From assembly GCF_001723355.1 (NCBI RefSeq), contig NZ_LPWE01000010.1:186001-250000 (forward strand): a stretch of DNA of 64,000 nt, given 5' to 3'. The notes under the pieces were generated by a model that was not told the DNA's origin, did no database searches, and was given only the letters and a program-made list of their open reading frames with translations. Of the stretch, positions 1-64,000 are shown one piece after another. This DNA comes from Methyloceanibacter stevinii. GTDB taxonomy: Bacteria; Pseudomonadota; Alphaproteobacteria; Rhizobiales; Methyloligellaceae. The position numbers were made by a program, and so were the translations under genes. Position 1 is the first letter of the stretch, and the number at the start of each line of letters is the position of its first letter.

Positions 1-596
1 GTCCTCGGCGAGCCAGGCGAGCGTTTCGCCGAGCCCTTCGTTGCGGAAGGTATCCCCGCCTTTGAGGAGCGTGCCGCCGGGGGCGAAGATCGCCCGCGCC
101 GACGCACTTTCCTGCAGGTCGGTGCGACGACCGTGAACAGATAGGCTTGGAAGTCCGAGAGCGGAAACCCTTGGTTCGCCGCGCGGCGGCCGGCTCGACC
201 AGCCGCTTCATAGGCAGGCGCCCATAGGCCTCGTGCATGGCGAAGAGGCCTTGCGCAATGCCGGGCGTGGCGCTGGCCCCAAGCCCGATATGGAACTCCT
301 GGGTAGCAGGTCCGAAATTCGCGTTGATCGGAAAGAAAGAGACTTCGTTCGCGGGTCGACGCTTGAGCGGCGTCTCCACGAAAAAAGTCGAACAACTTCG
401 CCGCCCGCTGGCCCGCGGCCCGCGCCATCAGGAAGCCGCCGCCGCCCGGAGAGGAAAACACGGCTTCGGCGACGAAGCTCATGCACACGCCGGCAATGGC
501 CGCATCGAAGGCGTTGCCGCCATCGGCGAGGATTTCGGCGGCGGCCTCGGCGGTCAGGCTATGGCCGGCCGCGACGACGGATTGGGGATTGTTCAT
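1..596 (-). pseudogene. ggt: Gamma-glutamyltransferase, N-terminal part, frameshifted and cut by window edge
   Basis: The reverse strand from the ATG at 596 reads as the N-terminus of the gamma-glutamyltransferase family, which cleaves glutathione-type gamma-glutamyl bonds in the periplasm. Recognisable stretches are MNNPQSVVAAGHSLTAEAA, ADGGNAFDAAIAG, SPGGGGFLMARA and, after shifts, QAYLFTVVAPT and GGDTFRNEGLGETLAWL. Three single-base shifts are needed to read through: an extra base in the A6 run at 381-386 (FDFFVETPLKRRPANEVSFF resumes after it), a missing base near 180, and a missing base near 121. No signal peptide is obvious before the family start. The catalytic Thr region lies beyond the window edge. 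Three shifts in 500 bases could mean a decayed gene, but similar shifts hit essential genes elsewhere in this window, so sequencing error is equally possible. Confidence 0.75.
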
Positions 597-667
597 CCGG
601 GAGTGCGTAAGGGGCGTTGCCGCCGGGAGCAAGGGCGAGATGCACGAAACGGTGCCCAAAACGGCGC

Positions 668-690
668 ATGGCCGGGACAAGCCCGGCCAT
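668..690. repeat. REP-like palindrome downstream of pckG
   Basis: A perfect 23-base palindrome with arms ATGGCCGGG and CCCGGCCAT around an ACAAG centre lies between the stop of pckG and the broken ggt gene. A near copy occurs at 19554-19576 with the same ACAAG loop, so this looks like a dispersed intergenic palindromic repeat. Read leftward it is followed by a short T run, so it could also help end pckG transcription. The rest of 597-720 shows nothing else. Confidence 0.6.
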
Positions 691-720
691 GCTTCCGTGT
701 CTTGGTACTTTGGAGACGCG

Positions 721-2526
721 CTAGCCCAAGCGCTGCTCCAGATCGGCGAGCTCTTCCTTCAAGCCGCCCGGCAGTTTGTCGCCGAAGGACTCATAGTGCT
801 CCTTGATCGAGGGGATCTCCGCCTTCCAACCTTCGACGTCGACGCGGAGCAACTCCTTCATGTCCTCGCCATCGACATCGAGACCTTCGGTGTCGAGCCC
901 GTCCTCGGCCGGGATCTTGCCGAGTGGCGTGTCCACGGCCTCGGCCTTGCCATTGCAGCGCTCGAAGATCCACTTCAGCACGCGCGAGTTCTCGGCGAAG
1001 CCCGGCCACAGGAATTTTCCGTCGGGGCTTTTGCGGAACCAGTTCACGTAGAAGATCTTCGGCATCTTATCGCCGCCCTTCTCGCCAACCTTCAGCCAGT
1101 GCGCGAAGTAGTCGCCCATGTGGTAGCCGCAGAAGGGCAGCATCGCCATGGGATCGCGGCGCAGGTTGCCAAGTCCGCCCGTGGCGGCCGCGGTCTTTTC
1201 CGAGGCCATGATCGAGCCGAGGAAGGTGCCCTGGCGCCAGGACGCGGCTTCCGTGACGAGCGGCACGACGGAGGCGCGGCGGCCGCCGAACAAGATCGCA
1301 TCGATCGGCACACCTTTCGGGTCTTCCCATTCGGAAGCGATGACCGGGCACTGGCCGGCGGGCGCGGTGAAGCGCGAGTTCGGATGCGCGGCCGGCCGGC
1401 CGGCGTCCGGGGTCCAGGAGCGGCGCAGCCAGTCCGTGGTATGGGCCGGCGGCTCCTTCGACATCTCCTCCCACCAAACGTCGCCGTCATCGGTGAGCGC
1501 GACATTGGAGTAGATGCAGTTCGCATCCAGGGTCCGCATGGCGTTGTAGTTCGACTTGTCCGACGTGCCCGGCGCCACACCGAAGAACCCGGTCTCCGGA
1601 TTGATCGCATAGAGGCGTCCGTCTTCGCCGAACTTCATCCAGCAGATGTCGTCACCGATGGTCTCGGCCTTCCAGCCGGGAATCGTTGGGTTCAGCATCG
1701 CCAGGTTGGTCTTGCCGCACGCGCTCGGGAAAGCGGCGGCGATATACTTCACCTCGCCTTCCGGATTGGTGAGCTTGAGGATCAGCATGTGCTCGGCGAG
1801 CCAGCCTTCGTCGCGCGCCTTCACGGACGCGATGCGCAGGGCGTGGCATTTCTTGCCGAGCAGCGCATTGCCGCCATAGCCGGACCCGTAGGACCAGATC
1901 TCCCGCGTCTCGGGAAAATGCGAGATGTATTTGGTTTCACTGCAGGGCCACGGCACGTCGGCCTGGTTCGGCGCCGAAAGCGGCGCGCCCACCGTATGCA
2001 TGCCGCGGACGAAATCGTCGCTGTCGCCGAGCGCGCCCCAGACGGCATCTCCCACGCGGGTCATGATGTGCATGTTGGCGACGGCGTAGGCCGAGTCCGT
2101 GACCATGACGCCGATGCCCGCGATCGGGGAACCGACCGGCCCCATGGAATAGGGCACTACATACATGGTGCGTCCCTGCATCGCGCCGTCGTAGAGCGCG
2201 GAAAGGGTCTCTTTCATCTTGGCCGGGTCGAACCAGTTGTTGGTGGGGCCGGCGTCTTCTTCTTTTTCGGAACAGATATAGGTCTGGTCTTCGACGCGGG
2301 CGACATCTTTAGGGTCGGAACGGACCAGGATGGAGTTCGGGCGCTTCTCCTGGTTCAGCCAGATCGCCGTGCCGCCATCGACCATCGCCTTCAGCAGCGC
2401 CTGGTATTCCTCCTTGGAGCCATCGCACCAATGGACTGCTTCCGGCTTGAATAGCTTTTGCGCCTCGGCCACGAACTCCAGCACTTTCGGATTCGTGGTC
2501 GGGGCCACTTTTGACTGAACATTCAT
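721..2526 (-). CDS. pckG: Phosphoenolpyruvate carboxykinase (GTP)
   Basis: This 601-residue protein is the GTP-dependent PEP carboxykinase, converting oxaloacetate plus GTP to PEP, CO2 and GDP at the start of gluconeogenesis in the cytosol. Length fits the GTP class (about 600 residues), not the ATP class (about 535). The kinase-1a/P-loop motif [13 protein letters not shown] with the hyperreactive cysteine is present, as are the N-terminal VHWCDGS motif, the IGDDICWM metal-binding stretch and the [10 protein letters not shown] segment. The ATG at 2526 follows a purine-rich AGGGACGGA. It stands next to chvI-chvG-hprK, the place where most Hyphomicrobiales carry the ATP-type pckA, so it appears to replace that gene. 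It is a single-gene unit read leftward. Confidence 0.95.
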
Positions 2527-2637
2527 GCGTTTCCGTCCCTATTATTTGATGTTGTCTGTTGTTCTAGTCGATGGAGCTTTCTCCAATATGCTTCGTTCTT
2601 GGAAAACGCCTATCGGCAAATAGGCCAATGGCAATTG

Positions 2638-3417
2638 TCAGGCAGAGCCTAGCGTGGCCCTGGCCTCATCCACAAGTCGTACGAGTTCCTTTCGCGCGTC
2701 CTGCGGGGTGTGAATCCGGCCCCTGAAATCGATCCGCAGGGCCTCGGTGCCCCGCACAAGATCGCACCCGAGCGGATCGAGCCCGCTCATTAGCCAAAGG
2801 GGGTGCCGCCGGATCAGGCGCCACACCGCCGAAGACTTGCGCATAGAGAGCGACGGCGGCGGCATGGTCCTCGTTGTGCGCGACGATGCCGTCCTCAGCC
2901 TCCAGGAGGCTCTCCGCGCCCGCGAGCGGGACCAGCAGGTCCTCCGGCGATAAGTCGACGATGCGGCCGAAGCCGCCGATGAAATGGGCGCCTCGATTTC
3001 CAGCCTCCAGAACGAAAAATCCGGAAAATCCGCGTAAAACGCGGCCTGAGCCTGCCGGGCCAGGAACCGCCGGCGAGCGGCCGGATCGTCCGTCCGTTCG
3101 GCTCGCCCGCTGAGCGTCAGGCGCGCGCCTTGCAGCGGATCGCCGCCGCCGGGACCCCCCAAACCCGTCCCGTCCAGAAGGATCGCCGCGCGAGGGTCGG
3201 CCACCAGATTGCGCGTATGCCGGGCCAGCGTCGAAATGAGGAAGATGGGCGACCCGTCCACCTCCGTCGCCAGGGTGATGAGCGAGGCATAAGGCGCCCC
3301 GGAAGGGGCCTCCAAGGTCGCCAAAGTGCCCTTGGTCGATAGTCGCACGAGGCTGCGCGCTTCGGCCGCGATCCCTGCCATATCGGGTAATTCTGGAGAG
3401 TTATTTACTTGCGCCAT
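2638..3417 (-). CDS. HugZ-like pyridoxamine-phosphate-oxidase-fold protein with C-terminal DUF2470, two compensating frameshifts
   Basis: The protein begins [15 protein letters not shown], has a split-barrel FMN/heme-binding domain ([45 protein letters not shown]) and ends with a DUF2470-type domain ([14 protein letters not shown]). HugZ and HutZ relatives bind or degrade heme; some members are of unknown role. The middle is out of frame: restoring one G near 2988 gives [18 protein letters not shown], and removing one base of the C run near 2808 returns to the original frame. Both sites are homopolymers and the shifted segment reads as good family sequence, so the two shifts are probably sequencing errors. 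The ATG at 3417 is chosen because upstream residues do not resemble the family. It faces away from chvI. Confidence 0.75.
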
Positions 3418-3558
3418 AACGGTTTTTGTTGCATCCCGGTATTGATGGGTCGGGCGCACGGCGCCCCAAGCTTTGCCCCGATGCTGCCATGGTTTTCACG
3501 CAGCGCTAGGAGCATAACACCCAGTCAATCGCGTACAGCGCGCAAAAAGGCCCCCCCT

Positions 3559-4254
3559 ATGCCAACAATTGCCCTTGTCGATGACGACAGAAACATTCTT
3601 ACCTCCTTGCGCATGGTGCTCGAGGCGGAAGGGTATAAGACCCAGACCTACAACGACGGCGCCAGCGCGCTGGACGGCTTGTTCGACAGTCCGCCCGATC
3701 TCGCCATCCTCGACATCAAGATGCCGCGCATGGACGGCATGGAGCTCCTGCGGCGCCTTCGTCAGCGCACGGAGATGCCCGTGATCTTCCTCACCTCGAA
3801 AGACGAGGAGATCGACGAGCTGTTCGGCCTCAAGATGGGTGCGGACGACTACATCCGGAAACCCTTCCCGCAGCGTCTGCTGATCGAGCGCGTCAAGGCG
3901 GTGCTGCGGCGCGCCCAGCCCCGCGACACGGCCCAAGTGGCGGACGACAAGTCCAAGGTCCTGGAGCGCGGCAAGCTGAAAATGGATTCCGAGCGCCACA
4001 CCTGCGTGTGGGACGGGTTGCCGGTGACCCTCACCGTGACCGAGTTCCTGATCTTGCAGGCGCTGGCGCAGCGCCCGGGCGTGGTAAAAAGCCGGGACGC
4101 GCTGATGGATGCGGCCTATGATGATCAAGTCTATGTCGACGACCGCACAATCGACAGCCACATCAAGCGGTTGCGGAAGAAGTTCAAGGCCGTCGACCAA
4201 AGCTTCGATGTGATCGAGACGCTCTATGGTGTGGGCTATCGCTTCAAAGAATAA
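3559..4254 (+). CDS. chvI: Two-component response regulator ChvI
   Basis: A 231-residue OmpR-class regulator. The receiver domain (residues 1-120) has the acidic pair in LVDDDRN, the phospho-acceptor Asp52 in [13 protein letters not shown], the conserved Thr/Ser in FLTSKD and Lys in DDYIRKPF. The winged-helix domain fills residues 135-230 and ends [11 protein letters not shown], the usual OmpR-family end. With ChvG it forms the acid- and envelope-stress system that controls exopolysaccharide, motility and cell-envelope genes in Hyphomicrobiales. The ATG at 3559 comes after a purine stretch and starts the receiver fold directly. chvG follows 12 bases downstream, so the two are co-transcribed. 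Confidence 0.95.
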
Positions 4255-4266
4255 CAGGCGGCACCA

Positions 4267-6081
4267 ATGACCGCCGAGGCCGAAAGGTCCTGGCAGCCGG
4301 ACTCCGGAACGTGGCGCGCCCGCGCCATGCGCGTGGGCCGTGCCGGTCTCTATTGGGTCCGCCGCGCCACGCGCTGGCTCGGGCAGCACCGTCCGTTCCG
4401 TCACGGCTTCTCGAGCCTCACCCGCCGGATCGTCGTGCTGAATCTCATCGGCCTTGCGATCCTCGTCTCGGGCATTCTGTATCTCAACGACCTGCGCGCC
4501 GCGTTGATCGGCGCCGAGGTCCAGAGCCTTCAGACGCAAGGCGAGATCATCGCCCGCGCTATCGCCGCATCGGCAGGCGTCGATGCCGGCGAGTCCGACG
4601 TCGACCCGGAGACGATCCTGGAACGGGAAATGGGCGATGCCGCCTTCTCCGAGAGCGACACGCTTCCCAACGCGCTCGGATTCACGATCGATCCCGAGCG
4701 CGCCGCACCGATCCTGCGCCCGCTGGTGAAACCGACGGGCAGCCGCGCGCGCATCTACGATCGCGACGGTGCACTGATCCTCGATTCCGACACGTTCTAT
4801 TCGCGCGGCGAGGTGCTGCGCTACGACCTGCCGCCGCCGGAAACGAGCGAACCCGACGCGCTGACAACGTTCTGGAACGCGGTGGCCAATCAGTTCCAGC
4901 CGCTGGACCTGCCGGTCTATACGGAGATCGGAACCGTGAACGGGAAAGCCTACCCAGAGGTCGAAGCCGCGCTAACGGGCACGTCCGTTCCCATCGTCCG
5001 CAAGAACGAGAAGGGTGAGATCGTCGTCTCCGTTGCCGTTCCCGTCGAACGCATGCGGTCGGTGCTCGGTGTGCTTTTGTTTTCGACCCGGGGCGGCGAT
5101 ATCGACAAGGTCGTTGCCGCGGAACGCTGGCGCATCTTCCGCGTCGCGCTGTTCGCCGCGGCTGTGACGGTCGTCCTGTCTCTCATTCTTGCGAACACGA
5201 TCGCCGGTCCCATGCAGCGCCTGGCGGTCGCGGCAGAGCGCGTGCGGCACAGCGTCAAGGCGCGCGCGGAGATCCCGGACTTCACGGACCGTTCCGACGA
5301 GATCGGCCATCTATCCGGCGCGCTCAGAGACATGACGGCAGCGCTCTACAACCGGATCGACGCGATCGAGAGTTTCGCCGCCGACGTCGCGCACGAACTG
5401 AAGAATCCTCTCACGTCGCTGCGCAGCGCGACCGAGACTCTGCCCGTGGTTAGGGACCAGGAATCGCGCACGCGCTTGATGGAAATCATCCAGCACGACG
5501 TGAAGCGGCTCGACCGTTTGATCAGCGACATCTCCGATGCCTCGCGTCTCGACGCGGAACTGGCCCGCGAGGATGCGGGGCCTGTCGACATGGACGACCT
5601 TCTGCGTGCAACCGTGTCGCTTTACAACGACATCCACCTCGACGAGCTGCCCGAAGTTTCGTTGGAGATCGAGCATGCGCCCGGGACCTACCCGTATCGC
5701 GTCTTCGGTCACGACAGCCGGCTGCACCAGGTGATGGTGAACCTGATCGAGAACGCGATCTCCTTCTCGCCGCCGCGAGGCCGCGTGACCATCACGGCGC
5801 GGCGGCGTGGGACCAATATCGAAATCCTGATCGAAGACGAGGGCCCGGGAATCCCGCCGGAGAATCTGGAGCGCATTTTCGAGCGCTTCTACACGGATCG
5901 GCCCCACGAGACGTTCGGCCAAAATTCCGGCCTCGGTCTCAACATCTCGCGCCAGATCATCGCGGCCCATGGCGGACGGCTCTACGCTGAGAACCGGCCG
6001 GCGCCGGGAGGCGAAGCCGGGGCGGCGGGCGTAAAGCGCAGCGGCGGTGCGCGCTTCGTCATCCGCCTTGCAGCGACGTAG
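4267..6081 (+). CDS. chvG: Sensor histidine kinase ChvG (ExoS type)
   Basis: A 604-residue inner-membrane sensor kinase. A cytoplasmic N-terminus is followed by a first membrane segment (about residues 57-75, IVVLNLIGLAILVSGILYL), a long periplasmic region (about 80-290), a second membrane segment (about 292-315), a HAMP linker, a HisKA domain with phospho-acceptor His376 in AHELKNPLTSL, and a catalytic domain with N box NLIENAISFS, G1 DEGPGIP and G2 NSGLGLNIS. The periplasmic part matches the ChvG sensing domain, which ExoR restrains in related bacteria; no exoR is visible here. The gene overlaps no neighbour but is followed within 17 bases by hprK, giving a chvI-chvG-hprK-EIIA-ptsH run. Confidence 0.95.
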   Translation: MTAEAERSWQPDSGTWRARAMRVGRAGLYWVRRATRWLGQHRPFRHGFSSLTRRIVVLNLIGLAILVSGILYLNDLRAALIGAEVQSLQTQGEIIARAIAASAGVDAGESDVDPETILEREMGDAAFSESDTLPNALGFTIDPERAAPILRPLVKPTGSRARIYDRDGALILDSDTFYSRGEVLRYDLPPPETSEPDALTTFWNAVANQFQPLDLPVYTEIGTVNGKAYPEVEAALTGTSVPIVRKNEKGEIVVSVAVPVERMRSVLGVLLFSTRGGDIDKVVAAERWRIFRVALFAAAVTVVLSLILANTIAGPMQRLAVAAERVRHSVKARAEIPDFTDRSDEIGHLSGALRDMTAALYNRIDAIESFAADVAHELKNPLTSLRSATETLPVVRDQESRTRLMEIIQHDVKRLDRLISDISDASRLDAELAREDAGPVDMDDLLRATVSLYNDIHLDELPEVSLEIEHAPGTYPYRVFGHDSRLHQVMVNLIENAISFSPPRGRVTITARRRGTNIEILIEDEGPGIPPENLERIFERFYTDRPHETFGQNSGLGLNISRQIIAAHGGRLYAENRPAPGGEAGAAGVKRSGGARFVIRLAAT

Positions 6082-6097
6082 CAGTTTCAGAGAAGCG

Positions 6098-6595
6098 ATG
6101 ACGCGCGATCCTGTCCGCGACGATGATCGAGAGACCGTTCACGGCACCTGCGTCGCACTGGGGACGGATGCCGTCTTGCTGCGCGGTGACTCGGGAACCG
6201 GCAAGTCCGACCTGGCCTTACGCTTTCTGGCCCTGCCGGTCAGCGAAGCGGGACAGCCGGCCCTCGTTGCCGACGATCAAGTTTGTTTGACGGCCACGGA
6301 CGACGGCCTAGTGGCGAGCCCCCCGCCAACTCTCGCGGGGCTCATTGAAGTGCGCGGGCTCGGAATTCAGACTGTCTCCTTTGCAGGTTCGGCGCGGCTG
6401 GTTGTCGTGTGCGATCTCGTGGCCGCACAGGATGTTCCCCGCATGCCCCCGGACCCCTGGGACCGGACCGTGCTGGCGGGAAGCGAGCTTCCTGTGCTCA
6501 AATTGGCGCCATTCGAGGCATCCGCGCCGTTGAAGCTTAGACTGGCGATCGTCGCCGCCACGGCGCACTTGCGCGGCGTGAACATTCGGGTTTAG
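6098..6595 (+). CDS. hprK: HPr kinase/phosphorylase, short alphaproteobacterial form
   Basis: A 165-residue HPr kinase/phosphorylase that phosphorylates a serine of HPr and so modulates the PTS. The Walker A loop is GDSGTGKS (residues 30-37), and the capping/catalytic motif region includes EVRGLGIQ. The N-terminal DRTGG-like domain of the Firmicutes enzyme is absent, as is usual in alphaproteobacteria. The ATG at 6098 is preceded by AGAGAAG. It sits directly after chvG and 86 bases before the EIIA gene, with HPr next, so enzyme and substrate are encoded together. Confidence 0.92.
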   Translation: MTRDPVRDDDRETVHGTCVALGTDAVLLRGDSGTGKSDLALRFLALPVSEAGQPALVADDQVCLTATDDGLVASPPPTLAGLIEVRGLGIQTVSFAGSARLVVVCDLVAAQDVPRMPPDPWDRTVLAGSELPVLKLAPFEASAPLKLRLAIVAATAHLRGVNIRV

Positions 6596-6681
6596 GAAGG
6601 CGCGGATCAGACTTGCACAGTCCCCGTCCGCCTGAAGAAGATAGTGGCCCATAGCGGGGCGGCATTCATCCCAGAGGTAAC

Positions 6682-7083
6682 ATGATCGGCGTCGTCATCG
6701 TGACCCACGGTAATCTGGCTTGCGAGTTCCGGGCAGCATTGGAGCATGTCGTCGGTCCTCAGGAGCAAGTCGAAACGATTTCGATCGGACCGGACGACGA
6801 TCTCGATGCGCGGCGCGCGGACATGCTCGCGGCGCTCGCCAAGGTCGATTCCGGCGACGGCGTTGTCGTCCTCACCGACATGTTCGGAGGCTCGCCGTCG
6901 AACCTTGCGATCTCGGCGATGGAAAAACCCGACGTCGAGGTCGTAGCCGGCGTCAACCTGCCGATGCTCGTGAAGCTGGCGAGCGTGCGCGGCGAATGCG
7001 GCCTCGAGGAAGCGATCACCCAGGCGCAGGAGGCCGGCCGCAAATATATCAGTGTCGCCAGCCAGATCCTCGCGGCGCACTAG
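6682..7083 (+). CDS. PTS mannose-type EIIA domain protein
   Basis: A 133-residue soluble EIIA of the mannose/fructose family. The phospho-acceptor His9 stands in VIVTHGNLA, and the fold motif VVLTDMFGGSPSNLA is intact. No EIIB, EIIC or EIID transport genes are near, so the protein is likely part of the regulatory PTS that receives phosphate from HPr rather than a sugar importer. RBS AGAGG precedes the ATG. It lies between hprK and ptsH, and ptsH starts on the next base after its stop, which argues for translational coupling. Confidence 0.93.
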   Translation: MIGVVIVTHGNLACEFRAALEHVVGPQEQVETISIGPDDDLDARRADMLAALAKVDSGDGVVVLTDMFGGSPSNLAISAMEKPDVEVVAGVNLPMLVKLASVRGECGLEEAITQAQEAGRKYISVASQILAAH

Positions 7084-7401
7084 ATGGGCAGCACGAAGGC
7101 CCGTATCGAACTCTCGGACCCCGCCAACGGGGCCTACGCGGCCAACGTCCTCATCCCGAACAAGAAGGGGCTCCACGCCCGCGCCTCGGCGCAGTTCGTG
7201 CGGACCGCCGGTGACTACAAGGCGAATGTCCAGGTCAGCCGAGACGGGCAGACGGTCGGCGGTACCTCGATCATGGGTCTCATGATGCTCGCGGCCGGGC
7301 AAGGCGACTTCATCCATATCGAGGCGAGCGGTGAGAGCGCGAAGGCCGCCATCCAGGCCCTCGTGGCCCTGGTCGAGGACGGCTTCGGCGAAGAGGACTA
7401 G
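7084..7401 (+). CDS. ptsH: Phosphocarrier protein HPr
   Basis: A 105-residue HPr. The PEP-dependent phospho-acceptor His31 is in KKGLHARASAQF, and Ser62 in GGTSIMGLMML is the equivalent of regulatory Ser46, the target of the HprK encoded two genes upstream. It has an N-terminal extension of about 15 residues compared with E. coli HPr. The start codon directly abuts the EIIA stop codon. It should pass phosphate from an EI (not in this window) to the EIIA encoded here and possibly to PtsN at 51.4 kb. Confidence 0.93.
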   Translation: MGSTKARIELSDPANGAYAANVLIPNKKGLHARASAQFVRTAGDYKANVQVSRDGQTVGGTSIMGLMMLAAGQGDFIHIEASGESAKAAIQALVALVEDGFGEED

Positions 7402-7443
7402 CAGCCCTTTCCTGAAGGTGGCGGGCAGCCTTGCAGGGCTTCG

Positions 7444-8020
7444 CTATTCCGCGCGCTTCTTGCCGGTCACCATCGACCGGGCGAGATTCTCACGATGCGC
7501 AAAGCTCGCAAACAAGACGGCTGAGATGTGAACGAGGATGAGCGCGAGCGTGACGTTCGCCAGCACCTCGTGCACTTCTTCGAACTGCTCGGCTGTCTGC
7601 TTGGTGACCATACCGGCAAGCGGACCTGCGTTCTCCTCACCCCCATACACGATCAGGCCGGCGATGCCGGTGAGGGCAAGCATCACGATGAGCGCCACGA
7701 TCATGTAGCCGCCCGCCGGGCTGTGCCCGAGATAGCGCTTGCCGTGCATCCGGAGCAGGTCTCGCACATAGGCGAACGCCGTCGACGGCGCATACAGGAA
7801 GTCGGTGAAGCGCGCGTGCTTGGAGCCCGACAAACCCCCAGATCACGCGGGCAATCAGCATCGCGGCGATCACGTAACCGGCCCACACATGGACGACGTG
7901 CGGATCCTCGACCAAGTAGGCGACGACGAAAGCAAGAACCACAGTCCAATGGAAAAAGCGGACGAAAGGATCCCAAACCACCACTTCCGTCCTGGAAGAA
8001 GCCTCGATCTCGTTCCCCAT
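7444..8020 (-). CDS. Cytochrome b561-type diheme membrane protein, one frameshift
   Basis: The protein starts MGNEIEASSRTEVVVWDPFVRFFHW and carries four membrane segments of the cytochrome b561/Ni-hydrogenase b-type family. Heme-ligand histidines are likely those in RFFHW, VVHVWAGY, RMHGKRYLGHSPAGG and FEEVHEVLAN/LVHISAV. Members pass electrons between quinol or diheme cytochromes and periplasmic partners. The frame breaks near 7833: removing one G of a G3 run turns GFVGL into GFVGSKHARFTDFLYAP, exactly the family sequence. This is probably a base-calling error. It faces leftward between ptsH and ahcY and has no obvious cytochrome c partner beside it. Confidence 0.8.
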
Positions 8021-8146
8021 GGTCTCATTCCTCAATAGATCCGCTGGCAATTTGCCATCCAGCAGGGACAACAAAAATGACGCAGATTAAAGGGACCTGA
8101 AACGGCGGCGCGGCAAATTTGCGCCCGGAAACCGCGCACCCCCATC

Positions 8147-8190
8147 TTGACTCCCCCACCCGCCTATAACATATAAGGACTTCTTTATAT
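8147..8190 (+). promoter_or_regulatory. Promoter and operator upstream of ahcY
   Basis: A -35-like TTGACT lies at 8147-8152 and an A/T-rich -10 candidate falls at about 8170-8176. An imperfect palindrome, ATATAAGGAC/TTCTTTATAT (8 of 10 positions paired), fills 8171-8190 and overlaps the -10, with an extra half-site TCTTTAT just after it. This AT-rich island stands out in GC-rich DNA. ArsR-family regulators of methionine-cycle genes are known to bind AT-rich palindromes in front of ahcY in Proteobacteria (the SahR type); assigning such a regulator here is inference. Confidence 0.5.
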
Positions 8191-8244
8191 CTTTATGCAG
8201 CCACGTTGCGAGACGCAACAGGCAGGACGCAAAGGCAGGACGGC

Positions 8245-9633
<1,389 letters not shown>

Positions 9634-9652
9634 CAGCTTGGTTGCTTCCAAG

Positions 9653-9684
9653 AAAAAAGGCGCTCCGACAGGAGCGCCTTTTTT
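9653..9684. terminator. Bidirectional intrinsic terminator between ahcY and arylsulfatase
   Basis: A6, then GGCGCTCC, a short loop, GGAGCGCC and T6 form a perfect 8-base-pair hairpin with A and T tracts on both sides. It can end transcription of ahcY rightward and of the convergent arylsulfatase gene leftward. Confidence 0.92.
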
Positions 9685-9711
9685 GCGGGCGGGTGAGTCT
9701 GCAGGACCGCC

Positions 9712-12249
9712 CTAGTTCGCGTCCGCAGCTGACTTCTGCGCCGCCTCCAGTTTCTTCACGTCATCCGCCGTCAGCTCGGGCTGGTCCAGCGATATGGTCA
9801 GCTTGTCGAGCTTGGCGGTGAGCGCAAACGGGACCTGATAGTCGGCGTCGTCCACCGGTGTGCCCGTGTCGGCTCCGATGTCGAACGTCTCGTCCCATTG
9901 CAGGATCAGCGGCACCGTGCGTTCCACACGGTGTTCGGCGACCACTTTGCCGTCGACCGTCAGCGTGCCTGTTCCGCCCTTGCCGATACCGCTCATGTTG
10001 TCGAACGCCAGCGTACCCAGACCGAGCCCGTCATACTTGAAGTCGAACGAGATCGTGTGTTTGCCGGGGCTCAGCGCCTCCGAGGCCTCCCAGCGCGGGC
10101 GTTCCAGATCGAGCAGGTTCCACAGGAAGACTGGCTTGCCCTTCAGCAGATAAAAGCCGTAACCGCCGAAGCGCCCGCCATTGGTGTGGATCATGCCCTC
10201 GCCGCCGCCTTCCGGCACATCCACCTCGGCCGTGACGGTGTATGAAGTGTTCAGCAGGCTCGGCGCATCGCCGTGCGGAATGCCGGTGACCGTCTCGCCC
10301 GAATAGGTGAACTCCTTCCGTCCGGCGGTCACGTTGGGACGCGGCGCCACTAGACGTGTCGCGACCGAGGCGTCGAGCGGCAACGCATTGTACTTCTGCA
10401 GTTCCGCCCACAGCCGCTCCTTCATATCCCGCAGCTTCTCGGGATACTTGTCCGCGACGTTGTCGTTCTGCGTCCAATCCTCGGTCACGTGGTAGAGCTG
10501 CCACTCGTACGCGTTGGCCGGGTCGTCGATGGTCGGGCCAAGCAGAACCCATGGCGGCCGCGTGGGAACCGTGCTCAGCATCCAGCCGTCGTGGTAGAGG
10601 CCGCGCACGCCCATCATCTCGAAATACTGCGTCTTGTGATGCGAGGGCGCCTTCGCATTCGCCTTGTCGAAGGTGTAGGCGAGGCTGACCCCATCCATAG
10701 GCTTCTGCGCGACACCGTCGACCATGCGCGGAGCCGGAATGCCCGTGACCTCAAGCAATGTCGGCACGATGTCGATCACGTGGCCGAACTGTTCGCGGAT
10801 GCCGCCGAGATCGGTGATGTGCCCGGGCCACGAGACGGCCATGCCTTGGCGCGTGCCGCCGAAGAAGGCAGGGATCTGCTTGGTCCACTTGAAGGGCGTA
10901 TCGAAGGCCCAGGTCCAGGCGACCGCCATGTGGGGATAGGTCTCGTCCGTGCCCCAGGCGTCGTACCACTTCATCTGCTTGTCGACCGGAAGCTCGATGC
11001 CGTTGAACTGCATCACCTCGCTCGGCGTGCCATTGGGAGAGCCTTCGGCGCTCGAGCCATTGTCGCCACTGATATAGATGATCAGCGTGTCGTCGAGCTT
11101 GCCGAGATCGTCGACGGCCTGGATGACGCGTCCGATCTCATGATCGGTGTAGGCGAGATAGGCCGCATAGACGTTCGCCTGGCGGATATAGAGCTTCTTG
11201 TCCTCGTCGGAGAGCGTGTCCCATTTGCGCAGGAGCTTCTCGGGCCAGGGCGTCAGCTTCGCATCTTGCGGGATCACGCCGAGCCTTTTCTGATTGGCGA
11301 AGATCGTCTCGCGCAACTTGTTCCAACCGCCGTCGAACAGATGCATGTCGGTGATCTTCTCGATCCACTCCGGCGTCGGATGGTGCGGGGCGTGCGTCCC
11401 GCCCGGCACGTAGTGCAGCAGGAACGGCATGGACGGATCGATGTCGTTGAGCTGGTTCAGCCAGTGGATGGCGTCGTCCGCCATGGCCGTGGTCAGGTTC
11501 CACTTCGGATTGCCCACATAAGGGTAGATGGCCGTCGTGTTGCGGAACAGGTTCGGCTGCCACTGGCTCGTGTCGCCGCCGACAAAGCCGTAGAAGTACT
11601 CAAAGCCCATGCCCGTGGGCCATTGATTGAACGGGCCCGCTTGGCTCGCCACCCAATCGGGCGTGTTGTGGTCCTTGCCGAACCACGAGGTCCGGTAGCC
11701 GTTCTCGAGCAAGATGCGCCCGATGGTGGCGTTCTCCGGACCGATAAGGCTGTTGTAGCCGGGAAAACCCGTCGACTGCTCCGTGATCACGCCGAACCCG
11801 ACCGCATGATGGTTGCGTCCGGTGATCAGCGCCGCGCGCGTCGGCGAACACAGCGACGTGGAATGGAAGTTCGTATAGCGCAAGCCCGCATTCGCGATCC
11901 GGTCGAGCGCCGGTGTCGGAATCACCCCGCCGAACGTGCTCGGCGCCGCGAAGCCCACGTCGTCGGTCATGATGAGCAGAATGTTGGGCGCACCCTTGGG
12001 CGGCACGATCCGGGCCGGCCAGTAGGGCTTCGATTGGGACGCGTTGAGATTGATCTCGCCGCCGAAGGGCGCGGGCGGGTTCGGCAGGTAGTTCCCGTCG
12101 ATCGTGGACTTGTAGGTCGGTGACCCTGGCGCGGGGGCGTTCTCGGCAGCCTGCGCGACGCCCCCGACAAGCGGCGGGAGGATGCTGAAGGCCACGATCC
12201 CTGCGCACATGCAGGCGGCGGCCGCCTTGCGCCCAAACGGTATCATCAT
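9712..12249 (-). CDS. Secreted type I sulfatase (arylsulfatase)
   Basis: An 845-residue arylsulfatase that hydrolyses sulfate esters. The signal peptide covers about residues 1-37 (AAAACMCAGIVAFSILPPLVGG then VAQAAE), so it is exported. The metal site begins LLIMTDDVGF, and the formylglycine motif is Cys134 in LCSPTRAALITGRN, matching C-x-P-T/S-R. Further conserved segments are GKDHN, IIYISGDNG and GGTRQGMAVSWPG. At 845 residues it is much longer than the usual 500-550; the C-terminal 250 residues (VTAEVDVPEGGGEGMIHTNG onward) look like a beta-sandwich, as in the large bacterial arylsulfatase group. The ATG at 12249 follows GGAAGGA. No formylglycine-generating enzyme gene is nearby. Substrate unknown. 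Confidence 0.92.
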   Translation of the reverse strand: MMIPFGRKAAAACMCAGIVAFSILPPLVGGVAQAAENAPAPGSPTYKSTIDGNYLPNPPAPFGGEINLNASQSKPYWPARIVPPKGAPNILLIMTDDVGFAAPSTFGGVIPTPALDRIANAGLRYTNFHSTSLCSPTRAALITGRNHHAVGFGVITEQSTGFPGYNSLIGPENATIGRILLENGYRTSWFGKDHNTPDWVASQAGPFNQWPTGMGFEYFYGFVGGDTSQWQPNLFRNTTAIYPYVGNPKWNLTTAMADDAIHWLNQLNDIDPSMPFLLHYVPGGTHAPHHPTPEWIEKITDMHLFDGGWNKLRETIFANQKRLGVIPQDAKLTPWPEKLLRKWDTLSDEDKKLYIRQANVYAAYLAYTDHEIGRVIQAVDDLGKLDDTLIIYISGDNGSSAEGSPNGTPSEVMQFNGIELPVDKQMKWYDAWGTDETYPHMAVAWTWAFDTPFKWTKQIPAFFGGTRQGMAVSWPGHITDLGGIREQFGHVIDIVPTLLEVTGIPAPRMVDGVAQKPMDGVSLAYTFDKANAKAPSHHKTQYFEMMGVRGLYHDGWMLSTVPTRPPWVLLGPTIDDPANAYEWQLYHVTEDWTQNDNVADKYPEKLRDMKERLWAELQKYNALPLDASVATRLVAPRPNVTAGRKEFTYSGETVTGIPHGDAPSLLNTSYTVTAEVDVPEGGGEGMIHTNGGRFGGYGFYLLKGKPVFLWNLLDLERPRWEASEALSPGKHTISFDFKYDGLGLGTLAFDNMSGIGKGGTGTLTVDGKVVAEHRVERTVPLILQWDETFDIGADTGTPVDDADYQVPFALTAKLDKLTISLDQPELTADDVKKLEAAQKSAADAN

Positions 12250-12398
12250 GTCTTCCTTCCGAATTTGCCTAGGGCTCTGCCGATGCACCCTATCCGCAAC
12301 TTCCCGGCGAAACTTGCCATTCGGTGCCGTCTTGCGCGGATCGCGCCCGGCGGCAGGACTTGCGCTATACTGGCCCCTCATCGACGGGGGCCGATGGC

Positions 12399-13115
12399 AT
12401 GCGCACAGTCCTATTTGCTTTTCTGATCCTGACCGCTCTTAGCGGACAAGCCCGCGCGGGCGGCATGCTCGTCGAGCGCGCGGATGCCTCGCCCGCGCAA
12501 TGGACCGGCTGCTACGGCGGCGGCCATCTCGGCGGGGCCTGGGGCACCAGCGACAAATGGATCCCGCGAACGCCGGGCGGCGCCTTCGAAGGCGTGTCGC
12601 TGGGCGGCCACGACACAGACGGCTTCATCGGCGGCGTGCAGGCGGGCTGCGACGTTCAGCTTTCGAACGGCATCGTGCTCGGCATCGGCGGCGACTATGG
12701 CTGGACGGACGCGGACGGCACGCACCCCTCCGCCCGCGAAACGGGCGTGTTCTACCACAGCAAAACCGAAGGGCTCGGCGCGCTCACCGGACGCCTCGGC
12801 TATGGCTTCGGCGACGTGCTTCTCTACGCGGAAGGCGGCATGGCCTGGGAGCGCGTCTCGTATGCGGCTGCGACCACGCAGATCGGCACTGCCTACCGCG
12901 CCACCGACACACGCGATGGTTGGACCATCGGCGGCGGTGGCGAATACGCGCTTACGAAACACCTCTCCGTCTTCGTCGAATACGCCCATTACGACTTCGG
13001 CACCGAGCGCATCACGCTCGACCCGCAATACAGCTTCCTGCCGACGGCTTTCGTGGACATCGACGACACCGCGAATGTCGTCCGTACCGGGATCAATCTG
13101 CGGTTTGGACCCTAG
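12399..13115 (+). CDS. Outer-membrane beta-barrel protein (Omp25/Omp31-like)
   Basis: A 238-residue precursor with a signal peptide (MRTVLFAFLILTALSGQARA) and an eight-strand porin-like barrel pattern: alternating aromatic/glycine strands such as WTGCYGGGHLGGAWG, FIGGVQAGCDVQL and GRLGYGFGDVLLYAEGGMAWE. It ends VRTGINLRFGP, the aromatic-terminated last strand needed for outer-membrane insertion. Such proteins are abundant structural outer-membrane proteins in Hyphomicrobiales. Its final ~80 bases recur at about 13890-13983 (see repeat). It is divergent from the arylsulfatase gene with a 149-base gap that should hold both promoters. Confidence 0.85.
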   Translation: MRTVLFAFLILTALSGQARAGGMLVERADASPAQWTGCYGGGHLGGAWGTSDKWIPRTPGGAFEGVSLGGHDTDGFIGGVQAGCDVQLSNGIVLGIGGDYGWTDADGTHPSARETGVFYHSKTEGLGALTGRLGYGFGDVLLYAEGGMAWERVSYAAATTQIGTAYRATDTRDGWTIGGGGEYALTKHLSVFVEYAHYDFGTERITLDPQYSFLPTAFVDIDDTANVVRTGINLRFGP

Positions 13116-13354
13116 AGAGACCGGCGGCTAGTTGTCCGTGGTTGCCCCAAGCGGACATTCGAGGCGCCTGGGTCAGGCAACCGTGTCACACATTAGCGCT
13201 CGGCCCGGTCAACTTGACCCGGTATACTTGCCGATACCGCCGACAAGCGGGGGGCGCCTCATTTTGTGAGCCGACCTCGGAGTAGCTCGGCCCCATCTTG
13301 CCTGTCCGCCGTTGGGGCCGCGTACAGGCCAAGCGCACGCGGAGGAAATCAACG

Positions 13355-13750
13355 ATGATGCGTCTATTGGCAACGATCCTGCTGGAACTGGCCGCCAATG
13401 CCGTTGGCCTGATCGTAGCGGCGTGGATTCTTCCCGGATTCTCGATCAACGTGATTGGCTTTCTCGTCGTCCTTGCGATTTTCACAGTGGTGAAGTTCAT
13501 CGCGGGGCCGCTGATGATGAAACTGTCGCTCCAGTACGTGCGGCAGCTAAGTGGCGGTGTGGCCCTGGTGACGACGTTTGTTGGCCTATTCCTGACGACC
13601 CTTTTCACGAATGGGCTGACGATCACCGGACTATCGACTTGGGTGATTGCAACGCTCATCGTGTGGCTGTTTGGGGTCTTGGCGGCGATCATCCTGCCGA
13701 TGTTCTTGTTCAAGAGCCTGCTATCCGAAACAAGGGACAGCAGCTCCTAG
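13355..13750 (+). CDS. Small four-helix membrane protein, phage-holin-family/YvlD-like
   Basis: A 131-residue protein with four hydrophobic segments (about residues 5-27, 33-52, 64-85 and 91-115): LLELAANAVGLIVAAWILPG, VIGFLVVLAIFTVVKFIAGPL, GVALVTTFVGLFLTTLFTNGL and WVIATLIVWLFGVLAAIILPMFL. The pattern fits the mycobacterial/phage-holin-like 4TM family (YvlD), whose function is not firmly known; despite the name they are not lysis proteins. The ATG at 13355 follows a strong GGAGGAAAT. It sits between an outer-membrane protein gene and a copied fragment of that gene's 3' end. Confidence 0.75.
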   Translation: MMRLLATILLELAANAVGLIVAAWILPGFSINVIGFLVVLAIFTVVKFIAGPLMMKLSLQYVRQLSGGVALVTTFVGLFLTTLFTNGLTITGLSTWVIATLIVWLFGVLAAIILPMFLFKSLLSETRDSSS

Positions 13751-13886
13751 GATCCTTGCTGACCAGCAAGCTGAGACCTGGGCCAGCTCTGTTGGTACCG
13801 CGCGCGCGCCGACGACTACCAGCAGAGAGCCGTATCCAAGCTGGACGGCGAACTGATCAGGTCCATATGGAACCGGTCATCGATCC

Positions 13887-13983
13887 CCCGTACGGTTTCC
13901 TGCCGACGGCCTTTGTGGACATCGACGACACCGCGAATGTCGTCCGTGCGGGGATCAATCTGCGGTTTGGCCTGGGGCCGTAG
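13887..13983 (+). repeat. Duplicated 3' end of the beta-barrel gene at 12399-13115
   Basis: This stretch reads TACGGTTTCCTGCCGACGGC and on, and translates as YGFLPTAFVDIDDTANVVRAGINLRFGLGP with a stop. Over about 80 bases it matches 13036-13113 at all but about six positions, and most differences are silent or conservative. No other part of a beta-barrel gene, signal peptide or start precedes it, so it is an isolated C-terminal remnant of a paralogue. The region 13751-13886 between it and the holin-like gene holds nothing recognised. Confidence 0.8.
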
Positions 13984-13996
13984 CGCAAGTAGAGAA

Positions 13997-15229
13997 TCAA
14001 CCGCCGAAGATGACGGCGCGGATCGGCAGCATCAGGGCTTGGGCACGGATGACAATGGCGTTGGCGATGCCCATGCCGTCCACGACCCGCATCAGGAGCG
14101 CGCGGCCGCCCGTGATCTTGCCTTCGTCGATCGCGCGGGCGTGACTGGTGTAGGCGACACCGTTGCAGACACTCCCGCGCGGCAGTGCGCCGGCCTGACT
14201 ACCTTCGAAGACCGGCTCGAGAAACGTCAGAATCGTGCCGGGCCGGGCGCGCTCCTCCACATCAAGGAGCTGGTCGCTGGGCCGAACCTGGCCGCCCGCA
14301 ATGACGTCCTGCACGTCGGTGATGACCATGGGAATGACGGTCAGCGGTTTGGAGGAGCAGGTGATCTCGGTGATCATGCCCACATGTAGCACTTGGGCAG
14401 AGATCTGCCCGAACGTGGCGAGGACCACGGGGCCTTCGGACGACGTCGGCACCAAGATCCCCGCAGGCCGGAGGACCGGACTGACAATGTCGCCCCGCCT
14501 CAGGACGAATTGCTTCACCGTGCCGTCCGTGCCGGCGAACACGGTCGCCTTTTCGATTTCCGTCTCCGCCTCCGCGAGGGCGGCTTCGGCACTCGCGCGC
14601 TGTGCGGGCAGGCTGGCCGAGATCTGCGACTCGACCACGTCGCGTTGCGCCCGCGCGGCTTTCAGCGCGCCTTCGCGGCTCTCGGCCGCCGCGCCGAGGC
14701 GCACGAGTTCTTGCGCCGAGACGACACTTGGATTGCGCTCATACAGCTCTTCCCGGCGCTTCAGTTCGTCCTGCGCCTGCCGCAACGCGCCTTCCGCGAC
14801 GACGATGTTGCCCTTGGCGACGCTGAGTTCGGACTGGGCTTGCGTCATGGCCGCGTCGACCTCGGCGATCCGGCGGCGTGCCGTCTCGGCCGCCGCGCGC
14901 TGCCGGCTCGTATCGAGGCTGAAGATCCGGTCGCCCGCCTTCACCTCCTGATTGTTGGTGACATACACCTCTTCGACCCGGCCCGGCCGATCGGAAATGA
15001 TCGAGACGGTGCGGAAACCGACGATGACGTTCGAGGCGATCGGGTGGAAGTAGAAGATGACGGTAACGAGCGTGGTGGTCAGGACGGCGCACGCGGTGAT
15101 GCCCCAACGCAGCTCGTACCAGAAATTATACAGCGTGATTTCTTCGCCAAAGCGCTTGCCCTGGCCGTATCGCCGATAGAGATAGTCGGGCAGGATCGTA
15201 ACGAGGAAGCTGAATATGAGCTCAATCAT
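13997..15229 (-). CDS. HlyD-family membrane fusion protein with a shared N-terminal module
   Basis: A 410-residue periplasmic adaptor. Residues 9-43 are a conserved cytosolic module (LPDYLYRRYGQGKR, EITLYNFWYELRWG) nearly identical to that of the upstream gene product. A membrane helix follows (about 44-62), then the first half of a barrel-sandwich domain (SDRPGRVEEVYVTNNQEVKAGDRIFSLD), an alpha-hairpin coiled coil (about 105-210) and the second half (KATVFAGTDGTVKQFVLRRGDIV). HlyD/EmrA-like proteins bridge an inner-membrane transporter to the outer membrane; no transporter or TolC gene is seen here. It starts 3 bases after the stop of the upstream gene, so the two form an operon. Confidence 0.85.
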   Translation of the reverse strand: MIELIFSFLVTILPDYLYRRYGQGKRFGEEITLYNFWYELRWGITACAVLTTTLVTVIFYFHPIASNVIVGFRTVSIISDRPGRVEEVYVTNNQEVKAGDRIFSLDTSRQRAAAETARRRIAEVDAAMTQAQSELSVAKGNIVVAEGALRQAQDELKRREELYERNPSVVSAQELVRLGAAAESREGALKAARAQRDVVESQISASLPAQRASAEAALAEAETEIEKATVFAGTDGTVKQFVLRRGDIVSPVLRPAGILVPTSSEGPVVLATFGQISAQVLHVGMITEITCSSKPLTVIPMVITDVQDVIAGGQVRPSDQLLDVEERARPGTILTFLEPVFEGSQAGALPRGSVCNGVAYTSHARAIDEGKITGGRALLMRVVDGMGIANAIVIRAQALMLPIRAVIFGG

Positions 15230-15232
15230 GGA

Positions 15233-15784
15233 TCAGGTCTTTGTCTCGCTACTCTTAGACAGCGCCTTCGCCATATCCTTCAGCGGCGTCACGAAGTCGG
15301 GGAACCGAATGGAGGCCAAGACCAGACCGGCGACCCAGTAGATGTTGTTGAAGGTGAACAGCGAAATGAGGCCGAGGATGCCAACGATCTGAAGCTGCAC
15401 CTTCGTGGCGCCCCGCGCCAGGCGGTCGGGCCAAGCTTGAATTCGGAAGTACAGAAGGCCGAGGCCTAAGACGACGAGCACCAATGAAAGGGCCACCGCG
15501 ACAAGCAGCCCGTCCGTGTGCCCCGGCGCCGTGATGAAGAACGGCAGGTCGTTGGCCGATGCGTTTCCGTTCACCGTAGTCATCTCGGCCGACCCCACAT
15601 CGCCACCGCCACCCAGCAAAAGGATCAACAGGACAAGTACGATCCAGGCTATCAACCCCCAGCGCAGTTCGTACCAGAAATTATGCAGCGTGATCTCTTT
15701 GCCTGGCCGCTTTCCCTGGCCGTAGCGCCTGTAGATATAGTCAGGGAGGATCGTGACGAGCGCGCTGATGAGGAACGGCATCAT
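15233..15784 (-). CDS. Membrane protein of unknown function sharing its N-terminus with the adjacent HlyD protein
   Basis: I do not recognise a named family. The 183-residue product has the N-terminal module (residues 9-43; 31 of 35 identical to the next gene's product, differing at positions 17, 27, 29 and 34), a membrane helix at about 45-60, a short periplasmic stretch, and further helices at about 92-112 and 133-160. It ends in a hydrophilic tail (DMAKALSKSSETKT). The RBS AAGGAG precedes the ATG pair at 15784. Being first in the operon with the HlyD-type adaptor, it may be that adaptor's inner-membrane partner; this is inference. Confidence 0.7.
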   Translation of the reverse strand: MMPFLISALVTILPDYIYRRYGQGKRPGKEITLHNFWYELRWGLIAWIVLVLLILLLGGGGDVGSAEMTTVNGNASANDLPFFITAPGHTDGLLVAVALSLVLVVLGLGLLYFRIQAWPDRLARGATKVQLQIVGILGLISLFTFNNIYWVAGLVLASIRFPDFVTPLKDMAKALSKSSETKT

Positions 15785-15916
15785 GGATCACTCCTTGGTT
15801 GGATAGGCGGTGGCCGGACCAGGCTAGAGACTGGGACAATACCGCCAAAATCCAAGGCCGTCAGCGTCGCCAAACCGGCGTGGAGGAAGGCATCGCCACA
15901 TGCGCGGTCCAGAACG

Positions 15917-16951
15917 TTACGGCCGGACCATCACCTTCAGCGCCTTGCGGTCGTTCATGGCGCGATAGCCGTCGGGAACGCCGTCGAGATCGACGGTCCG
16001 ATCGAAAACGCGCCCCGGCTCGATGCGGCCTTCCATGATGTCCGGCAGCAGTTCGTCGATATAGGCGCGCACGGGCGCGGGCCCGCCGGCAACGCTGACG
16101 TTCTGATAGAAGGTCGCCTGCGCGGCCGGGATCGTGTCGTAATGCGGGACACCGACGCGGCCGATGCCGCCGCCGGGGCGAACGATGGCGGTGGACGTGC
16201 CGATGGACTGCCCGGTGCCGACACATTCGAGCACAGCGTGCGCGCCGAACCCGCCGGTCAGCGCGCGGACGCGCTCGTTTGCTTCCTCACCCCGTTCTCT
16301 CACCACGTCGGTGGCGCCGAGTTCCCTTGCGAGCGCGATGCGATCCTCGTGGCGGCCCATGATGATGATCTGCTCGGCCCCGAGCCGCTTCGCCGCGATG
16401 ACGCCGCAAAGGCCAACGGCGCCGTCGCCGATGACGGCCACGCTGTCGCCGGGCGCCACGCGGGCCGCCCGTGCCGCGTGATGGCCGGTGCCCATGACAT
16501 CGGCGAGCGTAAGAAGCGAGGGCATCAGCGCATCGTCCTCGCCGACCGGCAATGGGTAGAGCGTGCCGTCAGCATACGGAATACACAGCGCCTCGGCCTG
16601 CGCGCCGCCGATCTCGGTGCCCTGGCCGAAGAAGCCGCCGTGAACACAGGACGTCTGCAGCCCGTCGCCGCAGAACATGCAAGTGCCGTCGGAATAGGCG
16701 AACGGCATGACGACGACCTGGCCCTGCTTCACGGTGCGAACATCGCTGCCCACCGCTTCGACCACGCCGATGGCCTCATGGCCCATTTGCTGGCCGCTCA
16801 CATTCGGTCCGTCGTTATAGGGCCAGAGGTCGCTGCCGCAGATGCAGGCGCGGGCCACGCGAATGAGCGCGTCGGTGGGATTGTGGAGCGTGGCGTCGGG
16901 AACGTCCGCGATCTGCACATCGTGTGCCTTGTACATGACGGTTGCGCGCAT
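15917..16951 (-). CDS. Zinc-dependent alcohol dehydrogenase family protein
   Basis: A 344-residue medium-chain dehydrogenase/reductase. The catalytic zinc ligands are in ACICGSDLW and GHEAIGVVE, the structural-zinc cysteines start at GTCMFCGDGLQTSC, and the NAD(P) Rossmann motif is VIGDGAVGLCGV. GGFGAHAVLECVGT and the C-terminal PDGYRAMNDRKALKVMV complete the fold. The substrate is not evident; it most resembles broad-range alcohol/aldehyde dehydrogenases. AAAGG lies upstream of the ATG at 16951. It is followed leftward by the membrane/HlyD operon 132 bases away and preceded by the tautomerase/cupin pair. Confidence 0.9.
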   Translation of the reverse strand: MRATVMYKAHDVQIADVPDATLHNPTDALIRVARACICGSDLWPYNDGPNVSGQQMGHEAIGVVEAVGSDVRTVKQGQVVVMPFAYSDGTCMFCGDGLQTSCVHGGFFGQGTEIGGAQAEALCIPYADGTLYPLPVGEDDALMPSLLTLADVMGTGHHAARAARVAPGDSVAVIGDGAVGLCGVIAAKRLGAEQIIIMGRHEDRIALARELGATDVVRERGEEANERVRALTGGFGAHAVLECVGTGQSIGTSTAIVRPGGGIGRVGVPHYDTIPAAQATFYQNVSVAGGPAPVRAYIDELLPDIMEGRIEPGRVFDRTVDLDGVPDGYRAMNDRKALKVMVRP

Positions 16952-17050
16952 GGTCTTAGCCTTTCAAGTGGGGGGCGTGCGCCGCGGGACGGGCGCTGCG
17001 ATGGTTGTTAGCGGAAAAGGACGGCCCTTCTGTGGTGAATTCGGACGATC

Positions 17051-17293
17051 CTACGACCGGTTCGGCCGCGGCCCGTAGCCGGGCTCCTTGGTCAGCGTGT
17101 CCCATTTGTTCAGGATATCAGGCTCGAAAACCTGCTCCGTCCAATCGTCCGAGGCGACCTCTTCGAAACCGACGGAGACGGACTGGGGACCGCTGCCGAG
17201 GATACCCGTCACCTCGCGCACGATCGCTTCGGTGAGCTGCGTCTTCTGCTCCTCGCTCTTACCGGGCCAAAGCTTCACGACGACATGCGGCAT
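17051..17293 (-). CDS. Tautomerase family protein (4-oxalocrotonate tautomerase-like, PptA type)
   Basis: An 80-residue protein starting MPHVVVKLWPGKSEEQK. After Met removal the N-terminal proline would be the catalytic base of the tautomerase superfamily. The length and the pattern (KTQLTEAIVREVTGILG, QSVSVGFEEV) fit the E. coli PptA/YdcE group. The natural substrate is unknown. Its ATG lies on the base next to the stop codon of the cupin gene, so the two are translationally coupled. Confidence 0.88.
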   Translation of the reverse strand: MPHVVVKLWPGKSEEQKTQLTEAIVREVTGILGSGPQSVSVGFEEVASDDWTEQVFEPDILNKWDTLTKEPGYGPRPNRS

Positions 17294-17698
17294 CTATTGC
17301 GTCCCTCCCAGATAGTCCTCGTCGGCGACCTTCTCCATCCAGGTGACGTTGTTGCCGTCGAGGGCTTCCTGGATCGCGATATGGGTCATCCCGGTGGTCG
17401 CCGTCGCGCCATGCCAGTGTTTCTCGCCCGGCGGAAACCAGATCACGTCGCCGGGGTGGATGTCCTGACGCGGTCCGCCTTCCGTCTGGACCCAGCCGGC
17501 ACCTACGGTCACGATCAAGGTCTGCCCGAGCGGATGGGTGTGCCACGCGGTGCGCGCACCGGGCTCGAACGTCACCACGGCGCCGGTAACCCGGGCCGGG
17601 TCCTCCCGCTGAAAGGCCGAGCCGATCCGCACCTCGCCGGTGAACCAATCGGCAGGGCCCTCGACAGAGGGCTGCGTCCCATTGCGAACGATGTCCAT
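17294..17698 (-). CDS. Cupin-domain protein
   Basis: A 134-residue single-domain cupin. Motif 1 is [19 protein letters not shown] with metal-ligand histidines, and motif 2 is [17 protein letters not shown]. The ending [12 protein letters not shown] is typical of the (R)-mandelonitrile-lyase-like and quercetinase-like small cupin group. The start at 17698 is chosen for the strong AAGGAG; reading further upstream adds residues unlike the family. It probably binds Mn or Fe; the reaction is not known. It forms an operon with the tautomerase and possibly the alcohol dehydrogenase. Confidence 0.88.
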
Positions 17699-18044
17699 GA
17701 TCTTCGCTCCTTCCTGCGCGGCGGCGGCGATTTTGCCGTCACCGGGCGTGTCTCCGCCTTGGTCGACTACGCCCATTGCGGGCACTGCGCTACCCGCATC
17801 ACCGTCGCACCCTGGGAGGGCTTTGTGCAGGCGGCTTTCATCCACGTTGGGCCATACCATCTTCATCAACGTCGCTTACCCAAAACCACGCGAAAACGCC
17901 GAGGCTCCGTTTTTTTGTCTGCTACTGTCCGCCTCAGGCGGAAAGGTATTTGAGGGAGCTGCTCTTGGAAGGCTCAGACGTGAAAGGGTCGGACTTGGAG
18001 TTGTTAAGTGAACCGGGCACTGTCGCGATCGAGGGCGCTTTGAG

Positions 18045-18446
18045 ATGACCGGATTTGGAACCCTAGGCGCGACGCTAGTCCTTGCTTGCGTCGGCTATTA
18101 CTTGCCGCACGGTGCGGGAGAAAAGATCTTTGCGGAGCTAACCGCCGCCGTCCACCACAACCCCGATATTGGCCGGGACGACATCCTTTTTTCGCTGGTG
18201 CGCGGCATAGAGGAGGACGCCACGGAGGAAAGCGACAGTCTCGCGCCGCCCCTGCCGGAAGCGTATATCACGACGCGGGGCAAGACGTGGCAGGTACGAA
18301 GCGTTGATGGCGAACGCGACATCGGTTTTATCGAGGAGCGCCCGGTACCCGACAGGCTGCCGCCCGAATACACGCGCTTTATCAAATTGCGGGGCTCCTA
18401 CGGGCTGTTCCAAGGCTCTTGCAAAGAAGGTCAAAACAGCAGGTGA
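18045..18446 (+). CDS. Hypothetical protein, uncertain
   Basis: An open frame of 133 residues starting MTGFGTLGATLVLACVGYYL, which could be a signal peptide or membrane anchor, followed by a hydrophilic part (GAGEKIFAELTAAVHH, DDILFSLVRGIEEDA). I do not recognise it. The RBS is weak (GAGGG 12 bases upstream). The stretch 17699-18044 before it holds only the cupin RBS on the other strand and no clear gene. It could be a real small exported protein or chance. Confidence 0.35.
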   Translation: MTGFGTLGATLVLACVGYYLPHGAGEKIFAELTAAVHHNPDIGRDDILFSLVRGIEEDATEESDSLAPPLPEAYITTRGKTWQVRSVDGERDIGFIEERPVPDRLPPEYTRFIKLRGSYGLFQGSCKEGQNSR

Positions 18447-18576
18447 TAGCCTAAGGGCATTCTCTTGGGCCCTAGTCCAGAGGCACGGGATGTGAAACGG
18501 CGGTAAGTCGCCTGACGCATGATTGCGGGTAGCTGCTATGGTCGGCCTTGCTTCCGACGAGCTCATGGAGGGTCGA

Positions 18577-18918
18577 ATGAAACTCGCGCTATTGAGTTCT
18601 GCAATCTTGCTCTTGGTCTCCACCGGCCTCAGTGCGGAGCCGCTCGAGACGGGCGATCCCCAAGAGGGATTCGTGTACGCCAAAGAAGTCTGCGCCAATT
18701 GTCATGCGATTCTTCCCGACCAGAGCTCTCCCGTTCGAGAGGCTCCGACTTTCGATGACATCGCCGATCGGTCTGGCGGTTCCGCAAAGGCAGTCATTCA
18801 GCGAATCAAGGCCGAACATCCCATGATGCCGAACATTCCAATTGGTCCTGAGGAATTGAATGACCTGGCGGCCTACATCGTGGACTTGGACACGCCTGCG
18901 GCGCCAGGCCATCCTTAG
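18577..18918 (+). CDS. Small periplasmic cytochrome c family protein
   Basis: A 113-residue precursor with a signal peptide (MKLALLSSAILLLVSTGLSA) and a single heme-binding motif CANCH (VCANCHAILPD). The likely distal Met ligand is in the HPMMPNIPI segment, and the ending LAAYIVDLDTPA is the usual last helix of class I cytochromes c. It would carry electrons in the periplasm; the partner is not shown by context. GGAGG at 18567-18571 supports the ATG at 18577. Confidence 0.88.
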   Translation: MKLALLSSAILLLVSTGLSAEPLETGDPQEGFVYAKEVCANCHAILPDQSSPVREAPTFDDIADRSGGSAKAVIQRIKAEHPMMPNIPIGPEELNDLAAYIVDLDTPAAPGHP

Positions 18919-19061
18919 CGTCCAAGCGGACGTTCGCGTTCGAACGAGAGACGCGACACTGCGCGCGCAGGCATTTGTCCCTTACTCTCGACACACTCTC
19001 GTGGCCGTCCTACACACTCAAACCTTACACAATCATCCGACCATTCGAGGAGAGCACGCGC

Positions 19062-19376
19062 ATGATCAAGGTCAGCGTTTTTTACCCCAATGAAGCCGGG
19101 GCAAGATTTGACCACGAATACTACGCCCAGAAGCACATGCCGATGGTGGCGGAGAAGATGGGCGATGCCTGCCTGCGCTATACGGTCGACAAGGGTATCG
19201 CAGGCGGCGCGCCCGAGAGCGATGCGCCCTTCGTCGGCATGTGTCACATCTACTGCGACTCGGTCGAGAGCTTCCAGGGCGCTTTCGGCCCGCATGCCGA
19301 CGAGATCATGGGGGACATTCCGAACTACACCGATCTCGCGCCCATGATCCAGATCAGCGACGTCGTCGTCGACTGA
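19062..19376 (+). CDS. EthD family protein
   Basis: A 104-residue ferredoxin-like alpha+beta barrel protein. It begins MIKVSVFYPNEAGARFDHEYY and contains the family pattern KHMPMVAEKMG. EthD was named from the ethyl tert-butyl ether degradation locus, but most members, including stand-alone ones like this, have no proven role. The start is set by the ATG right at the first beta strand. Nothing in the context defines a pathway. Confidence 0.85.
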   Translation: MIKVSVFYPNEAGARFDHEYYAQKHMPMVAEKMGDACLRYTVDKGIAGGAPESDAPFVGMCHIYCDSVESFQGAFGPHADEIMGDIPNYTDLAPMIQISDVVVD

Positions 19377-19727
19377 TCCGGTTCTCCGACTCCCCGATGC
19401 TCACGCTGCCTGACGGGTCCTGGTGGGCATCGTACGCAATGATCACCTGACTCGTCATGCTCGGGTACGCGCTCAAGCAGCGAAGCGATAGCGCAAGCTA
19501 AACGTCCCGAGCATCCACTAGGGAGTTCGCGTTGTTGGGCGTGGCCCAAATGGATTGCCGGAACAAGTCCGGCAATGACGAAGGACCGAGAGACCGCCCA
19601 GCCCTGGTCAGGGTGCCGCCCCGTGTGACATGCTCATGCGAAGGGTCGCCGCGTCCATTGCCGAGAGTGAACGGGTGCGGCTGGATCGTAACCGCCACAC
19701 GCGCTTTTGGAAGGGGCGCCCGCTGCC
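19377..19727. other. Intergenic region with two inverted repeats
   Basis: This 351-base gap has no convincing gene. It contains a long-armed inverted repeat, ATGCTCGGG at 19457-19465 and CCCGAGCAT at 19506-19514, with a 40-base loop, and the REP-like palindrome at 19554-19576. The hairpins may end transcription from the EthD gene. Confidence 0.5.
19554..19576. repeat. REP-like palindrome, second copy
   Basis: The palindrome has arms ATTGCCGGA and TCCGGCAAT around ACAAG. It is the same architecture as the element at 668-690, differing in the arm bases in a compensating way, which suggests a shared hairpin family. Confidence 0.6.
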
Positions 19728-21107
19728 ATGAAGGCCGCTGTCCCATGCAGGATGTCCCGTGCCACTCCGCTGCGGCTGTTCGCGGTCGGGATCTCCCTCG
19801 GGTTGGGAACATTGCCGCTGCAGGCGCAGGAGGTCTACGAGGGCGCTTCCGCGCCGGTCGAAGATCCGGGCACGGGCCCCGTGCCCGAAGGCGCTGCCGA
19901 ATCGCAAATCCAAATCGACGATCCGCTCGCCGGCAATCCGGACGCGGGCGATCCCGAGATCGACGATCCGTATGACGTTGTCGACGAGGGTTGGGAGCCG
20001 CTGAAGATCGGGCCCGTGCGCATCGGCGGCGCGTTCCGCGTCAACTACATCTACAAGGACTGGGACGACGCCTATGACTGGCCGGGGGAACTGGCCTTCG
20101 ACACCGCGCGGGTCAATCTCGATCTGGACGAGGAGGCGAGCCCGATCATCGGCTCCTTCGAATACCGCTACTACCAGGACAAATTCGCGGACGGCCACGA
20201 CTACTCAATGATCCATCACGCGTGGATCGGGCGGAAGTTCGGCGAGACGCGCGAAGTTCAGGCCGGCGTGACCAAGGTGCCGTTCGGCATCCTGCCTTAC
20301 GCCTCGCACAATTGGTTCTTCCAGCTGCCCTATTATCTCGGGCTCGAAGACGACTACGATCTCGGTGTCAAATACATCGCCGACGATTCGCCTTGGAACA
20401 TTCAGCTCGCCTATTTCCCGAAGGACGAGGGGAATTATTTCGGCGATAGCGGCGACAGCGCGCGCTACTCCTACGATCTCGTGCGCGAGGGCACGAACGG
20501 CAATGCCGAGCGCAACCAGTTCAACGGACGGCTGGCCTACACGATCGATCACCGGGAGGGATACGCCACGGAGATCGGCGTGTCGCTCATGGCCGGGGAA
20601 GTCGACAACAGCAATCCTCTTGGCGGCGACGGCAGCCGCTACGCGGTCGCGGCTCATCTCGTCGGAAACTACGACCGCTGGAACGTGATGCTTCAGGCGC
20701 TGCATTACGACTATGACGTCGACAACGATCCGAACCGTGACGCGAGTCCGGACGGAAGCTTCGTCGTCTTTGGCGCCTACGACGCGGAGTACTACGTGGC
20801 GTCGGTGGCGTCCGTGTACACCGCGGGGGTCGCCTATACGCTTCCGGTCGACTGGCAACGCGTGAAGTCGCTCACGTTCTACAACGACTTCAGCCTGATG
20901 GCGAAGCAGGAGAGTGGTTTCAAGAACAGCCTGCAGAACGTGGTGGGCTGCGCCGTGGATGCCGATCCGCTCTACATCTATATCGACCTCGCCATGGGCA
21001 AGAACCAGCCCTGGCTCGGTGGCGACTGGACCACCGCGCTGGCCGACGGCGGGCTGGACAACGATTGGCACGCCCGCTTCAACATCAATGTCGGGCTCTA
21101 TTTCTGA
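19728..21107 (+). CDS. Outer-membrane porin-like beta-barrel protein
   Basis: A 459-residue precursor. A signal peptide (SRATPLRLFAVGISLGLGTLPLQAQ) is followed by an acidic, proline/aspartate-rich linker (about residues 28-80: EDPGTGPVPEGAAES, DDPLAGNPDAGDPEIDDP) and then a barrel of alternating strands (GGAFRVNYIYKDW, ARVNLDLDEEASPIIGSFEYRYY, VQAGVTKVPFGILPYASHNWFFQLPYYLGLEDDYDLGVKY) ending FNINVGLYF with a terminal Phe. It resembles the phosphate-selective porin O/P-like barrels; the substrate is unknown. AAGGGG lies before the ATG at 19728. Confidence 0.85.
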   Translation: MKAAVPCRMSRATPLRLFAVGISLGLGTLPLQAQEVYEGASAPVEDPGTGPVPEGAAESQIQIDDPLAGNPDAGDPEIDDPYDVVDEGWEPLKIGPVRIGGAFRVNYIYKDWDDAYDWPGELAFDTARVNLDLDEEASPIIGSFEYRYYQDKFADGHDYSMIHHAWIGRKFGETREVQAGVTKVPFGILPYASHNWFFQLPYYLGLEDDYDLGVKYIADDSPWNIQLAYFPKDEGNYFGDSGDSARYSYDLVREGTNGNAERNQFNGRLAYTIDHREGYATEIGVSLMAGEVDNSNPLGGDGSRYAVAAHLVGNYDRWNVMLQALHYDYDVDNDPNRDASPDGSFVVFGAYDAEYYVASVASVYTAGVAYTLPVDWQRVKSLTFYNDFSLMAKQESGFKNSLQNVVGCAVDADPLYIYIDLAMGKNQPWLGGDWTTALADGGLDNDWHARFNINVGLYF

Positions 21108-21189
21108 GCCTCCCGGTCGCTCGATGGCCTCGCAACGGCGATGCGAATCAGCGCACAGTTGAGCCTTCGAACATGCGGAGGGGCGGCGC

Positions 21190-22880
21190 ATGGTTTCGCG
21201 CTTCAGGACACGCGGTTTACTAGCCACGCTGACGGCTGTCTCGATGGCGGTTTGCACGCCAGCCGTGGCCGGGGAAGCGCCCGCCGACGGAAGCGTCCCC
21301 GATGGGTCCTACGACTGGCGCGGCTTCTATGCCGGCGCGCATCTCGCGGCGGACTCGCCCTTGCCGACGTGGGCGATCCCTATGGCGGTTCGATCTTCGG
21401 CAACACGGTGCGCACTCCCGGAACGGTCGCCGGTGGACAGGTCGGCTACAATTGGCAGCACGATGCGGCGGTGTTCGGGATCGAGGCCGATGCGAGCTGG
21501 GCCGATCTCGGCGGCACCAACACCTGCTTCGCCTATAGCGGCTATTTCATCAGTTCGAACTGCCGGGCCGGGATCGACGCGCTCGGCACGCTGACCGGGC
21601 GCTTGGGCTACATACTCCCCTCGGACGGCAAGACGCTCCTGTTCGGCAAGGCCGGCCTTGCCTGGGTCACCGGCGACCTCCAAGCCATACCCAATGGCGG
21701 CCTCCAAGTGCCCGGCACGGCGGAAAGCGGTACGGAGTGGGGCTGGACAGTCGGCGGGGGCGTGGAGCGCGCCTTGTCGCCGCGCTGGACGGTGAAGGCG
21801 GAGTACGGCTTCCTCGCCTTCGATCAAGGCTTCGTAGGCCCTAGCAGCCGCGTTCAACCGAGGCCGCCGCAGCCCGGCTTCGACGCGGCCGCGCCCGCGC
21901 GAACGGACCTCTCCCAGGACGTCCACCTAATCAAGCTTGGCGTGAACTACCGGTTGGGACCTGCGGCGGAGATGGGAGCGGTGGCTTCCGGCGACGGCGC
22001 GAGCACGCCGGGCACACTTGCACGAGACACCATGGCGCCGGGCTACGCACTGACCACGGGTGCCCGCTACGTCTATGGTTGGGGTCAGTTCCACAAGGAT
22101 CTCGGCATCCAGAACCAGGGCCTCGGCTCGCTCGGCTCCCGGCTCACTTACGAGAATACCGACACGCACGGCGGCGAGGCCTTCGCGCGGCTCGACACGC
22201 CGTTCGGGCTGGTGGTGAAGGGGCTGGTCGGCGGCGGCAGCAGCGGCGGCGCGTTGAACGATGAAGACTGGGATCTGGAATTCGGTCCCAACGAAGTGCC
22301 CTACTCGAACACGCTGTCGAGCGTCGACAATGACATCCGCTACGGCATCGTCGATGTCGGTTACGCGCTGTGGCGCGGCCCGGCCCATTCGATCACTCCG
22401 TTCGTCGGCTACGCCCACTTCGAACAGGACATGACCGGGCTCGGCTGCCGCCAGATCGCCAACCGCTATTCGGACTGCAACCCCGCCTTCGCCCGCTCCG
22501 TGCGCGGTATTACGGAGGACGACACGTGGCAGGCGCTGCGGCTCGGCGCAGCAGCCGAAGCGCAAATTGCTCCGCGTGTGAGCCTTGTGGCCGACGCCGC
22601 CTATCTTCCTTACGTGGCCTTCGACGGCACGGACGATCACATCCTGCGCAATCTCGTATCGCCGGAGGACGGCGAGGGCATCGGCGTGCAACTCGAAGCG
22701 ACGTTGTCCTATGCGCTCACGGACGCGTTCAGCATCGGTGTCGGCGGGCGCTATTGGGCCATGTGGACGACACAGGGCACGGTGAACTTCGGCGGCACCG
22801 GCACGATCATTCCCATGCGCTACGCGGCCGAGCAGGCGCAACTCCTCGTCCAGGGCTCTTATCGATTCGGCGGCCCTTAA
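21190..22880 (+). CDS. Outer-membrane protein with two beta-barrel domains, one frameshift
   Basis: The signal peptide MVSRFRTRGLLATLTAVSMAVCTPAVAG is in one frame and the rest in the next. Adding one G near 21351 changes GAHLAADSPLP into GAHLGGGLALADVGDP and joins them. The first barrel (to about residue 255) is Omp25/Omp31-like: WRGFYAGAHL, GGQVGYNWQHDAAVFGIEADAS, and a closing strand LIKLGVNYRLGP. A 25-residue linker leads to a second barrel of about 280 residues (GARYVYGWGQFHKDLG, RYGIVDVGYALWRGPAHSITPFVGYAHFEQD, FSIGVGGRYWAMW) ending LLVQGSYRFGGP. Two complete barrels in one chain is unusual. The total is about 563 residues. Confidence 0.75.
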
Positions 22881-23107
22881 ACGCCATTCCTTGGGCCTTC
22901 AGCCTGTGGGCAAGAGTCCGCGAAGCAGGTACTCTCAAAGTGATTCGTCCTTGCGGCTGGCGTCCGCCAGCTCGGTTTCGCGTCCAAAATGCGGCACGTT
23001 TCAGACGCGTTCGGTTTTAGTACCGCAAGGGCACCATCATACGCAGCGCAGATGGCGCGGCCGACACACGTTCGGCAACCCATCGGCGGCGTGGAGCGAG
23101 GGGGACC

Positions 23108-25348
23108 ATGCGGACCAGCACAGGGGAGGCGACGCCTGCATCAAGGTGGCCTACGGCGCTGTCCCGCGTTCTCGCCTATTCCGTCCCGGCGTGGCTGCTC
23201 TGCAGCACTGGCGCGGTCGCGGCGGACGGTAGCTTTCTCGAACCCGGGATACTGCTCAAGCTCGGCATCGATCTCGGCATCATCGCCTTTTCGGTCGGCA
23301 TGGTCATCGCGTGCCTGCGCGCCATCAAACGGGCGCGGCTGCGCGAGGCGACCGCCGCCGAGGAAGCCGAACGGCTGGCTCTGAGCGAGAACACGCTGGA
23401 GACGGTGCTCGCCGCCGAGCCGCAGGCACTACTGACTCTCGGCGAAACAGCAACGCCTGAGCTGTTGGTGTCCAACCTGCCGGGCAGCTTCGGCGTACCT
23501 CGCGACGCATCCCTGCTCCTCGCCTTCGAGCAATGGCTCGACGGCGACTCGGCAGCCGATCTCGAATCCGCGATGAAGGAACTCGCCGCACACGGCGAAC
23601 CGTTCAATCTGATGCTCCGCACCAAACGCGGACGCTATGTGGAAGCGGACGGACGGACCGCCGGGCACACCCTGGTTCTGAAGGTCCGCGATATCGCGGG
23701 GCAGCGTCTCGAACTGGCCGAGCTTTCGGCGAAGCACAAGGAGCTTGAGGCGCAGGTCGCCGCGCTGCGCTTGCTGCTGGACGAGGCCAAGCAGAATGAG
23801 CGCGACAACGCTGAGGCGCGCGCGCTGCTCGATACGCATTTCCGGAGCTTCGACCGCTTGGCGACGGCCTTCGCCGTGTTCGACTCCACGCAGAGGCTCG
23901 CGCATTACAACCAAGCCTATGTCGACCTCTGGCAACTCGATGCCGACTGGCTCGAAACGCGGCCGCGCGACGGCGAGATCCTCGATCGCCTGCGCCAGGC
24001 CCGACGGCTCGAAGAACGCGCCGAGTACCGTGTCTGGAAGCAGGACTGGCTCTCGACTTACGGCAGCGGCAACCAGACCGAAGACCGCTGGCATCTGCCC
24101 GACGGCCGCATGTTGCATGTGATCGCAGACTCGAACAGCGATGGCGGCGTGACGTATCTGTACGAGAACGTCACCGAACACATCGCCTTGGAGAGCCGCT
24201 ACAACGCTCTGACCCAAGTGCAACGCGAGACTCTCGATACGCTGCGCGAAGGCGTCGCGGTGTTCGGCTCCGATGGGCGTCTGCGTCTCTACAACAGCGC
24301 GTTCGCCGCCATCTGGTGTCTGACGCCGAAGCTCCTCGATGCCGAACCGCATGTGGACGAAGTCACGGCATGGTGCAGCCTGCTGTACAACGAGCCGGAC
24401 GAGTGGGACCGGACCCGGGCAATCGTCACTTCCATCGTCGCCGAGCGGCGCCCCTATGACAGCCAGTTCGACCGGCCGGACGGCACGGTGTTGTCCTTCG
24501 CCGCGCTGCCCCTGCCCGACGGCGGTACGCTGCTGACCTATTCGGACATCACCGATTCCAAACGCGCCGAACGCGCGCTGATCGAAAAGAACGAGGCGCT
24601 CGAGACGACCGATCGTCTCAAGAGCGATTTCGTTTCGCACGTGTCATACGAATTGCGGACGCCGCTCAACAGCATGCTTGGCTTCGCCCAGATGCTCGCC
24701 GAGCCCGCCTTCGGTCCCTTGACCGACAAGCAGCGCGAATATGTCGACGACATTCTCTCCTCGGGCACGACGCTACGCGCTATCGTGGACGACATCCTGG
24801 ATTTGGCCACGATCGATGCGGGATCGTTGCGGCTGCAGCTCGCCCCGGTGCGCGTGTCGGCCATCATCGACGCGGCAAGGCATGGCGTCGAAGAACGCTT
24901 GAAACAGAACGAAGTCCAGCTGGATATCGAGATCGAGGACGGGGTCGACGAGGTTGTCGCCGATGCTAGCCGTGTCACCCAGATCCTCTATAATCTGCTC
25001 TCGAACGCTATCGGCTTCTCCGAGCCGAATTCCGTGGCGCGGCTGACCTGCCGTCGCGACGGCCCGATGTTGGCCTTCTCCGTAGAGGATGAGGGTCCGG
25101 GAATACCAGAGGACTTCCAAGACACCGTGTTCGACCGTTTCGAAAGCCGTACGCAGGGCTCCCGCCACCGCGGCGCGGGCCTCGGACTTTCCATCGTCAA
25201 GAGCCTGACCGAACTCCACGGGGGCACGGTCTCGCTCGAAAGCGCGCCTGACCGGGGCACCCGGCTCACGGTGCTGCTCCCGCTCACGCAGGACCTGGAA
25301 ACGCCCGAAATGGAAGCGGGCCCCATGCGGGCCACACACGCCGGATGA
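23108..25348 (+). CDS. divL: DivL-like PAS-domain pseudo-histidine kinase (Tyr in place of phospho-acceptor His)
   Basis: A 746-residue protein with two N-terminal membrane segments (about 17-37 and 52-70), a coiled coil (LSAKHKELEAQVAALRLLLDEAK), PAS domains (LATAFAVFDSTQRLAHYNQAY; LREGVAVFGSDGRLRLYNSAF) and a HisKA plus HATPase unit. The DHp motif reads HVSYELRTPLNSMLGFAQ: Tyr514 occupies the place of the usual histidine, the signature of DivL. The N box NLLSNAIGFSE, G1 DEGPGIP and G2 HRGAGLGLSIV are intact. In Caulobacter and Hyphomicrobiales DivL links DivK to CckA and CtrA in cell-cycle control. The stop overlaps the tsaE start (ATGA), a known neighbour in the class. Confidence 0.9.
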   Translation: MRTSTGEATPASRWPTALSRVLAYSVPAWLLCSTGAVAADGSFLEPGILLKLGIDLGIIAFSVGMVIACLRAIKRARLREATAAEEAERLALSENTLETVLAAEPQALLTLGETATPELLVSNLPGSFGVPRDASLLLAFEQWLDGDSAADLESAMKELAAHGEPFNLMLRTKRGRYVEADGRTAGHTLVLKVRDIAGQRLELAELSAKHKELEAQVAALRLLLDEAKQNERDNAEARALLDTHFRSFDRLATAFAVFDSTQRLAHYNQAYVDLWQLDADWLETRPRDGEILDRLRQARRLEERAEYRVWKQDWLSTYGSGNQTEDRWHLPDGRMLHVIADSNSDGGVTYLYENVTEHIALESRYNALTQVQRETLDTLREGVAVFGSDGRLRLYNSAFAAIWCLTPKLLDAEPHVDEVTAWCSLLYNEPDEWDRTRAIVTSIVAERRPYDSQFDRPDGTVLSFAALPLPDGGTLLTYSDITDSKRAERALIEKNEALETTDRLKSDFVSHVSYELRTPLNSMLGFAQMLAEPAFGPLTDKQREYVDDILSSGTTLRAIVDDILDLATIDAGSLRLQLAPVRVSAIIDAARHGVEERLKQNEVQLDIEIEDGVDEVVADASRVTQILYNLLSNAIGFSEPNSVARLTCRRDGPMLAFSVEDEGPGIPEDFQDTVFDRFESRTQGSRHRGAGLGLSIVKSLTELHGGTVSLESAPDRGTRLTVLLPLTQDLETPEMEAGPMRATHAG

Positions 25349-26868
25349 CCGAAGTCTGGCGGCTTGACGGTGTCGATCTGGACCGTCTCGACCGCCTTGC
25401 AAGCCGGATCGCGCTGACCCTCAAGACTGGCGACGTGGTGACGCTTTCGGGGCCTCTCGGCGCCGGCAAGACGACGCTGGCGCGAACGTTGGTCGGCCAT
25501 TTCGACCGGGGCAGCGAGGTGCCGAGCCCGACATTCGCGCTGATCCAGCGCTACGAGACACCCCGTTTGACCCTGAGCCATTGCGACTTCTATCGGCTCG
25601 ACGACGGCGAGCTGGAGGAGCTTGGCCTCGACGATGCGCTTGTCGATGGCGCCCTGCTGATCGAGTGGCCGGAGCGGGCCCAAGGCTGGCTGCCCCAAGA
25701 CCGGCTTGAGATCGTTTTCGAGGAGACGGGCGCGCCCGAGACCCGCGCGCTGGTACTGACCGGCCATGGCGATTGGGCCGGAAGACTGCAGCGTCTCCAA
25801 GCCATGGCGGGCTTTCTGGAAGGAACCGCCTTCGCCGAGGCCGACGCGCTCTACCTGCAAGGGGATGCGTCGGCGCGCGGCTATGCCCGACTCGTGCTGC
25901 CGGACAGGCGGGCGGTACTCATGAATTCGCCACGGCAGCCGGACGGCCCACCGATCCGCGACGGCAAGCCCTACAGTGCTCTCGTGCACCTGGCCGAGGA
26001 CGTGAAACCTTTCGTTGCCGCGGCCGAGGCCTTGCGGGCGCGCGGCTTTTCGGCGCCCGAGATCCAGCCTTCGATCTCGACAGGGGATTCATCGTGCTGG
26101 AGGATTTCGGCGACGCGGTCTTCAAGACGGCCATGGAGCGCGGGCTGAGCCAGGCCGACCTATGGCAAAGGGCCGTCGACGTGCTGCTCGCGCTCAGTGA
26201 GACGCCGCCCGAGGACGCCTCCCTGTCCCCGGCAGCAGCCCCTACGCCCTGCCCCGGTTCGACGCCGAAGCCATGCTGATCGAGGCCTCGCTCATCGTCG
26301 AATGGCTTTGGCGGCCGCGCAGGGACGCGCATTGCCCCAAGAAGTGCGGACCGAGTTCGAATCCCTCTGGCGGCCGCATCTTGAGGCCGCCGCTGAAGCG
26401 GATCCGGGATGGGTCCTCAGGGACTACCATTCGCCCAATCTAATGTATTTGCCGGATCGCGACGGCATCCGGGATATCGGCCTTCTGGACTTCCAGGATG
26501 CGCTCCGCGGCCCCCTTGCCTACGACCTCGTCTCCTTGCTGCAAGACGCGAGGCTCGATGTCCCCGAAGCGCTTGAACGGGCCGAACTCGACCGGTACTG
26601 TGCCGCCCGAACGGCGCGGGGTGGGACTTTCTCAAGCGATGATTTTCGAACGCTCTACGCCACGCTTGGCGCCCAGCGGAATTCCAAGATTCTCGGCATC
26701 TTCGCCCGTTTGGCGAAGCGCGACGGAAAACGCGCCTATCTGGCTCATATGCCGCGGGTCGCGCGTTACCTGGAACGGGACCTCGCTCACCCGGCGCTCG
26801 CACATTTGCGCGACTTCTACGCGCGGGCCTTCCCGGCCGCGGAGGACCTTCCGCCGAAGTCGCTCTAG
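25345..26868 (+). CDS. tsaE/amgK: TsaE-AmgK fusion: tRNA t6A ATPase subunit joined to a sugar kinase, three frameshifts
   Basis: Residues 1-150 are TsaE, the ATPase of tRNA threonylcarbamoyladenosine synthesis: Walker A GPLGAGKTT, PSPTFALIQRY, HCDFYRLDDGELEELGLDD and IEWPER. The rest is an aminoglycoside-phosphotransferase-fold kinase of the AmgK type (N-acetylmuramate/N-acetylglucosamine 1-kinase), with the catalytic segment LRDYHSPNLMYL and metal motif LLDFQDALRGPLAYDLVSLLQD. Frame breaks occur near 26070 (one G lost; QAFDLDRGFIVLEDFGDAV resumes), 26240 (SPYALPRFDAEAMLIEASLI) and 26311 (AAQGRALPQEVRTEF). The TsaE part is intact. The next gene, murU, uses the AmgK product, supporting a peptidoglycan recycling role. 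Confidence 0.82.
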
Positions 26869-26880
26869 AAGGACACCACG

Positions 26881-27606
26881 ATGACTCCTGTACGCAGTGC
26901 GATGGTGCTCGCCGCCGGGTTTGGCGAGCGCATGCGTCCCCTCACCGACAAGATGCCGAAACCTCTCGTGCCGCTGATGGGCCGGTCCTTGATCGATCAT
27001 GTCCTCGACCGGCTCGATGCCACGGGCGTCGAGACGGCGGTGGTGAACGTGCACTATCTGCCCGACCAGATCGAAGCGCATATGGCGGCACGCGCCGATC
27101 GAGGTCCGAAAACGATCATCTCGGACGAACGGGAGCAGCTGCTCGACACGGGCGGCGGCGCGACCAAGGCGCTGCCCCTGCTGGGCGAGGGCCCGTTCTT
27201 CATCCACAATTCGGATTCGGTCTGGAGCGAGGGCGTGACGCCCGCGCTGTCCCATATGCGGCGCCACTGGAATCCGGCGCTGATGGATTGCCTCCTGCTG
27301 CTCGCCCCGTTGTCGACCAGCATCGGCTATGGCGGCCGCGGCGACTTCGATATGGAGCCGGACGGACGCATCTCCCGGCGCGGCGAACGCCAAGTCGTGC
27401 CCTTCGCTTTCGCCGGTGTGTCCCTGTGCACCGCGGCGCTTTTCGAAGACGTTCCCGAAGGCCCCTTCTCGCTGAACTTGCTCTGGGACCGCGCTCTCGA
27501 GAGAGAACGCGTCTATGGCGTGCGCCTGGATGGCCGCTGGATGCATGTGGGCACGCCCGAGGCGCTCACGGAGGCCGAGGCCTCTTTCGAGCACGAAGGC
27601 GCATGA
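26881..27606 (+). CDS. murU: N-acetylmuramate-1-phosphate uridylyltransferase MurU
   Basis: A 241-residue nucleotidyltransferase. The UTP-binding signature LAAGFGERMRPLTDKMPKPLVP opens the protein, DTGGGATKALPLLG follows, and HNSDSVW holds the metal-binding Asp. It makes UDP-MurNAc from MurNAc-1-phosphate, letting the cell recycle muropeptide sugars and bypass MurA (the fosfomycin target). It follows the kinase fusion by 12 bases and precedes addB by 9 bases in the same rightward run. Confidence 0.92.
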   Translation: MTPVRSAMVLAAGFGERMRPLTDKMPKPLVPLMGRSLIDHVLDRLDATGVETAVVNVHYLPDQIEAHMAARADRGPKTIISDEREQLLDTGGGATKALPLLGEGPFFIHNSDSVWSEGVTPALSHMRRHWNPALMDCLLLLAPLSTSIGYGGRGDFDMEPDGRISRRGERQVVPFAFAGVSLCTAALFEDVPEGPFSLNLLWDRALERERVYGVRLDGRWMHVGTPEALTEAEASFEHEGA

Positions 27607-27615
27607 GAAAGACGC

Positions 27616-30600
27616 GTGTCTGAGCCCCGCGCACAGCCCCGCCTCTACACAATCCCGCCTTCGGCGCCTTTCCTCACGACCCTGGCAAGGGCCATCCTTG
27701 CCGGCGATTTGCCCGCGCCGGGCGGCGCCAAACCGGGCCTGCTCGACCTGCCGCAGACCACAATCTATTTGCCGACGCGGCGCGCGGCGCGCACCTTGCG
27801 CGAAGCCTTTCTGCAAGATCCGGCGGCGAAGCCTGCTGCTGCCAAGAATCCTGGCGCTCGGCCATGCGGACGAAGACGAAGCACTGATCCTCGATGCCGA
27901 CCGCTTCGCGGAGGCCGATGGCACGCTCGGCATCCCGGCCATCGAGCCGACCGCACGGCTGATCGCGCTGACGCAGATGATCCTGGCCTGGTCGCGCGGC
28001 CTGGCGGCGGGGACGTTGGGCACCGAAGTCCCGATGCCCATGACGCCGGCGCAGGCGACGAGCCTTGCGGGAGACCTTGCGGCGCTGATGGACAGCGCGG
28101 AGTCCGAGGAAGTCGACCTCGCCGCACTCGAAACGCTGGTGCCCGAGGAACTGGCGGCCCATTGGGCCGAGACGGTGGACTTCCTCACTATCGTCACCGA
28201 GCAATGGCCCGCGTACCTCAACGAGATCGGTCTCGTCTCACCGGTGGGTCGGCGCAACCTGCTCATGGCGCAGGAGACCGCGCGGCTCGCAGCGGGTTCG
28301 CCCTATCCCGCAATCGCGGCTGGCTCAACCGGCACGGTGCCTGCCACTGCGCGGCTTCTGCAAACGATCGCGCATCTGCCGAACGGGGCGGTTGTCCTGC
28401 CCGGTCTCGATCTCCTCCTCGAAAGCGAAAGCTGGGAGACACTCCCTCGCCATCCGGAGCACCCGCAAGCGGGCATGGCCGAGCTTCTGACGAAACTTGG
28501 CGCCACGCGCGAGGAGGTCGCTATCGTGCCCGGCAGCGACCCTGGGCCCGCTGCGGAGGCGCGCTTGCGTCTCGCCAGCGAGACCTTGCGGCCCGCCGAG
28601 ACCACGGAGCGCTGGCCCCAGGCGTTCGAAGGCGTCGGCGAAGGACCGGAGTCCGATCTTGCGGAGGCGCTGAAAGGCTTAAGTCTCGTCGCGGCGCCCA
28701 CCGCCCATGACGAAGCCGAAGCCATCGCGCTCATCCTGCGGGCGTGCATCGAGGAGCCCGGCAAAACCGCGGCCCTGGTCACCCCGGACCGGGAACTCGC
28801 ACGGCGGGTGGCGGCGCGCCTGCGGGACTACGGTCTCGCCATCGACGACTCCGCCGGGACGCCCGTCCGGCGCACGTTGCCGGGCGCGTTTCTCGATCTG
28901 GTGCTCGCCGCCGCCGAGAGCGATTTCGCGCCGCCCGACCTGATGGCGCTGCTCAAGCACCCGCTGACGCGCCTGTCGCGGCCCGCAGGCGAGATCCGCC
29001 ATATGGGGCGCGCTTTGGAGCGGGCGGTGTTTCGAGAGAACTATCTCGGTCGGGGGCTGGCGGATGCGGCCAGGGCCCTCGAAAATCTCGACCACAGAGT
29101 GCCCGTCACGAAACCCGAAGCCGCGGCGGCCTCGACGCTTGTCGAAGCGCTTCAGGCGGCTTTCGCGCCCCTCACGGACCTGTTCGAGGGAAGCGCACCG
29201 CACGACGCGGCGAGCCTGGTGCGGGCGCATACGGCCGCTGCTGAAGCCCTGGCGCGGGACGAGACCGGCGCCTTACCGCTCTGGGGCGGCGACGCGGGCG
29301 AGGCCTTGACGGTACTCCTGTCACGGCTGATCGAGGACGGCGGCGGCTTTGAGATGCGCGCGCGCGAATACCCGGCCGTTTACCGCACCCTGCTCGCAGG
29401 CCACGCGGTGCGCCCGACACGGCCCGCCCATCCCCGGCTGTTCATCTGGGGCCAAATGGAAGCCCGGCTGCAGCAGCCCGATCTCATGGTTCTGGGCGGG
29501 CTCAACGAAGGCACTTGGCCCAAGCCCCAAGACTCGGACCCCTGGCTCAACCGGCCTATGCGCGAAAGGCTGGGCCTGTCATCGCCGGAGCGCCGCATCG
29601 GGCTTGCCGCCCACGATTTCGCCCAGGCGCTTGGCGCCAAGTCCGTGGTCCTGAGCCACGCCCTCAAAGTGGAAGGCGTGCCGACCGTGCCGTCGCGCTG
29701 GCTGCAGCGGCTGCAAGCGCTGGTCGATGCCGCAAAGCTGAACGAGGCTCTCGCGCCCAGTCAGGATTGGATTGCCTGGGCCCGGGACCGGGACGCGATC
29801 GATGACGATGACTTCAAACCCGCCGAGCGGCCCCGCCCCCGCCCGCCCGTGGCGCGCGGCCGCGGAGCCTGAGCGTCACCCAGATCGAACGCTGGATCGC
29901 GAACCCTTACGAGATCTACGCGCGGCACATTCTGAAACTCACCCCGTTGTCCCCGCTCGGCGCCCAACCGGACAACGCCATGCGCGGCTCCGCATTCCAC
30001 GCGATCCTGCGAAAGTTCACGGAAACCCACCCGGACGCACTGCCGGACGATATCGAGGCCGCGCTGAATGAGATCGGCGATGCGGCGTTCGCGACCCTTG
30101 GCGATAATCCGAGCCTGCACGCTTTCTGGCGCCCGAGCTTCCGCCGTTTCGCCGCGTGGTTCGCCGCTACCGAACCGGCACGCCGCGCCAATGTCCTCCA
30201 GTCCTTCGCCGAGGTGACCGGCGTCCTGGAGCTACCCTCCGGCTTTCGCCTGACGGCGCGCGCAGACCGCATCGATGCGGCGGAAGACGGGACGCTCGTG
30301 ATCTATGACTACAAGACCGGCCCGCCGCCGAGCCAAAGCCACGTCAAGGATCTCTATCGGCCGCAATTGCCGCTGGAGGCCGCGATCGCCAAAGGCGGCG
30401 GCTTCGAAGGCCTGGGTCCCTGCGAGGTGACGGGGCTCGAATATATCCGCGCGTCGGGCCGGGGCGAGGGAGGCGAGCAGCAAGCGGCGAGCAAGGAAAG
30501 CCCAGACGTCTTGGCCAAGTGCGCGCTCGAACAGCTCGAAGCGCTGGTCGCCTATTTCGACGACCCCAACACGCCCTACGAGGTCAAACGGCGCGCAAAC

Positions 30601-30686
30601 GCCGGCTTCACGGACGCTACCGGTTTGACGACTACGAGCAACTCGCCCGCGTGCCTGAATGGCTGACCGAGGGAGACGGCTCATGA
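27616..30686 (+). CDS. addB: Double-strand break repair protein AddB, three frameshifts
   Basis: AddB is the nuclease/inactivated-helicase partner of AddA in DNA-end resection. From the GTG at 27616 the chain reads LYTIPPSAPFLTTLARAIL and IYLPTRRAARTLREAF; after a one-base loss near 27838 it continues LLLPRILALGHADEDEAL through FIWGQMEARLQQPDLMVLGGLNEGTWP. A second loss near 29865 restores RSLSVTQIERWIANPYEIYARHIL, and a third near 30615 restores YRFDDYEQLARVPEWL, ending at a TGA overlapping the addA start. The C-terminal nuclease motif VIYDYKTG is present. About 1020 residues in all, normal for alphaproteobacterial AddB. The shifts are probably sequence errors since partner addA is intact. 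Confidence 0.85.
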
Positions 30687-33600
30687 CCCAGTCGACCGAC
30701 CTCGTTCATACCGCCGACACCAACCAGGCACGTGCGTCCGAACCTGAGGCCTCCGTCTGGGTGTCCGCCAACGCTGGGACCGGTAAGACCGCCGTGCTCG
30801 TGCAACGCTTCCTGCGGCTCCTGCTGGCAGGGGCGTCGCCCGAAAGCATCTTGTGTCTCACCTACACGAAGACGGCCGCAGCGGAGATGCAGAACCGTCT
30901 CCTCAAGACCCTGTCGGGCTGGGCGTTGATGCCGGACGAGAAGCTGCGCGAGACGCTCGGCAAGCTACTTCGCAAGCCCTTCGACGAGGAGGACATGCGG
31001 ACCGCACGGCGGCTGTTCGCGCGCGTGCTCGAGGCGCGGGGCGGATTGAAGATCCATACCATCCACGGCTTCTGCGAGCGGCTGCTGCAGCGCTTCCCCC
31101 TGGAGGCGACGGTGACGCCGAACTTCACCGTGCTCGATGAGACGACAGCTAAGCACACGCGCAACGAGGCCTTCGATAGTGTTGCGATGGAGGCCGCTGC
31201 CAGCCCCGACAGCCCGTTGGGGCACGCTCTCGCCAAGGTCGTCGCCCTGACGAGCGAAGACCAATTCCGCGATGTCGTGGGCGAGATCCTGGCGAAGCGC
31301 GCGGAGCTACAGCGGATCGTGCGGCGGCATCAGCAAAGTGCCTCTGCGGCCGACTGGCCCAGCCTGGAAACCGAAGCGCTCAAGACCTTCTTCCAAGTCG
31401 CCGAGACCGACGAAGCCGCGCTCGTCACCGAACAAGGCAACGTGCTCTCGGTCGAACAGCTCGACACCGCACTTGAAGCGCTCGCCGCGTTCGGCAAGGT
31501 CAAGACCGACAAGAGTACGGAAGACACCTTGCGGCACGCGCGACATGCGACGGGAGCGGCCCGCGCCGCCTTGTTCAACGCGCTGTTCCTGACGCAGAAG
31601 GGGACGCCACGGGCGCGGCTCGTGACGAACGCCGTCGCCGACAACGCGCCCCAGATTGTGGACATGCTCGACGCGGCCAAGATGACGTTCGCAGATCTCG
31701 AAACGGATCTCGCACACTTGCGCGTGGTGGAGGCGACCGGCGCGGTCCTGACTTTTGCTGACGCCGTCCAGACCGCATACGACGCGGCCAAGCGGCGCGA
31801 AGCCGCGCTCGACTATGACGACCTGATCGTCAAGACGCTCGATCTTCTGTCGCGCAGCAACGCGGCCGCCTGGGTGCTCTACAAGATCGACGGCGGGATC
31901 GATCACATCCTCGTCGACGAAGCCCAGGATACGAACCCGGAACAATGGTCCATCGTCGAGGCGCTGGCGGCGGAGTTCTTTGCCGGTGCGAGCGCGCGGC
32001 CGCAGCCGCGCACGCTGTTCGCCGTCGGCGATGAGAAGCAATCGATCTACAGCTTCCAAGGCGCCAACCCCGTGCGCTTCGGCGAAACCGGACGCCTGTT
32101 CAGCAAAGCGGCGCAAAACGCAGATATGACCTGGCATGACGTGCCGCTCAATGTCTCTTTCCGCTCGACCGTCCCGGTGCTGGAGGCCGTCGATCGCGTG
32201 TTTGCGCAGGACGAAGCAGCGCGCGGACTGACATTTCTGGAAGGCGCGCAGATTACGCACTACGCCGCCCGCCAGGGACAGGCCGGTATCGTCGAACTGT
32301 GGGAGGTCGAGGAGACAAAGCAGCCCCTGGACAGCGCGCCCTTCGAGCCCTGGAACGAGGACGAAAGCGGGGCCGATGCGCTGGAGGCATTGTGCTCGCG
32401 CCTCGCACGCCAGATCCGCCATTGGCTGGATACCAACGAACGCTTGGAGTCCCAGGACCGGCCGATCCGGCCAGGCGATATCCTCATCCTTGTGCGGCGG
32501 CGGCAGCCCTTCACCGCACCGATGATCCGTGCACTGAAGCGAGCGCACATTCCCGTGGCCGGCGCCGACCGCATGCGCCTTCTCGAGCAACTCGCCGTGC
32601 AGGACCTGATGGCGCTGGGCGACGTGCTGCTCATGCCCGAGGACGATCTGGCGCTCGCCGTCGTGCTGCGAAGCCCGCTGTTCGGGCTGGAGGAGGAGGC
32701 GTTGTTCGATCTGGCTCACGGCCGCGAGGGCTCTCTCTGGTCCGCGCTGATCGCAAAGGCCGAGAGCGATAACCGATATGCGGAGGCCGCGACGGAACTG
32801 CGCGCACTTCTGGGGCAAGCCGACATGCTGCCGCCCTTCGAGTTCTACGCCTCATTCCTCGGTGAGCAGTCCATGCGCATGCGCAAGCGGATGTTGGCGC
32901 GGCTTGGGCCCGAAGCCGCCGAAGCCATCGATGAATTCCTGGATGCGGCGCTCGCCTACGAACGCGAACATCCACCCTCCTTGCAAGGCTTCATCGCCGC
33001 CTTGCGCGAGGGGGACATCGACGTCAAACGCGACATGGAGCAGGACCGCGACGAAGTCCGCATTATGACCGTGCATGGGGCGAAGGGCCTGCAGGCCCCG
33101 ATCGTGATCATGCCCGACACGTGCTCGGTGCCGCAGGGCCAGGGCCCGCAGGTCTACCTCCCGCCCCGGGCGGGCGGCATTCCGGACGACGCCCCGCATC
33201 TTGTCTGGCCGCCTGCCGGGCATTCGAGCGTTCCCGGCCTTGACGACGCCAAAGCCGCCGTGAAGCGCGCCGCGCAGGAGGAGTACCGGCGCCTCCTCTA
33301 TGTGGCGATGACGCGCGCCGAGGACCGGCTCTATGTGTGCGGCTGGCAGGGCTTGAAGAAGCGCAGTGAGGGGTGCTGGTATGACCTGATCGAAAGCGGT
33401 CTGCGCGGGCAACTGACAGCGCTGGAGGATGCGGACGGCCGCACCGTCCACAGGATGTCGTGCCCTCAGGAAGCCCCACCGAAGACGAAGGACGAGGCGC
33501 CCGCGGGTGGGCCTGCCGCTCCGTTGCCCGGCTGGGCACGCTCACCCGCCCCGCAGGAACGGACCGGCGCAAAGCTCTCACCGTCCCGGCTAGCGCAGAA

Positions 33601-34222
33601 CGCAACGGGCGAAGGGCCCTTCGGGACCGAACAGCCCCCGCTTGGGCCGAGCGCCCTGGCCGAAGACATGCGCTTCGTTCGCGGCCGGCTTATCCACGCG
33701 CTGCTTCAGCATCTGCCGCAAGTCCCGGAGGACGAGCGCCGGTCGGCGGCGGAACGCTTCGTGTCGGCGCGGGGCGACGTGCTCTCCGCGGAAGCGCAAA
33801 CGGAGATCGTCTCCGAAGCCCTCGAAATTGTCGGCGATGCGCGCTTTGCGCCGCTGTTCGCGGGCGACAGCCTGGCCGAGGTGCCCGTGGTGGCGCGGAT
33901 CGGCGAGGGAGAGCAGGCCTTCGACCTGGAAGGCCAGATCGACCGCCTCGCCATTCTGGAGGATGGGCTGCTGATCCTCGACTACAAGACCAACCGCCCG
34001 CCCCCGACAGAGGAAGAAGATGTAGCGCCCGCCTATATCGGGCAGCTCGCCGCCTACCGATTGGCGCTCCGGACCATGTTCCCCGGCAAACCGGTCCGCG
34101 CGGCCCTCCTATGGACCGATGGGCCGCGCCTCATGGAGATCTCTTCAACTTTGCTTGAGAGGGCCGAACGCGACATCTTGCGGGCCCGGGGCGGCCTTGA
34201 CGCACATGAGGGGCGCACCTAG
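30683..34222 (+). CDS. addA: Double-strand break repair helicase-nuclease AddA
   Basis: A 1179-residue UvrD-family helicase with a C-terminal RecB-type nuclease. Helicase motif I is SANAGTGKTAVLV, motif II HILVDEAQDTNPEQW, motif III VGDEKQSIYSFQGA, motif V VRIMTVHGAKGLQAPIV and motif VI RRLLYVAMTRAEDRLYV. The nuclease motif is LILDYKTNRPPP near the C-terminus. AddAB processes double-strand DNA ends for RecA. The ATG at 30683 overlaps the addB stop (ATGA), and trxA follows after 64 bases. Confidence 0.96.
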   Translation: MTQSTDLVHTADTNQARASEPEASVWVSANAGTGKTAVLVQRFLRLLLAGASPESILCLTYTKTAAAEMQNRLLKTLSGWALMPDEKLRETLGKLLRKPFDEEDMRTARRLFARVLEARGGLKIHTIHGFCERLLQRFPLEATVTPNFTVLDETTAKHTRNEAFDSVAMEAAASPDSPLGHALAKVVALTSEDQFRDVVGEILAKRAELQRIVRRHQQSASAADWPSLETEALKTFFQVAETDEAALVTEQGNVLSVEQLDTALEALAAFGKVKTDKSTEDTLRHARHATGAARAALFNALFLTQKGTPRARLVTNAVADNAPQIVDMLDAAKMTFADLETDLAHLRVVEATGAVLTFADAVQTAYDAAKRREAALDYDDLIVKTLDLLSRSNAAAWVLYKIDGGIDHILVDEAQDTNPEQWSIVEALAAEFFAGASARPQPRTLFAVGDEKQSIYSFQGANPVRFGETGRLFSKAAQNADMTWHDVPLNVSFRSTVPVLEAVDRVFAQDEAARGLTFLEGAQITHYAARQGQAGIVELWEVEETKQPLDSAPFEPWNEDESGADALEALCSRLARQIRHWLDTNERLESQDRPIRPGDILILVRRRQPFTAPMIRALKRAHIPVAGADRMRLLEQLAVQDLMALGDVLLMPEDDLALAVVLRSPLFGLEEEALFDLAHGREGSLWSALIAKAESDNRYAEAATELRALLGQADMLPPFEFYASFLGEQSMRMRKRMLARLGPEAAEAIDEFLDAALAYEREHPPSLQGFIAALREGDIDVKRDMEQDRDEVRIMTVHGAKGLQAPIVIMPDTCSVPQGQGPQVYLPPRAGGIPDDAPHLVWPPAGHSSVPGLDDAKAAVKRAAQEEYRRLLYVAMTRAEDRLYVCGWQGLKKRSEGCWYDLIESGLRGQLTALEDADGRTVHRMSCPQEAPPKTKDEAPAGGPAAPLPGWARSPAPQERTGAKLSPSRLAQNATGEGPFGTEQPPLGPSALAEDMRFVRGRLIHALLQHLPQVPEDERRSAAERFVSARGDVLSAEAQTEIVSEALEIVGDARFAPLFAGDSLAEVPVVARIGEGEQAFDLEGQIDRLAILEDGLLILDYKTNRPPPTEEEDVAPAYIGQLAAYRLALRTMFPGKPVRAALLWTDGPRLMEISSTLLERAERDILRARGGLDAHEGRT

Positions 34223-34286
34223 GTTCCGGGGGACAGCAGATTAGTCCGGTCGGACGCTTCCGGCTGGCCATGAGGAGAGACGATCG

Positions 34287-34619
34287 ATGGCGACCGACAA
34301 GGTTTCAGACGACACATTCGAGGCGGAAGTTCTCAAGTCCTCGACGCCGGTAGTGGTGGACTTTTGGGCCGAATGGTGCGGCCCGTGCCGTCAGATCGCG
34401 CCCGCGCTCGAAGAGATCGCCAAGGACCTCGGCGATAAGGTGAAGATCACCAAGCTCAACATCGACGAGAATCCGAACGCCCCCGCCAAGTACAATGTGC
34501 GGGCTATCCCGACCCTCATCATCTTCAAGGATGGCGAAGTGGTGGACACGCTTCGCGGCGCCTACCCCAAGAATCAGCTCGCGGCCTGGATCGGCGGCGC
34601 TGTCGACGGGGTTGCGTAG
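34287..34619 (+). CDS. trxA: Thioredoxin
   Basis: A 110-residue thioredoxin with the redox motif WCGPC (Cys31, Cys34) in [14 protein letters not shown], the cis-proline [12 protein letters not shown] and normal length. It reduces cytosolic disulfides. It lies downstream of addA, a conserved neighbour in Hyphomicrobiales, and converges on folC. AGGAGAGACG lies before the ATG. Confidence 0.96.
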
Positions 34620-34637
34620 AGCGTACCGCGCTCCAGC

Positions 34638-35939
34638 TTATCGGCCTGAATGAAGCTTGAGGACGTGGCCCGCGAGATACAGCGAGCCGCAGATGAGGAC
34701 GCGTGCGGGTTCCTCGCCCGACGCCGAGCGTAGCAAGGCCTCCTGCACGCTGCTCGCCGGCACGGCGTCGAACCCGGCGGCTTGCGCAACCTCCGCCAAT
34801 GGCCCTGCGTCGAACGCATTCGGCTCTCCGGGGATCGGCACCGTATAGACGCGTTCCACCAGCCCCTTGAACGGCGCGATGAAGCGCTCGGCGTCCTTCG
34901 TTTCCATCATGCCCCAGATGACATGCACGGGTCGCGGTACACGCTCGTCGAGTTCGGCGAGTGTGTTGGCCACCACTTGGCCGCCCGCCTCGTTGTGGCC
35001 GCCGTCGAGCCAGATCTCGGTGCCCTCGCTTGCATAGGCGTGAAGGGCGCCAACGGCGAGGCGCTCGAGCCGTGCCGGCCAGTGGGCACTCGTGACGCCC
35101 TCCTCGAGCGCGCTTTGCGTCAGCGCATCGCCGAACACGACGCTCGCGGCGGCAATCGCCATCCCCGCATTGTCGATCTGATGCCGGCCGGCCAAACGCG
35201 GCAGGGGCAGATCGAGCAAGCGCGACGTGGTCTGAAAGATCAGCCGGCCCTGCTGCTCGAACGTATCGTAGTCACGGCCCGCCACGTGAAGAGGCGCGCC
35301 GACCTCCGCCGCACGCGCTTCGATCACTGCCAAAGGCTCGGGCTCCTGGCGGCCGACGATACAGGGCACGCCGGGCTTCATGATGCCCGCCTTCTCGCCT
35401 GCGATCTTCGCAAGGGTGTCGCCGAGGAACGACACATGGTCGATGGCGATCGGGGTGATGATCGTGAGGGCGGGCTTCTTGACCAAGTTGGTCGCGTCGA
35501 GGCGGCCACCGAGGCCCGTCTCCAGCAACAGCAGATCAGCCGGCGCCTCGGAAAACGCAAGGAACGCCGCAGCCGTCGTGATCTCGAACAGGGTAATCAG
35601 CGCGCCGCCATTGGCCGCCTCCGTGCGCTCCAGGCAATCGACCAGCCGCGCCTCGCTGATCGGTGCCGCGCCATGGGGGCCCGCCAGAACGATCCGCTCG
35701 TGGAAGTCCACGAGATGGGGCGAGGTGTAGACGTGGACGCGCTTGGACATCGCCTCGGCGATCGCGCGCACAAACGCCAACGTCGAGCCCTTGCCGTTCG
35801 TGCCGGCGATATGCACGACGGGCGGCAGGTGGTCCTGGGGATCTCCGAGACGGTGCAGCAGCGCCTCGATGCGACCCAGCGACAGGTCGATCGATTGCGG
35901 GTGAAGCGATTTCAGCCGCTCGAGAAGCGTCGAGCTCAT
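34638..35939 (-). CDS. folC: Bifunctional folylpolyglutamate synthase/dihydrofolate synthase
   Basis: A 433-residue Mur-ligase-fold enzyme that adds glutamate to dihydropteroate and folates. The P-loop is HIAGTNGKGSTLAFVR; LLETGLGGRLDATN is the omega-loop region, and ITPIAIDHVSFLGDTLAKIAGEKAGI and ELWLDGGHN-like EIWLDGGHNEAGG are conserved. The ATG at 35939 is preferred, with GAGG upstream; an in-frame TTG at 35993 would add 18 residues. It is the last gene of the trpFBA-accD-folC run, the standard order in alphaproteobacteria. Confidence 0.95.
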   Translation of the reverse strand: MSSTLLERLKSLHPQSIDLSLGRIEALLHRLGDPQDHLPPVVHIAGTNGKGSTLAFVRAIAEAMSKRVHVYTSPHLVDFHERIVLAGPHGAAPISEARLVDCLERTEAANGGALITLFEITTAAAFLAFSEAPADLLLLETGLGGRLDATNLVKKPALTIITPIAIDHVSFLGDTLAKIAGEKAGIMKPGVPCIVGRQEPEPLAVIEARAAEVGAPLHVAGRDYDTFEQQGRLIFQTTSRLLDLPLPRLAGRHQIDNAGMAIAAASVVFGDALTQSALEEGVTSAHWPARLERLAVGALHAYASEGTEIWLDGGHNEAGGQVVANTLAELDERVPRPVHVIWGMMETKDAERFIAPFKGLVERVYTVPIPGEPNAFDAGPLAEVAQAAGFDAVPASSVQEALLRSASGEEPARVLICGSLYLAGHVLKLHSGR

Positions 35940-36076
35940 GACCTCGGATGGGTCCGGCGACGCGCCACGGGCACTATCGGGTAGACTGGTCAATCCTCAA
36001 TCGGCCTTATCGAAGGAACCTTGCTCCAGGTGCCTGGCATGGCCGGTCTTCATCGAAGGGGCCAGCCCTACGCAGC

Positions 36077-37144
36077 TTATGCATTCTGAGACGTTTCTTG
36101 ATTAGCGCCATTGCTTGGGGCTTGCGTCAAGACCTCCTCCGCCTCCGGCTCCTCGTGGTGGCTCTTGTCGAGGCCGTTACCGCTGTGCTTCGCGGGCGCA
36201 TCCTGCGCCTGGACCGGCGCCTGTTCCTCGGGAGACTCCGCAATGGCGGGACGATGCACGAGAGCCTTCACCTGGTCTTCGGCGGTGGCGTCGAGGCGGC
36301 GATGGAGGAGCAGATTGCAGATGCGTGCCAGCGTGGCGCGCAGGTCGTGGCGATGGACCACCATGTCGACCATGCCGTGTTCGAGAAGATACTCGGACCG
36401 CTGAAAGCCCGACGGGAGTTGCTCACGAATGGTCTGCTCGATGACACGCGGGCCTGCGAAGCCGATCAGCGCTCCAGGCTCGGCGATGTGGACGTCGCCC
36501 AGCATGGCATAGGAAGCGGTCACGCCACCCGTCGTCGGATTGGTGAGCACGACGATGTAGGGAAGATTCGCCTCGCGCAGTTCCTCCACGGCCACCGTGG
36601 TCCGCGGCATCTGCATGAGCGAAAGAATGCCTTCCTGCATACGCGCGCCGCCCGAGGCGGCGAACAGAATAAACGGGGCATTGCGCACCAGCGCCGCGCG
36701 CATCGATGAGATTACCGCCTCGCCGGCGGCCGTGCCGAGCGAGCCGCCCATGAAGTCGAAGTCCTGCACCGCGGCCACGACCGTATCGCCGTGCAGCTTG
36801 CCGATGCCGGAATGGACCGCATCGTTGAGGCCGGTCTTGCTGCGGGCATCCTTGAGGCGTTCGGAGTAGCGCCGCTCGTCGCGGAACTTCAGCGGATCGT
36901 GCGGCACGTCCGGCAGATGCAGCGCCGCGTATTTCCCGTCGTCGAATAGCGCCTTCAGCCGGGCCGGGCCCGTCATGCGCATATGAAAATCGGATCCTGG
37001 TACGACGAACTGATTGGCCTCGAGATCCTTGTAGTAGATCATCTGGCCGGTCTCGGGGCACTTGACCCAAAGATTGTCCGGAATCTCCTTCTTGCGAAGG
37101 AAGCTGCGGATTTTTGGTCTGACGACGCTATTGATCCAGTTCAC
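36077..37144 (-). CDS. accD: Acetyl-CoA carboxylase carboxyltransferase beta subunit
   Basis: A 355-residue beta subunit, which with AccA transfers CO2 from carboxybiotin to acetyl-CoA to make malonyl-CoA. The crotonase-fold core has [43 protein letters not shown] and [11 protein letters not shown]. The N-terminal region that carries a four-cysteine zinc ribbon in E. coli keeps only one cysteine here ([12 protein letters not shown]), as in some other alphaproteobacteria. The C-terminal 60 residues are an acidic, low-complexity tail. GTG start at 37144. It lies between trpA and folC. Confidence 0.95.
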
Positions 37145-37172
37145 TGGTCCAACTCTCTACGCTGCTGCCGCT

Positions 37173-38009
37173 TTAGATCGCCGAGGCTTCGGCGGGCTCA
37201 TGGAGTGCCTCGGCGAGATACTCAACAAACCCCAAAAGCTTCGGTTTGGTCTCCGCCGTCGCCTGACCGTTCGCGTCGAGCGTCTCCTCGATCGACGAAA
37301 CCAGGGCCGACCCGACAACCACGCCCTCCGCGAGGGCCGCAAGTTCGCGAACCTGCTGGGGCGACTTGACGCCGAAGCCGATCGCGATCGGAAGGTCGGT
37401 ATGGGCCTTGATGCGGGCCACATGTGCGCCGACCGACGAAACGTCGGGCGCCGCGGTTCCGGTAATCCCGGCTATCGAGACATAATAGACAAAACCCGAC
37501 GTGTTCGCGAGCACGGCGGGAAGCCGCCTCGCATCCGTGGTGGGCGTTGCCAACCTAATGAAATTCAATCCTTTTTCGGATGCGGCGGGGCGCAACTCCT
37601 CGTCTTCTTCGGGCGGCATGTCGACGATGATCAGGCCGTCGGCGCCCGCTTCGCTCGCATCGGTCACGAACCGGTCGACGCCGTAAATGTAGATGGGATT
37701 GTAGTAGCCCATCAGCACGATCGGGGTGTCCTGGTTCTCGGTCCGGAACTCCCGCACCATGGCCAGGGTCTTTTTCATGTTCTGGCCGCCCTTCAAGGCA
37801 CGAAGCGAAGAGGACTGGATGGCCGGACCGTCGGCCATGGGATCGGAGAACGGCATACCGAGCTCGACGATGTCGGCGCCCGCCCCGGGCAACCCCTTCA
37901 GCAAGGAGAGCGAGGTGTCGTAGTCGGGATCGCCCGCCGTGATGAACGTGACGAGACCGCCACGGCCTTCCGCCTTCAGCCTTGCGAATGTCTGATCGAT
38001 CCTGGTCAT
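37173..38009 (-). CDS. trpA: Tryptophan synthase alpha subunit
   Basis: A 278-residue TIM-barrel subunit that cleaves indole-3-glycerol phosphate to indole. Catalytic Glu49 lies in [11 protein letters not shown], and the second acid in [10 protein letters not shown]. The phosphate-binding loops [13 protein letters not shown] and [13 protein letters not shown] are intact. It begins 2 bases after the trpB stop and is followed by accD, so it is transcribed with trpF and trpB. Confidence 0.96.
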
Positions 38010-38011
38010 GA

Positions 38012-39235
38012 CTACATTTCCATCGAGAGGTGTTCGGCGACGGCGAAGATGTCCTTATCGCCGCGCCCACACATGTTCATGACCAACAAATTGTCCTTCG
38101 GCAGCTCGGGTGCAAGCTTCCGCACATAAGCCAGCGCATGGGACGGTTCGAGGGCGGGAATAATGCCTTCGAGCTTCGTGCAGAGTTGGAAGGCCTCAAG
38201 CGCTTCCTTGTCCGTCACGGCCACATAGGTGACGCGGCCCGAGTCCTTGAGCCAGGAATGCTCAGGGCCGACGCCGGGATAATCCAGCCCCGCCGAAATG
38301 GAGTGGCCCTCGAGAATTTGTCCGTCGTCGTCCTGCAGCAGATAGGTGCGGTTGCCGTGCAGACGCCCGGCCCCCCCGGTCATGGATGCGGCATGGCCGT
38401 TCGGCACGTCAATGCCGTGACCGCCCGCCTCGACGCCGTAGATCGCGACGGAGCGGTCGTCGAGGAAGGGGTGAAACAGCCCCATCGCGTTGGACCCGCC
38501 GCCGATGCACGCGACCAGCGTGTCAGGCAGACGGCCTTCACGCTCCATCATCTGCTCGCGCGTTTCCTTGCCGATGACGGACTGAAAATCGCGCACCATG
38601 GCCGGATACGGATGCGGACCGGCGACGGTCCCGATGATGTAGAACGTGTCGTGGACGTTCGCGACCCAGTCGCGCAAGGCGTCGTTCATGGCGTCCTTGA
38701 GCGTGCCGGACCCGGACGTGACCGGATTGACCTTGGCGCCGAGCAGCCGCATGCGGAACACGTTTGGCTTTTGCCGCTCGATGTCGGTTGCGCCCATGTA
38801 GATCTCGCACGGCAGTCCGAAGCGCGCGGCAACGGTCGCCACCGCCACGCCGTGCTGGCCGGCGCCCGTCTCGGCGATGATGCGCGTCTTACCCATGCGT
38901 CGCGCGAGTTGAATCTGTCCCAGACAATTGTTGATCTTGTGCGAGCCCGTGTGGTTGAGCTCGTCGCGCTTGAAGTAGATCTTGGCGCCGCCGAGATGCT
39001 CCGTGAGCCGCTCAGCGAAATAGAGCGGGCTGGGGCGTCCCGAGTAGTGCGCGTTCAGAGAGTCGAGTTCGGCCTGAAAGGACGGGTCGGCCTTCGCGTC
39101 GGTATAGGCCTGCTCCAAATCCAAGATCAGCGGCATCAGCGTCTCGGCCACATAGCGGCCACCGAACAGGCCGAAATGGCCATGCTCGTCTGGACCGCCG
39201 CGATAGGTATTCAGGGCATCCGTCATCGTGCTCAT
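38012..39235 (-). CDS. trpB: Tryptophan synthase beta subunit
   Basis: A 407-residue PLP enzyme that joins indole from TrpA to serine. PLP-binding Lys100 is in [11 protein letters not shown], the catalytic Glu in [11 protein letters not shown] and the phosphate-binding loop in [10 protein letters not shown]. The family N-terminus [17 protein letters not shown] is intact. The start codon overlaps the trpF stop (ATGA). Confidence 0.97.
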
Positions 39236-39891
39236 GATGCTTTCTTATGCTCTGGCGCCGCGCCCCGCGCCGCTTGAACAAATTGCGCGATAAGGCCTGG
39301 ATCTTTCTCACCCGGCGCCGTTTCCACCCCGGACGAGACGTCGACCAACGACGCGCCCGACAGGCGGATCGCTTCTGCGACGTTGGACGCATCGAGCCCG
39401 CCCGACAGCGCGAACGGCGCGGATGCGCCTTCGAGGATCGCCCAGTCGAAACGAAGACCGTTGCCGCCGGGCAAGTCGGCGCCGGCCGGCGCCTTGGCGT
39501 CGAACAGGATCCGGTCCGCGATACCCTCGTAGCGCGCGGCGGCGCTCACGTCGGCGGCCTCCGCAACCGGAACCGCCTTGAAGACGGTGAGGCCCGTCTT
39601 CGCCTTGATGGCCGCGGCGCGCTCAGGCGTTTCGGAGCCGTGAAGCTGCAGCACATCCGGACGTACATCGACGGCAATCGTGTCGATCAGCGCATCATCG
39701 GGATCGACGAGCACCGCAACGGTCTTGACCCGCCCGCGCGCGGCCGTCGCGAGACGCTCTGCATCCGCAGGCGACAGATTGCGCGGGCTCTTCGCGAAGA
39801 AGACCAAGCCGACGAAATCGGCGCCTGCGGCAATCGCGGCATCGAGACTGGCGGGCGTCCGCACACCACAAATTTTAACTTCGACCGTCAC
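39232..39891 (-). CDS. trpF: Phosphoribosylanthranilate isomerase
   Basis: A 219-residue TIM barrel that isomerises phosphoribosylanthranilate in tryptophan synthesis. [14 protein letters not shown] holds the catalytic cysteine, VLVDPDD the general-acid Asp region, [12 protein letters not shown] the third motif and [16 protein letters not shown] the phosphate loop. It is the first gene of the trpF-trpB-trpA-accD-folC run; the 110-base gap upstream (39892-40001) probably holds its promoter. Confidence 0.95.
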
Positions 39892-40001
39892 GGGAGCTCT
39901 TCAAAAAGGTTGTGACACGGGGGGCGCCGGATCGGGGGCCCCGAGCGGCGCTCACCCTATGAAATCCAGGCGCTTAAGTCCATCGCACCGCAACATGAGC
40001 G

Positions 40002-40220
40002 TTACCGGGCGACCCGGCTGCGCCAGCGATAGGCCGCGACCCCAGCCCAGACCGCCTCGAGGACACCGAAGGGCCAAGCACCCTGCAGGAAGCCATACGC
40101 CGACCCGAGGAGACACGCAAACGCGAACGCTAAGATGTACCAGGGACTGCGGTCCTCAAGCGCGTAGGTGACCAGCATCGCGGTCACGGCAATGAGACCG
40201 AAAACGGTCAAGGGATCCAT
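40002..40220 (-). CDS. Small conserved membrane protein
   Basis: A 72-residue protein with two hydrophobic segments (LTVFGLIAVTAMLVTYAL and WYILAFAFACLLGSAYGFLQGAW) and a basic tail. I recognise the general pattern of short conserved membrane proteins that open with a DPLTVFG-type sequence, but no function is assigned. It begins 10 bases after the LapA-domain gene ends, so the two are probably co-transcribed. Confidence 0.7.
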   Translation of the reverse strand: MDPLTVFGLIAVTAMLVTYALEDRSPWYILAFAFACLLGSAYGFLQGAWPFGVLEAVWAGVAAYRWRSRVAR

Positions 40221-40230
40221 GGGGAAAGGC

Positions 40231-40575
40231 CTACTGGGCGGGAAGCTGCGGCCGCTGCTGCGCGGTGTTGGCCGATTCCAGCTCTCGTTCCAGCCGGTCG
40301 GCCTGCCGGCGCCAGTCGCGTGCTTCGCGCGCCTCGGCCCGGGCCGTGCGGCGCCATTTGCCCTGGTTGATCCAGGAGGCGAAGCCCCCGATCAGGAGGC
40401 CGAGCGCAAAGGCGCAGAGGAGGAACAGAAACAGCGGGGCCTCGACCATATAGCCCTGGTCGCCGCCGAACGGATCGAGAATGAGCTCGGCCGGTCCGCG
40501 ATTGACGACGGCTAGCGCGATCAGCGCCAGGCCGAGCGGGATGATCACAAGTCCCAGGACGAGCTTCCGCGTCAC
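40231..40575 (-). CDS. LapA-domain membrane protein (DUF1049)
   Basis: A 114-residue protein with two membrane helices (LVLGLVIIPLGLALIALAVVNRG and LFLFLLCAFALGLLIGGFASW) and a charged coiled-coil tail (RRTARAEAREARDWRRQADRLERELE). This is the layout of lipopolysaccharide assembly protein A. The GTG at 40575 is chosen for its GGGGAGCG and because the helix begins directly after it. Following ihfB is the conserved place for lapA in Proteobacteria. Confidence 0.82.
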   Translation of the reverse strand: MTRKLVLGLVIIPLGLALIALAVVNRGPAELILDPFGGDQGYMVEAPLFLFLLCAFALGLLIGGFASWINQGKWRRTARAEAREARDWRRQADRLERELESANTAQQRPQLPAQ

Positions 40576-40620
40576 GTCTCGCTCCCCAAGCGGCCCGTTC
40601 GGGACCACACGCCGTCAGCG

Positions 40621-40920
40621 CTATGCGCCACCCTGGTTATCATCCGGGTTGAGGCGCTCGCGCAATTCCTTGCCGGTCTTGAAGAAGGGCACAAACTTGT
40701 CCTCCACGAACACCGTGTCGCCCGTCCGCGGGTTACGGCCCTGCCGCGCCGCGCGATGCTTGACGGTGAAGGCGCCGAAGCCGCGCAACTCGACACGATC
40801 CCCGCGCGACAGCGCACCGGTGATCTCATCGAGGATGATATTGATAATGCGCTCAACATCACGATGGAATAAATGCGGATTGGCGGCGGCCACCCGCTGA
40901 ATCAACTCGGATTTTATCAT
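40621..40920 (-). CDS. ihfB: Integration host factor beta subunit
   Basis: A 99-residue DNA-bending HU-fold protein. [16 protein letters not shown] opens it, the core [28 protein letters not shown] contains the DNA-intercalating NPRTG loop, and [12 protein letters not shown] ends the fold. It pairs with IhfA (not in the window) to bend DNA for recombination, replication and sigma-54 promoters. It follows sppA by 51 bases; the same order occurs in other alphaproteobacteria. Confidence 0.94.
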
Positions 40921-40971
40921 TGGCACGCCCCAAAGGGACCGCAGCCCTGTACCGCCGCGATCCAAGCCCCA

Positions 40972-41934
40972 CTAATTGGACGCAGGGTGCCAAACAGAGA
41001 CCAGACCGTCAAGTTCAAGGACCGCACCGGCCTCGTCCAACAGGCCCGCAAACTTGCTACCGGACAAGCCGAACATTGCTGCGATGGACTGTGTCGCAAA
41101 CCCGAGAAAACCCGTGTCCTCGGTCGGGGGCTTCCATTGCCGCACCCGCAAACCCGGCTGAATGCCGCGTTCCGTCGCTAGCCAAGCGCGCGCTGCGAGT
41201 TCGTCTCCGATCTGGTCTACCAGCTTGTAGTCGACGGCCTGACGCCCCGAATAGATGCGTCCTTTGGTGAGCCCCGGAATTGTGTCCGGCGTGATTTTGC
41301 GGCGCGTCTTCACGAGGCCGACGAACCACTCCATGGCATCGTCGACCATCTCTTCGGTCACCTTGCGGGCTTCTTCCGTCGTCGGCTCAAACGGGCTTGG
41401 CACCGCCTTCAGCGTTCCGCTCTTCACGTCCTCGAACTGGATGCCAAGGCTCTTCATCAGCTCGGTCACGTTGGCCCATTGGAAGATGACGCCGACCGAG
41501 CCCGTGATCGTGTTGCCGTAGACGAAAATCCGGTCCGAGGCGAGGGCGACGATATAGGCGGCGGATGTCGCCAGAGTCCCGCAGGTCGCGACCACGGGTT
41601 TCTTCTTAGAGAGGCGCCGGATGGCGTCGTAGAGCGCTTCACCGCCCGTCGTCGTCCCCCCGGGGCTGTTGACCTCGATGATCACCGCCTTGACCTGGTC
41701 GGCCTTACGGACCCTATCGATCAGATTGATCATCTTGCGATCGTTGGTGATCACGCCATCGATTGTGATCCGCGCCACATGGGGCAGGATTCCGCCCGTG
41801 CCGCTCGAGTCCGAGTCGCTCATGACGAGCGAGCCCACGAACAGCACGGCAAGCAGCACCGCAGCGATGCGCCAGATGGAAACACGCCGCTTGAGGCGGC
41901 GCCGTTCGACTACGCGTTCTGCGTCAAGGCTCAT
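40972..41934 (-). CDS. sppA: Signal peptide peptidase SppA
   Basis: A 320-residue S49 protease with one N-terminal membrane anchor (about residues 20-38). It degrades cleaved signal peptides on the periplasmic side. The nucleophile Ser124 is in GTLATSAAYIVALASDRIF, and the general-base Lys is in VKSGTLKAVPSPFEP. EVNSPGGTTTGGEALYDAI is the conserved turn. It is the short half-size form, not the 600-residue E. coli tandem. Confidence 0.94.
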   Translation of the reverse strand: MSLDAERVVERRRLKRRVSIWRIAAVLLAVLFVGSLVMSDSDSSGTGGILPHVARITIDGVITNDRKMINLIDRVRKADQVKAVIIEVNSPGGTTTGGEALYDAIRRLSKKKPVVATCGTLATSAAYIVALASDRIFVYGNTITGSVGVIFQWANVTELMKSLGIQFEDVKSGTLKAVPSPFEPTTEEARKVTEEMVDDAMEWFVGLVKTRRKITPDTIPGLTKGRIYSGRQAVDYKLVDQIGDELAARAWLATERGIQPGLRVRQWKPPTEDTGFLGFATQSIAAMFGLSGSKFAGLLDEAGAVLELDGLVSVWHPASN

Positions 41935-41974
41935 AGGGGGCGACTCGCGCGTTGTAACTCGGGCTCAAATGAAC

Positions 41975-42007
41975 CACGGGCCGCAGTCTAATCGACCGCG
42001 GCCCGTG
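41975..42007 (-). terminator. Hairpin downstream of rpsA
   Basis: A perfect 10-base inverted repeat, CACGGGCCGC and GCGGCCCGTG with a 13-base loop, lies 37 bases past the rpsA stop. It lacks a strong T run, so it is either a weak intrinsic terminator or an mRNA 3' stabiliser separating rpsA from sppA. Confidence 0.65.
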
Positions 42008-42044
42008 AGACATCGAAAATCAGGCAGCCGTGAGGCGTACCGGA

Positions 42045-43901
42045 CTATTCCTCCGCAGAGGCCTCGTCCGCACTCTCGCTGTCGGCCGCCGCCTTGGCGG
42101 CGCGCTTGGTCTTGGCCTTCGGCGCAGCCTTGGCCTTGGGAGCTTCCTCGGCGTCGGCCGCAGCTTCCGCTTCGGCCGGCTCCTCGTCGGCGTCCTTGGC
42201 CTTGTTCAAGGCCGCTCCGAGAATGTCGCCGAGCGAAGCGCCTGAGTCGGTCGAACCGTACTGGGCCACCGCTTCCTTCTCTTCGGCGATCTCGAGCGCC
42301 TTGATGGAGGCGGAGATCTTGCGCGTCTTCTGATCCACCTGGGTCACGACGGCATCGAACTTCTCGCCCACGCCAAAGCGGTCGGGACGCTGCTCGGAGC
42401 GATCGCGGGAAAGATCGGAACGGCGGATGAAGGTCGTGAGGTCATGGTCGAGAAGCTTGGCCTCGATCCCATTGTCCTTAACGGCCGTCACTTCGCAGGT
42501 CACGCGGGCACCCTTGCCGAGCTTGTCGGAGGAAGCCGCACCCTCGAACGGGTCGGCCGCAAGCTGCTTGATGCCGAGGCTGATGCGCTCCTTCTCGGAG
42601 TCTGCCTCAAGGACAACGGCCTTCACCGTGTCGCCCTTCTTGTAGTCTTTGAGAGCTTCCTCGCCAGACTTGGACCAGTCCAGATCGGACAGGTGGACCA
42701 TGCCGTCGATACCGCCATCGAGACCGACAAACAGGCCGAACTCGGTGATGTTGCGGATCTGACCTTCAATCTCGGTCCCCGGCTGGTATGCCGCCGCGAA
42801 CGCGACCCACGGGTTCTCCTGGGTCTGCTTGAGACCGAGCGAAATGCGGCGCTTGTCCGGATCGACTTCCAGAACCTGCACCTCGACCTCCTGGCTCGTG
42901 GAGATGATTTTGCCGGGGTGAATGTTCTTCTTGGTCCAGCTCATCTCGGAAACGTGGATCAGACCTTCGACGCCGGGCTCCAGCTCCACGAACGCACCGT
43001 AATCGGTAATGTTCGTGACCGTGCCCTTGAAGCGCGCATCGACCGGGTACTTGGCGGCGATGCCTTCCCACGGATCGGCCTCGAGCTGCTTGATGCCGAG
43101 GCTGATGCGCTGCGTATCCGGATTGATGCGGATGATCTGCACCTTAACCGTGTCGCCGACATTGACGATCTCGCTCGGGTGGTTGACCCGGCGCCACGCC
43201 ATATCCGTGACGTGAAGCAGGCCGTCGATACCGCCAAGATCGATAAAGGCACCGTAATCGGTGATGTTCTTGACGACGCCGTCGACCACTTCGCCTTCCT
43301 TGAGGCGGGCGACAATCTCGCCACGCTTCTCGGCGCGGCTCTCTTCCAGAACCGAGCGGCGGGATACGACGATATTGCCGCGGCGGCGGTCCATCTTGAG
43401 AATCTGGAAGGGCTGCGGCGTATTCATAAGCGGGCCGACATCGCGGATCGGTCGGATGTCGACCTGGCTGCCCGGAAGGAAGGCCACGGCGCCGTCGAGA
43501 TCGACGGTGAAGCCGCCCTTGACGCGATTGAAGATCACGCCTTCGACCTTCTCGTTGTTCTTGTACTTCTCCTCGAGACGGACCCAGCTCTCTTCGCGGC
43601 GGGCCTTCTCGCGGGACAGGACGGCCTCGCCGGCAGCATTCTCGACACGCTCGAGATAGACGTCGACTTCGTCGCCTTCGACAAGCGTGGAGGGCGCGCC
43701 AGGGACGCCGAATTCCTTGAGGGGGACGCGGCCTTCGGTCTTAAGGCCCACATCGATGATCGCCACATCTTTCTCGATGCTGACGACAGTTCCTTTGACC
43801 ACACTGCCTTCCTGGAGCGCTGCGCCGGTCAGAGATTCTTCGAGAAGCGCTGCAAACTCGTCGTGGCTCGGCTGGCTGATGCTGGTCTGCGGTTCGGACA
43901 T
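42045..43901 (-). CDS. rpsA: 30S ribosomal protein S1
   Basis: A 618-residue protein with six S1 RNA-binding repeats, for example KGTVVSIEKDVAIIDVGLKTEG, VDGVVKNITDYGAFIDLGGIDGLLHVTDMAW, FKGTVTNITDYGAFVELEPGVEGLIHVSEMSW and IEGQIRNITEFGLFVGLDGGIDGMVHLSDLDW. It helps unfold and load mRNA on the ribosome. It is longer than E. coli S1 (557), with an acidic/alanine-rich C-terminal tail (AEAEAAADAEEAPKAKAAPKAK) common in alphaproteobacteria. AGGAG precedes the ATG. The gap 43902-44095 upstream holds its leader; cmk lies upstream. Confidence 0.97.
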   Translation of the reverse strand: MSEPQTSISQPSHDEFAALLEESLTGAALQEGSVVKGTVVSIEKDVAIIDVGLKTEGRVPLKEFGVPGAPSTLVEGDEVDVYLERVENAAGEAVLSREKARREESWVRLEEKYKNNEKVEGVIFNRVKGGFTVDLDGAVAFLPGSQVDIRPIRDVGPLMNTPQPFQILKMDRRRGNIVVSRRSVLEESRAEKRGEIVARLKEGEVVDGVVKNITDYGAFIDLGGIDGLLHVTDMAWRRVNHPSEIVNVGDTVKVQIIRINPDTQRISLGIKQLEADPWEGIAAKYPVDARFKGTVTNITDYGAFVELEPGVEGLIHVSEMSWTKKNIHPGKIISTSQEVEVQVLEVDPDKRRISLGLKQTQENPWVAFAAAYQPGTEIEGQIRNITEFGLFVGLDGGIDGMVHLSDLDWSKSGEEALKDYKKGDTVKAVVLEADSEKERISLGIKQLAADPFEGAASSDKLGKGARVTCEVTAVKDNGIEAKLLDHDLTTFIRRSDLSRDRSEQRPDRFGVGEKFDAVVTQVDQKTRKISASIKALEIAEEKEAVAQYGSTDSGASLGDILGAALNKAKDADEEPAEAEAAADAEEAPKAKAAPKAKTKRAAKAAADSESADEASAEE

Positions 43902-44095
43902 TTGTACTCCTACTCGGCGTTCGTTGGTTGTGGTTTGCCTTGTGCGGCCGAACCCGAGGCTAGATGTTGTAGCAATGCGACGAACGCGCCCCGGACCGCC
44001 GCCATCTCCAAATGGCCTGGTCCGCTTCGCCTCGCCGCGCGAAATTCTTTCAAGCTTGCTTCAAGATGACGGGCCAACGCCAAACGGGCACGACC

Positions 44096-44737
44096 TCAAC
44101 CGGCCCGCCCTGCGCGGCTCATCGCAGCCTCGATCAAATCGAGAGCTGCCCTGAACGCCGCGTCTATACTCAAATTTGTGGTTTCGAGCAAGACCGCGTC
44201 GGAGGCCTGCACGAGCGGGGCGGCGCCACGGGTCGAATCGCGCTCGTCCCTGGCCCTGATATCGGCCAGCACCGCCGCCTCCGTGATGGCGACTCCACGG
44301 CCCGTCAATTCCAGAAACCGCCGCATGGCGCGGACTTCGGGGGTCGCGGTGACGAACAACTTCGCGTCCGCATCGGGGCAGATCACCGTGCCGATATCGC
44401 GGCCGTCGAGGACCGCGCCGAGTTCCCCTTGGGCGAAATTCCGCTGATAGGCGAGAAGCGCCGTGCGCACGGCCGGATGCCGGGCCACCTGGGAGGCCGC
44501 TTCGCCGGCCCCCGCCGTCCGCAATGCGGGATCGTCGAGCGTGGCGATTTCGAGCGTAGAGGCGACCTCGGCCGTGGCCTCCGCGTTATCCAGGGCGATG
44601 CCTCGGGCCAGAGCATCCCGGCCCACTGCCCGGTAGAGCAGGCCCGTGTCGAGATGCGGCAGCCCGTAGTGCACGGCGACCCGTTTGGCCAATGTGCCCT
44701 TGCCCGACGCGGCCGGCCCATCGATCGCGATTATCAT
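44096..44737 (-). CDS. cmk: Cytidylate kinase
   Basis: A 213-residue CMP/dCMP kinase. The Walker A loop is IDGPAASGKGTLAKRVA; YGLPHLDTGLLYRAVG binds nucleotide, DGRDIGTVICPDADAKLFVTA is conserved, and RDERDSTRGAAPL is the lid. The ATG at 44737 overlaps the aroA stop (ATGA), and rpsA follows: the aroA-cmk-rpsA order is widespread. Confidence 0.96.
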   Translation of the reverse strand: MIIAIDGPAASGKGTLAKRVAVHYGLPHLDTGLLYRAVGRDALARGIALDNAEATAEVASTLEIATLDDPALRTAGAGEAASQVARHPAVRTALLAYQRNFAQGELGAVLDGRDIGTVICPDADAKLFVTATPEVRAMRRFLELTGRGVAITEAAVLADIRARDERDSTRGAAPLVQASDAVLLETTNLSIDAAFRAALDLIEAAMSRAGRAG

Positions 44738-46047
44738 CCGAGGCGCGCTCCCAAACCGGTCATCAATGGCACAAAGGCGGGGAAACTGGTGGCGATCATG
44801 GCGATATCGTCCACGGCGACGGGTTCCTCGGCGCCGAGGCCCAGCGTCAGGAAGGCCATGGCGATGCGGTGATCCATCTCCGTCGCCACGGTACCGCCGC
44901 CTCGCACGGCGCCCGTGCCCGTGACGATCAGATCGTCGCCTTCGATGCGCGCGGTTACGCCACAAGCCGCGAGCCCGGCGGCGGTAGCGGCCAGGCGGTC
45001 GCTTTCCTTCACCTTCAACTCGGCCGAGCCTTCCATCCGGGTCTCGCCCTCGGCGAAGGCCGCGAGCGCGGCCAGGACCGGATATTCGTCGATCATGGAC
45101 GGCGCCCGCTCAGGGGGTACGCGCACGCCCCTCAGCGCACTAGACCGGATCCTCAGATCGCCCACGGGCTCGCCGGCCGCATCGCGCTGATCGAGCACCG
45201 CGATATCGGCCCCCATCTCCTGCAACGTGTCGAAGAAGCCGGTGCGCGTGGGATTGAGAAGAACATTCTCGATCGTGAGATCGGAGCCGGGACAGATGAG
45301 GGCGGCCGCGACGAGGAATGCCGCCGAGCTCGGATCGCCCGGCACGATCACATGGGCGCCCCGCAACTCCGCATCGCCGGTGACGGTGACGGCCCGCGAG
45401 CCGTCCGCGCGCGTCTCCACGTCGACCTCGGCGCCGAAATAGCGCAGCATACGTTCGGTGTGGTCGCGGGTCGGGAGAGGCTCGATCACGGTGGTGCGTC
45501 CCGGCGCATGGAGCCCCGCCAGCAGAATAGCCGACTTCACTTGGGCGGACGGCACCGGCAGTTCATACACGATCGGCAAAAGGTCCTGGGTGCCCACGAC
45601 CGTGAGCGGCAAGGTCTCCCTGTCGTCCTCCACCAACAGCCCCATCTCCATCAGCGGCTTCAACACGCGGCTCATCGGGCGCCGGCACAAGGACGCATCC
45701 CCCGTGAGAGAAACAGGCATCGGATAGCCCGCCAGCACGCCGAGCATCAGCCGGCTGGCCGTACCGGAGTTGCCGAAATCGAGAACGCCATCGGGAGCGC
45801 TGAGACCGCCAACGCCCTGCCCCAAAACCTCGAAGACGTCTCCATCTCGGACGACCGAGGCGCCGAGCGCCTCGACGGCCCGCGCCGTCGCCAGAACATC
45901 ATCGGCCTCGAGCAATCCCTCGATGCGCGTTCGTCCCGTGGCTAGACCGGCCAGGATGAGCGCGCGGTGCGAGATCGACTTGTCGCCGGGAACTTTCACA
46001 CGGCCGGAAATAGCTGCGGATCGGCGAGCGGTTAGAGGCTGCGGCAT
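44734..46047 (-). CDS. aroA: 3-phosphoshikimate 1-carboxyvinyltransferase (EPSP synthase)
   Basis: A 437-residue EPSP synthase of the shikimate pathway. VPGDKSISHRALILAGLATGRTRIEGLLEADDV starts the fold; DFGNSGTASRLMLGVLA is the PEP loop, with Ala in place of the Gly of the glyphosate-sensitive LFLGNAGTAMRP-type motif. PGDPSSAAFLVAAALI and DRLAATAAGLAACG follow. This is class II-like, the type that includes glyphosate-tolerant enzymes from Agrobacterium CP4, though tolerance is only inferred. Start chosen at 46047; an upstream extension is possible. It is divergent from the FYDLN gene. Confidence 0.94.
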   Translation of the reverse strand: MPQPLTARRSAAISGRVKVPGDKSISHRALILAGLATGRTRIEGLLEADDVLATARAVEALGASVVRDGDVFEVLGQGVGGLSAPDGVLDFGNSGTASRLMLGVLAGYPMPVSLTGDASLCRRPMSRVLKPLMEMGLLVEDDRETLPLTVVGTQDLLPIVYELPVPSAQVKSAILLAGLHAPGRTTVIEPLPTRDHTERMLRYFGAEVDVETRADGSRAVTVTGDAELRGAHVIVPGDPSSAAFLVAAALICPGSDLTIENVLLNPTRTGFFDTLQEMGADIAVLDQRDAAGEPVGDLRIRSSALRGVRVPPERAPSMIDEYPVLAALAAFAEGETRMEGSAELKVKESDRLAATAAGLAACGVTARIEGDDLIVTGTGAVRGGGTVATEMDHRIAMAFLTLGLGAEEPVAVDDIAMIATSFPAFVPLMTGLGARLG

Positions 46048-46146
46048 GGAGATCAGATTGCTGTTTGAGGATGTTTGATAGCTTTTGACACTACGCATGA
46101 GGCGTGGCAATGGGGAGTCACGCTTAGACTATGTTTGAGGAGAGTC

Positions 46147-46539
46147 ATGTCGAAACCCGCACGGGGAACCAAGCGCGTGTGCGCGAGCTGTGACGCGCGG
46201 TTTTACGATCTGGGTCGTTCGCCGATTGTCTGCCCCGTCTGCCAAGCCGTGTACCACGTCGCGACGCCGACGCGGCGCGGTGCAGCTGCGCAGCCGGCCG
46301 CCAAGCCTGAGGTTGAGGAAGAAGAGGACAAGCCCGTCTTGGGCGGCGCCGAGGTTATCAGCCTGGACGAGGCGGAGGAGGCCGAGGAAGCGGCAGCCGA
46401 CGACGAGGAAATCGCCGATATCGGAGATGACGATGAAGACATCCCCGACAGCGACGACGAGGATACGTTCCTGGAGGACGACGAAGAGGAAGACGACGTC
46501 ACCGACATCGTCAAGAACGAACGGGAAGACGAAAGCTAG
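46147..46539 (+). CDS. FYDLN acid domain protein (TIGR02300 family)
   Basis: A 130-residue protein with an N-terminal zinc-ribbon-like domain (CASCDARFYDLGRSPIVCPVCQAVYH, two CxxC pairs) and a strongly acidic Glu/Asp-rich tail. The family is confined to alphaproteobacteria and has no known biochemical role. GGAGAG lies before the ATG at 46147. It sits divergently upstream of aroA, the conserved place in Hyphomicrobiales. Confidence 0.92.
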   Translation: MSKPARGTKRVCASCDARFYDLGRSPIVCPVCQAVYHVATPTRRGAAAQPAAKPEVEEEEDKPVLGGAEVISLDEAEEAEEAAADDEEIADIGDDDEDIPDSDDEDTFLEDDEEEDDVTDIVKNEREDES

Positions 46540-46701
46540 GACATTGCCGGAGGCGCACGCCCCCGGGAAACCCGTCCTGCTCCAATGGATCCGTCGCGCC
46601 GAGTCGCATTTCGCTTGAACGAACGGGCCGCTCAGCCTAAACGATGCGGTCTGGAATCGACGGCGCTGCTCGGCAGCCCGGATTCACAACAATTCCTTTA
46701 A

Positions 46702-46777
46702 GGGGCCATAGCTCAGTTGGGAGAGCGCGTGAATGGCATTCACGAGGTCGTCGGTTCGATCCCGTCTGGCTCCACCA
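46702..46777 (+). tRNA. tRNA-Ala(GGC)
   Basis: A 76-base cloverleaf: acceptor GGGGCCA pairs with TGGCTCC, the D-arm region is AGCTCAGTTGGGAGAGC, the anticodon stem CGTGA/TCACG encloses loop ATGGCAT with anticodon GGC, the T-arm has GGTTCGATCC, and CCA is encoded. It stands alone after the FYDLN gene. Confidence 0.97.
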
Positions 46778-46898
46778 ATTTCCACAACGTCGATTGCCGG
46801 TTCTAGCTTGCTCGAGTTACTGACGCTCTAGGTGACCGCCGACACGCCTGCGCCGCGAGGGTTGGACCTCGGGTCGAAACAGGCTACCCCAGTCTTCC

Positions 46899-47516
46899 AT
46901 GACCGAATGGGCACACAGCGTCCGCAACGGCATCGTCAGTGGCGAGCGCACGTATCGGCTCGCGCAGGACGCCCTTTGCTGGACGGAGACCGGCAGGTCC
47001 GACGGACGCCTGGCCTATGCGGACGCCCGTGCGATGCAGCTGATCTCCTATGCCTCACCGATCGGCAGAGCCCTGCAGTGCAAGGTGACAAGCACGGCCG
47101 GGGACAAAGTGCTGCTGCGATCGGCGCATTACCTCAGCCTCGGCGCGTTCGAAGATCGAACGGACAGCTACGGGCCTCTCGTACGCGAACTCGCCAAGCG
47201 AATACACAAGGCCAACCCCGGCGCAGCATTCGTCGCCGGGAGCACGGGGCTCTGGATTGTATGGCTGGTCGTCGGCCTGCTCTGGTTTGGCGCAATCGCG
47301 CTTCTGGCCGCCGCGCTGTTCGAGACGGTGTTTGACGCACCGTTGTTGGGCAGCTTCGCGGTGGCGCTCGGGGTCTGCGCCCTCTGTCTACCGCTGATCT
47401 GGCGCGAGGTCCGAAGTGGCGGAAGCAAGCGCTTTGATCCGCTTGCACCCCCTGACAGGCTTCTCGGTAGCGCCGCCGCTCAATCAGGAGAGAGACTTAG
47501 CAGTTCTGATCGATGA
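46899..47516 (+). CDS. Hypothetical membrane protein with two helices
   Basis: A 205-residue protein. The N-terminal ~110 residues are soluble (RTYRLAQDALCWTETGRSDGRLAYADARAMQL, a pattern suggesting a PH-like beta domain), followed by two membrane helices (about residues 117-141 and 150-170: LWIVWLVVGLLWFGAIALLAAAL; LLGSFAVALGVCALCLPLIW). I do not recognise a named family. Its 3' end overlaps the converging secreted-protein gene by 20 bases. Confidence 0.65.
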   Translation: MTEWAHSVRNGIVSGERTYRLAQDALCWTETGRSDGRLAYADARAMQLISYASPIGRALQCKVTSTAGDKVLLRSAHYLSLGAFEDRTDSYGPLVRELAKRIHKANPGAAFVAGSTGLWIVWLVVGLLWFGAIALLAAALFETVFDAPLLGSFAVALGVCALCLPLIWREVRSGGSKRFDPLAPPDRLLGSAAAQSGERLSSSDR

Positions 47517-47808
47517 GTTGCTGAGACAGCGACTTGATCGTGGCGTCTTCGGCAAGCGCCAGCGACTTTTTGGCATCGGCACAGTTCTGGGCCGCGTCGG
47601 TGTTGTTCGCCGCCCGAAGGCCGTAGAACATGCCGGTCACCGAATTCTCGACCGCCGCGTTGTCGATCAAACGCGTACAGGCCGAGACGACCGCGCCGCT
47701 GTCGTTACTCTGCGTGCAGGTGGCGAAATCGGCCTCGAGCCCGTCATAGGCGACCGCCTGCACGGACACGAGAAGCACAGCTACAGGCAGAAATCTGAAC
47801 ACGACCAT
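47497..47808 (-). CDS. Small secreted protein of unknown function
   Basis: A 103-residue precursor with a signal peptide (MVVFRFLPVAVLLVSVQAVA) and a four-cysteine mature region (FATCTQSNDSGAVVSACTRLIDN, AAQNCADAKKSLAL, DQNC), suggesting disulfides in the periplasm. The helical CTRLID-type spacing resembles a single tetratricopeptide-like repeat. The ATG at 47808 follows GGAGA. No function can be assigned. Confidence 0.65.
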   Translation of the reverse strand: MVVFRFLPVAVLLVSVQAVAYDGLEADFATCTQSNDSGAVVSACTRLIDNAAVENSVTGMFYGLRAANNTDAAQNCADAKKSLALAEDATIKSLSQQLIDQNC

Positions 47809-47904
47809 CGCAGTCTCCAATTTCCCTCAAGGATAGATGCGCTGGATCGTAGCCGCCTTTTGCGACGCAATCGATACTCAATCGACGGACTGGTTGTGGC
47901 GCGC

Positions 47905-48483
47905 CTAGACCGGGCTGGTCTCGGAAAGGCTTTCGAGCGCCTGTCCGAATGTCGGTTGGATGCGCGCGCTGTCCTTCAGCGCCCATGCGACGAGGCTGGC
48001 GCCTTCGAGGACACTCAGGAGCATCGTCGCCGTCTGGCGCACGTCGAGATCGGCACGGAACTCGCCGTCGGCAATCCCATCCCGGACGACGCCGGAGAGC
48101 CAGTCGAGGTGAAGTTCGAAGAAGGTCGACACCTGTGCGCGCATCGACTGCGGCAGGGCCGCGGTCTCGGCCGACAGCGCCGCGCAGAGCGGCATCAAAC
48201 CGTCCCGCAGGCTGTCGATGAAGAACCCGCTATAGACAGCAAGACGGGCCTCGGCCGACCTCTCCTCCTCGAGGACCTTCGCAAGTGCCCGCTTGAACTC
48301 GGCGAGATAGCCGTCGATCAGGGCGACGCCCAGAACCTCTTTCGTCGGAAAGTGGTGATGGACGCTCGCCTTGCGAATGCCAACCCGTTCGGCCAAATCC
48401 GCGTAACTGAACGCCGCATAGCCGCGGGTTCGGGTGAGCGTCTCTGCCTCCTTCAACAGGAGATCTCGTGTTCCAATCGACAT
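47905..48483 (-). CDS. TetR-family transcriptional regulator
   Basis: A 192-residue repressor. The N-terminal helix-turn-helix is GYAAFSYADLAERVGIRKASVHHHFPTKEVLG, and the C-terminal ligand domain contains FFIDSLRDGLMPLCAALSAE. GAGGTG precedes the ATG at 48483. It is the last gene of the operon with the SoxYZ-like carrier and the metallohydrolase (34-base gap). A perfect palindrome in front of the first gene (50400-50417) is its likely operator, which would give autoregulation. Confidence 0.9.
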   Translation of the reverse strand: MSIGTRDLLLKEAETLTRTRGYAAFSYADLAERVGIRKASVHHHFPTKEVLGVALIDGYLAEFKRALAKVLEEERSAEARLAVYSGFFIDSLRDGLMPLCAALSAETAALPQSMRAQVSTFFELHLDWLSGVVRDGIADGEFRADLDVRQTATMLLSVLEGASLVAWALKDSARIQPTFGQALESLSETSPV

Positions 48484-48517
48484 TTGCCGCACCTCGACAG
48501 CGATACCCGTTCTCGGC

Positions 48518-49345
48518 CTAGGACCCGCCCTGGGGTTTACTCGTCCCGCTGAATTTCTCGCCGTCCGTATCCACCACCGACACGTCGAGCTCGTTGTGGT
48601 CGCCCTTCGCGAAGGTGAAGCGGAAGTTCGGATTGGTCGAAACGGAGAACGTGCTGTCCAGCTTGAACACCAGCTCGCCATCCCGCTCGACAGTCACCTC
48701 TTTGACGTAGCGGGCGGGAATGAACTTGGCGGTGTTGATGTCGAGCTGCATGCCGTTGTGGTTCGGATGCTTGATCATGACCTGGCCCTGCCAGATCGGA
48801 TTGCTGCTGAGAGCCGGAGCGAACGTCCGAACGATCGTCTTGCCCATTCCGGCCGTGTCCGCATCCGGGTCCTTGGCCTGCATGGCGGCGCATCCTCCTG
48901 CGGCGGACAAAAACTTCGTCGCCATGTGGAGGCTGCCGTCTTCAAGCTCGAGCACGGCCCGGGCATGGGAGAAGTTGTCGACACGGACACGCGTGGCGAA
49001 GCTGCGCTCGCCGCCGGAACCGGCCGCCGGACCGAACGTAAGAGTCGCGACCTTCGGATCCGGGTTCTTGTCGATGAAGATCGAGAGAGATTTGACCTTG
49101 TCTTTCACGTGAGGCGGGATCCGCACCGTGATCGGCACGATGGCGGCGTCCTCAATCTTCTGAGGCGTTTCGAGAACGACTGCACCGTCCTCCTCCGTGA
49201 TCGGACGGTCGCCAAAGGCCTGCTCGCGCAGGATCGGCCACACGTCTTCATCGGCATGCGCCGGCACCATCGCTAGAGCGCCGATACTGGCTGCGAGCAC
49301 GGCGCCGCAGAGCGTCCGGCTGAGCGTGTTGAAAGCGTATGTCAT
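48518..49345 (-). CDS. Quinoprotein dehydrogenase-associated SoxYZ-like carrier
   Basis: A 275-residue periplasmic protein with a signal peptide (about residues 1-31, ending MVPAHA). A SoxY-like domain (PITVRIPPHVKDKVKSLSIFIDKNPDPKVATLTFG) is followed by a SoxZ-like domain (VMIKHPNHNGMQLDINTAKFIPARYVKEVTVERDGELVF). The fused form, with FLSAAGGCAAM, matches the family found beside PQQ-dependent dehydrogenases rather than thiosulfate oxidation genes. It probably carries a covalent intermediate in a relay with the metallohydrolase encoded upstream. No PQQ dehydrogenase gene is in the window. Confidence 0.88.
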   Translation of the reverse strand: MTYAFNTLSRTLCGAVLAASIGALAMVPAHADEDVWPILREQAFGDRPITEEDGAVVLETPQKIEDAAIVPITVRIPPHVKDKVKSLSIFIDKNPDPKVATLTFGPAAGSGGERSFATRVRVDNFSHARAVLELEDGSLHMATKFLSAAGGCAAMQAKDPDADTAGMGKTIVRTFAPALSSNPIWQGQVMIKHPNHNGMQLDINTAKFIPARYVKEVTVERDGELVFKLDSTFSVSTNPNFRFTFAKGDHNELDVSVVDTDGEKFSGTSKPQGGS

Positions 49346-49379
49346 GGCCTTGGAGTTCCTCTTCTCACGTCGTTCTCAG

Positions 49380-50387
49380 CTATTCCCATTCGAGTTCAGC
49401 ATAGGCGGCAGTGACGTTGCGCACATGATACTGGTCAAACAGCTTCCAGGCATCCTTTTCAGTGAAGCCGGCCGACTTCGTCGCCTGCTCCAACGTCTTG
49501 CCTTCGGCGATTTGGCGCCGCACGTCGTCCGCAATGGTGGATAGGTATTCCTGTTCCGGAACCAGCGCTTGCGGCAGTTCCATCGTCTTCGGCCCGTGGC
49601 CGGGAACCACGCGGGCCGCCTTCCGTTTCCCCATCTCGTCGAGCACCGCGAGCCAGCCCGTGATCGACCCGTCGATGGTCGGGACGTGCACGGAAAACAG
49701 CAGATCCCCGAGAAAGAGCGTATTCGTCTTCAGGTCCGTCACGATCATATCGTTGTCGGTGTGGGCCGTGGGCTGCGGCTCCAGCAGCAATTCCCGGTCG
49801 CCGAGGTCCAGCTTGGTCGGCTCCTTGATCCCGAGCGTCGGCAGAATGATCTCGCTGCCGGCGAAGCCATCGGCGCCGATCATCTGTTCGTTGGCGACGA
49901 GATAGCTGTCTTTGCGCGTCCCGAGCGCCCGCGCGAGTTTGTAGTGACCGACGAATTCGGGATTGTCCTGTTTGAAAGCCGCATTCCCAAAGACATGGTC
50001 GGGATGCATATGCGTGTTGATCACGTATTTTATGGGCTTATCGGTGACGGACCGAATGGCGTCGCGCAGGTCGGCGCCGAGCTTCGCGCTCCCTGACGTA
50101 TCGATGACGGCGACGGCCTCGGATCCGACGACGAAACTCGCATTGGCGATGTCCCCGCCATTGGCGGCGGACTGAACCTCGTAGCGTCCCTGATGCACGA
50201 AGACGCCGGGCGCAACTTCGCTCACATCGCTGGTGGACGCATGCGCGGGCCCGTAGCGCAGGAGCGGCGTGGAGGCCATCGCCAGGCCTGCCAGGATCAC
50301 ATTCCGGCGCGAGAGCACATGGACCCCGCAGCCGCAGCTGTGTGGAACCCTGCTCCCTGTGGGGTGACTGTGAGGGTCGTTCGACAT
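49380..50387 (-). CDS. Quinoprotein relay system zinc metallohydrolase
   Basis: A 335-residue metallo-beta-lactamase-fold protein. A twin-arginine-like signal (SRRNVILAGLAMASTPLL) follows a Cys-containing leader. The zinc motif is NTHMHPDHVFGN; further ligands are in PTAHTDNDMIV and VVPGHGP. It resembles SoxH-related hydrolases associated with PQQ enzymes. It heads the operon with the SoxYZ-like carrier (34 bases later) and the TetR gene. Expression is probably controlled at the palindrome 13 bases upstream of the ATG. Confidence 0.87.
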   Translation of the reverse strand: MSNDPHSHPTGSRVPHSCGCGVHVLSRRNVILAGLAMASTPLLRYGPAHASTSDVSEVAPGVFVHQGRYEVQSAANGGDIANASFVVGSEAVAVIDTSGSAKLGADLRDAIRSVTDKPIKYVINTHMHPDHVFGNAAFKQDNPEFVGHYKLARALGTRKDSYLVANEQMIGADGFAGSEIILPTLGIKEPTKLDLGDRELLLEPQPTAHTDNDMIVTDLKTNTLFLGDLLFSVHVPTIDGSITGWLAVLDEMGKRKAARVVPGHGPKTMELPQALVPEQEYLSTIADDVRRQIAEGKTLEQATKSAGFTEKDAWKLFDQYHVRNVTAAYAELEWE

Positions 50388-50399
50388 CTGAGCAGCATT

Positions 50400-50417
50400 C
50401 TACCTATCACTAGGTAG
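50400..50417. promoter_or_regulatory. Probable TetR operator of the quinoprotein relay operon
   Basis: CTACCTA and TAGGTAG form a perfect 7-base inverted repeat with a TCAC spacer, giving an 18-base palindrome of the size bound by TetR-family dimers. It ends 13 bases before the metallohydrolase start codon, in the promoter/leader area. The operon's own third gene encodes a TetR regulator. It also lies upstream of the divergent Hsp20 gene. Confidence 0.7.
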
Positions 50418-50609
50418 GTGCGTCAAGTTGTCTTGCATCCCGGCTGCGCAGGTCACAAAAAAGTGGCGGCTCCCACCCATAGGAGCGCCGCGCAGACCGG
50501 CGGGCCTTACTTGATTTCGGCCGCCGGACACCCATATCGGGGTTGCTTTCTTGGTGATTTCCGGCCCGTCGGACGGCGGCGGAAGAAGAGGCCCCTTGCC
50601 GGATACTGG

Positions 50610-51023
50610 ATGACACGTCTCGACGGCAGTCTATGGATCAGCGTCGGCACCGCCCAGAAGAGCCTCGCGACGAAGCTGGCCGAAGGCGGCTATCCGCCCT
50701 ACAACGTTGAAATCCTTCCTGCGGAGGCACAGCGCCCCGAGCGATTGCGGATTACTCTGGCCGTGGCCGGCTTCTCCCGGGAAGAGCTGGACGTGCGCAT
50801 CGCAGACGGAGCACTTCATATCCGCGGTGAAAAACCGGAAGAAGACAGCAGGGACTATTTGCACCGCGGCCTCGCCAGCCGCCGCTTCAAGAGGACATTT
50901 GCGCTTGTCAACGGCGTCGAAGTGCGTAAAGCGGAGTTAGACAACGGGCTCCTGGCCATCGAGCTCGAGAGGCTTCCGCAGGAGACGCGCGCCTTCAAGG
51001 TCGGGATCAAGTCCGCTGGCTGA
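50610..51023 (+). CDS. Hsp20/alpha-crystallin small heat-shock protein
   Basis: A 137-residue small heat-shock protein. The alpha-crystallin core runs YNVEILPAEAQRPERLRITLAVAGFSREELDVRIADGALHIRGEK through a FKRTFAL segment to LDNGLLAIELER. It holds unfolded proteins under stress. The ATG at 50610 has no strong RBS, which is common for heat-shock genes under RNA-thermometer control, but I could not confirm such a structure. A DUF1150 gene follows 11 bases later, the usual pair in Hyphomicrobiales. Confidence 0.9.
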   Translation: MTRLDGSLWISVGTAQKSLATKLAEGGYPPYNVEILPAEAQRPERLRITLAVAGFSREELDVRIADGALHIRGEKPEEDSRDYLHRGLASRRFKRTFALVNGVEVRKAELDNGLLAIELERLPQETRAFKVGIKSAG

Positions 51024-51034
51024 GATGTTTGGAA

Positions 51035-51310
51035 ATGAGTTTGATGAATAAGCACCAAGACGACGAGTCCGAGATCGCGATGAGCCCCAAGGAGCTTGCT
51101 CTGCTTGGAGAAGGCGAAGTCGCGTATATCAAACAGGTCGATTTCGACGATGCGGAGCGGCTCTTTCCGGCCCTCGACGATACGCCGGAAGGGATCGATC
51201 TGTTCGCCGTGCTGGGCGCCGACGGCACGCCAATCGCGTTGACCGATAGCCGCAACGCCGCGATCGCTAATGCGATCGAGAACGACCTCGTTCCCTTGAG
51301 CGTCCACTAA
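51035..51310 (+). CDS. DUF1150 family protein
   Basis: A 91-residue acidic protein with the family core MSPKELALLGEGEVAYIKQVDFDDAERLFPALDD and LFAVLGADGTPIALTDSRNAAIANAIENDLVPL. No function is known, but these proteins travel with Hsp20 genes in Hyphomicrobiales. Starts at 51035 or 51044 are both possible. Confidence 0.88.
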   Translation: MSLMNKHQDDESEIAMSPKELALLGEGEVAYIKQVDFDDAERLFPALDDTPEGIDLFAVLGADGTPIALTDSRNAAIANAIENDLVPLSVH

Positions 51311-51384
51311 TCACTAGTTCTGAAAACGTACTCGCAGCGCTCGCTGGAAGCGCGCGAAGCGCCGCCCTTCGAAGGCGAAGACCG

Positions 51385-51852
51385 CTACGCGGCGTGTGAG
51401 GCCGTGTCGTCCTGCGTGAGCACGGCGTAGAGCGCCTCGGCGTCGGCACTGGACTTCAGCTTCTTCACCGACGGGCGATCTCGCAACAAGCGCGAGATGC
51501 GCGCCAGGGCCTTCAGATGGTCCGCGCCGGCGCCCTCCGGCGCCAAGAGCAGCACAACAATCGTCACCGGCTCGGCGTCGGCCGCATCGAAGTCGATCGG
51601 CTCCGCCAGCCGCGCGAACACCCCGACGATCCTGTTCAGGCCCGGCATTTTGCCATGGGGGATTGCGACGCCCTGACCAAGCCCCGTGGATCCGAGCCGC
51701 TCCCGCTGCAACAGCACGTCGAAGATATCCCGCTCTTGGAGACCGCATATCTCCGAGGCGCGCGCCGAAAGCGTGGCCAAGAGCTGCTTCTTGTCCGCCG
51801 CGTTGAGGGACGGCAGGACGGCTTCGGGCGCAATGTAATCAGCTAGGGTCAT
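51385..51852 (-). CDS. ptsN: PTS IIA-like nitrogen regulatory protein PtsN
   Basis: A 155-residue EIIA-Ntr. It begins MTLADYIAPEAVLPSLNAADKKQLLATLSARA; the phospho-acceptor His is in GQGVAIPHGKMPGL, and the fold continues with PVTIVVLLLAPEGAGADHLKALARISRLL. It is the output of the nitrogen PTS and affects potassium, nitrogen and carbon signalling. The ATG at 51852 matches the family start. It lies beyond rpoN on the same strand, but the hpf gene normally between them is absent. Confidence 0.93.
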   Translation of the reverse strand: MTLADYIAPEAVLPSLNAADKKQLLATLSARASEICGLQERDIFDVLLQRERLGSTGLGQGVAIPHGKMPGLNRIVGVFARLAEPIDFDAADAEPVTIVVLLLAPEGAGADHLKALARISRLLRDRPSVKKLKSSADAEALYAVLTQDDTASHAA

Positions 51853-52272
51853 TTCGAGTACCTGTGTGCCTCCCATCCGGCACGGTCCACATGGACCAAC
51901 AAACACTTTTCGTTACGCGTGTGTTCCAACCAGCATGCGCGTGCCGGTCATTTCTGCCTCGCACGCGTAGCCCGGGGCCCGAGACCGCCGGAAAACTCTA
52001 TAGAACGCAAATTTGGACGAAAACGCGGAACGCTTTTGACGTGTTCTAGAAGTCTATCTGGTATCTGGCTGCGTTGTTTTTCCCGTAGGCAACCCGCTCA
52101 CGTCTTGCGGCTGCGTACCTCCCGGCACGAACTCCACAAGAAACGAGGCCAGCATCGGGATCTCTACGTCCCGGCCCAAACAACATTGACCTCTGTAGCG
52201 GAGGCCGGAAGCTAGCTCTGTGCTTGGAGGGTGTCAAATCCAAACCTCCACAAATGTCGAAAAGCCCGGCAG
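51853..52272. other. Gap between rpoN and ptsN without a gene
   Basis: This 420-base stretch contains no convincing coding sequence. In most Hyphomicrobiales and many other Proteobacteria the ribosome hibernation factor gene hpf lies here, but no HPF-like translation is seen on either strand. It should include the ptsN promoter. Confidence 0.6.
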
Positions 52273-53814
52273 CTAAGCGCTTACCGTCAGCGCCATGCGC
52301 TTCTGCCGGCGCCGCTGGACCGAGGATGGGATACCCAACGCCTCGCGGTATTTTGCGACGGTCCGGCGCGCGATATCGATGCCATCCACCTTGAGGCGCT
52401 CGACAATCTTGTCGTCGGATAGGACGTCTTCCGCAGGCTCCCCGTCGATCATTTCACGAATCCGGTGCCGCACGGCTTCCGAGGAGTGGAAATCGCCCTC
52501 ACCCGTGGCGGCAATCGCGGACGTGAAGAAGTATTTCAGCTCGAATAGGCCACGATTCGTCGCCATGTATTTGTTGGCCGTCACGCGGCTCACGGTCGAT
52601 TCGTGCATCGAAATCGCATCGGCGACGGTCTTGAGATTGAGCGGCCGCAAATGCCGGACGCCGTAGGTGAAGAACGCGTCCTGCTGGCGCACGATTTCCT
52701 GCGACACTTTCAGGATCGTGCGCGCGCGCTGATCGAGACTCTTCACCAGCCAGTTCGCCGTCTGCAGACAATCGACAAGGTAGCTCTTGTCGTCCTTGGC
52801 GAGCGGCGACTTGCTGACCCTCGCATAATAGGTCTGGTTGACGAGAACGCGGGGCAGCGTGTCCGAATTGAGCTCCACGTGATAACTGCCGTCCGGCAGT
52901 GTCCGCAGCAGCACGTCCGGCACGATGGGCTGTGCGGGAGTCACGCCGAATTCCAGTCCAGGCTTTGGATTGAGCCGTCTCACCTCGGCGATCATGTCCA
53001 CCAGATCCTCGTCGCTAACGCTTGTTGCGCGTTTCAAGGCGACGAGATCGTGGGCCGCGAGCAGGTGCAGATTGTCTATCAGCGCGGCCATGGCCGGATC
53101 GCATCGGTCCTGCTCTTTCAGCTGAAGTGACAGACACTCGCGCAGATCGCGCGCGAAGACACCGCACGGATCGAAGTCCTGCATCTGCCGCAACGTGTCT
53201 TCGACCAGGTCGAGTGGCGCCCCCAGCTGGCTGGCGAGCAAATCCAACTCGCCGCGCAGATAGCCGGATTCATCCGTCAGATCGATGATGTGCTGGCCGA
53301 TCATGCGTTGCGCGGGATCGGCGAAGGCCAGCGCAAGCTGCTCCGATAGATGGAGCCGCAACGTCTTTTCCTCCGCCACATAGGCTTCGAGGTCGGCGCC
53401 ATCTTCGGATACGCCCGGGCCGGACTGCGTCAAGCCGCTCCAGCCGCTGTCCATCACGGCGCCCGGAACAAAATCTTCCGAGTCGGGAAACATGTCGCGA
53501 GGATCGGCGTCCAGATCCTCCGTACGGTTGTTATCGCCGCCGGATTCGAGATCGACCCAATTATCGGAGTCGCGCGCATCCGTCGCGCTCTCGTTCTTCT
53601 CATCCGACCCTTCAGGGGCATTATCATCCGTTGTCGGACTAGCAGGACCGTCGCCGTCGCTGCGCTCGAGCAATGGATTGCGCTCGAGCTCCCCCTCCAC
53701 AAACGCGCTCAGCTCCATGTTCGACAGCTGCAGGAGTTTGATGGCCTGCTGCAACTGAGGCGTCATGACCAGACTCTGGGTCTGGCGCATTTCGAGCTTT
53801 GCGTTGATCGCCAT
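52273..53814 (-). CDS. rpoN: RNA polymerase sigma-54 factor
   Basis: A 513-residue sigma-54. Region I is LEMRQTQSLVMTPQLQQAIKLLQLSN with the Gln-rich activator contact; an acidic region II follows; the core-binding region includes FDPCGVFARDLRECL; and the RpoN box ARRTVAKYRE near the C-terminus reads the -24 promoter element. It directs transcription of nitrogen and other activator-dependent genes. It follows lptB by 26 bases, the conserved lptA-lptB-rpoN order. Confidence 0.97.
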   Translation of the reverse strand: MAINAKLEMRQTQSLVMTPQLQQAIKLLQLSNMELSAFVEGELERNPLLERSDGDGPASPTTDDNAPEGSDEKNESATDARDSDNWVDLESGGDNNRTEDLDADPRDMFPDSEDFVPGAVMDSGWSGLTQSGPGVSEDGADLEAYVAEEKTLRLHLSEQLALAFADPAQRMIGQHIIDLTDESGYLRGELDLLASQLGAPLDLVEDTLRQMQDFDPCGVFARDLRECLSLQLKEQDRCDPAMAALIDNLHLLAAHDLVALKRATSVSDEDLVDMIAEVRRLNPKPGLEFGVTPAQPIVPDVLLRTLPDGSYHVELNSDTLPRVLVNQTYYARVSKSPLAKDDKSYLVDCLQTANWLVKSLDQRARTILKVSQEIVRQQDAFFTYGVRHLRPLNLKTVADAISMHESTVSRVTANKYMATNRGLFELKYFFTSAIAATGEGDFHSSEAVRHRIREMIDGEPAEDVLSDDKIVERLKVDGIDIARRTVAKYREALGIPSSVQRRRQKRMALTVSA

Positions 53815-53840
53815 CTACGAAGTCACTCGCGATCACATAG

Positions 53841-54939
53841 TCAGATTTTGAAATCGTCGCCCAGATAGACGCGTCTGACGTCTTCATTGTTGACGATCTC
53901 GTGGGTGGTTCCGTGGGTCAAAACTGTCCCGTCATGAATAATATAGGCCCGGCCCACGAGGTCGAGCGTCTCGCGAACATTGTGATCGGTGATCAGGACG
54001 CCGATGCCGCGCTGGGTGAGGTGCCGTACGAGCGCACGAATGTCGTTGACCGCGATCGGATCGATGCCGGCGAAAGGCTCGTCGAGCAGCATGTAGGACG
54101 GACGCGTGGCAAGGGCACGCGCGATCTCGACACGGCGCCGCTCGCCACCGGACAGGCGCATGGACGGCGAGGTTCGCAGCCGCGTGATCCGGAATTCCTC
54201 AAGCAAGGCATCCAACTGTTCCCGGCGCGCCTTTTTGTTCGGCTCCACCGTTTCCAAGACCGCCAGGATGTTCTCCTCGACCGTCAGACCGCGAAAGATG
54301 GATGCTTCCTGCGGCAAATAACCGATCCCGAGCCGGGCGCGGCGGTACATCGGCAGGCGCGTGACGTCCTGCCCATCGATCTTGATCGAGCCCTCGTCCG
54401 CCGGAATGAGCCCGGTAATCATGTAGAACGTCGTCGTCTTACCCGCACCGTTGGGGCCGAGCAGCCCCACGGCCTCGCCGCGCTGGACATCGAGGCTGAC
54501 ACCGCGGACGACCGTGCGCTTCTTGAAGCTCTTGACGATCGAACGGATGGTCAGCCAGCCCTCGCCTGGCTCATGCAGTCCTTGCGCTCCTGCCTGGGCC
54601 TGTTCCGCATGCGGCGGTGGCGGCGGCACAGTGCCCGGGCGGGACCGGCGGAATCCTATGAGGCTGCGGCGCCGGCTGCGCGACCGGCTGCCGCTGGGGC
54701 ACGGGCTGCCCCTGAGGCGCCGGCATGGCCGGGCGCGGCGCTTGGCTTGGATGGGCGGTTTGACCCGGATGGATACGCTGGTCGGGTTGCGTCGGGGCGC
54801 TCGGGTGCCCCTGGTCGCGACGTGGCACGTGCGCAGGCTGCGCCCCAGCGGACGCACCTTGCGGAGCGGAAACTGCTCCTTGTCCCGGTATCGAGACCAC
54901 CTTGCCCACTGCTCGTGTCACCCTTCGGTTGAAACGCAC
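53841..54939 (-). CDS. lptB: LPS export ABC transporter ATPase LptB with Pro/Gln-rich N-terminal extension, one frameshift
   Basis: The ATPase part (about 245 residues) begins LTIRSIVKSFKKRTVVRGVSLDV and has Walker A GPNGAGKTT, signature LSGGERRRVEIARAL, Walker B YMLLDEPFAGIDP and H-loop ITDHNVRETL. LptB2 powers LptFG to extract LPS from the inner membrane. Upstream, a GTG at 54939 opens a ~100-residue Pro/Gln/Ala-rich extension (SIPGQGAVSAPQGAS, PVPQRQPVAQPAPQPH). Removing one G of a G3 run near 54636 joins it in frame as IPPVPPGTVPPPPP to the ATPase. The shift is likely a sequencing error. Without it, an internal start would give a shorter LptB. Confidence 0.85.
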
Positions 54940-55113
54940 CGCCGTTAATATCGGTTAAAGTGTACGCAGAATACCTGCAGAAATCCCTGACATTCCAATT
55001 CTGCGACAATCACGGCCACAGCGGGGCGCGGCACACGGACGCGCGCAAAGAGCGCATGTGCGACGTGGTGGCGCGCCGCGACGACGCCGGCCGGCCGGGG
55101 AAACATCCCAGGG

Positions 55114-55875
55114 TCAGGGCTGCGCGGCCTCTTTCGCTTTCTTCTTCTTCTCCTTGCCGGGCTTTTTCTTCTCTTCCTTCGGGAGGAGCAAAGCGCGGAT
55201 TCGGCGGCTGCCGTCCTGTGTCGTGCCGGTGTTCTCGAACCGGCTCTCGCCCGTGGCCAGGTCGATATTGAGCCGGTCTCCCTTTAGCACGTTCTGCCCT
55301 TGGGATAGTACCACATTGCCGCCGACCAGAGCCTTCTGCCCGGCCACGTCGTAGATGGCCCAATCGCTGGTCGTCGTCTGATCTTCGTCACTGTTGATGA
55401 CCACGTTGCCGCTCACGGTGACCTTCTGGGTGGGAACGTCATAGACGAGGTGATCGCAGGTCGTCGTCTGATTGTCCTCGCCGCTGATCACCACGCTGCC
55501 GCGCGCCTCGATCTTCTCGATCTGGCCGTCGGGGCCAGAGTCGCCAGCGGCCGGGGGCTGCGCTTCAGCCGCGGCCTGCTGCTGATCGGGTTGTCCCGTG
55601 AGCTCGTTCGCCCCGCCGACATAGTGCACGTCGAGTTGCGCCGCCCGCAGGGTCGAGGAGCCCTGGCTGGCCCGGACATTGCCCTTGAACACGGCCAGCT
55701 TCTTCTCGTCGTAGACGGTGAGCGTGTCGGACAAGATGTCGATGGGCTTGTCGGAATTCTTGGACAGGCCCTTGAAGGCACTCTTGACCTCCTCGGCGAC
55801 AGCCGGGCTTGGCGAGAACGCTCCCAGCAAGACCACAGCGGCTACCGGGATCCAAGAGACGGGCGCCAGTCTCAT
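55114..55875 (-). CDS. lptA: LPS export periplasmic bridge protein LptA
   Basis: A 253-residue precursor with a signal peptide (about 1-27) and an OstA-like beta-jellyroll: KPIDILSDTLTVYDEKKLAVFKGNVRASQGSSTLRAAQLDVHY, VVISGEDNQTTTCDHLVYDVPTQKVTVSGNVVI, GQNVLKGDRLNIDLATGESRF. A basic Lys-rich tail ends it (LPKEEKKKPGKEKKKKAKE). LptA strands carry LPS across the periplasm from LptC to LptD. The start overlaps the lptC stop by 4 bases. Confidence 0.93.
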   Translation of the reverse strand: MRLAPVSWIPVAAVVLLGAFSPSPAVAEEVKSAFKGLSKNSDKPIDILSDTLTVYDEKKLAVFKGNVRASQGSSTLRAAQLDVHYVGGANELTGQPDQQQAAAEAQPPAAGDSGPDGQIEKIEARGSVVISGEDNQTTTCDHLVYDVPTQKVTVSGNVVINSDEDQTTTSDWAIYDVAGQKALVGGNVVLSQGQNVLKGDRLNIDLATGESRFENTGTTQDGSRRIRALLLPKEEKKKPGKEKKKKAKEAAQP

Positions 55876-56627
55876 TGCGCCGGCCCCGTCTGTGTCTCGG
55901 CCGGGGCGGGCGCAGGTGTGCCGGAGGCGGCCGGTTGGGGTGCCGGCGCTGCGGCCTTGCCCTTCCGAGGCTTCAGATGAACGGCCACCTTCCCGCGAAA
56001 GACGATCTCGTTCTTGTCCGAATACAGGGTCATGGCGTTCGCCCGGACGGTTCCGGACGGCAGGTCGAGTTTGACCGGGTTATGCGACCGAAGAATCTGG
56101 TTCTTCATGTCGATCGTGGCGTAGGAGAGTTCGCCGGTCAGACCCGCACTCGTGGCGAGCGTGATCCGATCCTTGAGAATGAGCCGCTCCTTCTTCGAAT
56201 CGAACTTGCCCCGCACAGCGCGCATACGCGACCAGCTTGCGTTGGCCTTGTTGGTCACGTCGGCCTCGATCTTGTTCAATGCGACGAGGTTGGGGTTCGT
56301 GACGTCCTGATCCGCGTAATCGGCCCTGATGACGTAGTCCCCATTCTTCTTGTCGGTCCCTCGCATGGTTGGATTGAGCATCCGCAAGGCGCCGTCAGTC
56401 ACCTGGAGACCGTCGATGCTCGCGGTGATGCCGCCGACATGGACGTTCATACGCGTCGAGAAGAAGTAGGCGCCCAGCACGAGAATGGCGAGAACGGGCA
56501 GCGCCTTTCGCAGGACACCAACCACCATGCTGTGACGCTTGGCATTGCGCATCGCCCGGGCGCGCTCTTCAGGCGTCCGTATCCGGTGGCGCGACCGTGC
56601 GCCCGCGATATTCGCCTCATATGCCAT
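55872..56627 (-). CDS. lptC: LPS export protein LptC
   Basis: A 251-residue inner-membrane-anchored jellyroll protein. One membrane helix (about residues 40-60, VVGVLRKALPVLAILVLGAYFF) is followed by the periplasmic domain (NPNLVALNKIEADVTNKANASWSRM; GELSYATIDMKNQILRSHNPVKL). An Ala/Pro-rich tail (APAPQPAASGTPAPAPAETQTGP) ends it. LptC passes LPS from LptBFG to LptA. The ATG at 56627 is chosen; a GTG at 56660 would add 11 residues. Confidence 0.9.
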   Translation of the reverse strand: MAYEANIAGARSRHRIRTPEERARAMRNAKRHSMVVGVLRKALPVLAILVLGAYFFSTRMNVHVGGITASIDGLQVTDGALRMLNPTMRGTDKKNGDYVIRADYADQDVTNPNLVALNKIEADVTNKANASWSRMRAVRGKFDSKKERLILKDRITLATSAGLTGELSYATIDMKNQILRSHNPVKLDLPSGTVRANAMTLYSDKNEIVFRGKVAVHLKPRKGKAAAPAPQPAASGTPAPAPAETQTGPAQ

Positions 56628-56757
56628 TACATTCGCCAACTTCCGCGCTCCTGGCTCCACGTACGATTGGACAGGCCGGAACCGTTAGGTAGCTAGCCGC
56701 AGGACTTTGATCAGATTGCGACCGGGGCCCTTGATTTCCTGCGGTTTTTCGCGGGCC

Positions 56758-57378
56758 TCAATGGGCGAAGATATCCATTTCGGACCAGCCTTTGAGGTCC
56801 AATTCGGCGCGGACCGGCAGAAACGCGAAACAGGCGCGCGCGAGATGAGCGCGGCCTTCGCGATCGAGCATCGCATCCAGCCGCTCCTTCAGAGCATGCA
56901 GATACAGTACGTCGCTGGCCGCATAGCTGAGCTGTTCGGGGCTCAATGTCTCCGCGCCCCAGTCGGAGGACTGCTGCTGCTTGGACAGCTCGACGCCCAG
57001 GAGCTCGCGGCACAAATCCTTCAGGCCATGCCGGTCGGTATAGGTCCGAGCCAGTTTCGAGGCGATCTTGGTGCAGTAGATCGGTGCCGTGTCGACCCCC
57101 AGATACTGCTTCAGCACGGCCACATCGAAACGCGCGTAGTGGAAGATCTTGAGAACGCTCTCGTCGGCCAGCAGGCGCTTCAACTCGGGCGCATCGTCAC
57201 CCGGTGAAATCTGCACCAGGACCGCCCGTCCGTCACCGTCGGAGAGTTGCACCAAGCAGAGCCGGTCGCGCTGAGGATTGAGGCCGAGCGTCTCGGTATC
57301 GACCGCGATCGCCTTGGCCTTGAAGCGGCCCGGCGGCAAGTCACCCTTGAAGAGTTCAACGGTCGAGGACTGGCTCAA
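56758..57378 (-). CDS. rnd: Ribonuclease D, short form
   Basis: A 206-residue DEDD exonuclease with only the 3'-5' exonuclease domain: Exo I AIAVDTETLGLN, Exo II HYARFDVAVL, Exo III with YAASDVLYLHAL. The HRDC domains of E. coli RNase D are absent. It trims tRNA precursors and other small RNAs. It starts 82 bases after tRNA-Leu on the same strand and precedes lptC. Confidence 0.92.
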   Translation of the reverse strand: MSQSSTVELFKGDLPPGRFKAKAIAVDTETLGLNPQRDRLCLVQLSDGDGRAVLVQISPGDDAPELKRLLADESVLKIFHYARFDVAVLKQYLGVDTAPIYCTKIASKLARTYTDRHGLKDLCRELLGVELSKQQQSSDWGAETLSPEQLSYAASDVLYLHALKERLDAMLDREGRAHLARACFAFLPVRAELDLKGWSEMDIFAH

Positions 57379-57460
57379 TTGCGCCTTTCCGGAAGGACCT
57401 CGTCAGACCCTTCTTGCCGACTGAGACGCTCGCCGTACCATTGCACGGCGAGACGAGAGA

Positions 57461-57547
57461 TGGTGCCCAGGAGAAGACTCGAACTTCCACGCCCATACGG
57501 GCACTAGCACCTGAAGCTAGCGCGTCTACCAATTCCGCCACCTGGGC
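57461..57547 (-). tRNA. tRNA-Leu(CAG)
   Basis: An 87-base class II tRNA. On the minus strand it starts GCCCAGGTGGCGGAATTGG, has anticodon stem CTAGC/GCTAG around loop TTCAGGT (anticodon CAG), a long variable arm, the T-arm GTTCGAGTC and an encoded CCA end. Confidence 0.96.
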
Positions 57548-57693
57548 TTGAACGCGTTCAGGTACGATTGGCGCTGCGCAATGTCAATTCTTTCGAGAGC
57601 GGGAATTGAGACGAAGAACCGCCTTCAAGGCGGCCTGTGTTCGTGGCATGTTGCATCTGCGAAATTCAGCGCCGTGAAAGATGAGGCACTGCC

Positions 57694-58668
57694 GTGGGCG
57701 TCACACTGAACAATCGAGCATTGGTAACCGTTTATGGCGGCTCCGGATTTCTGGGACGCCACCTGGTGAGGGCCATCGCCCGCACCGGCGCGCGCGCCCG
57801 GGTCCCCTGCCGCCGGCCTGATCTTGCCGGCCATTTGCAGCCGCTCGGCGGCGTCGGCCAGATCGTGCCGGTTCAGGCGAATGTGCGGTTCCCCGACTCG
57901 CTCGTGACCGCGGCCGAGGATGCGGACGCGGTCGTGAACCTCGTCGGAATCCTGTTCGCTTCCGGCAAGCAGACCTTCAAGACGGTGCAGGACGAAGGCG
58001 CCCGCAACGTCGCCGAGGCAGCCAAAGCGGCCGGCGTCGGCACCTTCGTGCATGTCTCGGCCATCGGCGCCGACGCGGGCTCGCCGTCGGTCTATGCGCA
58101 GAGCAAGGCGGCCGGCGAAGCGGCCGTTCGCGACGTCTACCCCGATGCCACGATCGTTCGTCCATCCGTGGTGTTCGGCCCCGAGGACGAGTTCTTCAAC
58201 CGGTTCGGCGCGATGGCGCAGCTATTCCCGGCTCTGCCCCTGATCGGCGGCGGTCACACCAAGTTCCAACCGGTATTCGTCGGCGACGTGGCCCAGACTC
58301 TCGTCGCGGCGATCGAAGGCCGGACCAAGACGGATGCGCCGTACGAACTCGGCGGACCCGAGGTTCTGACCATGAAAGAGGTGATGGAGCGCGTGCTCGC
58401 CTACACGATGCGCTCGCGCCCGCTGATCTCGCTGCCGTTCTGGCTCGCAAAGCTGCAGGGCGCCTTCCTGCAATGGCTACCCAACCCGCCGCTGACCATC
58501 GACCAGGTCCGGCTTCTCGAAACCGACAATGTCGTCAGCGAGGGCGCGGTCAAGGACGGGCGCACGCTGCAGGGGCTCGGCATCGAGCCGGTGCAGATCG
58601 CCAGCGTCGTCCCGGACTATCTGGAGCAGTTCCGCCCGCGCGGGCAGTTTTCGGTCTACAAGGCCTGA
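57694..58668 (+). CDS. NDUFA9-like complex I-associated NAD(P)-binding protein
   Basis: A 324-residue atypical short-chain dehydrogenase. The nucleotide-binding motif is VTVYGGSGFLGRHLVRAIA; VVNLVGILF, FVHVSAIGADAGSPSVYAQSKAAGE and TIVRPSVVFGPEDEFFNRF are conserved, with the last strand region TKFQPVFVGDVAQ. This is the bacterial counterpart of mitochondrial complex I subunit NDUFA9; its role in bacterial complex I is not proven. GTG start at 57694. Confidence 0.9.
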   Translation: MGVTLNNRALVTVYGGSGFLGRHLVRAIARTGARARVPCRRPDLAGHLQPLGGVGQIVPVQANVRFPDSLVTAAEDADAVVNLVGILFASGKQTFKTVQDEGARNVAEAAKAAGVGTFVHVSAIGADAGSPSVYAQSKAAGEAAVRDVYPDATIVRPSVVFGPEDEFFNRFGAMAQLFPALPLIGGGHTKFQPVFVGDVAQTLVAAIEGRTKTDAPYELGGPEVLTMKEVMERVLAYTMRSRPLISLPFWLAKLQGAFLQWLPNPPLTIDQVRLLETDNVVSEGAVKDGRTLQGLGIEPVQIASVVPDYLEQFRPRGQFSVYKA

Positions 58669-58677
58669 GCCGACGCC

Positions 58678-58830
58678 CTACTGCGGCACGGCCAACTTCG
58701 GCACGCCTTTGCAGACGTGGGGACCTGCGGGCACCGTGAGCCAATCGGGCTCCGTACGCGCGAGCCCGAACCGTTGCAGCTTGTGCCAGAACGCATCCGC
58801 CGTGATGAACCTCAGGCGTCCTATCCTCAC
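58678..58830 (-). CDS. Short uncertain open frame after uppP
   Basis: A 50-codon frame starts with a GTG overlapping the uppP stop and reads RIGRLRFITADAFWHKLQRFGLARTEPDWLTVPAGPHVCKG. The coupling to uppP and the non-random look suggest a real small protein, but I do not recognise it and it could equally be chance. Confidence 0.3.
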   Translation of the reverse strand: MRIGRLRFITADAFWHKLQRFGLARTEPDWLTVPAGPHVCKGVPKLAVPQ

Positions 58831-59623
58831 ATGTAGATCATGAACAGCAGGAAGCCGCCCAGGACCATGCGGTAGAGCACGAAAGGCAGGAAGCTGATAC
58901 GGCGGACGAGCGCCATCAGGAAGGCGATGGCCGCAAGACCGGCGAAGAAGGTGAGGATCGCGCAATAGACCGAATCCATGGTGATCGTGGCGCCGGCCGC
59001 CAGCGCCTCGCCCACGGTCAGCACGCCGCGCCCGCGATCGCGGGAATGCCTAAGAGAAACGAGAACCGAGCCGCATCGGGGCGGGTATAGTTCAAGAAGC
59101 GTGCGGCGGTCATAGTCACGCCGGAACGGCTTGTGCCTGGAATGAGGGCCAGCGCCTGCGCCACGCCGATAATCATCGCGCTCTTGAGCGTCATGTTCTC
59201 GATGGTCTTCTCCTGCCGGCCCATCATGTCGGCGATCAGCATGAGAATGCCGTAGATCACGGTGTTCCAGGCGACGATCGTGACACTGCGTTCCAGATCG
59301 CCGAAGCCGAATTTTTTCAGGAACAGGCCGAAAGCGACCGCGGGGATCGTCGCCAGCAGAATGTAGATCGCCAGCTTTCCGTCCTGCGTGACCTTGCCCC
59401 GGAAGAGATCCAGGGCGCCGACGATCAGCTTCCAGACATCGCGCCAGAAATAGATCAGAATCGCGAACAGGGTGCCCACATGCACCATGACGTCGACGAA
59501 CTGGCCTTGGTCGGGCCAGTGAAAAAGGTAAGGGACGAGGACCAGATGGCCCGAGGAGGAAATGGGCAGGAACTCCGTGATTCCCTGAACCACCGCGATG
59601 ACGATGATCTGCTCTATGGTCAT
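58827..59623 (-). CDS. uppP: Undecaprenyl-diphosphatase UppP (BacA), one frameshift
   Basis: A ~265-residue multi-span membrane phosphatase that recycles undecaprenyl pyrophosphate for peptidoglycan and LPS synthesis. Motif 1 is VVQGITEFLPISSSGHLVL (catalytic Glu), motif 2 PGTSRSGVTM (catalytic Arg). The frame stops after GIPAIAGAAC near 59025; adding one G yields GIPAIAGAGVLTVGEAL and runs into the remaining helices (LTFFAGLAAIAFLMALVRRISFLPFVLYRM). The break falls in a GGCGCGGCG run, and UppP is normally required, so a sequencing error is likely. Confidence 0.88.
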
Positions 59624-59758
59624 GGTCCCAATCCCCAGACGCGGCGTGCCCGTGCCGCTTGTTCGCCTTGGCCGCAGGTTCTATACGAGGCTCATGCGTT
59701 TGGCGCGATTCATTTTCCGCCCGATTACCTTCCGAACGAATAGCGATCGAAGCCCCTC

Positions 59759-60445
59759 ATGGCGAATCTTCTTCACCATCCGCTATGCGCCTTCTCCCGG
59801 TCAATTCGTCTCGCCTTTGCCGAGTGTAGAGTCGAGTACGAGCTGAACGAAGAGAGGCCGTGGGAGTGGAGACCCGAGTTTCTGGCTCTCAACCCAGCGG
59901 GAACATTGCCGGTCTTCATCCCCGACGGTGGGGCGCCGATCGCGGGCGCCTATGCCATCTCCGAATGGCTTTCCGACACGATGGGCGAGCGCGCGGCGAC
60001 CGCTTTTGAGCCCTTCCCGGGAAATGCGGCGGCCCGTGCCGAGACGCGCCGCCTCGTGGAGTGGTTCCATCAAAAGTTCTACGAGGAAGTCACCGACTAC
60101 CTCGTGGTGGAGAAAGTCTTCCGGCGCTTCGGCCCCCAAAGCTCTTCGCCCGATATGGCGGCAATGCGGGCCGGGCACGACAATTTGCGCTATCATATGA
60201 CCTATATCGGCCATTTGACGGAAACGCGCAGCTGGCTCGCAGGCGACGCAATGAGCTTTGCGGACTTGGCAGCAGCGGCGCATCTGTCGGCCCTGGACTA
60301 TCTCGGCGAGGTGCCGTGGGAAGAGTTCGAACCTGCCAAAAACTGGTATGCGCTGGTGAAATCCCGGCCCTCCTTCCGTCCGCTGCTGCAGGACCGGATC
60401 GCCGGGTTCGTTCCGGCGGGAACCTATGCCGATCTCGACTTCTGA
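59759..60445 (+). CDS. Glutathione S-transferase family protein
   Basis: A 228-residue protein with an N-terminal thioredoxin-like domain (LLHHPLCAFSRSIRLAFAE, LNPAGTLPVFI, ISEWLSD) and a C-terminal all-helical domain with WLAGDAMSFADLAAAAHLS. Cys10 in the HPLCAFSR motif suggests a beta-type or disulfide-reducing GST. The substrate is unknown. A queG gene overlaps or follows directly. Confidence 0.92.
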   Translation: MANLLHHPLCAFSRSIRLAFAECRVEYELNEERPWEWRPEFLALNPAGTLPVFIPDGGAPIAGAYAISEWLSDTMGERAATAFEPFPGNAAARAETRRLVEWFHQKFYEEVTDYLVVEKVFRRFGPQSSSPDMAAMRAGHDNLRYHMTYIGHLTETRSWLAGDAMSFADLAAAAHLSALDYLGEVPWEEFEPAKNWYALVKSRPSFRPLLQDRIAGFVPAGTYADLDF

Positions 60446-60503
60446 ACTGGGAGCGCGCCGCCGGGAGCCTGCCCACCCTGCCACGAACGGACGGTCGCCC
60501 GTG

Positions 60504-61634
60504 ATGGGACAATCCCTGAAACGGATCATCGCCGAACGCGCGGAGGCGCTTGGCTTCGACGCCGTGCGGATCACGGGCGCCGACGCTCCCGAGCGCATGG
60601 GCCCCGCGCTCGATGCCTTTCTGGCGCAAGGGCGCGAGGGCGACATGGGGTGGCTCAAGGACACGGCCCAGCGCCGTAAGAGCCCCCACGCGCTTTGGCC
60701 CCATGCCCGCAGCATCATTTTGCTCGGAACGAACTACGGCGGGTCGGCCGACCCGCTCGCATCTCTGCAAGATGCGTCGCGGGGGGCCGTGTCGATCTAT
60801 GCGAAGCGTGCGGACTATCACGATGTCATCAAGGGCAAGCTCAAGCAGCTGGCCGGACAGATCCAGGCGCTGGCCGGCGGCGACGTGAAAGTGTTCGTCG
60901 ACACCGCGCCCGTGATGGAAAAGCCGCTGGCGGCGAAGGCCGGGCTCGGGTGGCAGGGCAAGCACACGAACCTAGTTTCGCGCGACTTCGGCTCGTGGCT
61001 TTTCCTAGGTTCCATCTTCACCACGGCAGATATCGAAGCGGACGCGCCCGAGATCGACCATTGCGGCGCCTGCCGCCGCTGCCTCGACGCCTGCCCGACG
61101 AAGGCGTTCACCGCGCCCTACGAGATCGATGCGCGGCGCTGCATTTCCTACCTGACCATCGAGCACAAGGGGCACATCGCGCCCGAGTTCCGCGCGGCCA
61201 TGGGGAACCGCATCTATGGCTGCGACGATTGTCTCGCCGTCTGCCCTTGGAACAAGTTCGCGCAAGCGAGCCACGAGACGAGACTCGCTATTCGTCCGGA
61301 GACGGACGACCCGCCGCTCGCCGAGATCTTGGCACTGGATGATGCAGAGTTCCGCACCCGCTTTCGAGGCACGCCGATCAAGCGCACCGGGCGTGACCGC
61401 TTCGTCCGCAACGCCCTCATCGCCGCGGGCAATGCGAGGGACTCATCGCTCGTTCCGCATGTCGAAGCGTTGATCGACGATGCCTCGCCGCTCGTGCGCG
61501 CCATGGCGGCGTGGGCGCTCCAGCGCCTCGATCCTGCCAAGTCGGACACGCTGCGTGTGGAACGGCTTGCCGCCGAGACGGACGGTGCCGTCCGGGCGGA
61601 ATGGCAAGTGACCGAAAGCGCGTTGGTGCCATGA
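60504..61634 (+). CDS. queG: Epoxyqueuosine reductase QueG
   Basis: A 376-residue cobalamin-dependent reductase for the last step of queuosine synthesis in tRNA. The DUF1730 region holds DTAPVMEKPLAAKAGLGWQGKHTN, followed by two [4Fe-4S] motifs, CGACRRCLDACPTKAF and CDDCLAVCPWNKFA. HEAT-like repeats (LVPHVEALIDDASPLVRAMAAWALQRL) make up the C-terminus and bind tRNA. The start at 60504 fits the family; an in-frame ATG at 60426 overlaps the GST gene by 20 bases. The stop overlaps the next gene (ATGA). Confidence 0.95.
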   Translation: MGQSLKRIIAERAEALGFDAVRITGADAPERMGPALDAFLAQGREGDMGWLKDTAQRRKSPHALWPHARSIILLGTNYGGSADPLASLQDASRGAVSIYAKRADYHDVIKGKLKQLAGQIQALAGGDVKVFVDTAPVMEKPLAAKAGLGWQGKHTNLVSRDFGSWLFLGSIFTTADIEADAPEIDHCGACRRCLDACPTKAFTAPYEIDARRCISYLTIEHKGHIAPEFRAAMGNRIYGCDDCLAVCPWNKFAQASHETRLAIRPETDDPPLAEILALDDAEFRTRFRGTPIKRTGRDRFVRNALIAAGNARDSSLVPHVEALIDDASPLVRAMAAWALQRLDPAKSDTLRVERLAAETDGAVRAEWQVTESALVP

Positions 61635-62506
61635 GCCGGCTCTTCGCATTTGGATTTGGCTATTCCGCACAGCAACTCGCACCGCGTCTCGTGGCGCGCG
61701 GCTGGACCGCCGCTGGAACCGCACGTGATGAGGCCAAATGTGATGCCTTACGGGCGCGCGGGTTCGAGGCAGCCGAGTTCACGGGCGATGTGCCCCGTCC
61801 GGACGTCGACCGCCTACTCGCGGGGACGACACACCTGCTGCATTCCATTCCGCCCGACCGCCACGACGGCGAGAGCCACGGCGACCATGTACTGACCCAC
61901 TATGGCGACGCACTGGCGGACCTCGGCAGCCTGCAATGGATCGGCTATCTCTCGACGGTCGGCGTCTATGGCGATCAGCACGGTGAATGGGTGAGCGAGG
62001 ACACGCCGCCCAAGCCCAACAGCGCCCGCACCGAGGCGCGCGTGTCCGCCGAACAGGCTTGGCTCGACTTCGGCGCCAAGACCGGCGTGCCGGTGCAGAT
62101 CTTCCGCCTTGCAGGGATCTACGGCCCGGGCCGCAGTGTGTTCGACAAGATCAAAGCGGGCACGGCAAGGCGCATCAACAAGCAGGGCCAGGTCTTCAGC
62201 CGCATTCACGTGGACGACATCGCCACGGTGCTGGAGGCGTCCATTGCGTCGCCGCGCGCGGGCGCGATCTACAACGTCGCCGACGACGAGCCGGCGGCGC
62301 CGGGCGACATTGTGGCCCATGCCGCTCGAATGATCGGGATCGAACCCCCGCCGGAGATCGATTTCGAGGACGCGGACCTGCCGCCCATGGTGCGCAGCTT
62401 CTATGAAGGCAGCCGCAAGATCGGCAATGCCCGCATCAAATCGGAACTCGGTGTGGCGCTACGCTATCCGACCTTCCGCGAAGGGCTCGCGTCGCTCAAG
62501 CCGTAA
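61631..62506 (+). CDS. NAD-dependent epimerase/SDR family oxidoreductase
   Basis: A 291-residue extended-SDR-like protein. RLFAFGFGYSAQQLAPRL is the dinucleotide-binding turn, YLSTVGVYGDQHG the active-site Ser-Val-Tyr region, and IFRLAGIYGPGRSVFDKIKAG and FSRIHVDDIATVLEAS are family elements. It resembles the YeeZ group of unknown substrate. It overlaps queG by 4 bases; pairing with queG recurs in alphaproteobacteria. Confidence 0.9.
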   Translation: MSRLFAFGFGYSAQQLAPRLVARGWTAAGTARDEAKCDALRARGFEAAEFTGDVPRPDVDRLLAGTTHLLHSIPPDRHDGESHGDHVLTHYGDALADLGSLQWIGYLSTVGVYGDQHGEWVSEDTPPKPNSARTEARVSAEQAWLDFGAKTGVPVQIFRLAGIYGPGRSVFDKIKAGTARRINKQGQVFSRIHVDDIATVLEASIASPRAGAIYNVADDEPAAPGDIVAHAARMIGIEPPPEIDFEDADLPPMVRSFYEGSRKIGNARIKSELGVALRYPTFREGLASLKP

Positions 62507-62509
62507 GGC

Positions 62510-63300
62510 TTAGGCGGCCGCCGGATTGATTATCGCCTCGATCGTACGCGCAAGGCGCTGCAAATCTTCCGGCTCCGACAGGCGGTGGCCGGCGGCCTTC
62601 ACCAGCGTGAGATCGACGTCGTTGGTCGCCAGCAGATCGACCAGCTGAGCGCTGTGTTCCCACGGCACATCTTCGTCGCGCATGCCTTGAAGGATGCGCA
62701 CCGGCGCATTCACCGGAATGTTGCCCGCCGCAAGCAAATGGTTGCGGCCCTCTTCGATGAGGATCTTGGTGATGGGATACGGATCGTCGTAGTTGGACGG
62801 GGCGTGGTAGACGCCTTCGGTGAGCACGATGTTGCGCGTCTTCTCCGACATCTTTTCCCACATGAGCTTCTCGGTCATGTCCCAGGCCGGCGCGATGAGC
62901 ACGAGACCCTTGAGGTGCGTGTCGCGGCTTTCCGCGAGTTGCCGCGCCAGGAGCAGAGAGATCCAGCCGCCGAGCGAGGACCCGACGAGGATGACGGGCC
63001 GCGCGCCCACGAGCGCCATCATCGCTTGCGCTTCTTCCAGCCAGGCGCCGGTCGAGGCCTTCTCAATATCGCCGCCGGAAAGGCCGTGGCCCGAATAGTC
63101 GAAGCGCAGCATGGCGTAGCCTTCCGGGCCGCCCACTCGCTCAAGAACACGACCTTCGTGCTCGCCATGTCGGAGAGGAAACCGGACAGCCAAATGACGG
63201 CCGGAGCATCGTCCGATGCCCCCGCATCAAAGCGATAGGCGATGCGGCGGCCATGATCCCCTTGGCCAATCTCCATAAAATGTGGTTCTTGCTGGTCCAT
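62510..63300 (-). CDS. Alpha/beta hydrolase, one frameshift
   Basis: A ~263-residue serine hydrolase of unknown substrate. From the ATG at 63300 (MDQQEPHFMEIGQGDHGRRIAYRF) it reads through VIWLSGFLSDMASTKVVFLSEWAA; adding one G near 63128 continues REGYAMLRFDYSGHGLSGGD. The nucleophile elbow is VGSSLGGWISLLL, the acid is in GMRDEDVPW and the His in AAGHRLSEPED. The shift again lies in a GG run. It is tail-to-tail with the SDR gene and divergent from the glycosyltransferase. Confidence 0.85.
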
Positions 63301-63346
63301 CTTGAGAGCTGCCCGCAGTTTGGGATTCGAGGATAGAAGCGACGCG

Positions 63347-64000
63347 ATGTCGGACGTGACCATATTGCAGGTCGTGCCACGGCTTGAAACCGGCGGCAGC
63401 GAACAGTCGACCGTCGAGATCGCCGCAGCGCTCACCCAAGCCGGAGCGAAGGCTCTGGTTGCCACCGAGGCGGGCGCTTTGGCAACTGCCCTCGAGGATG
63501 CCGGCGGCGAAATCATCGAACTGCCCGTGGCGAGCAAGAACCCTCTGACCATCCTCGCCAATGCCCGGCACCTGGCGCGAATCGTCGAAAGACGCAATGT
63601 CACGCTGCTCCATGCGCGCAGCCGCGCGCCCGCCTGGAGCGCCTATCTCGCCGCCCGCAAGACGCAGCGGCCCTTCGTGACCACCTATCACGGGGCCTAT
63701 AGCGGCAGGAGCCGGCTGAAGACGTTCTACAACAGCGTCATGGCGCGCGGTGACCGGGTGATCGCGAACTCGCGCTTCACGGCGGGGCTGATCACGAGCC
63801 AATACCCTGTGCCGCCGGAACACCTGCACGTCATCTATCGCGGCTTCGATGTCTCGGCGTTCGATGCGGACAACGTGGCGCCGAAGCGCCTCGACCGGCT
63901 GCGCGAGGTCTGGGGGATCTCGCCGGAACAACGCGTTGTTCTGCAGGCCGCGCGGCTGACACGCTGGAAGGGGCATCCCTACACGATCGAGGCGGCACGT
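63347..64000 (+). CDS. Glycosyltransferase family 4 protein, N-terminal part (runs off window)
   Basis: The 218 codons in the window read MSDVTILQVVPRLETGGSEQST, a GT-B donor/acceptor N-domain start (GGSE loop), then LLHARSRAPAWSAYLAARKT, FVTTYHGAY, VIANSRFTAGLI, VIYRGFDVSAFDADNV and VVLQAARLTRWKGHPYTIEAAR, where the GT4 donor domain begins. It probably adds a sugar in LPS or exopolysaccharide assembly. The start is 46 bases from the divergent hydrolase start. The C-terminal half is missing only because the window ends. Confidence 0.9.
   Translation, partial: MSDVTILQVVPRLETGGSEQSTVEIAAALTQAGAKALVATEAGALATALEDAGGEIIELPVASKNPLTILANARHLARIVERRNVTLLHARSRAPAWSAYLAARKTQRPFVTTYHGAYSGRSRLKTFYNSVMARGDRVIANSRFTAGLITSQYPVPPEHLHVIYRGFDVSAFDADNVAPKRLDRLREVWGISPEQRVVLQAARLTRWKGHPYTIEAAR

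Follow-up and report, generated by a model that had tools for sequence, protein, structure and literature searches.

A putative copy of a membrane-fusion protein's N-terminal anchor on the small membrane protein encoded upstream of it in Methyloceanibacter stevinii

The gene pair and its shared N-terminal module

The window, by which we mean the whole 64,000-nucleotide stretch analyzed here, encodes on its reverse strand a small membrane protein of 183 aa (15233..15784, an open reading frame whose product is DUF3302-like and apparently begins with a copied module) and, directly after it, an HlyD-type membrane-fusion protein (MFP) of 410 aa (hlyD, 13997..15229). The hlyD ATG lies 3 bases after the stop codon of the small-protein gene, and a Shine-Dalgarno-like AAGGAG, noticed on reading the sequence, lies 5' of the start of the small-protein (fused) gene on the same strand (15791..15796). 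A promoter scan of the locus detected no sigma-70-like site, and the count of terminator-like sites was uninformative (3 observed against 1.6 +- 1.2 in shuffled sequences).

The two proteins begin almost identically. Over residues 9-43 they agree at 31 of 35 positions, just as a preliminary description of this DNA had claimed, and over residues 1-43 at 33 of 43; in a shuffling control (300 shuffles, both proteins), the best 35-residue window contained 13 identities. BLASTP of the small protein against the MFP, run as a single comparison, yielded 34 of 47 identical residues (E = 9e-23). The same description had found the DNA of the two gene starts alike, and self-BLASTN bears this out with a 104 bp match of 83.7% identity between 15657..15760, the side of the copy, and 15102..15205, the presumed source within hlyD (both on the reverse strand). 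The likeness starts a few bases 5' of the ATG (TGATCCATGAT at both starts, in the window) and ends at about base 120. Beyond the module, residues 44-60 of the two proteins are identical at 3 of 17 positions.

The small protein can accordingly be read in three parts, all on the reverse strand: the copied module (residues 1-43, 15656..15784); a transmembrane stretch with a fast-diverging linker, the putative fusion joint, delimited by hydropathy and by comparison with a second Methyloceanibacter locus, L017 (residues 44-79, 15548..15655); and a core which, by alignment and by the same comparison, matches the unfused partner protein found elsewhere (residues 80-183, 15236..15547). The original module comprises MFP residues 1-43 (15101..15229, reverse strand) and is found on MFP-size frames in many genomes.

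Identity of the two proteins

The window's small protein retrieved no match in Pfam, none in PHROGs, and none among solved structures at E 1. Among its relatives, 20 of 42 matched PF11742 (DUF3302) at E 0.01 or better (best 3e-06), the next family by number being Cyt_bd_oxida_II with 7 of 42 (best 3.6e-04). Relatives in three of five genomes scored E 7.5e-05 to 1.8e-04 against DUF3302, which corresponds to 24-25 bits against a cut-off of 32, and the module-type copy of genome G022 reached 12 bits; at a loose E of 1, 6 of 14 control genomes also matched, one of them above the cut-off. A comparison with DUF3302 using hhalign, run profile to profile along the two-helix core with 3 DUF3302 sequences on one side, gave E 1.1e-05 and a probability of 82% over 76 columns. 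We describe the small protein as DUF3302-like, in the sense that relatives of its core bear a remote resemblance to this family, and not as a DUF3302 member.

The MFP matches Biotin_lipoyl_2 (PF13533) with 36.2 bits against a cut-off of 29.8, and the lipoyl half-motif behind this above-cut-off match (4.9e-09) spans residues 78-106 (14912..14998, reverse strand). All 20 of its NCBIfam matches fell below the respective cut-offs (e.g., MdtN with 79.2 against 376 bits), and no EmrA, MdtN, or AaeA equivalog was assigned. Solved structures retrieved were those of EmrA (8zar, 1.9e-08, and 8zal, 4.7e-08) and of a putative MacA (0.0033), and PHROGs returned two unnamed weak matches. The AlphaFold model of the MFP contains a long helical hairpin (helices 108-165 and 172-228, with pLDDT 84-93 in the ten-residue blocks from 111 to 220) and is mostly unreliable outside it.

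A family profile built from 42 members was scored against seven E. coli MFPs, which are not all of the MFPs of that organism. YiaV (131 bits) and YibH (127) were the best of the seven, followed by MdtN (97), YbhG (58), EmrA (55), AaeA (46), and YhiI (36); using YiaV, YibH, and MdtN as outgroups, the MFP tree does not settle closeness to YiaV/YibH. Because the family-profile match to YiaV begins at model position 50, after the module, this match provides no evidence of homology between the module and the YiaV N-terminus.

Distribution of the module and of the gene pair

A profile of the module (the first 55 residues, 11 rows) was searched at E 1e-5 against three partly overlapping sets of genomes. 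The phylum set yielded 23 matches in 18 of 398 genomes, and only one of the 23, the window's own, lies on a small protein. The order set yielded 66 matches in 59 of 397 genomes, of which 63 are on frames of 407-537 aa (MFP size), 2 are on small proteins (in the window's genome and in G990), and the remaining one is on a 160 aa frame near a contig start (G965). From the order of G022 came 49 matches in 41 of 244 genomes, all on frames of 408-475 aa and none on a small protein. Among the loci that were read, the module was found on the small protein only in the window, in the second Methyloceanibacter (L017, from Methyloceanibacter sp. MO_226.B1, evidently genome G990 and so the same locus as L072), and in L018, a 3177-base contig binned as Chromatiales. 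None of the nine relatives read from G022's order (L117-L125) has the module on its small protein, and relatives on plasmids (112 records for the small protein and 109 for the MFP) were unfused in both records read (L131 and L132). Going by these matches, the module belongs to the MFP. It is not normally shared by both partners in the loci read, where, outside the three fused cases, the MFP alone carries it.

The two genes themselves do co-occur in other genomes. We picked 40 stretches from the matches and added L018 and the window to obtain a sample of 42 module-bearing MFP genes (L091, among the 40 stretches, was taken for a canonical DUF3302 gene and is without the module), and a small gene lies directly upstream on the same strand in 42 of 42. 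Shorter loci from the searches, a set which overlaps the 42-gene sample and speaks to presence rather than adjacency, contain both genes in 52 of 52 cases. By their sequences, YiaW/YiaV-like pairs of this kind occur in many Proteobacteria. Two genomes hold more than one copy: in G1022 (L078), about 1.4 kb separates two module-type pairs that face each other (3387-5180 and 6544-8304), and G022 (L110, L111, L091) has two module-type pairs plus a canonical DUF3302 gene with an MFP-like frame after it.

Within Methyloceanibacter, the small protein was found in 2 of 17 genomes, or in 2 of 8 when the count is restricted to genomes with completeness of 90% or more and contamination of 5% or less, and two genomes from the window's family (L073 and L074) carry an unfused pair on another branch of the MFP tree. 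Due to this sparse occurrence in the genus and the other-branch pairs in the family, the window's pair was probably acquired, or else patchily lost. The fused pair of L018 is flanked by transposase fragments (PF13610 and PF13701; L018 3-323, 2316-2711, and 2759-3175), which fits mobility. The third of these frames resembles an IS110 transposase by eye and has no Pfam match, and the assignment of this contig to Chromatiales may be wrong. In genome G186, where no module match was detected, the pair is evidently broken by deletion or rearrangement, with a small-protein-like frame running into a C-terminal piece of the MFP (L007, approximately 1438-1770).

Origin of the copy and selection on it

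The window, L072, and L018 group as one clade in the MFP tree (100/96), and this fused clade nests with L110, whose small protein is without the module, as its sister (100/99). A tree of the small-protein core agrees weakly (83/30 for the fused rows and 98/95 when the unfused sister group is included). This tree position and the DNA match point to a partial, in-frame duplication in which the 5' end of hlyD would have been placed onto the start of the upstream partner gene, and thus favor the intragenic duplication arming both proteins that the preliminary description had offered as one of its options. Residue 68 marks the approximate position of the small protein's original start, and its unfused relatives begin at about the same place. 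What appears to be new at this locus is the module copy on the small protein, confined to one clade among the sampled loci.

The opposite history, in which the fused form is ancestral and was lost elsewhere, was judged less likely because the three fused loci nest as a single clade within the MFP tree. Constrained trees of the 132-bp module do not separate one duplication from two (AU p 0.33 and 0.39). Gene conversion between the two module copies is possible, since at silent sites the two copies within the window (pS 0.51) are no more distant from each other than are the small-protein copies of the window and L017 (pS 0.57). A further partial duplication lies within the same few kilobases, where 80 bases past the end of hlyD (13891-13970) are 92.5% identical to the 3' end of an outer-membrane beta-barrel gene (13029-13108) and may be a partial duplicate or a relic.

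Between the window and L017, dN/dS is 0.069 for the copied module (36 of 43 residues identical), 0.53 for the linker of residues 44-79 (13 of 36), 0.013 for the core (93 of 96 over residues 80-175), and 0.016 for the original MFP module, all of which are rough values because silent sites are near saturation (dS 1.06 to more than 3 in several comparisons). Against L018, where silent sites are likewise close to saturation and the values rough, the copied module gives 0.071 (window) and 0.156 (L017). Across the three genome pairs, residues 1-43 of the small protein are identical at 36, 27, and 25 of 43 positions. Judged from these substitution patterns, the copied module is under purifying selection, and it does not behave as a leftover, since a leftover would drift like the linker. 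A selected copy fits a shared docking or anchoring role.

Genomic neighborhood

Genes neighboring the window's pair code for a sulfatase, an outer-membrane beta-barrel protein, a holin-superfamily-IV-like protein, and a zinc-binding dehydrogenase. No transporter or TolC-type gene was detected among the window neighbors scanned. The absence of a nearby transporter asserted in the preliminary description therefore stands for these neighbors, while the absence of an outer-membrane channel stands for TolC-type channels but not more broadly, as the beta-barrel gene (PF13505, 12324-13115) is located some 0.9 kb past the end of hlyD. A TolC-type protein with an above-cut-off match is encoded on another contig of the genome, along with one further match below the cut-off.

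A third gene was sought by clustering the neighbors over the 42 loci, with family labels that we set from kinship, counting the extra G022 locus and each of the two genera in the window's family separately. Three large clusters beyond the pair itself (77, 23, and 20 frames) all overlap the pair and are shadow frames; the small clusters contain between 3 and 8 frames each, drawn from 3 or 4 families. No third gene recurs widely beside the pair across the 42 loci. Individual neighborhoods include an arylsulfatase, DUF3300, DUF2950, and a mechanosensitive channel on S. meliloti pSymA (where the small gene is unannotated although its frame is present), an AI-2E transporter and ppk2 in Sinorhizobium sp. 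M103, MFS transporters about 2 kb from the pair in R. leguminosarum, ABC transporter genes 2.4 kb from it in Martelella, and an AI-2E transporter and an ion channel at L017. These neighbors bring envelope or osmotic stress to mind, which we take only as a hint.

Some smaller recurrences were also seen. A gene that resembles polyphosphate kinase 2 by eye lies near the pair in five loci from three families (L075, L080, L092, L099, and L102), and the ppk2 of Sinorhizobium sp. M103 (L133 9693-10550) is annotated beside it. A frame of about 600 residues, not overlapping the pair, occurs in L079, L081, L085, and L096 (4 families). Sulfatase genes are near the pair both in the window (9712-12381, PF00884) and on S. 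meliloti pSymA (L132 1-1635, the annotated arylsulfatase).

Relation to known gene pairs

The preliminary description had proposed that this might be an unrecognized two-component envelope system. As a pair, the arrangement is already known: it is that of E. coli yiaW-yiaV and yibI-yibH, in which a DUF3302 gene (yiaW or yibI) stands immediately before an MFP gene (yiaV or yibH, respectively), the products being annotated as a DUF3302 protein and a putative membrane fusion or inner membrane protein. The likeness extends to the number and order of genes (two, a few bases apart, with the small membrane protein first), to the lack of a transporter gene directly beside them (except for mtlA, divergent from yibI), to remote DUF3302 similarity, and to a two-hump MFP N-terminus. 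In contrast to the window's small protein, YiaW and YibI (107 and 120 aa) are without the module, and the module's sequence is unrecognizable in YiaV and YibH. Closer to the window are the unfused pairs of Hyphomicrobiales and other Proteobacteria, such as that on R. leguminosarum plasmid pRL23b5 (a hypothetical protein and a biotin/lipoyl-binding protein), which share the gene order and an MFP with the module, but whose small protein lacks the module and often has a longer C-terminal tail. A small-protein gene also precedes the MFP gene in E. coli AaeX-AaeA-AaeB and YtcA-MdtN-MdtO-MdtP; however, in these systems efflux subunit genes follow on the same strand, and AaeA and MdtN have a single N-terminal hydrophobic stretch.

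Excerpts of published reports provide some context. Deletion of yibH in Klebsiella pneumoniae was among those lowering plaque formation by several evolved phages (PMC11796411), and a yiaW deletion in E. coli is cited from others' work as having improved transformation (PMC12844161). YiaW is described as an inner-membrane protein of unknown function whose disruption left the studied phagosome trait unchanged (PMC5495878), YiaV is classed as uncharacterized (PMC10971958), and YiaU is stated to regulate yiaT and LPS core genes (PMC9068703). In E. coli, YiaU is encoded beside yiaV. As excerpted, the reports on YiaW, YibH, and YiaU point to the envelope, and none of them gives a mechanism. Our literature search likewise retrieved no mechanism for YiaW/YiaV-like pairs, and no module duplication, among the matches listed.

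A putative membrane anchor and the role of its copy

The preliminary description placed the module in the cytosol ahead of the first helix, which is doubtful because the opening 15 residues are hydrophobic throughout the family. In a hydropathy profile of 41 of the 42 family members (one out-of-register row was dropped), residues 1-15 are hydrophobic (mean 1.6), residues 17-31 carry a net charge of about +3.6, and a transmembrane helix follows (peak 2.4). Two such N-terminal hydrophobic humps are present in the MFP family, YiaV, and YibH, as opposed to one in EmrA, AaeA, and MdtN. This hydropathy pattern suggests a module that belongs to a two-part membrane anchor, whose positive loop would lie in the cytosol, rather than a free cytosolic dock. 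AlphaFold, run on single chains with three sequences each, places low-confidence helices at 2-22 and 33-58 (small protein) and at 2-23 and 33-60 (MFP), with ten-residue blocks of the first 60 residues at pLDDT 46-61 and 38-58 and mean pLDDT of 47.6 and 49.4, respectively. Because these models are poor, the N-terminal anchor hairpin stays putative.

We propose the following course of events. The MFP would be anchored by a hydrophobic segment (approximately residues 2-16), a strongly positive loop (RRYGQGKR...), and a transmembrane helix. In the window's lineage, an in-frame duplication of the 5' end of hlyD would have extended the upstream gene at its start, so that the small protein gained an anchor ahead of its two original hydrophobic segments, and selection would have kept the copy. 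According to an excerpt of PMC8277102, MFPs such as MacA and YknX form hexamers, and in ABC and MFS pumps the MFP typically has an N-terminal helix as its anchor. If MFP subunits touch one another through their N-terminal anchors, then an anchor copy may let the small protein join or cap the membrane ring of the MFP, turning a same-with-same contact into a mixed one. Co-assembly of the small protein with the MFP is our best guess as to what the copy brings about. The explanation as a whole, namely that two genes, the first for a small inner-membrane protein and the second for an MFP, form a YiaW/YiaV-like envelope unit in which the MFP's anchor has been copied and kept and the small protein co-assembles with the MFP, is in our estimation about evenly poised between right and wrong. 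The narrower idea that the mixed membrane ring forms a fixed two-protein assembly spanning the periplasm with no dedicated transporter is tentative, and we lean against it.

Two other uses of a selected copy deserve weighing. The module might dock a third protein, such as a transporter or cytosolic factor encoded elsewhere, that is thereby recruited twice, as the preliminary description envisaged. Within the anchor, charge is highest in the loop (net about +3.6 over residues 17-31), which is kept in both copies, and the lack of a widely recurring third gene next to the pair leaves room for a partner encoded elsewhere. However, no candidate for such a protein was found, no neighbor cluster exceeds 4 of about 24 families once pair-overlapping frames are excluded, and the module includes a hydrophobic stretch that is more like an anchor than a soluble dock, such that we consider this docking role unlikely.

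The copy could instead be a convenient signal anchor that aids the small protein's insertion or expression, with no specific contact involved. The stretch after the copy is still hydrophobic while its sequence is unlike that of the MFP (3 of 17 identical), and an extra anchor would determine the topology, given that unfused relatives start only a short way ahead of their first hydrophobic segment. Any hydrophobic helix would suffice for this purpose, yet all three genomes largely preserve both the charged loop and the WYELRWG end, and we hold a pure signal-anchor role to be quite improbable. That the copy is a passive leftover, with the true start of the small protein at an internal Met at about residue 68, near where unfused relatives start, is very hard to reconcile with its dN/dS of 0.069 (a rough value), a frame that is open in three genomes, and the AAGGAG preceding the upstream ATG.

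Returning to co-assembly through the copied anchor, a natural and selected transfer of this kind hints that the two proteins meet in the membrane, and where they do so. The anchor copy would thereby supply a concrete contact for a family that otherwise offers none, and a mixed ring, if true, would show which part of YiaV-type MFPs meets the small protein.
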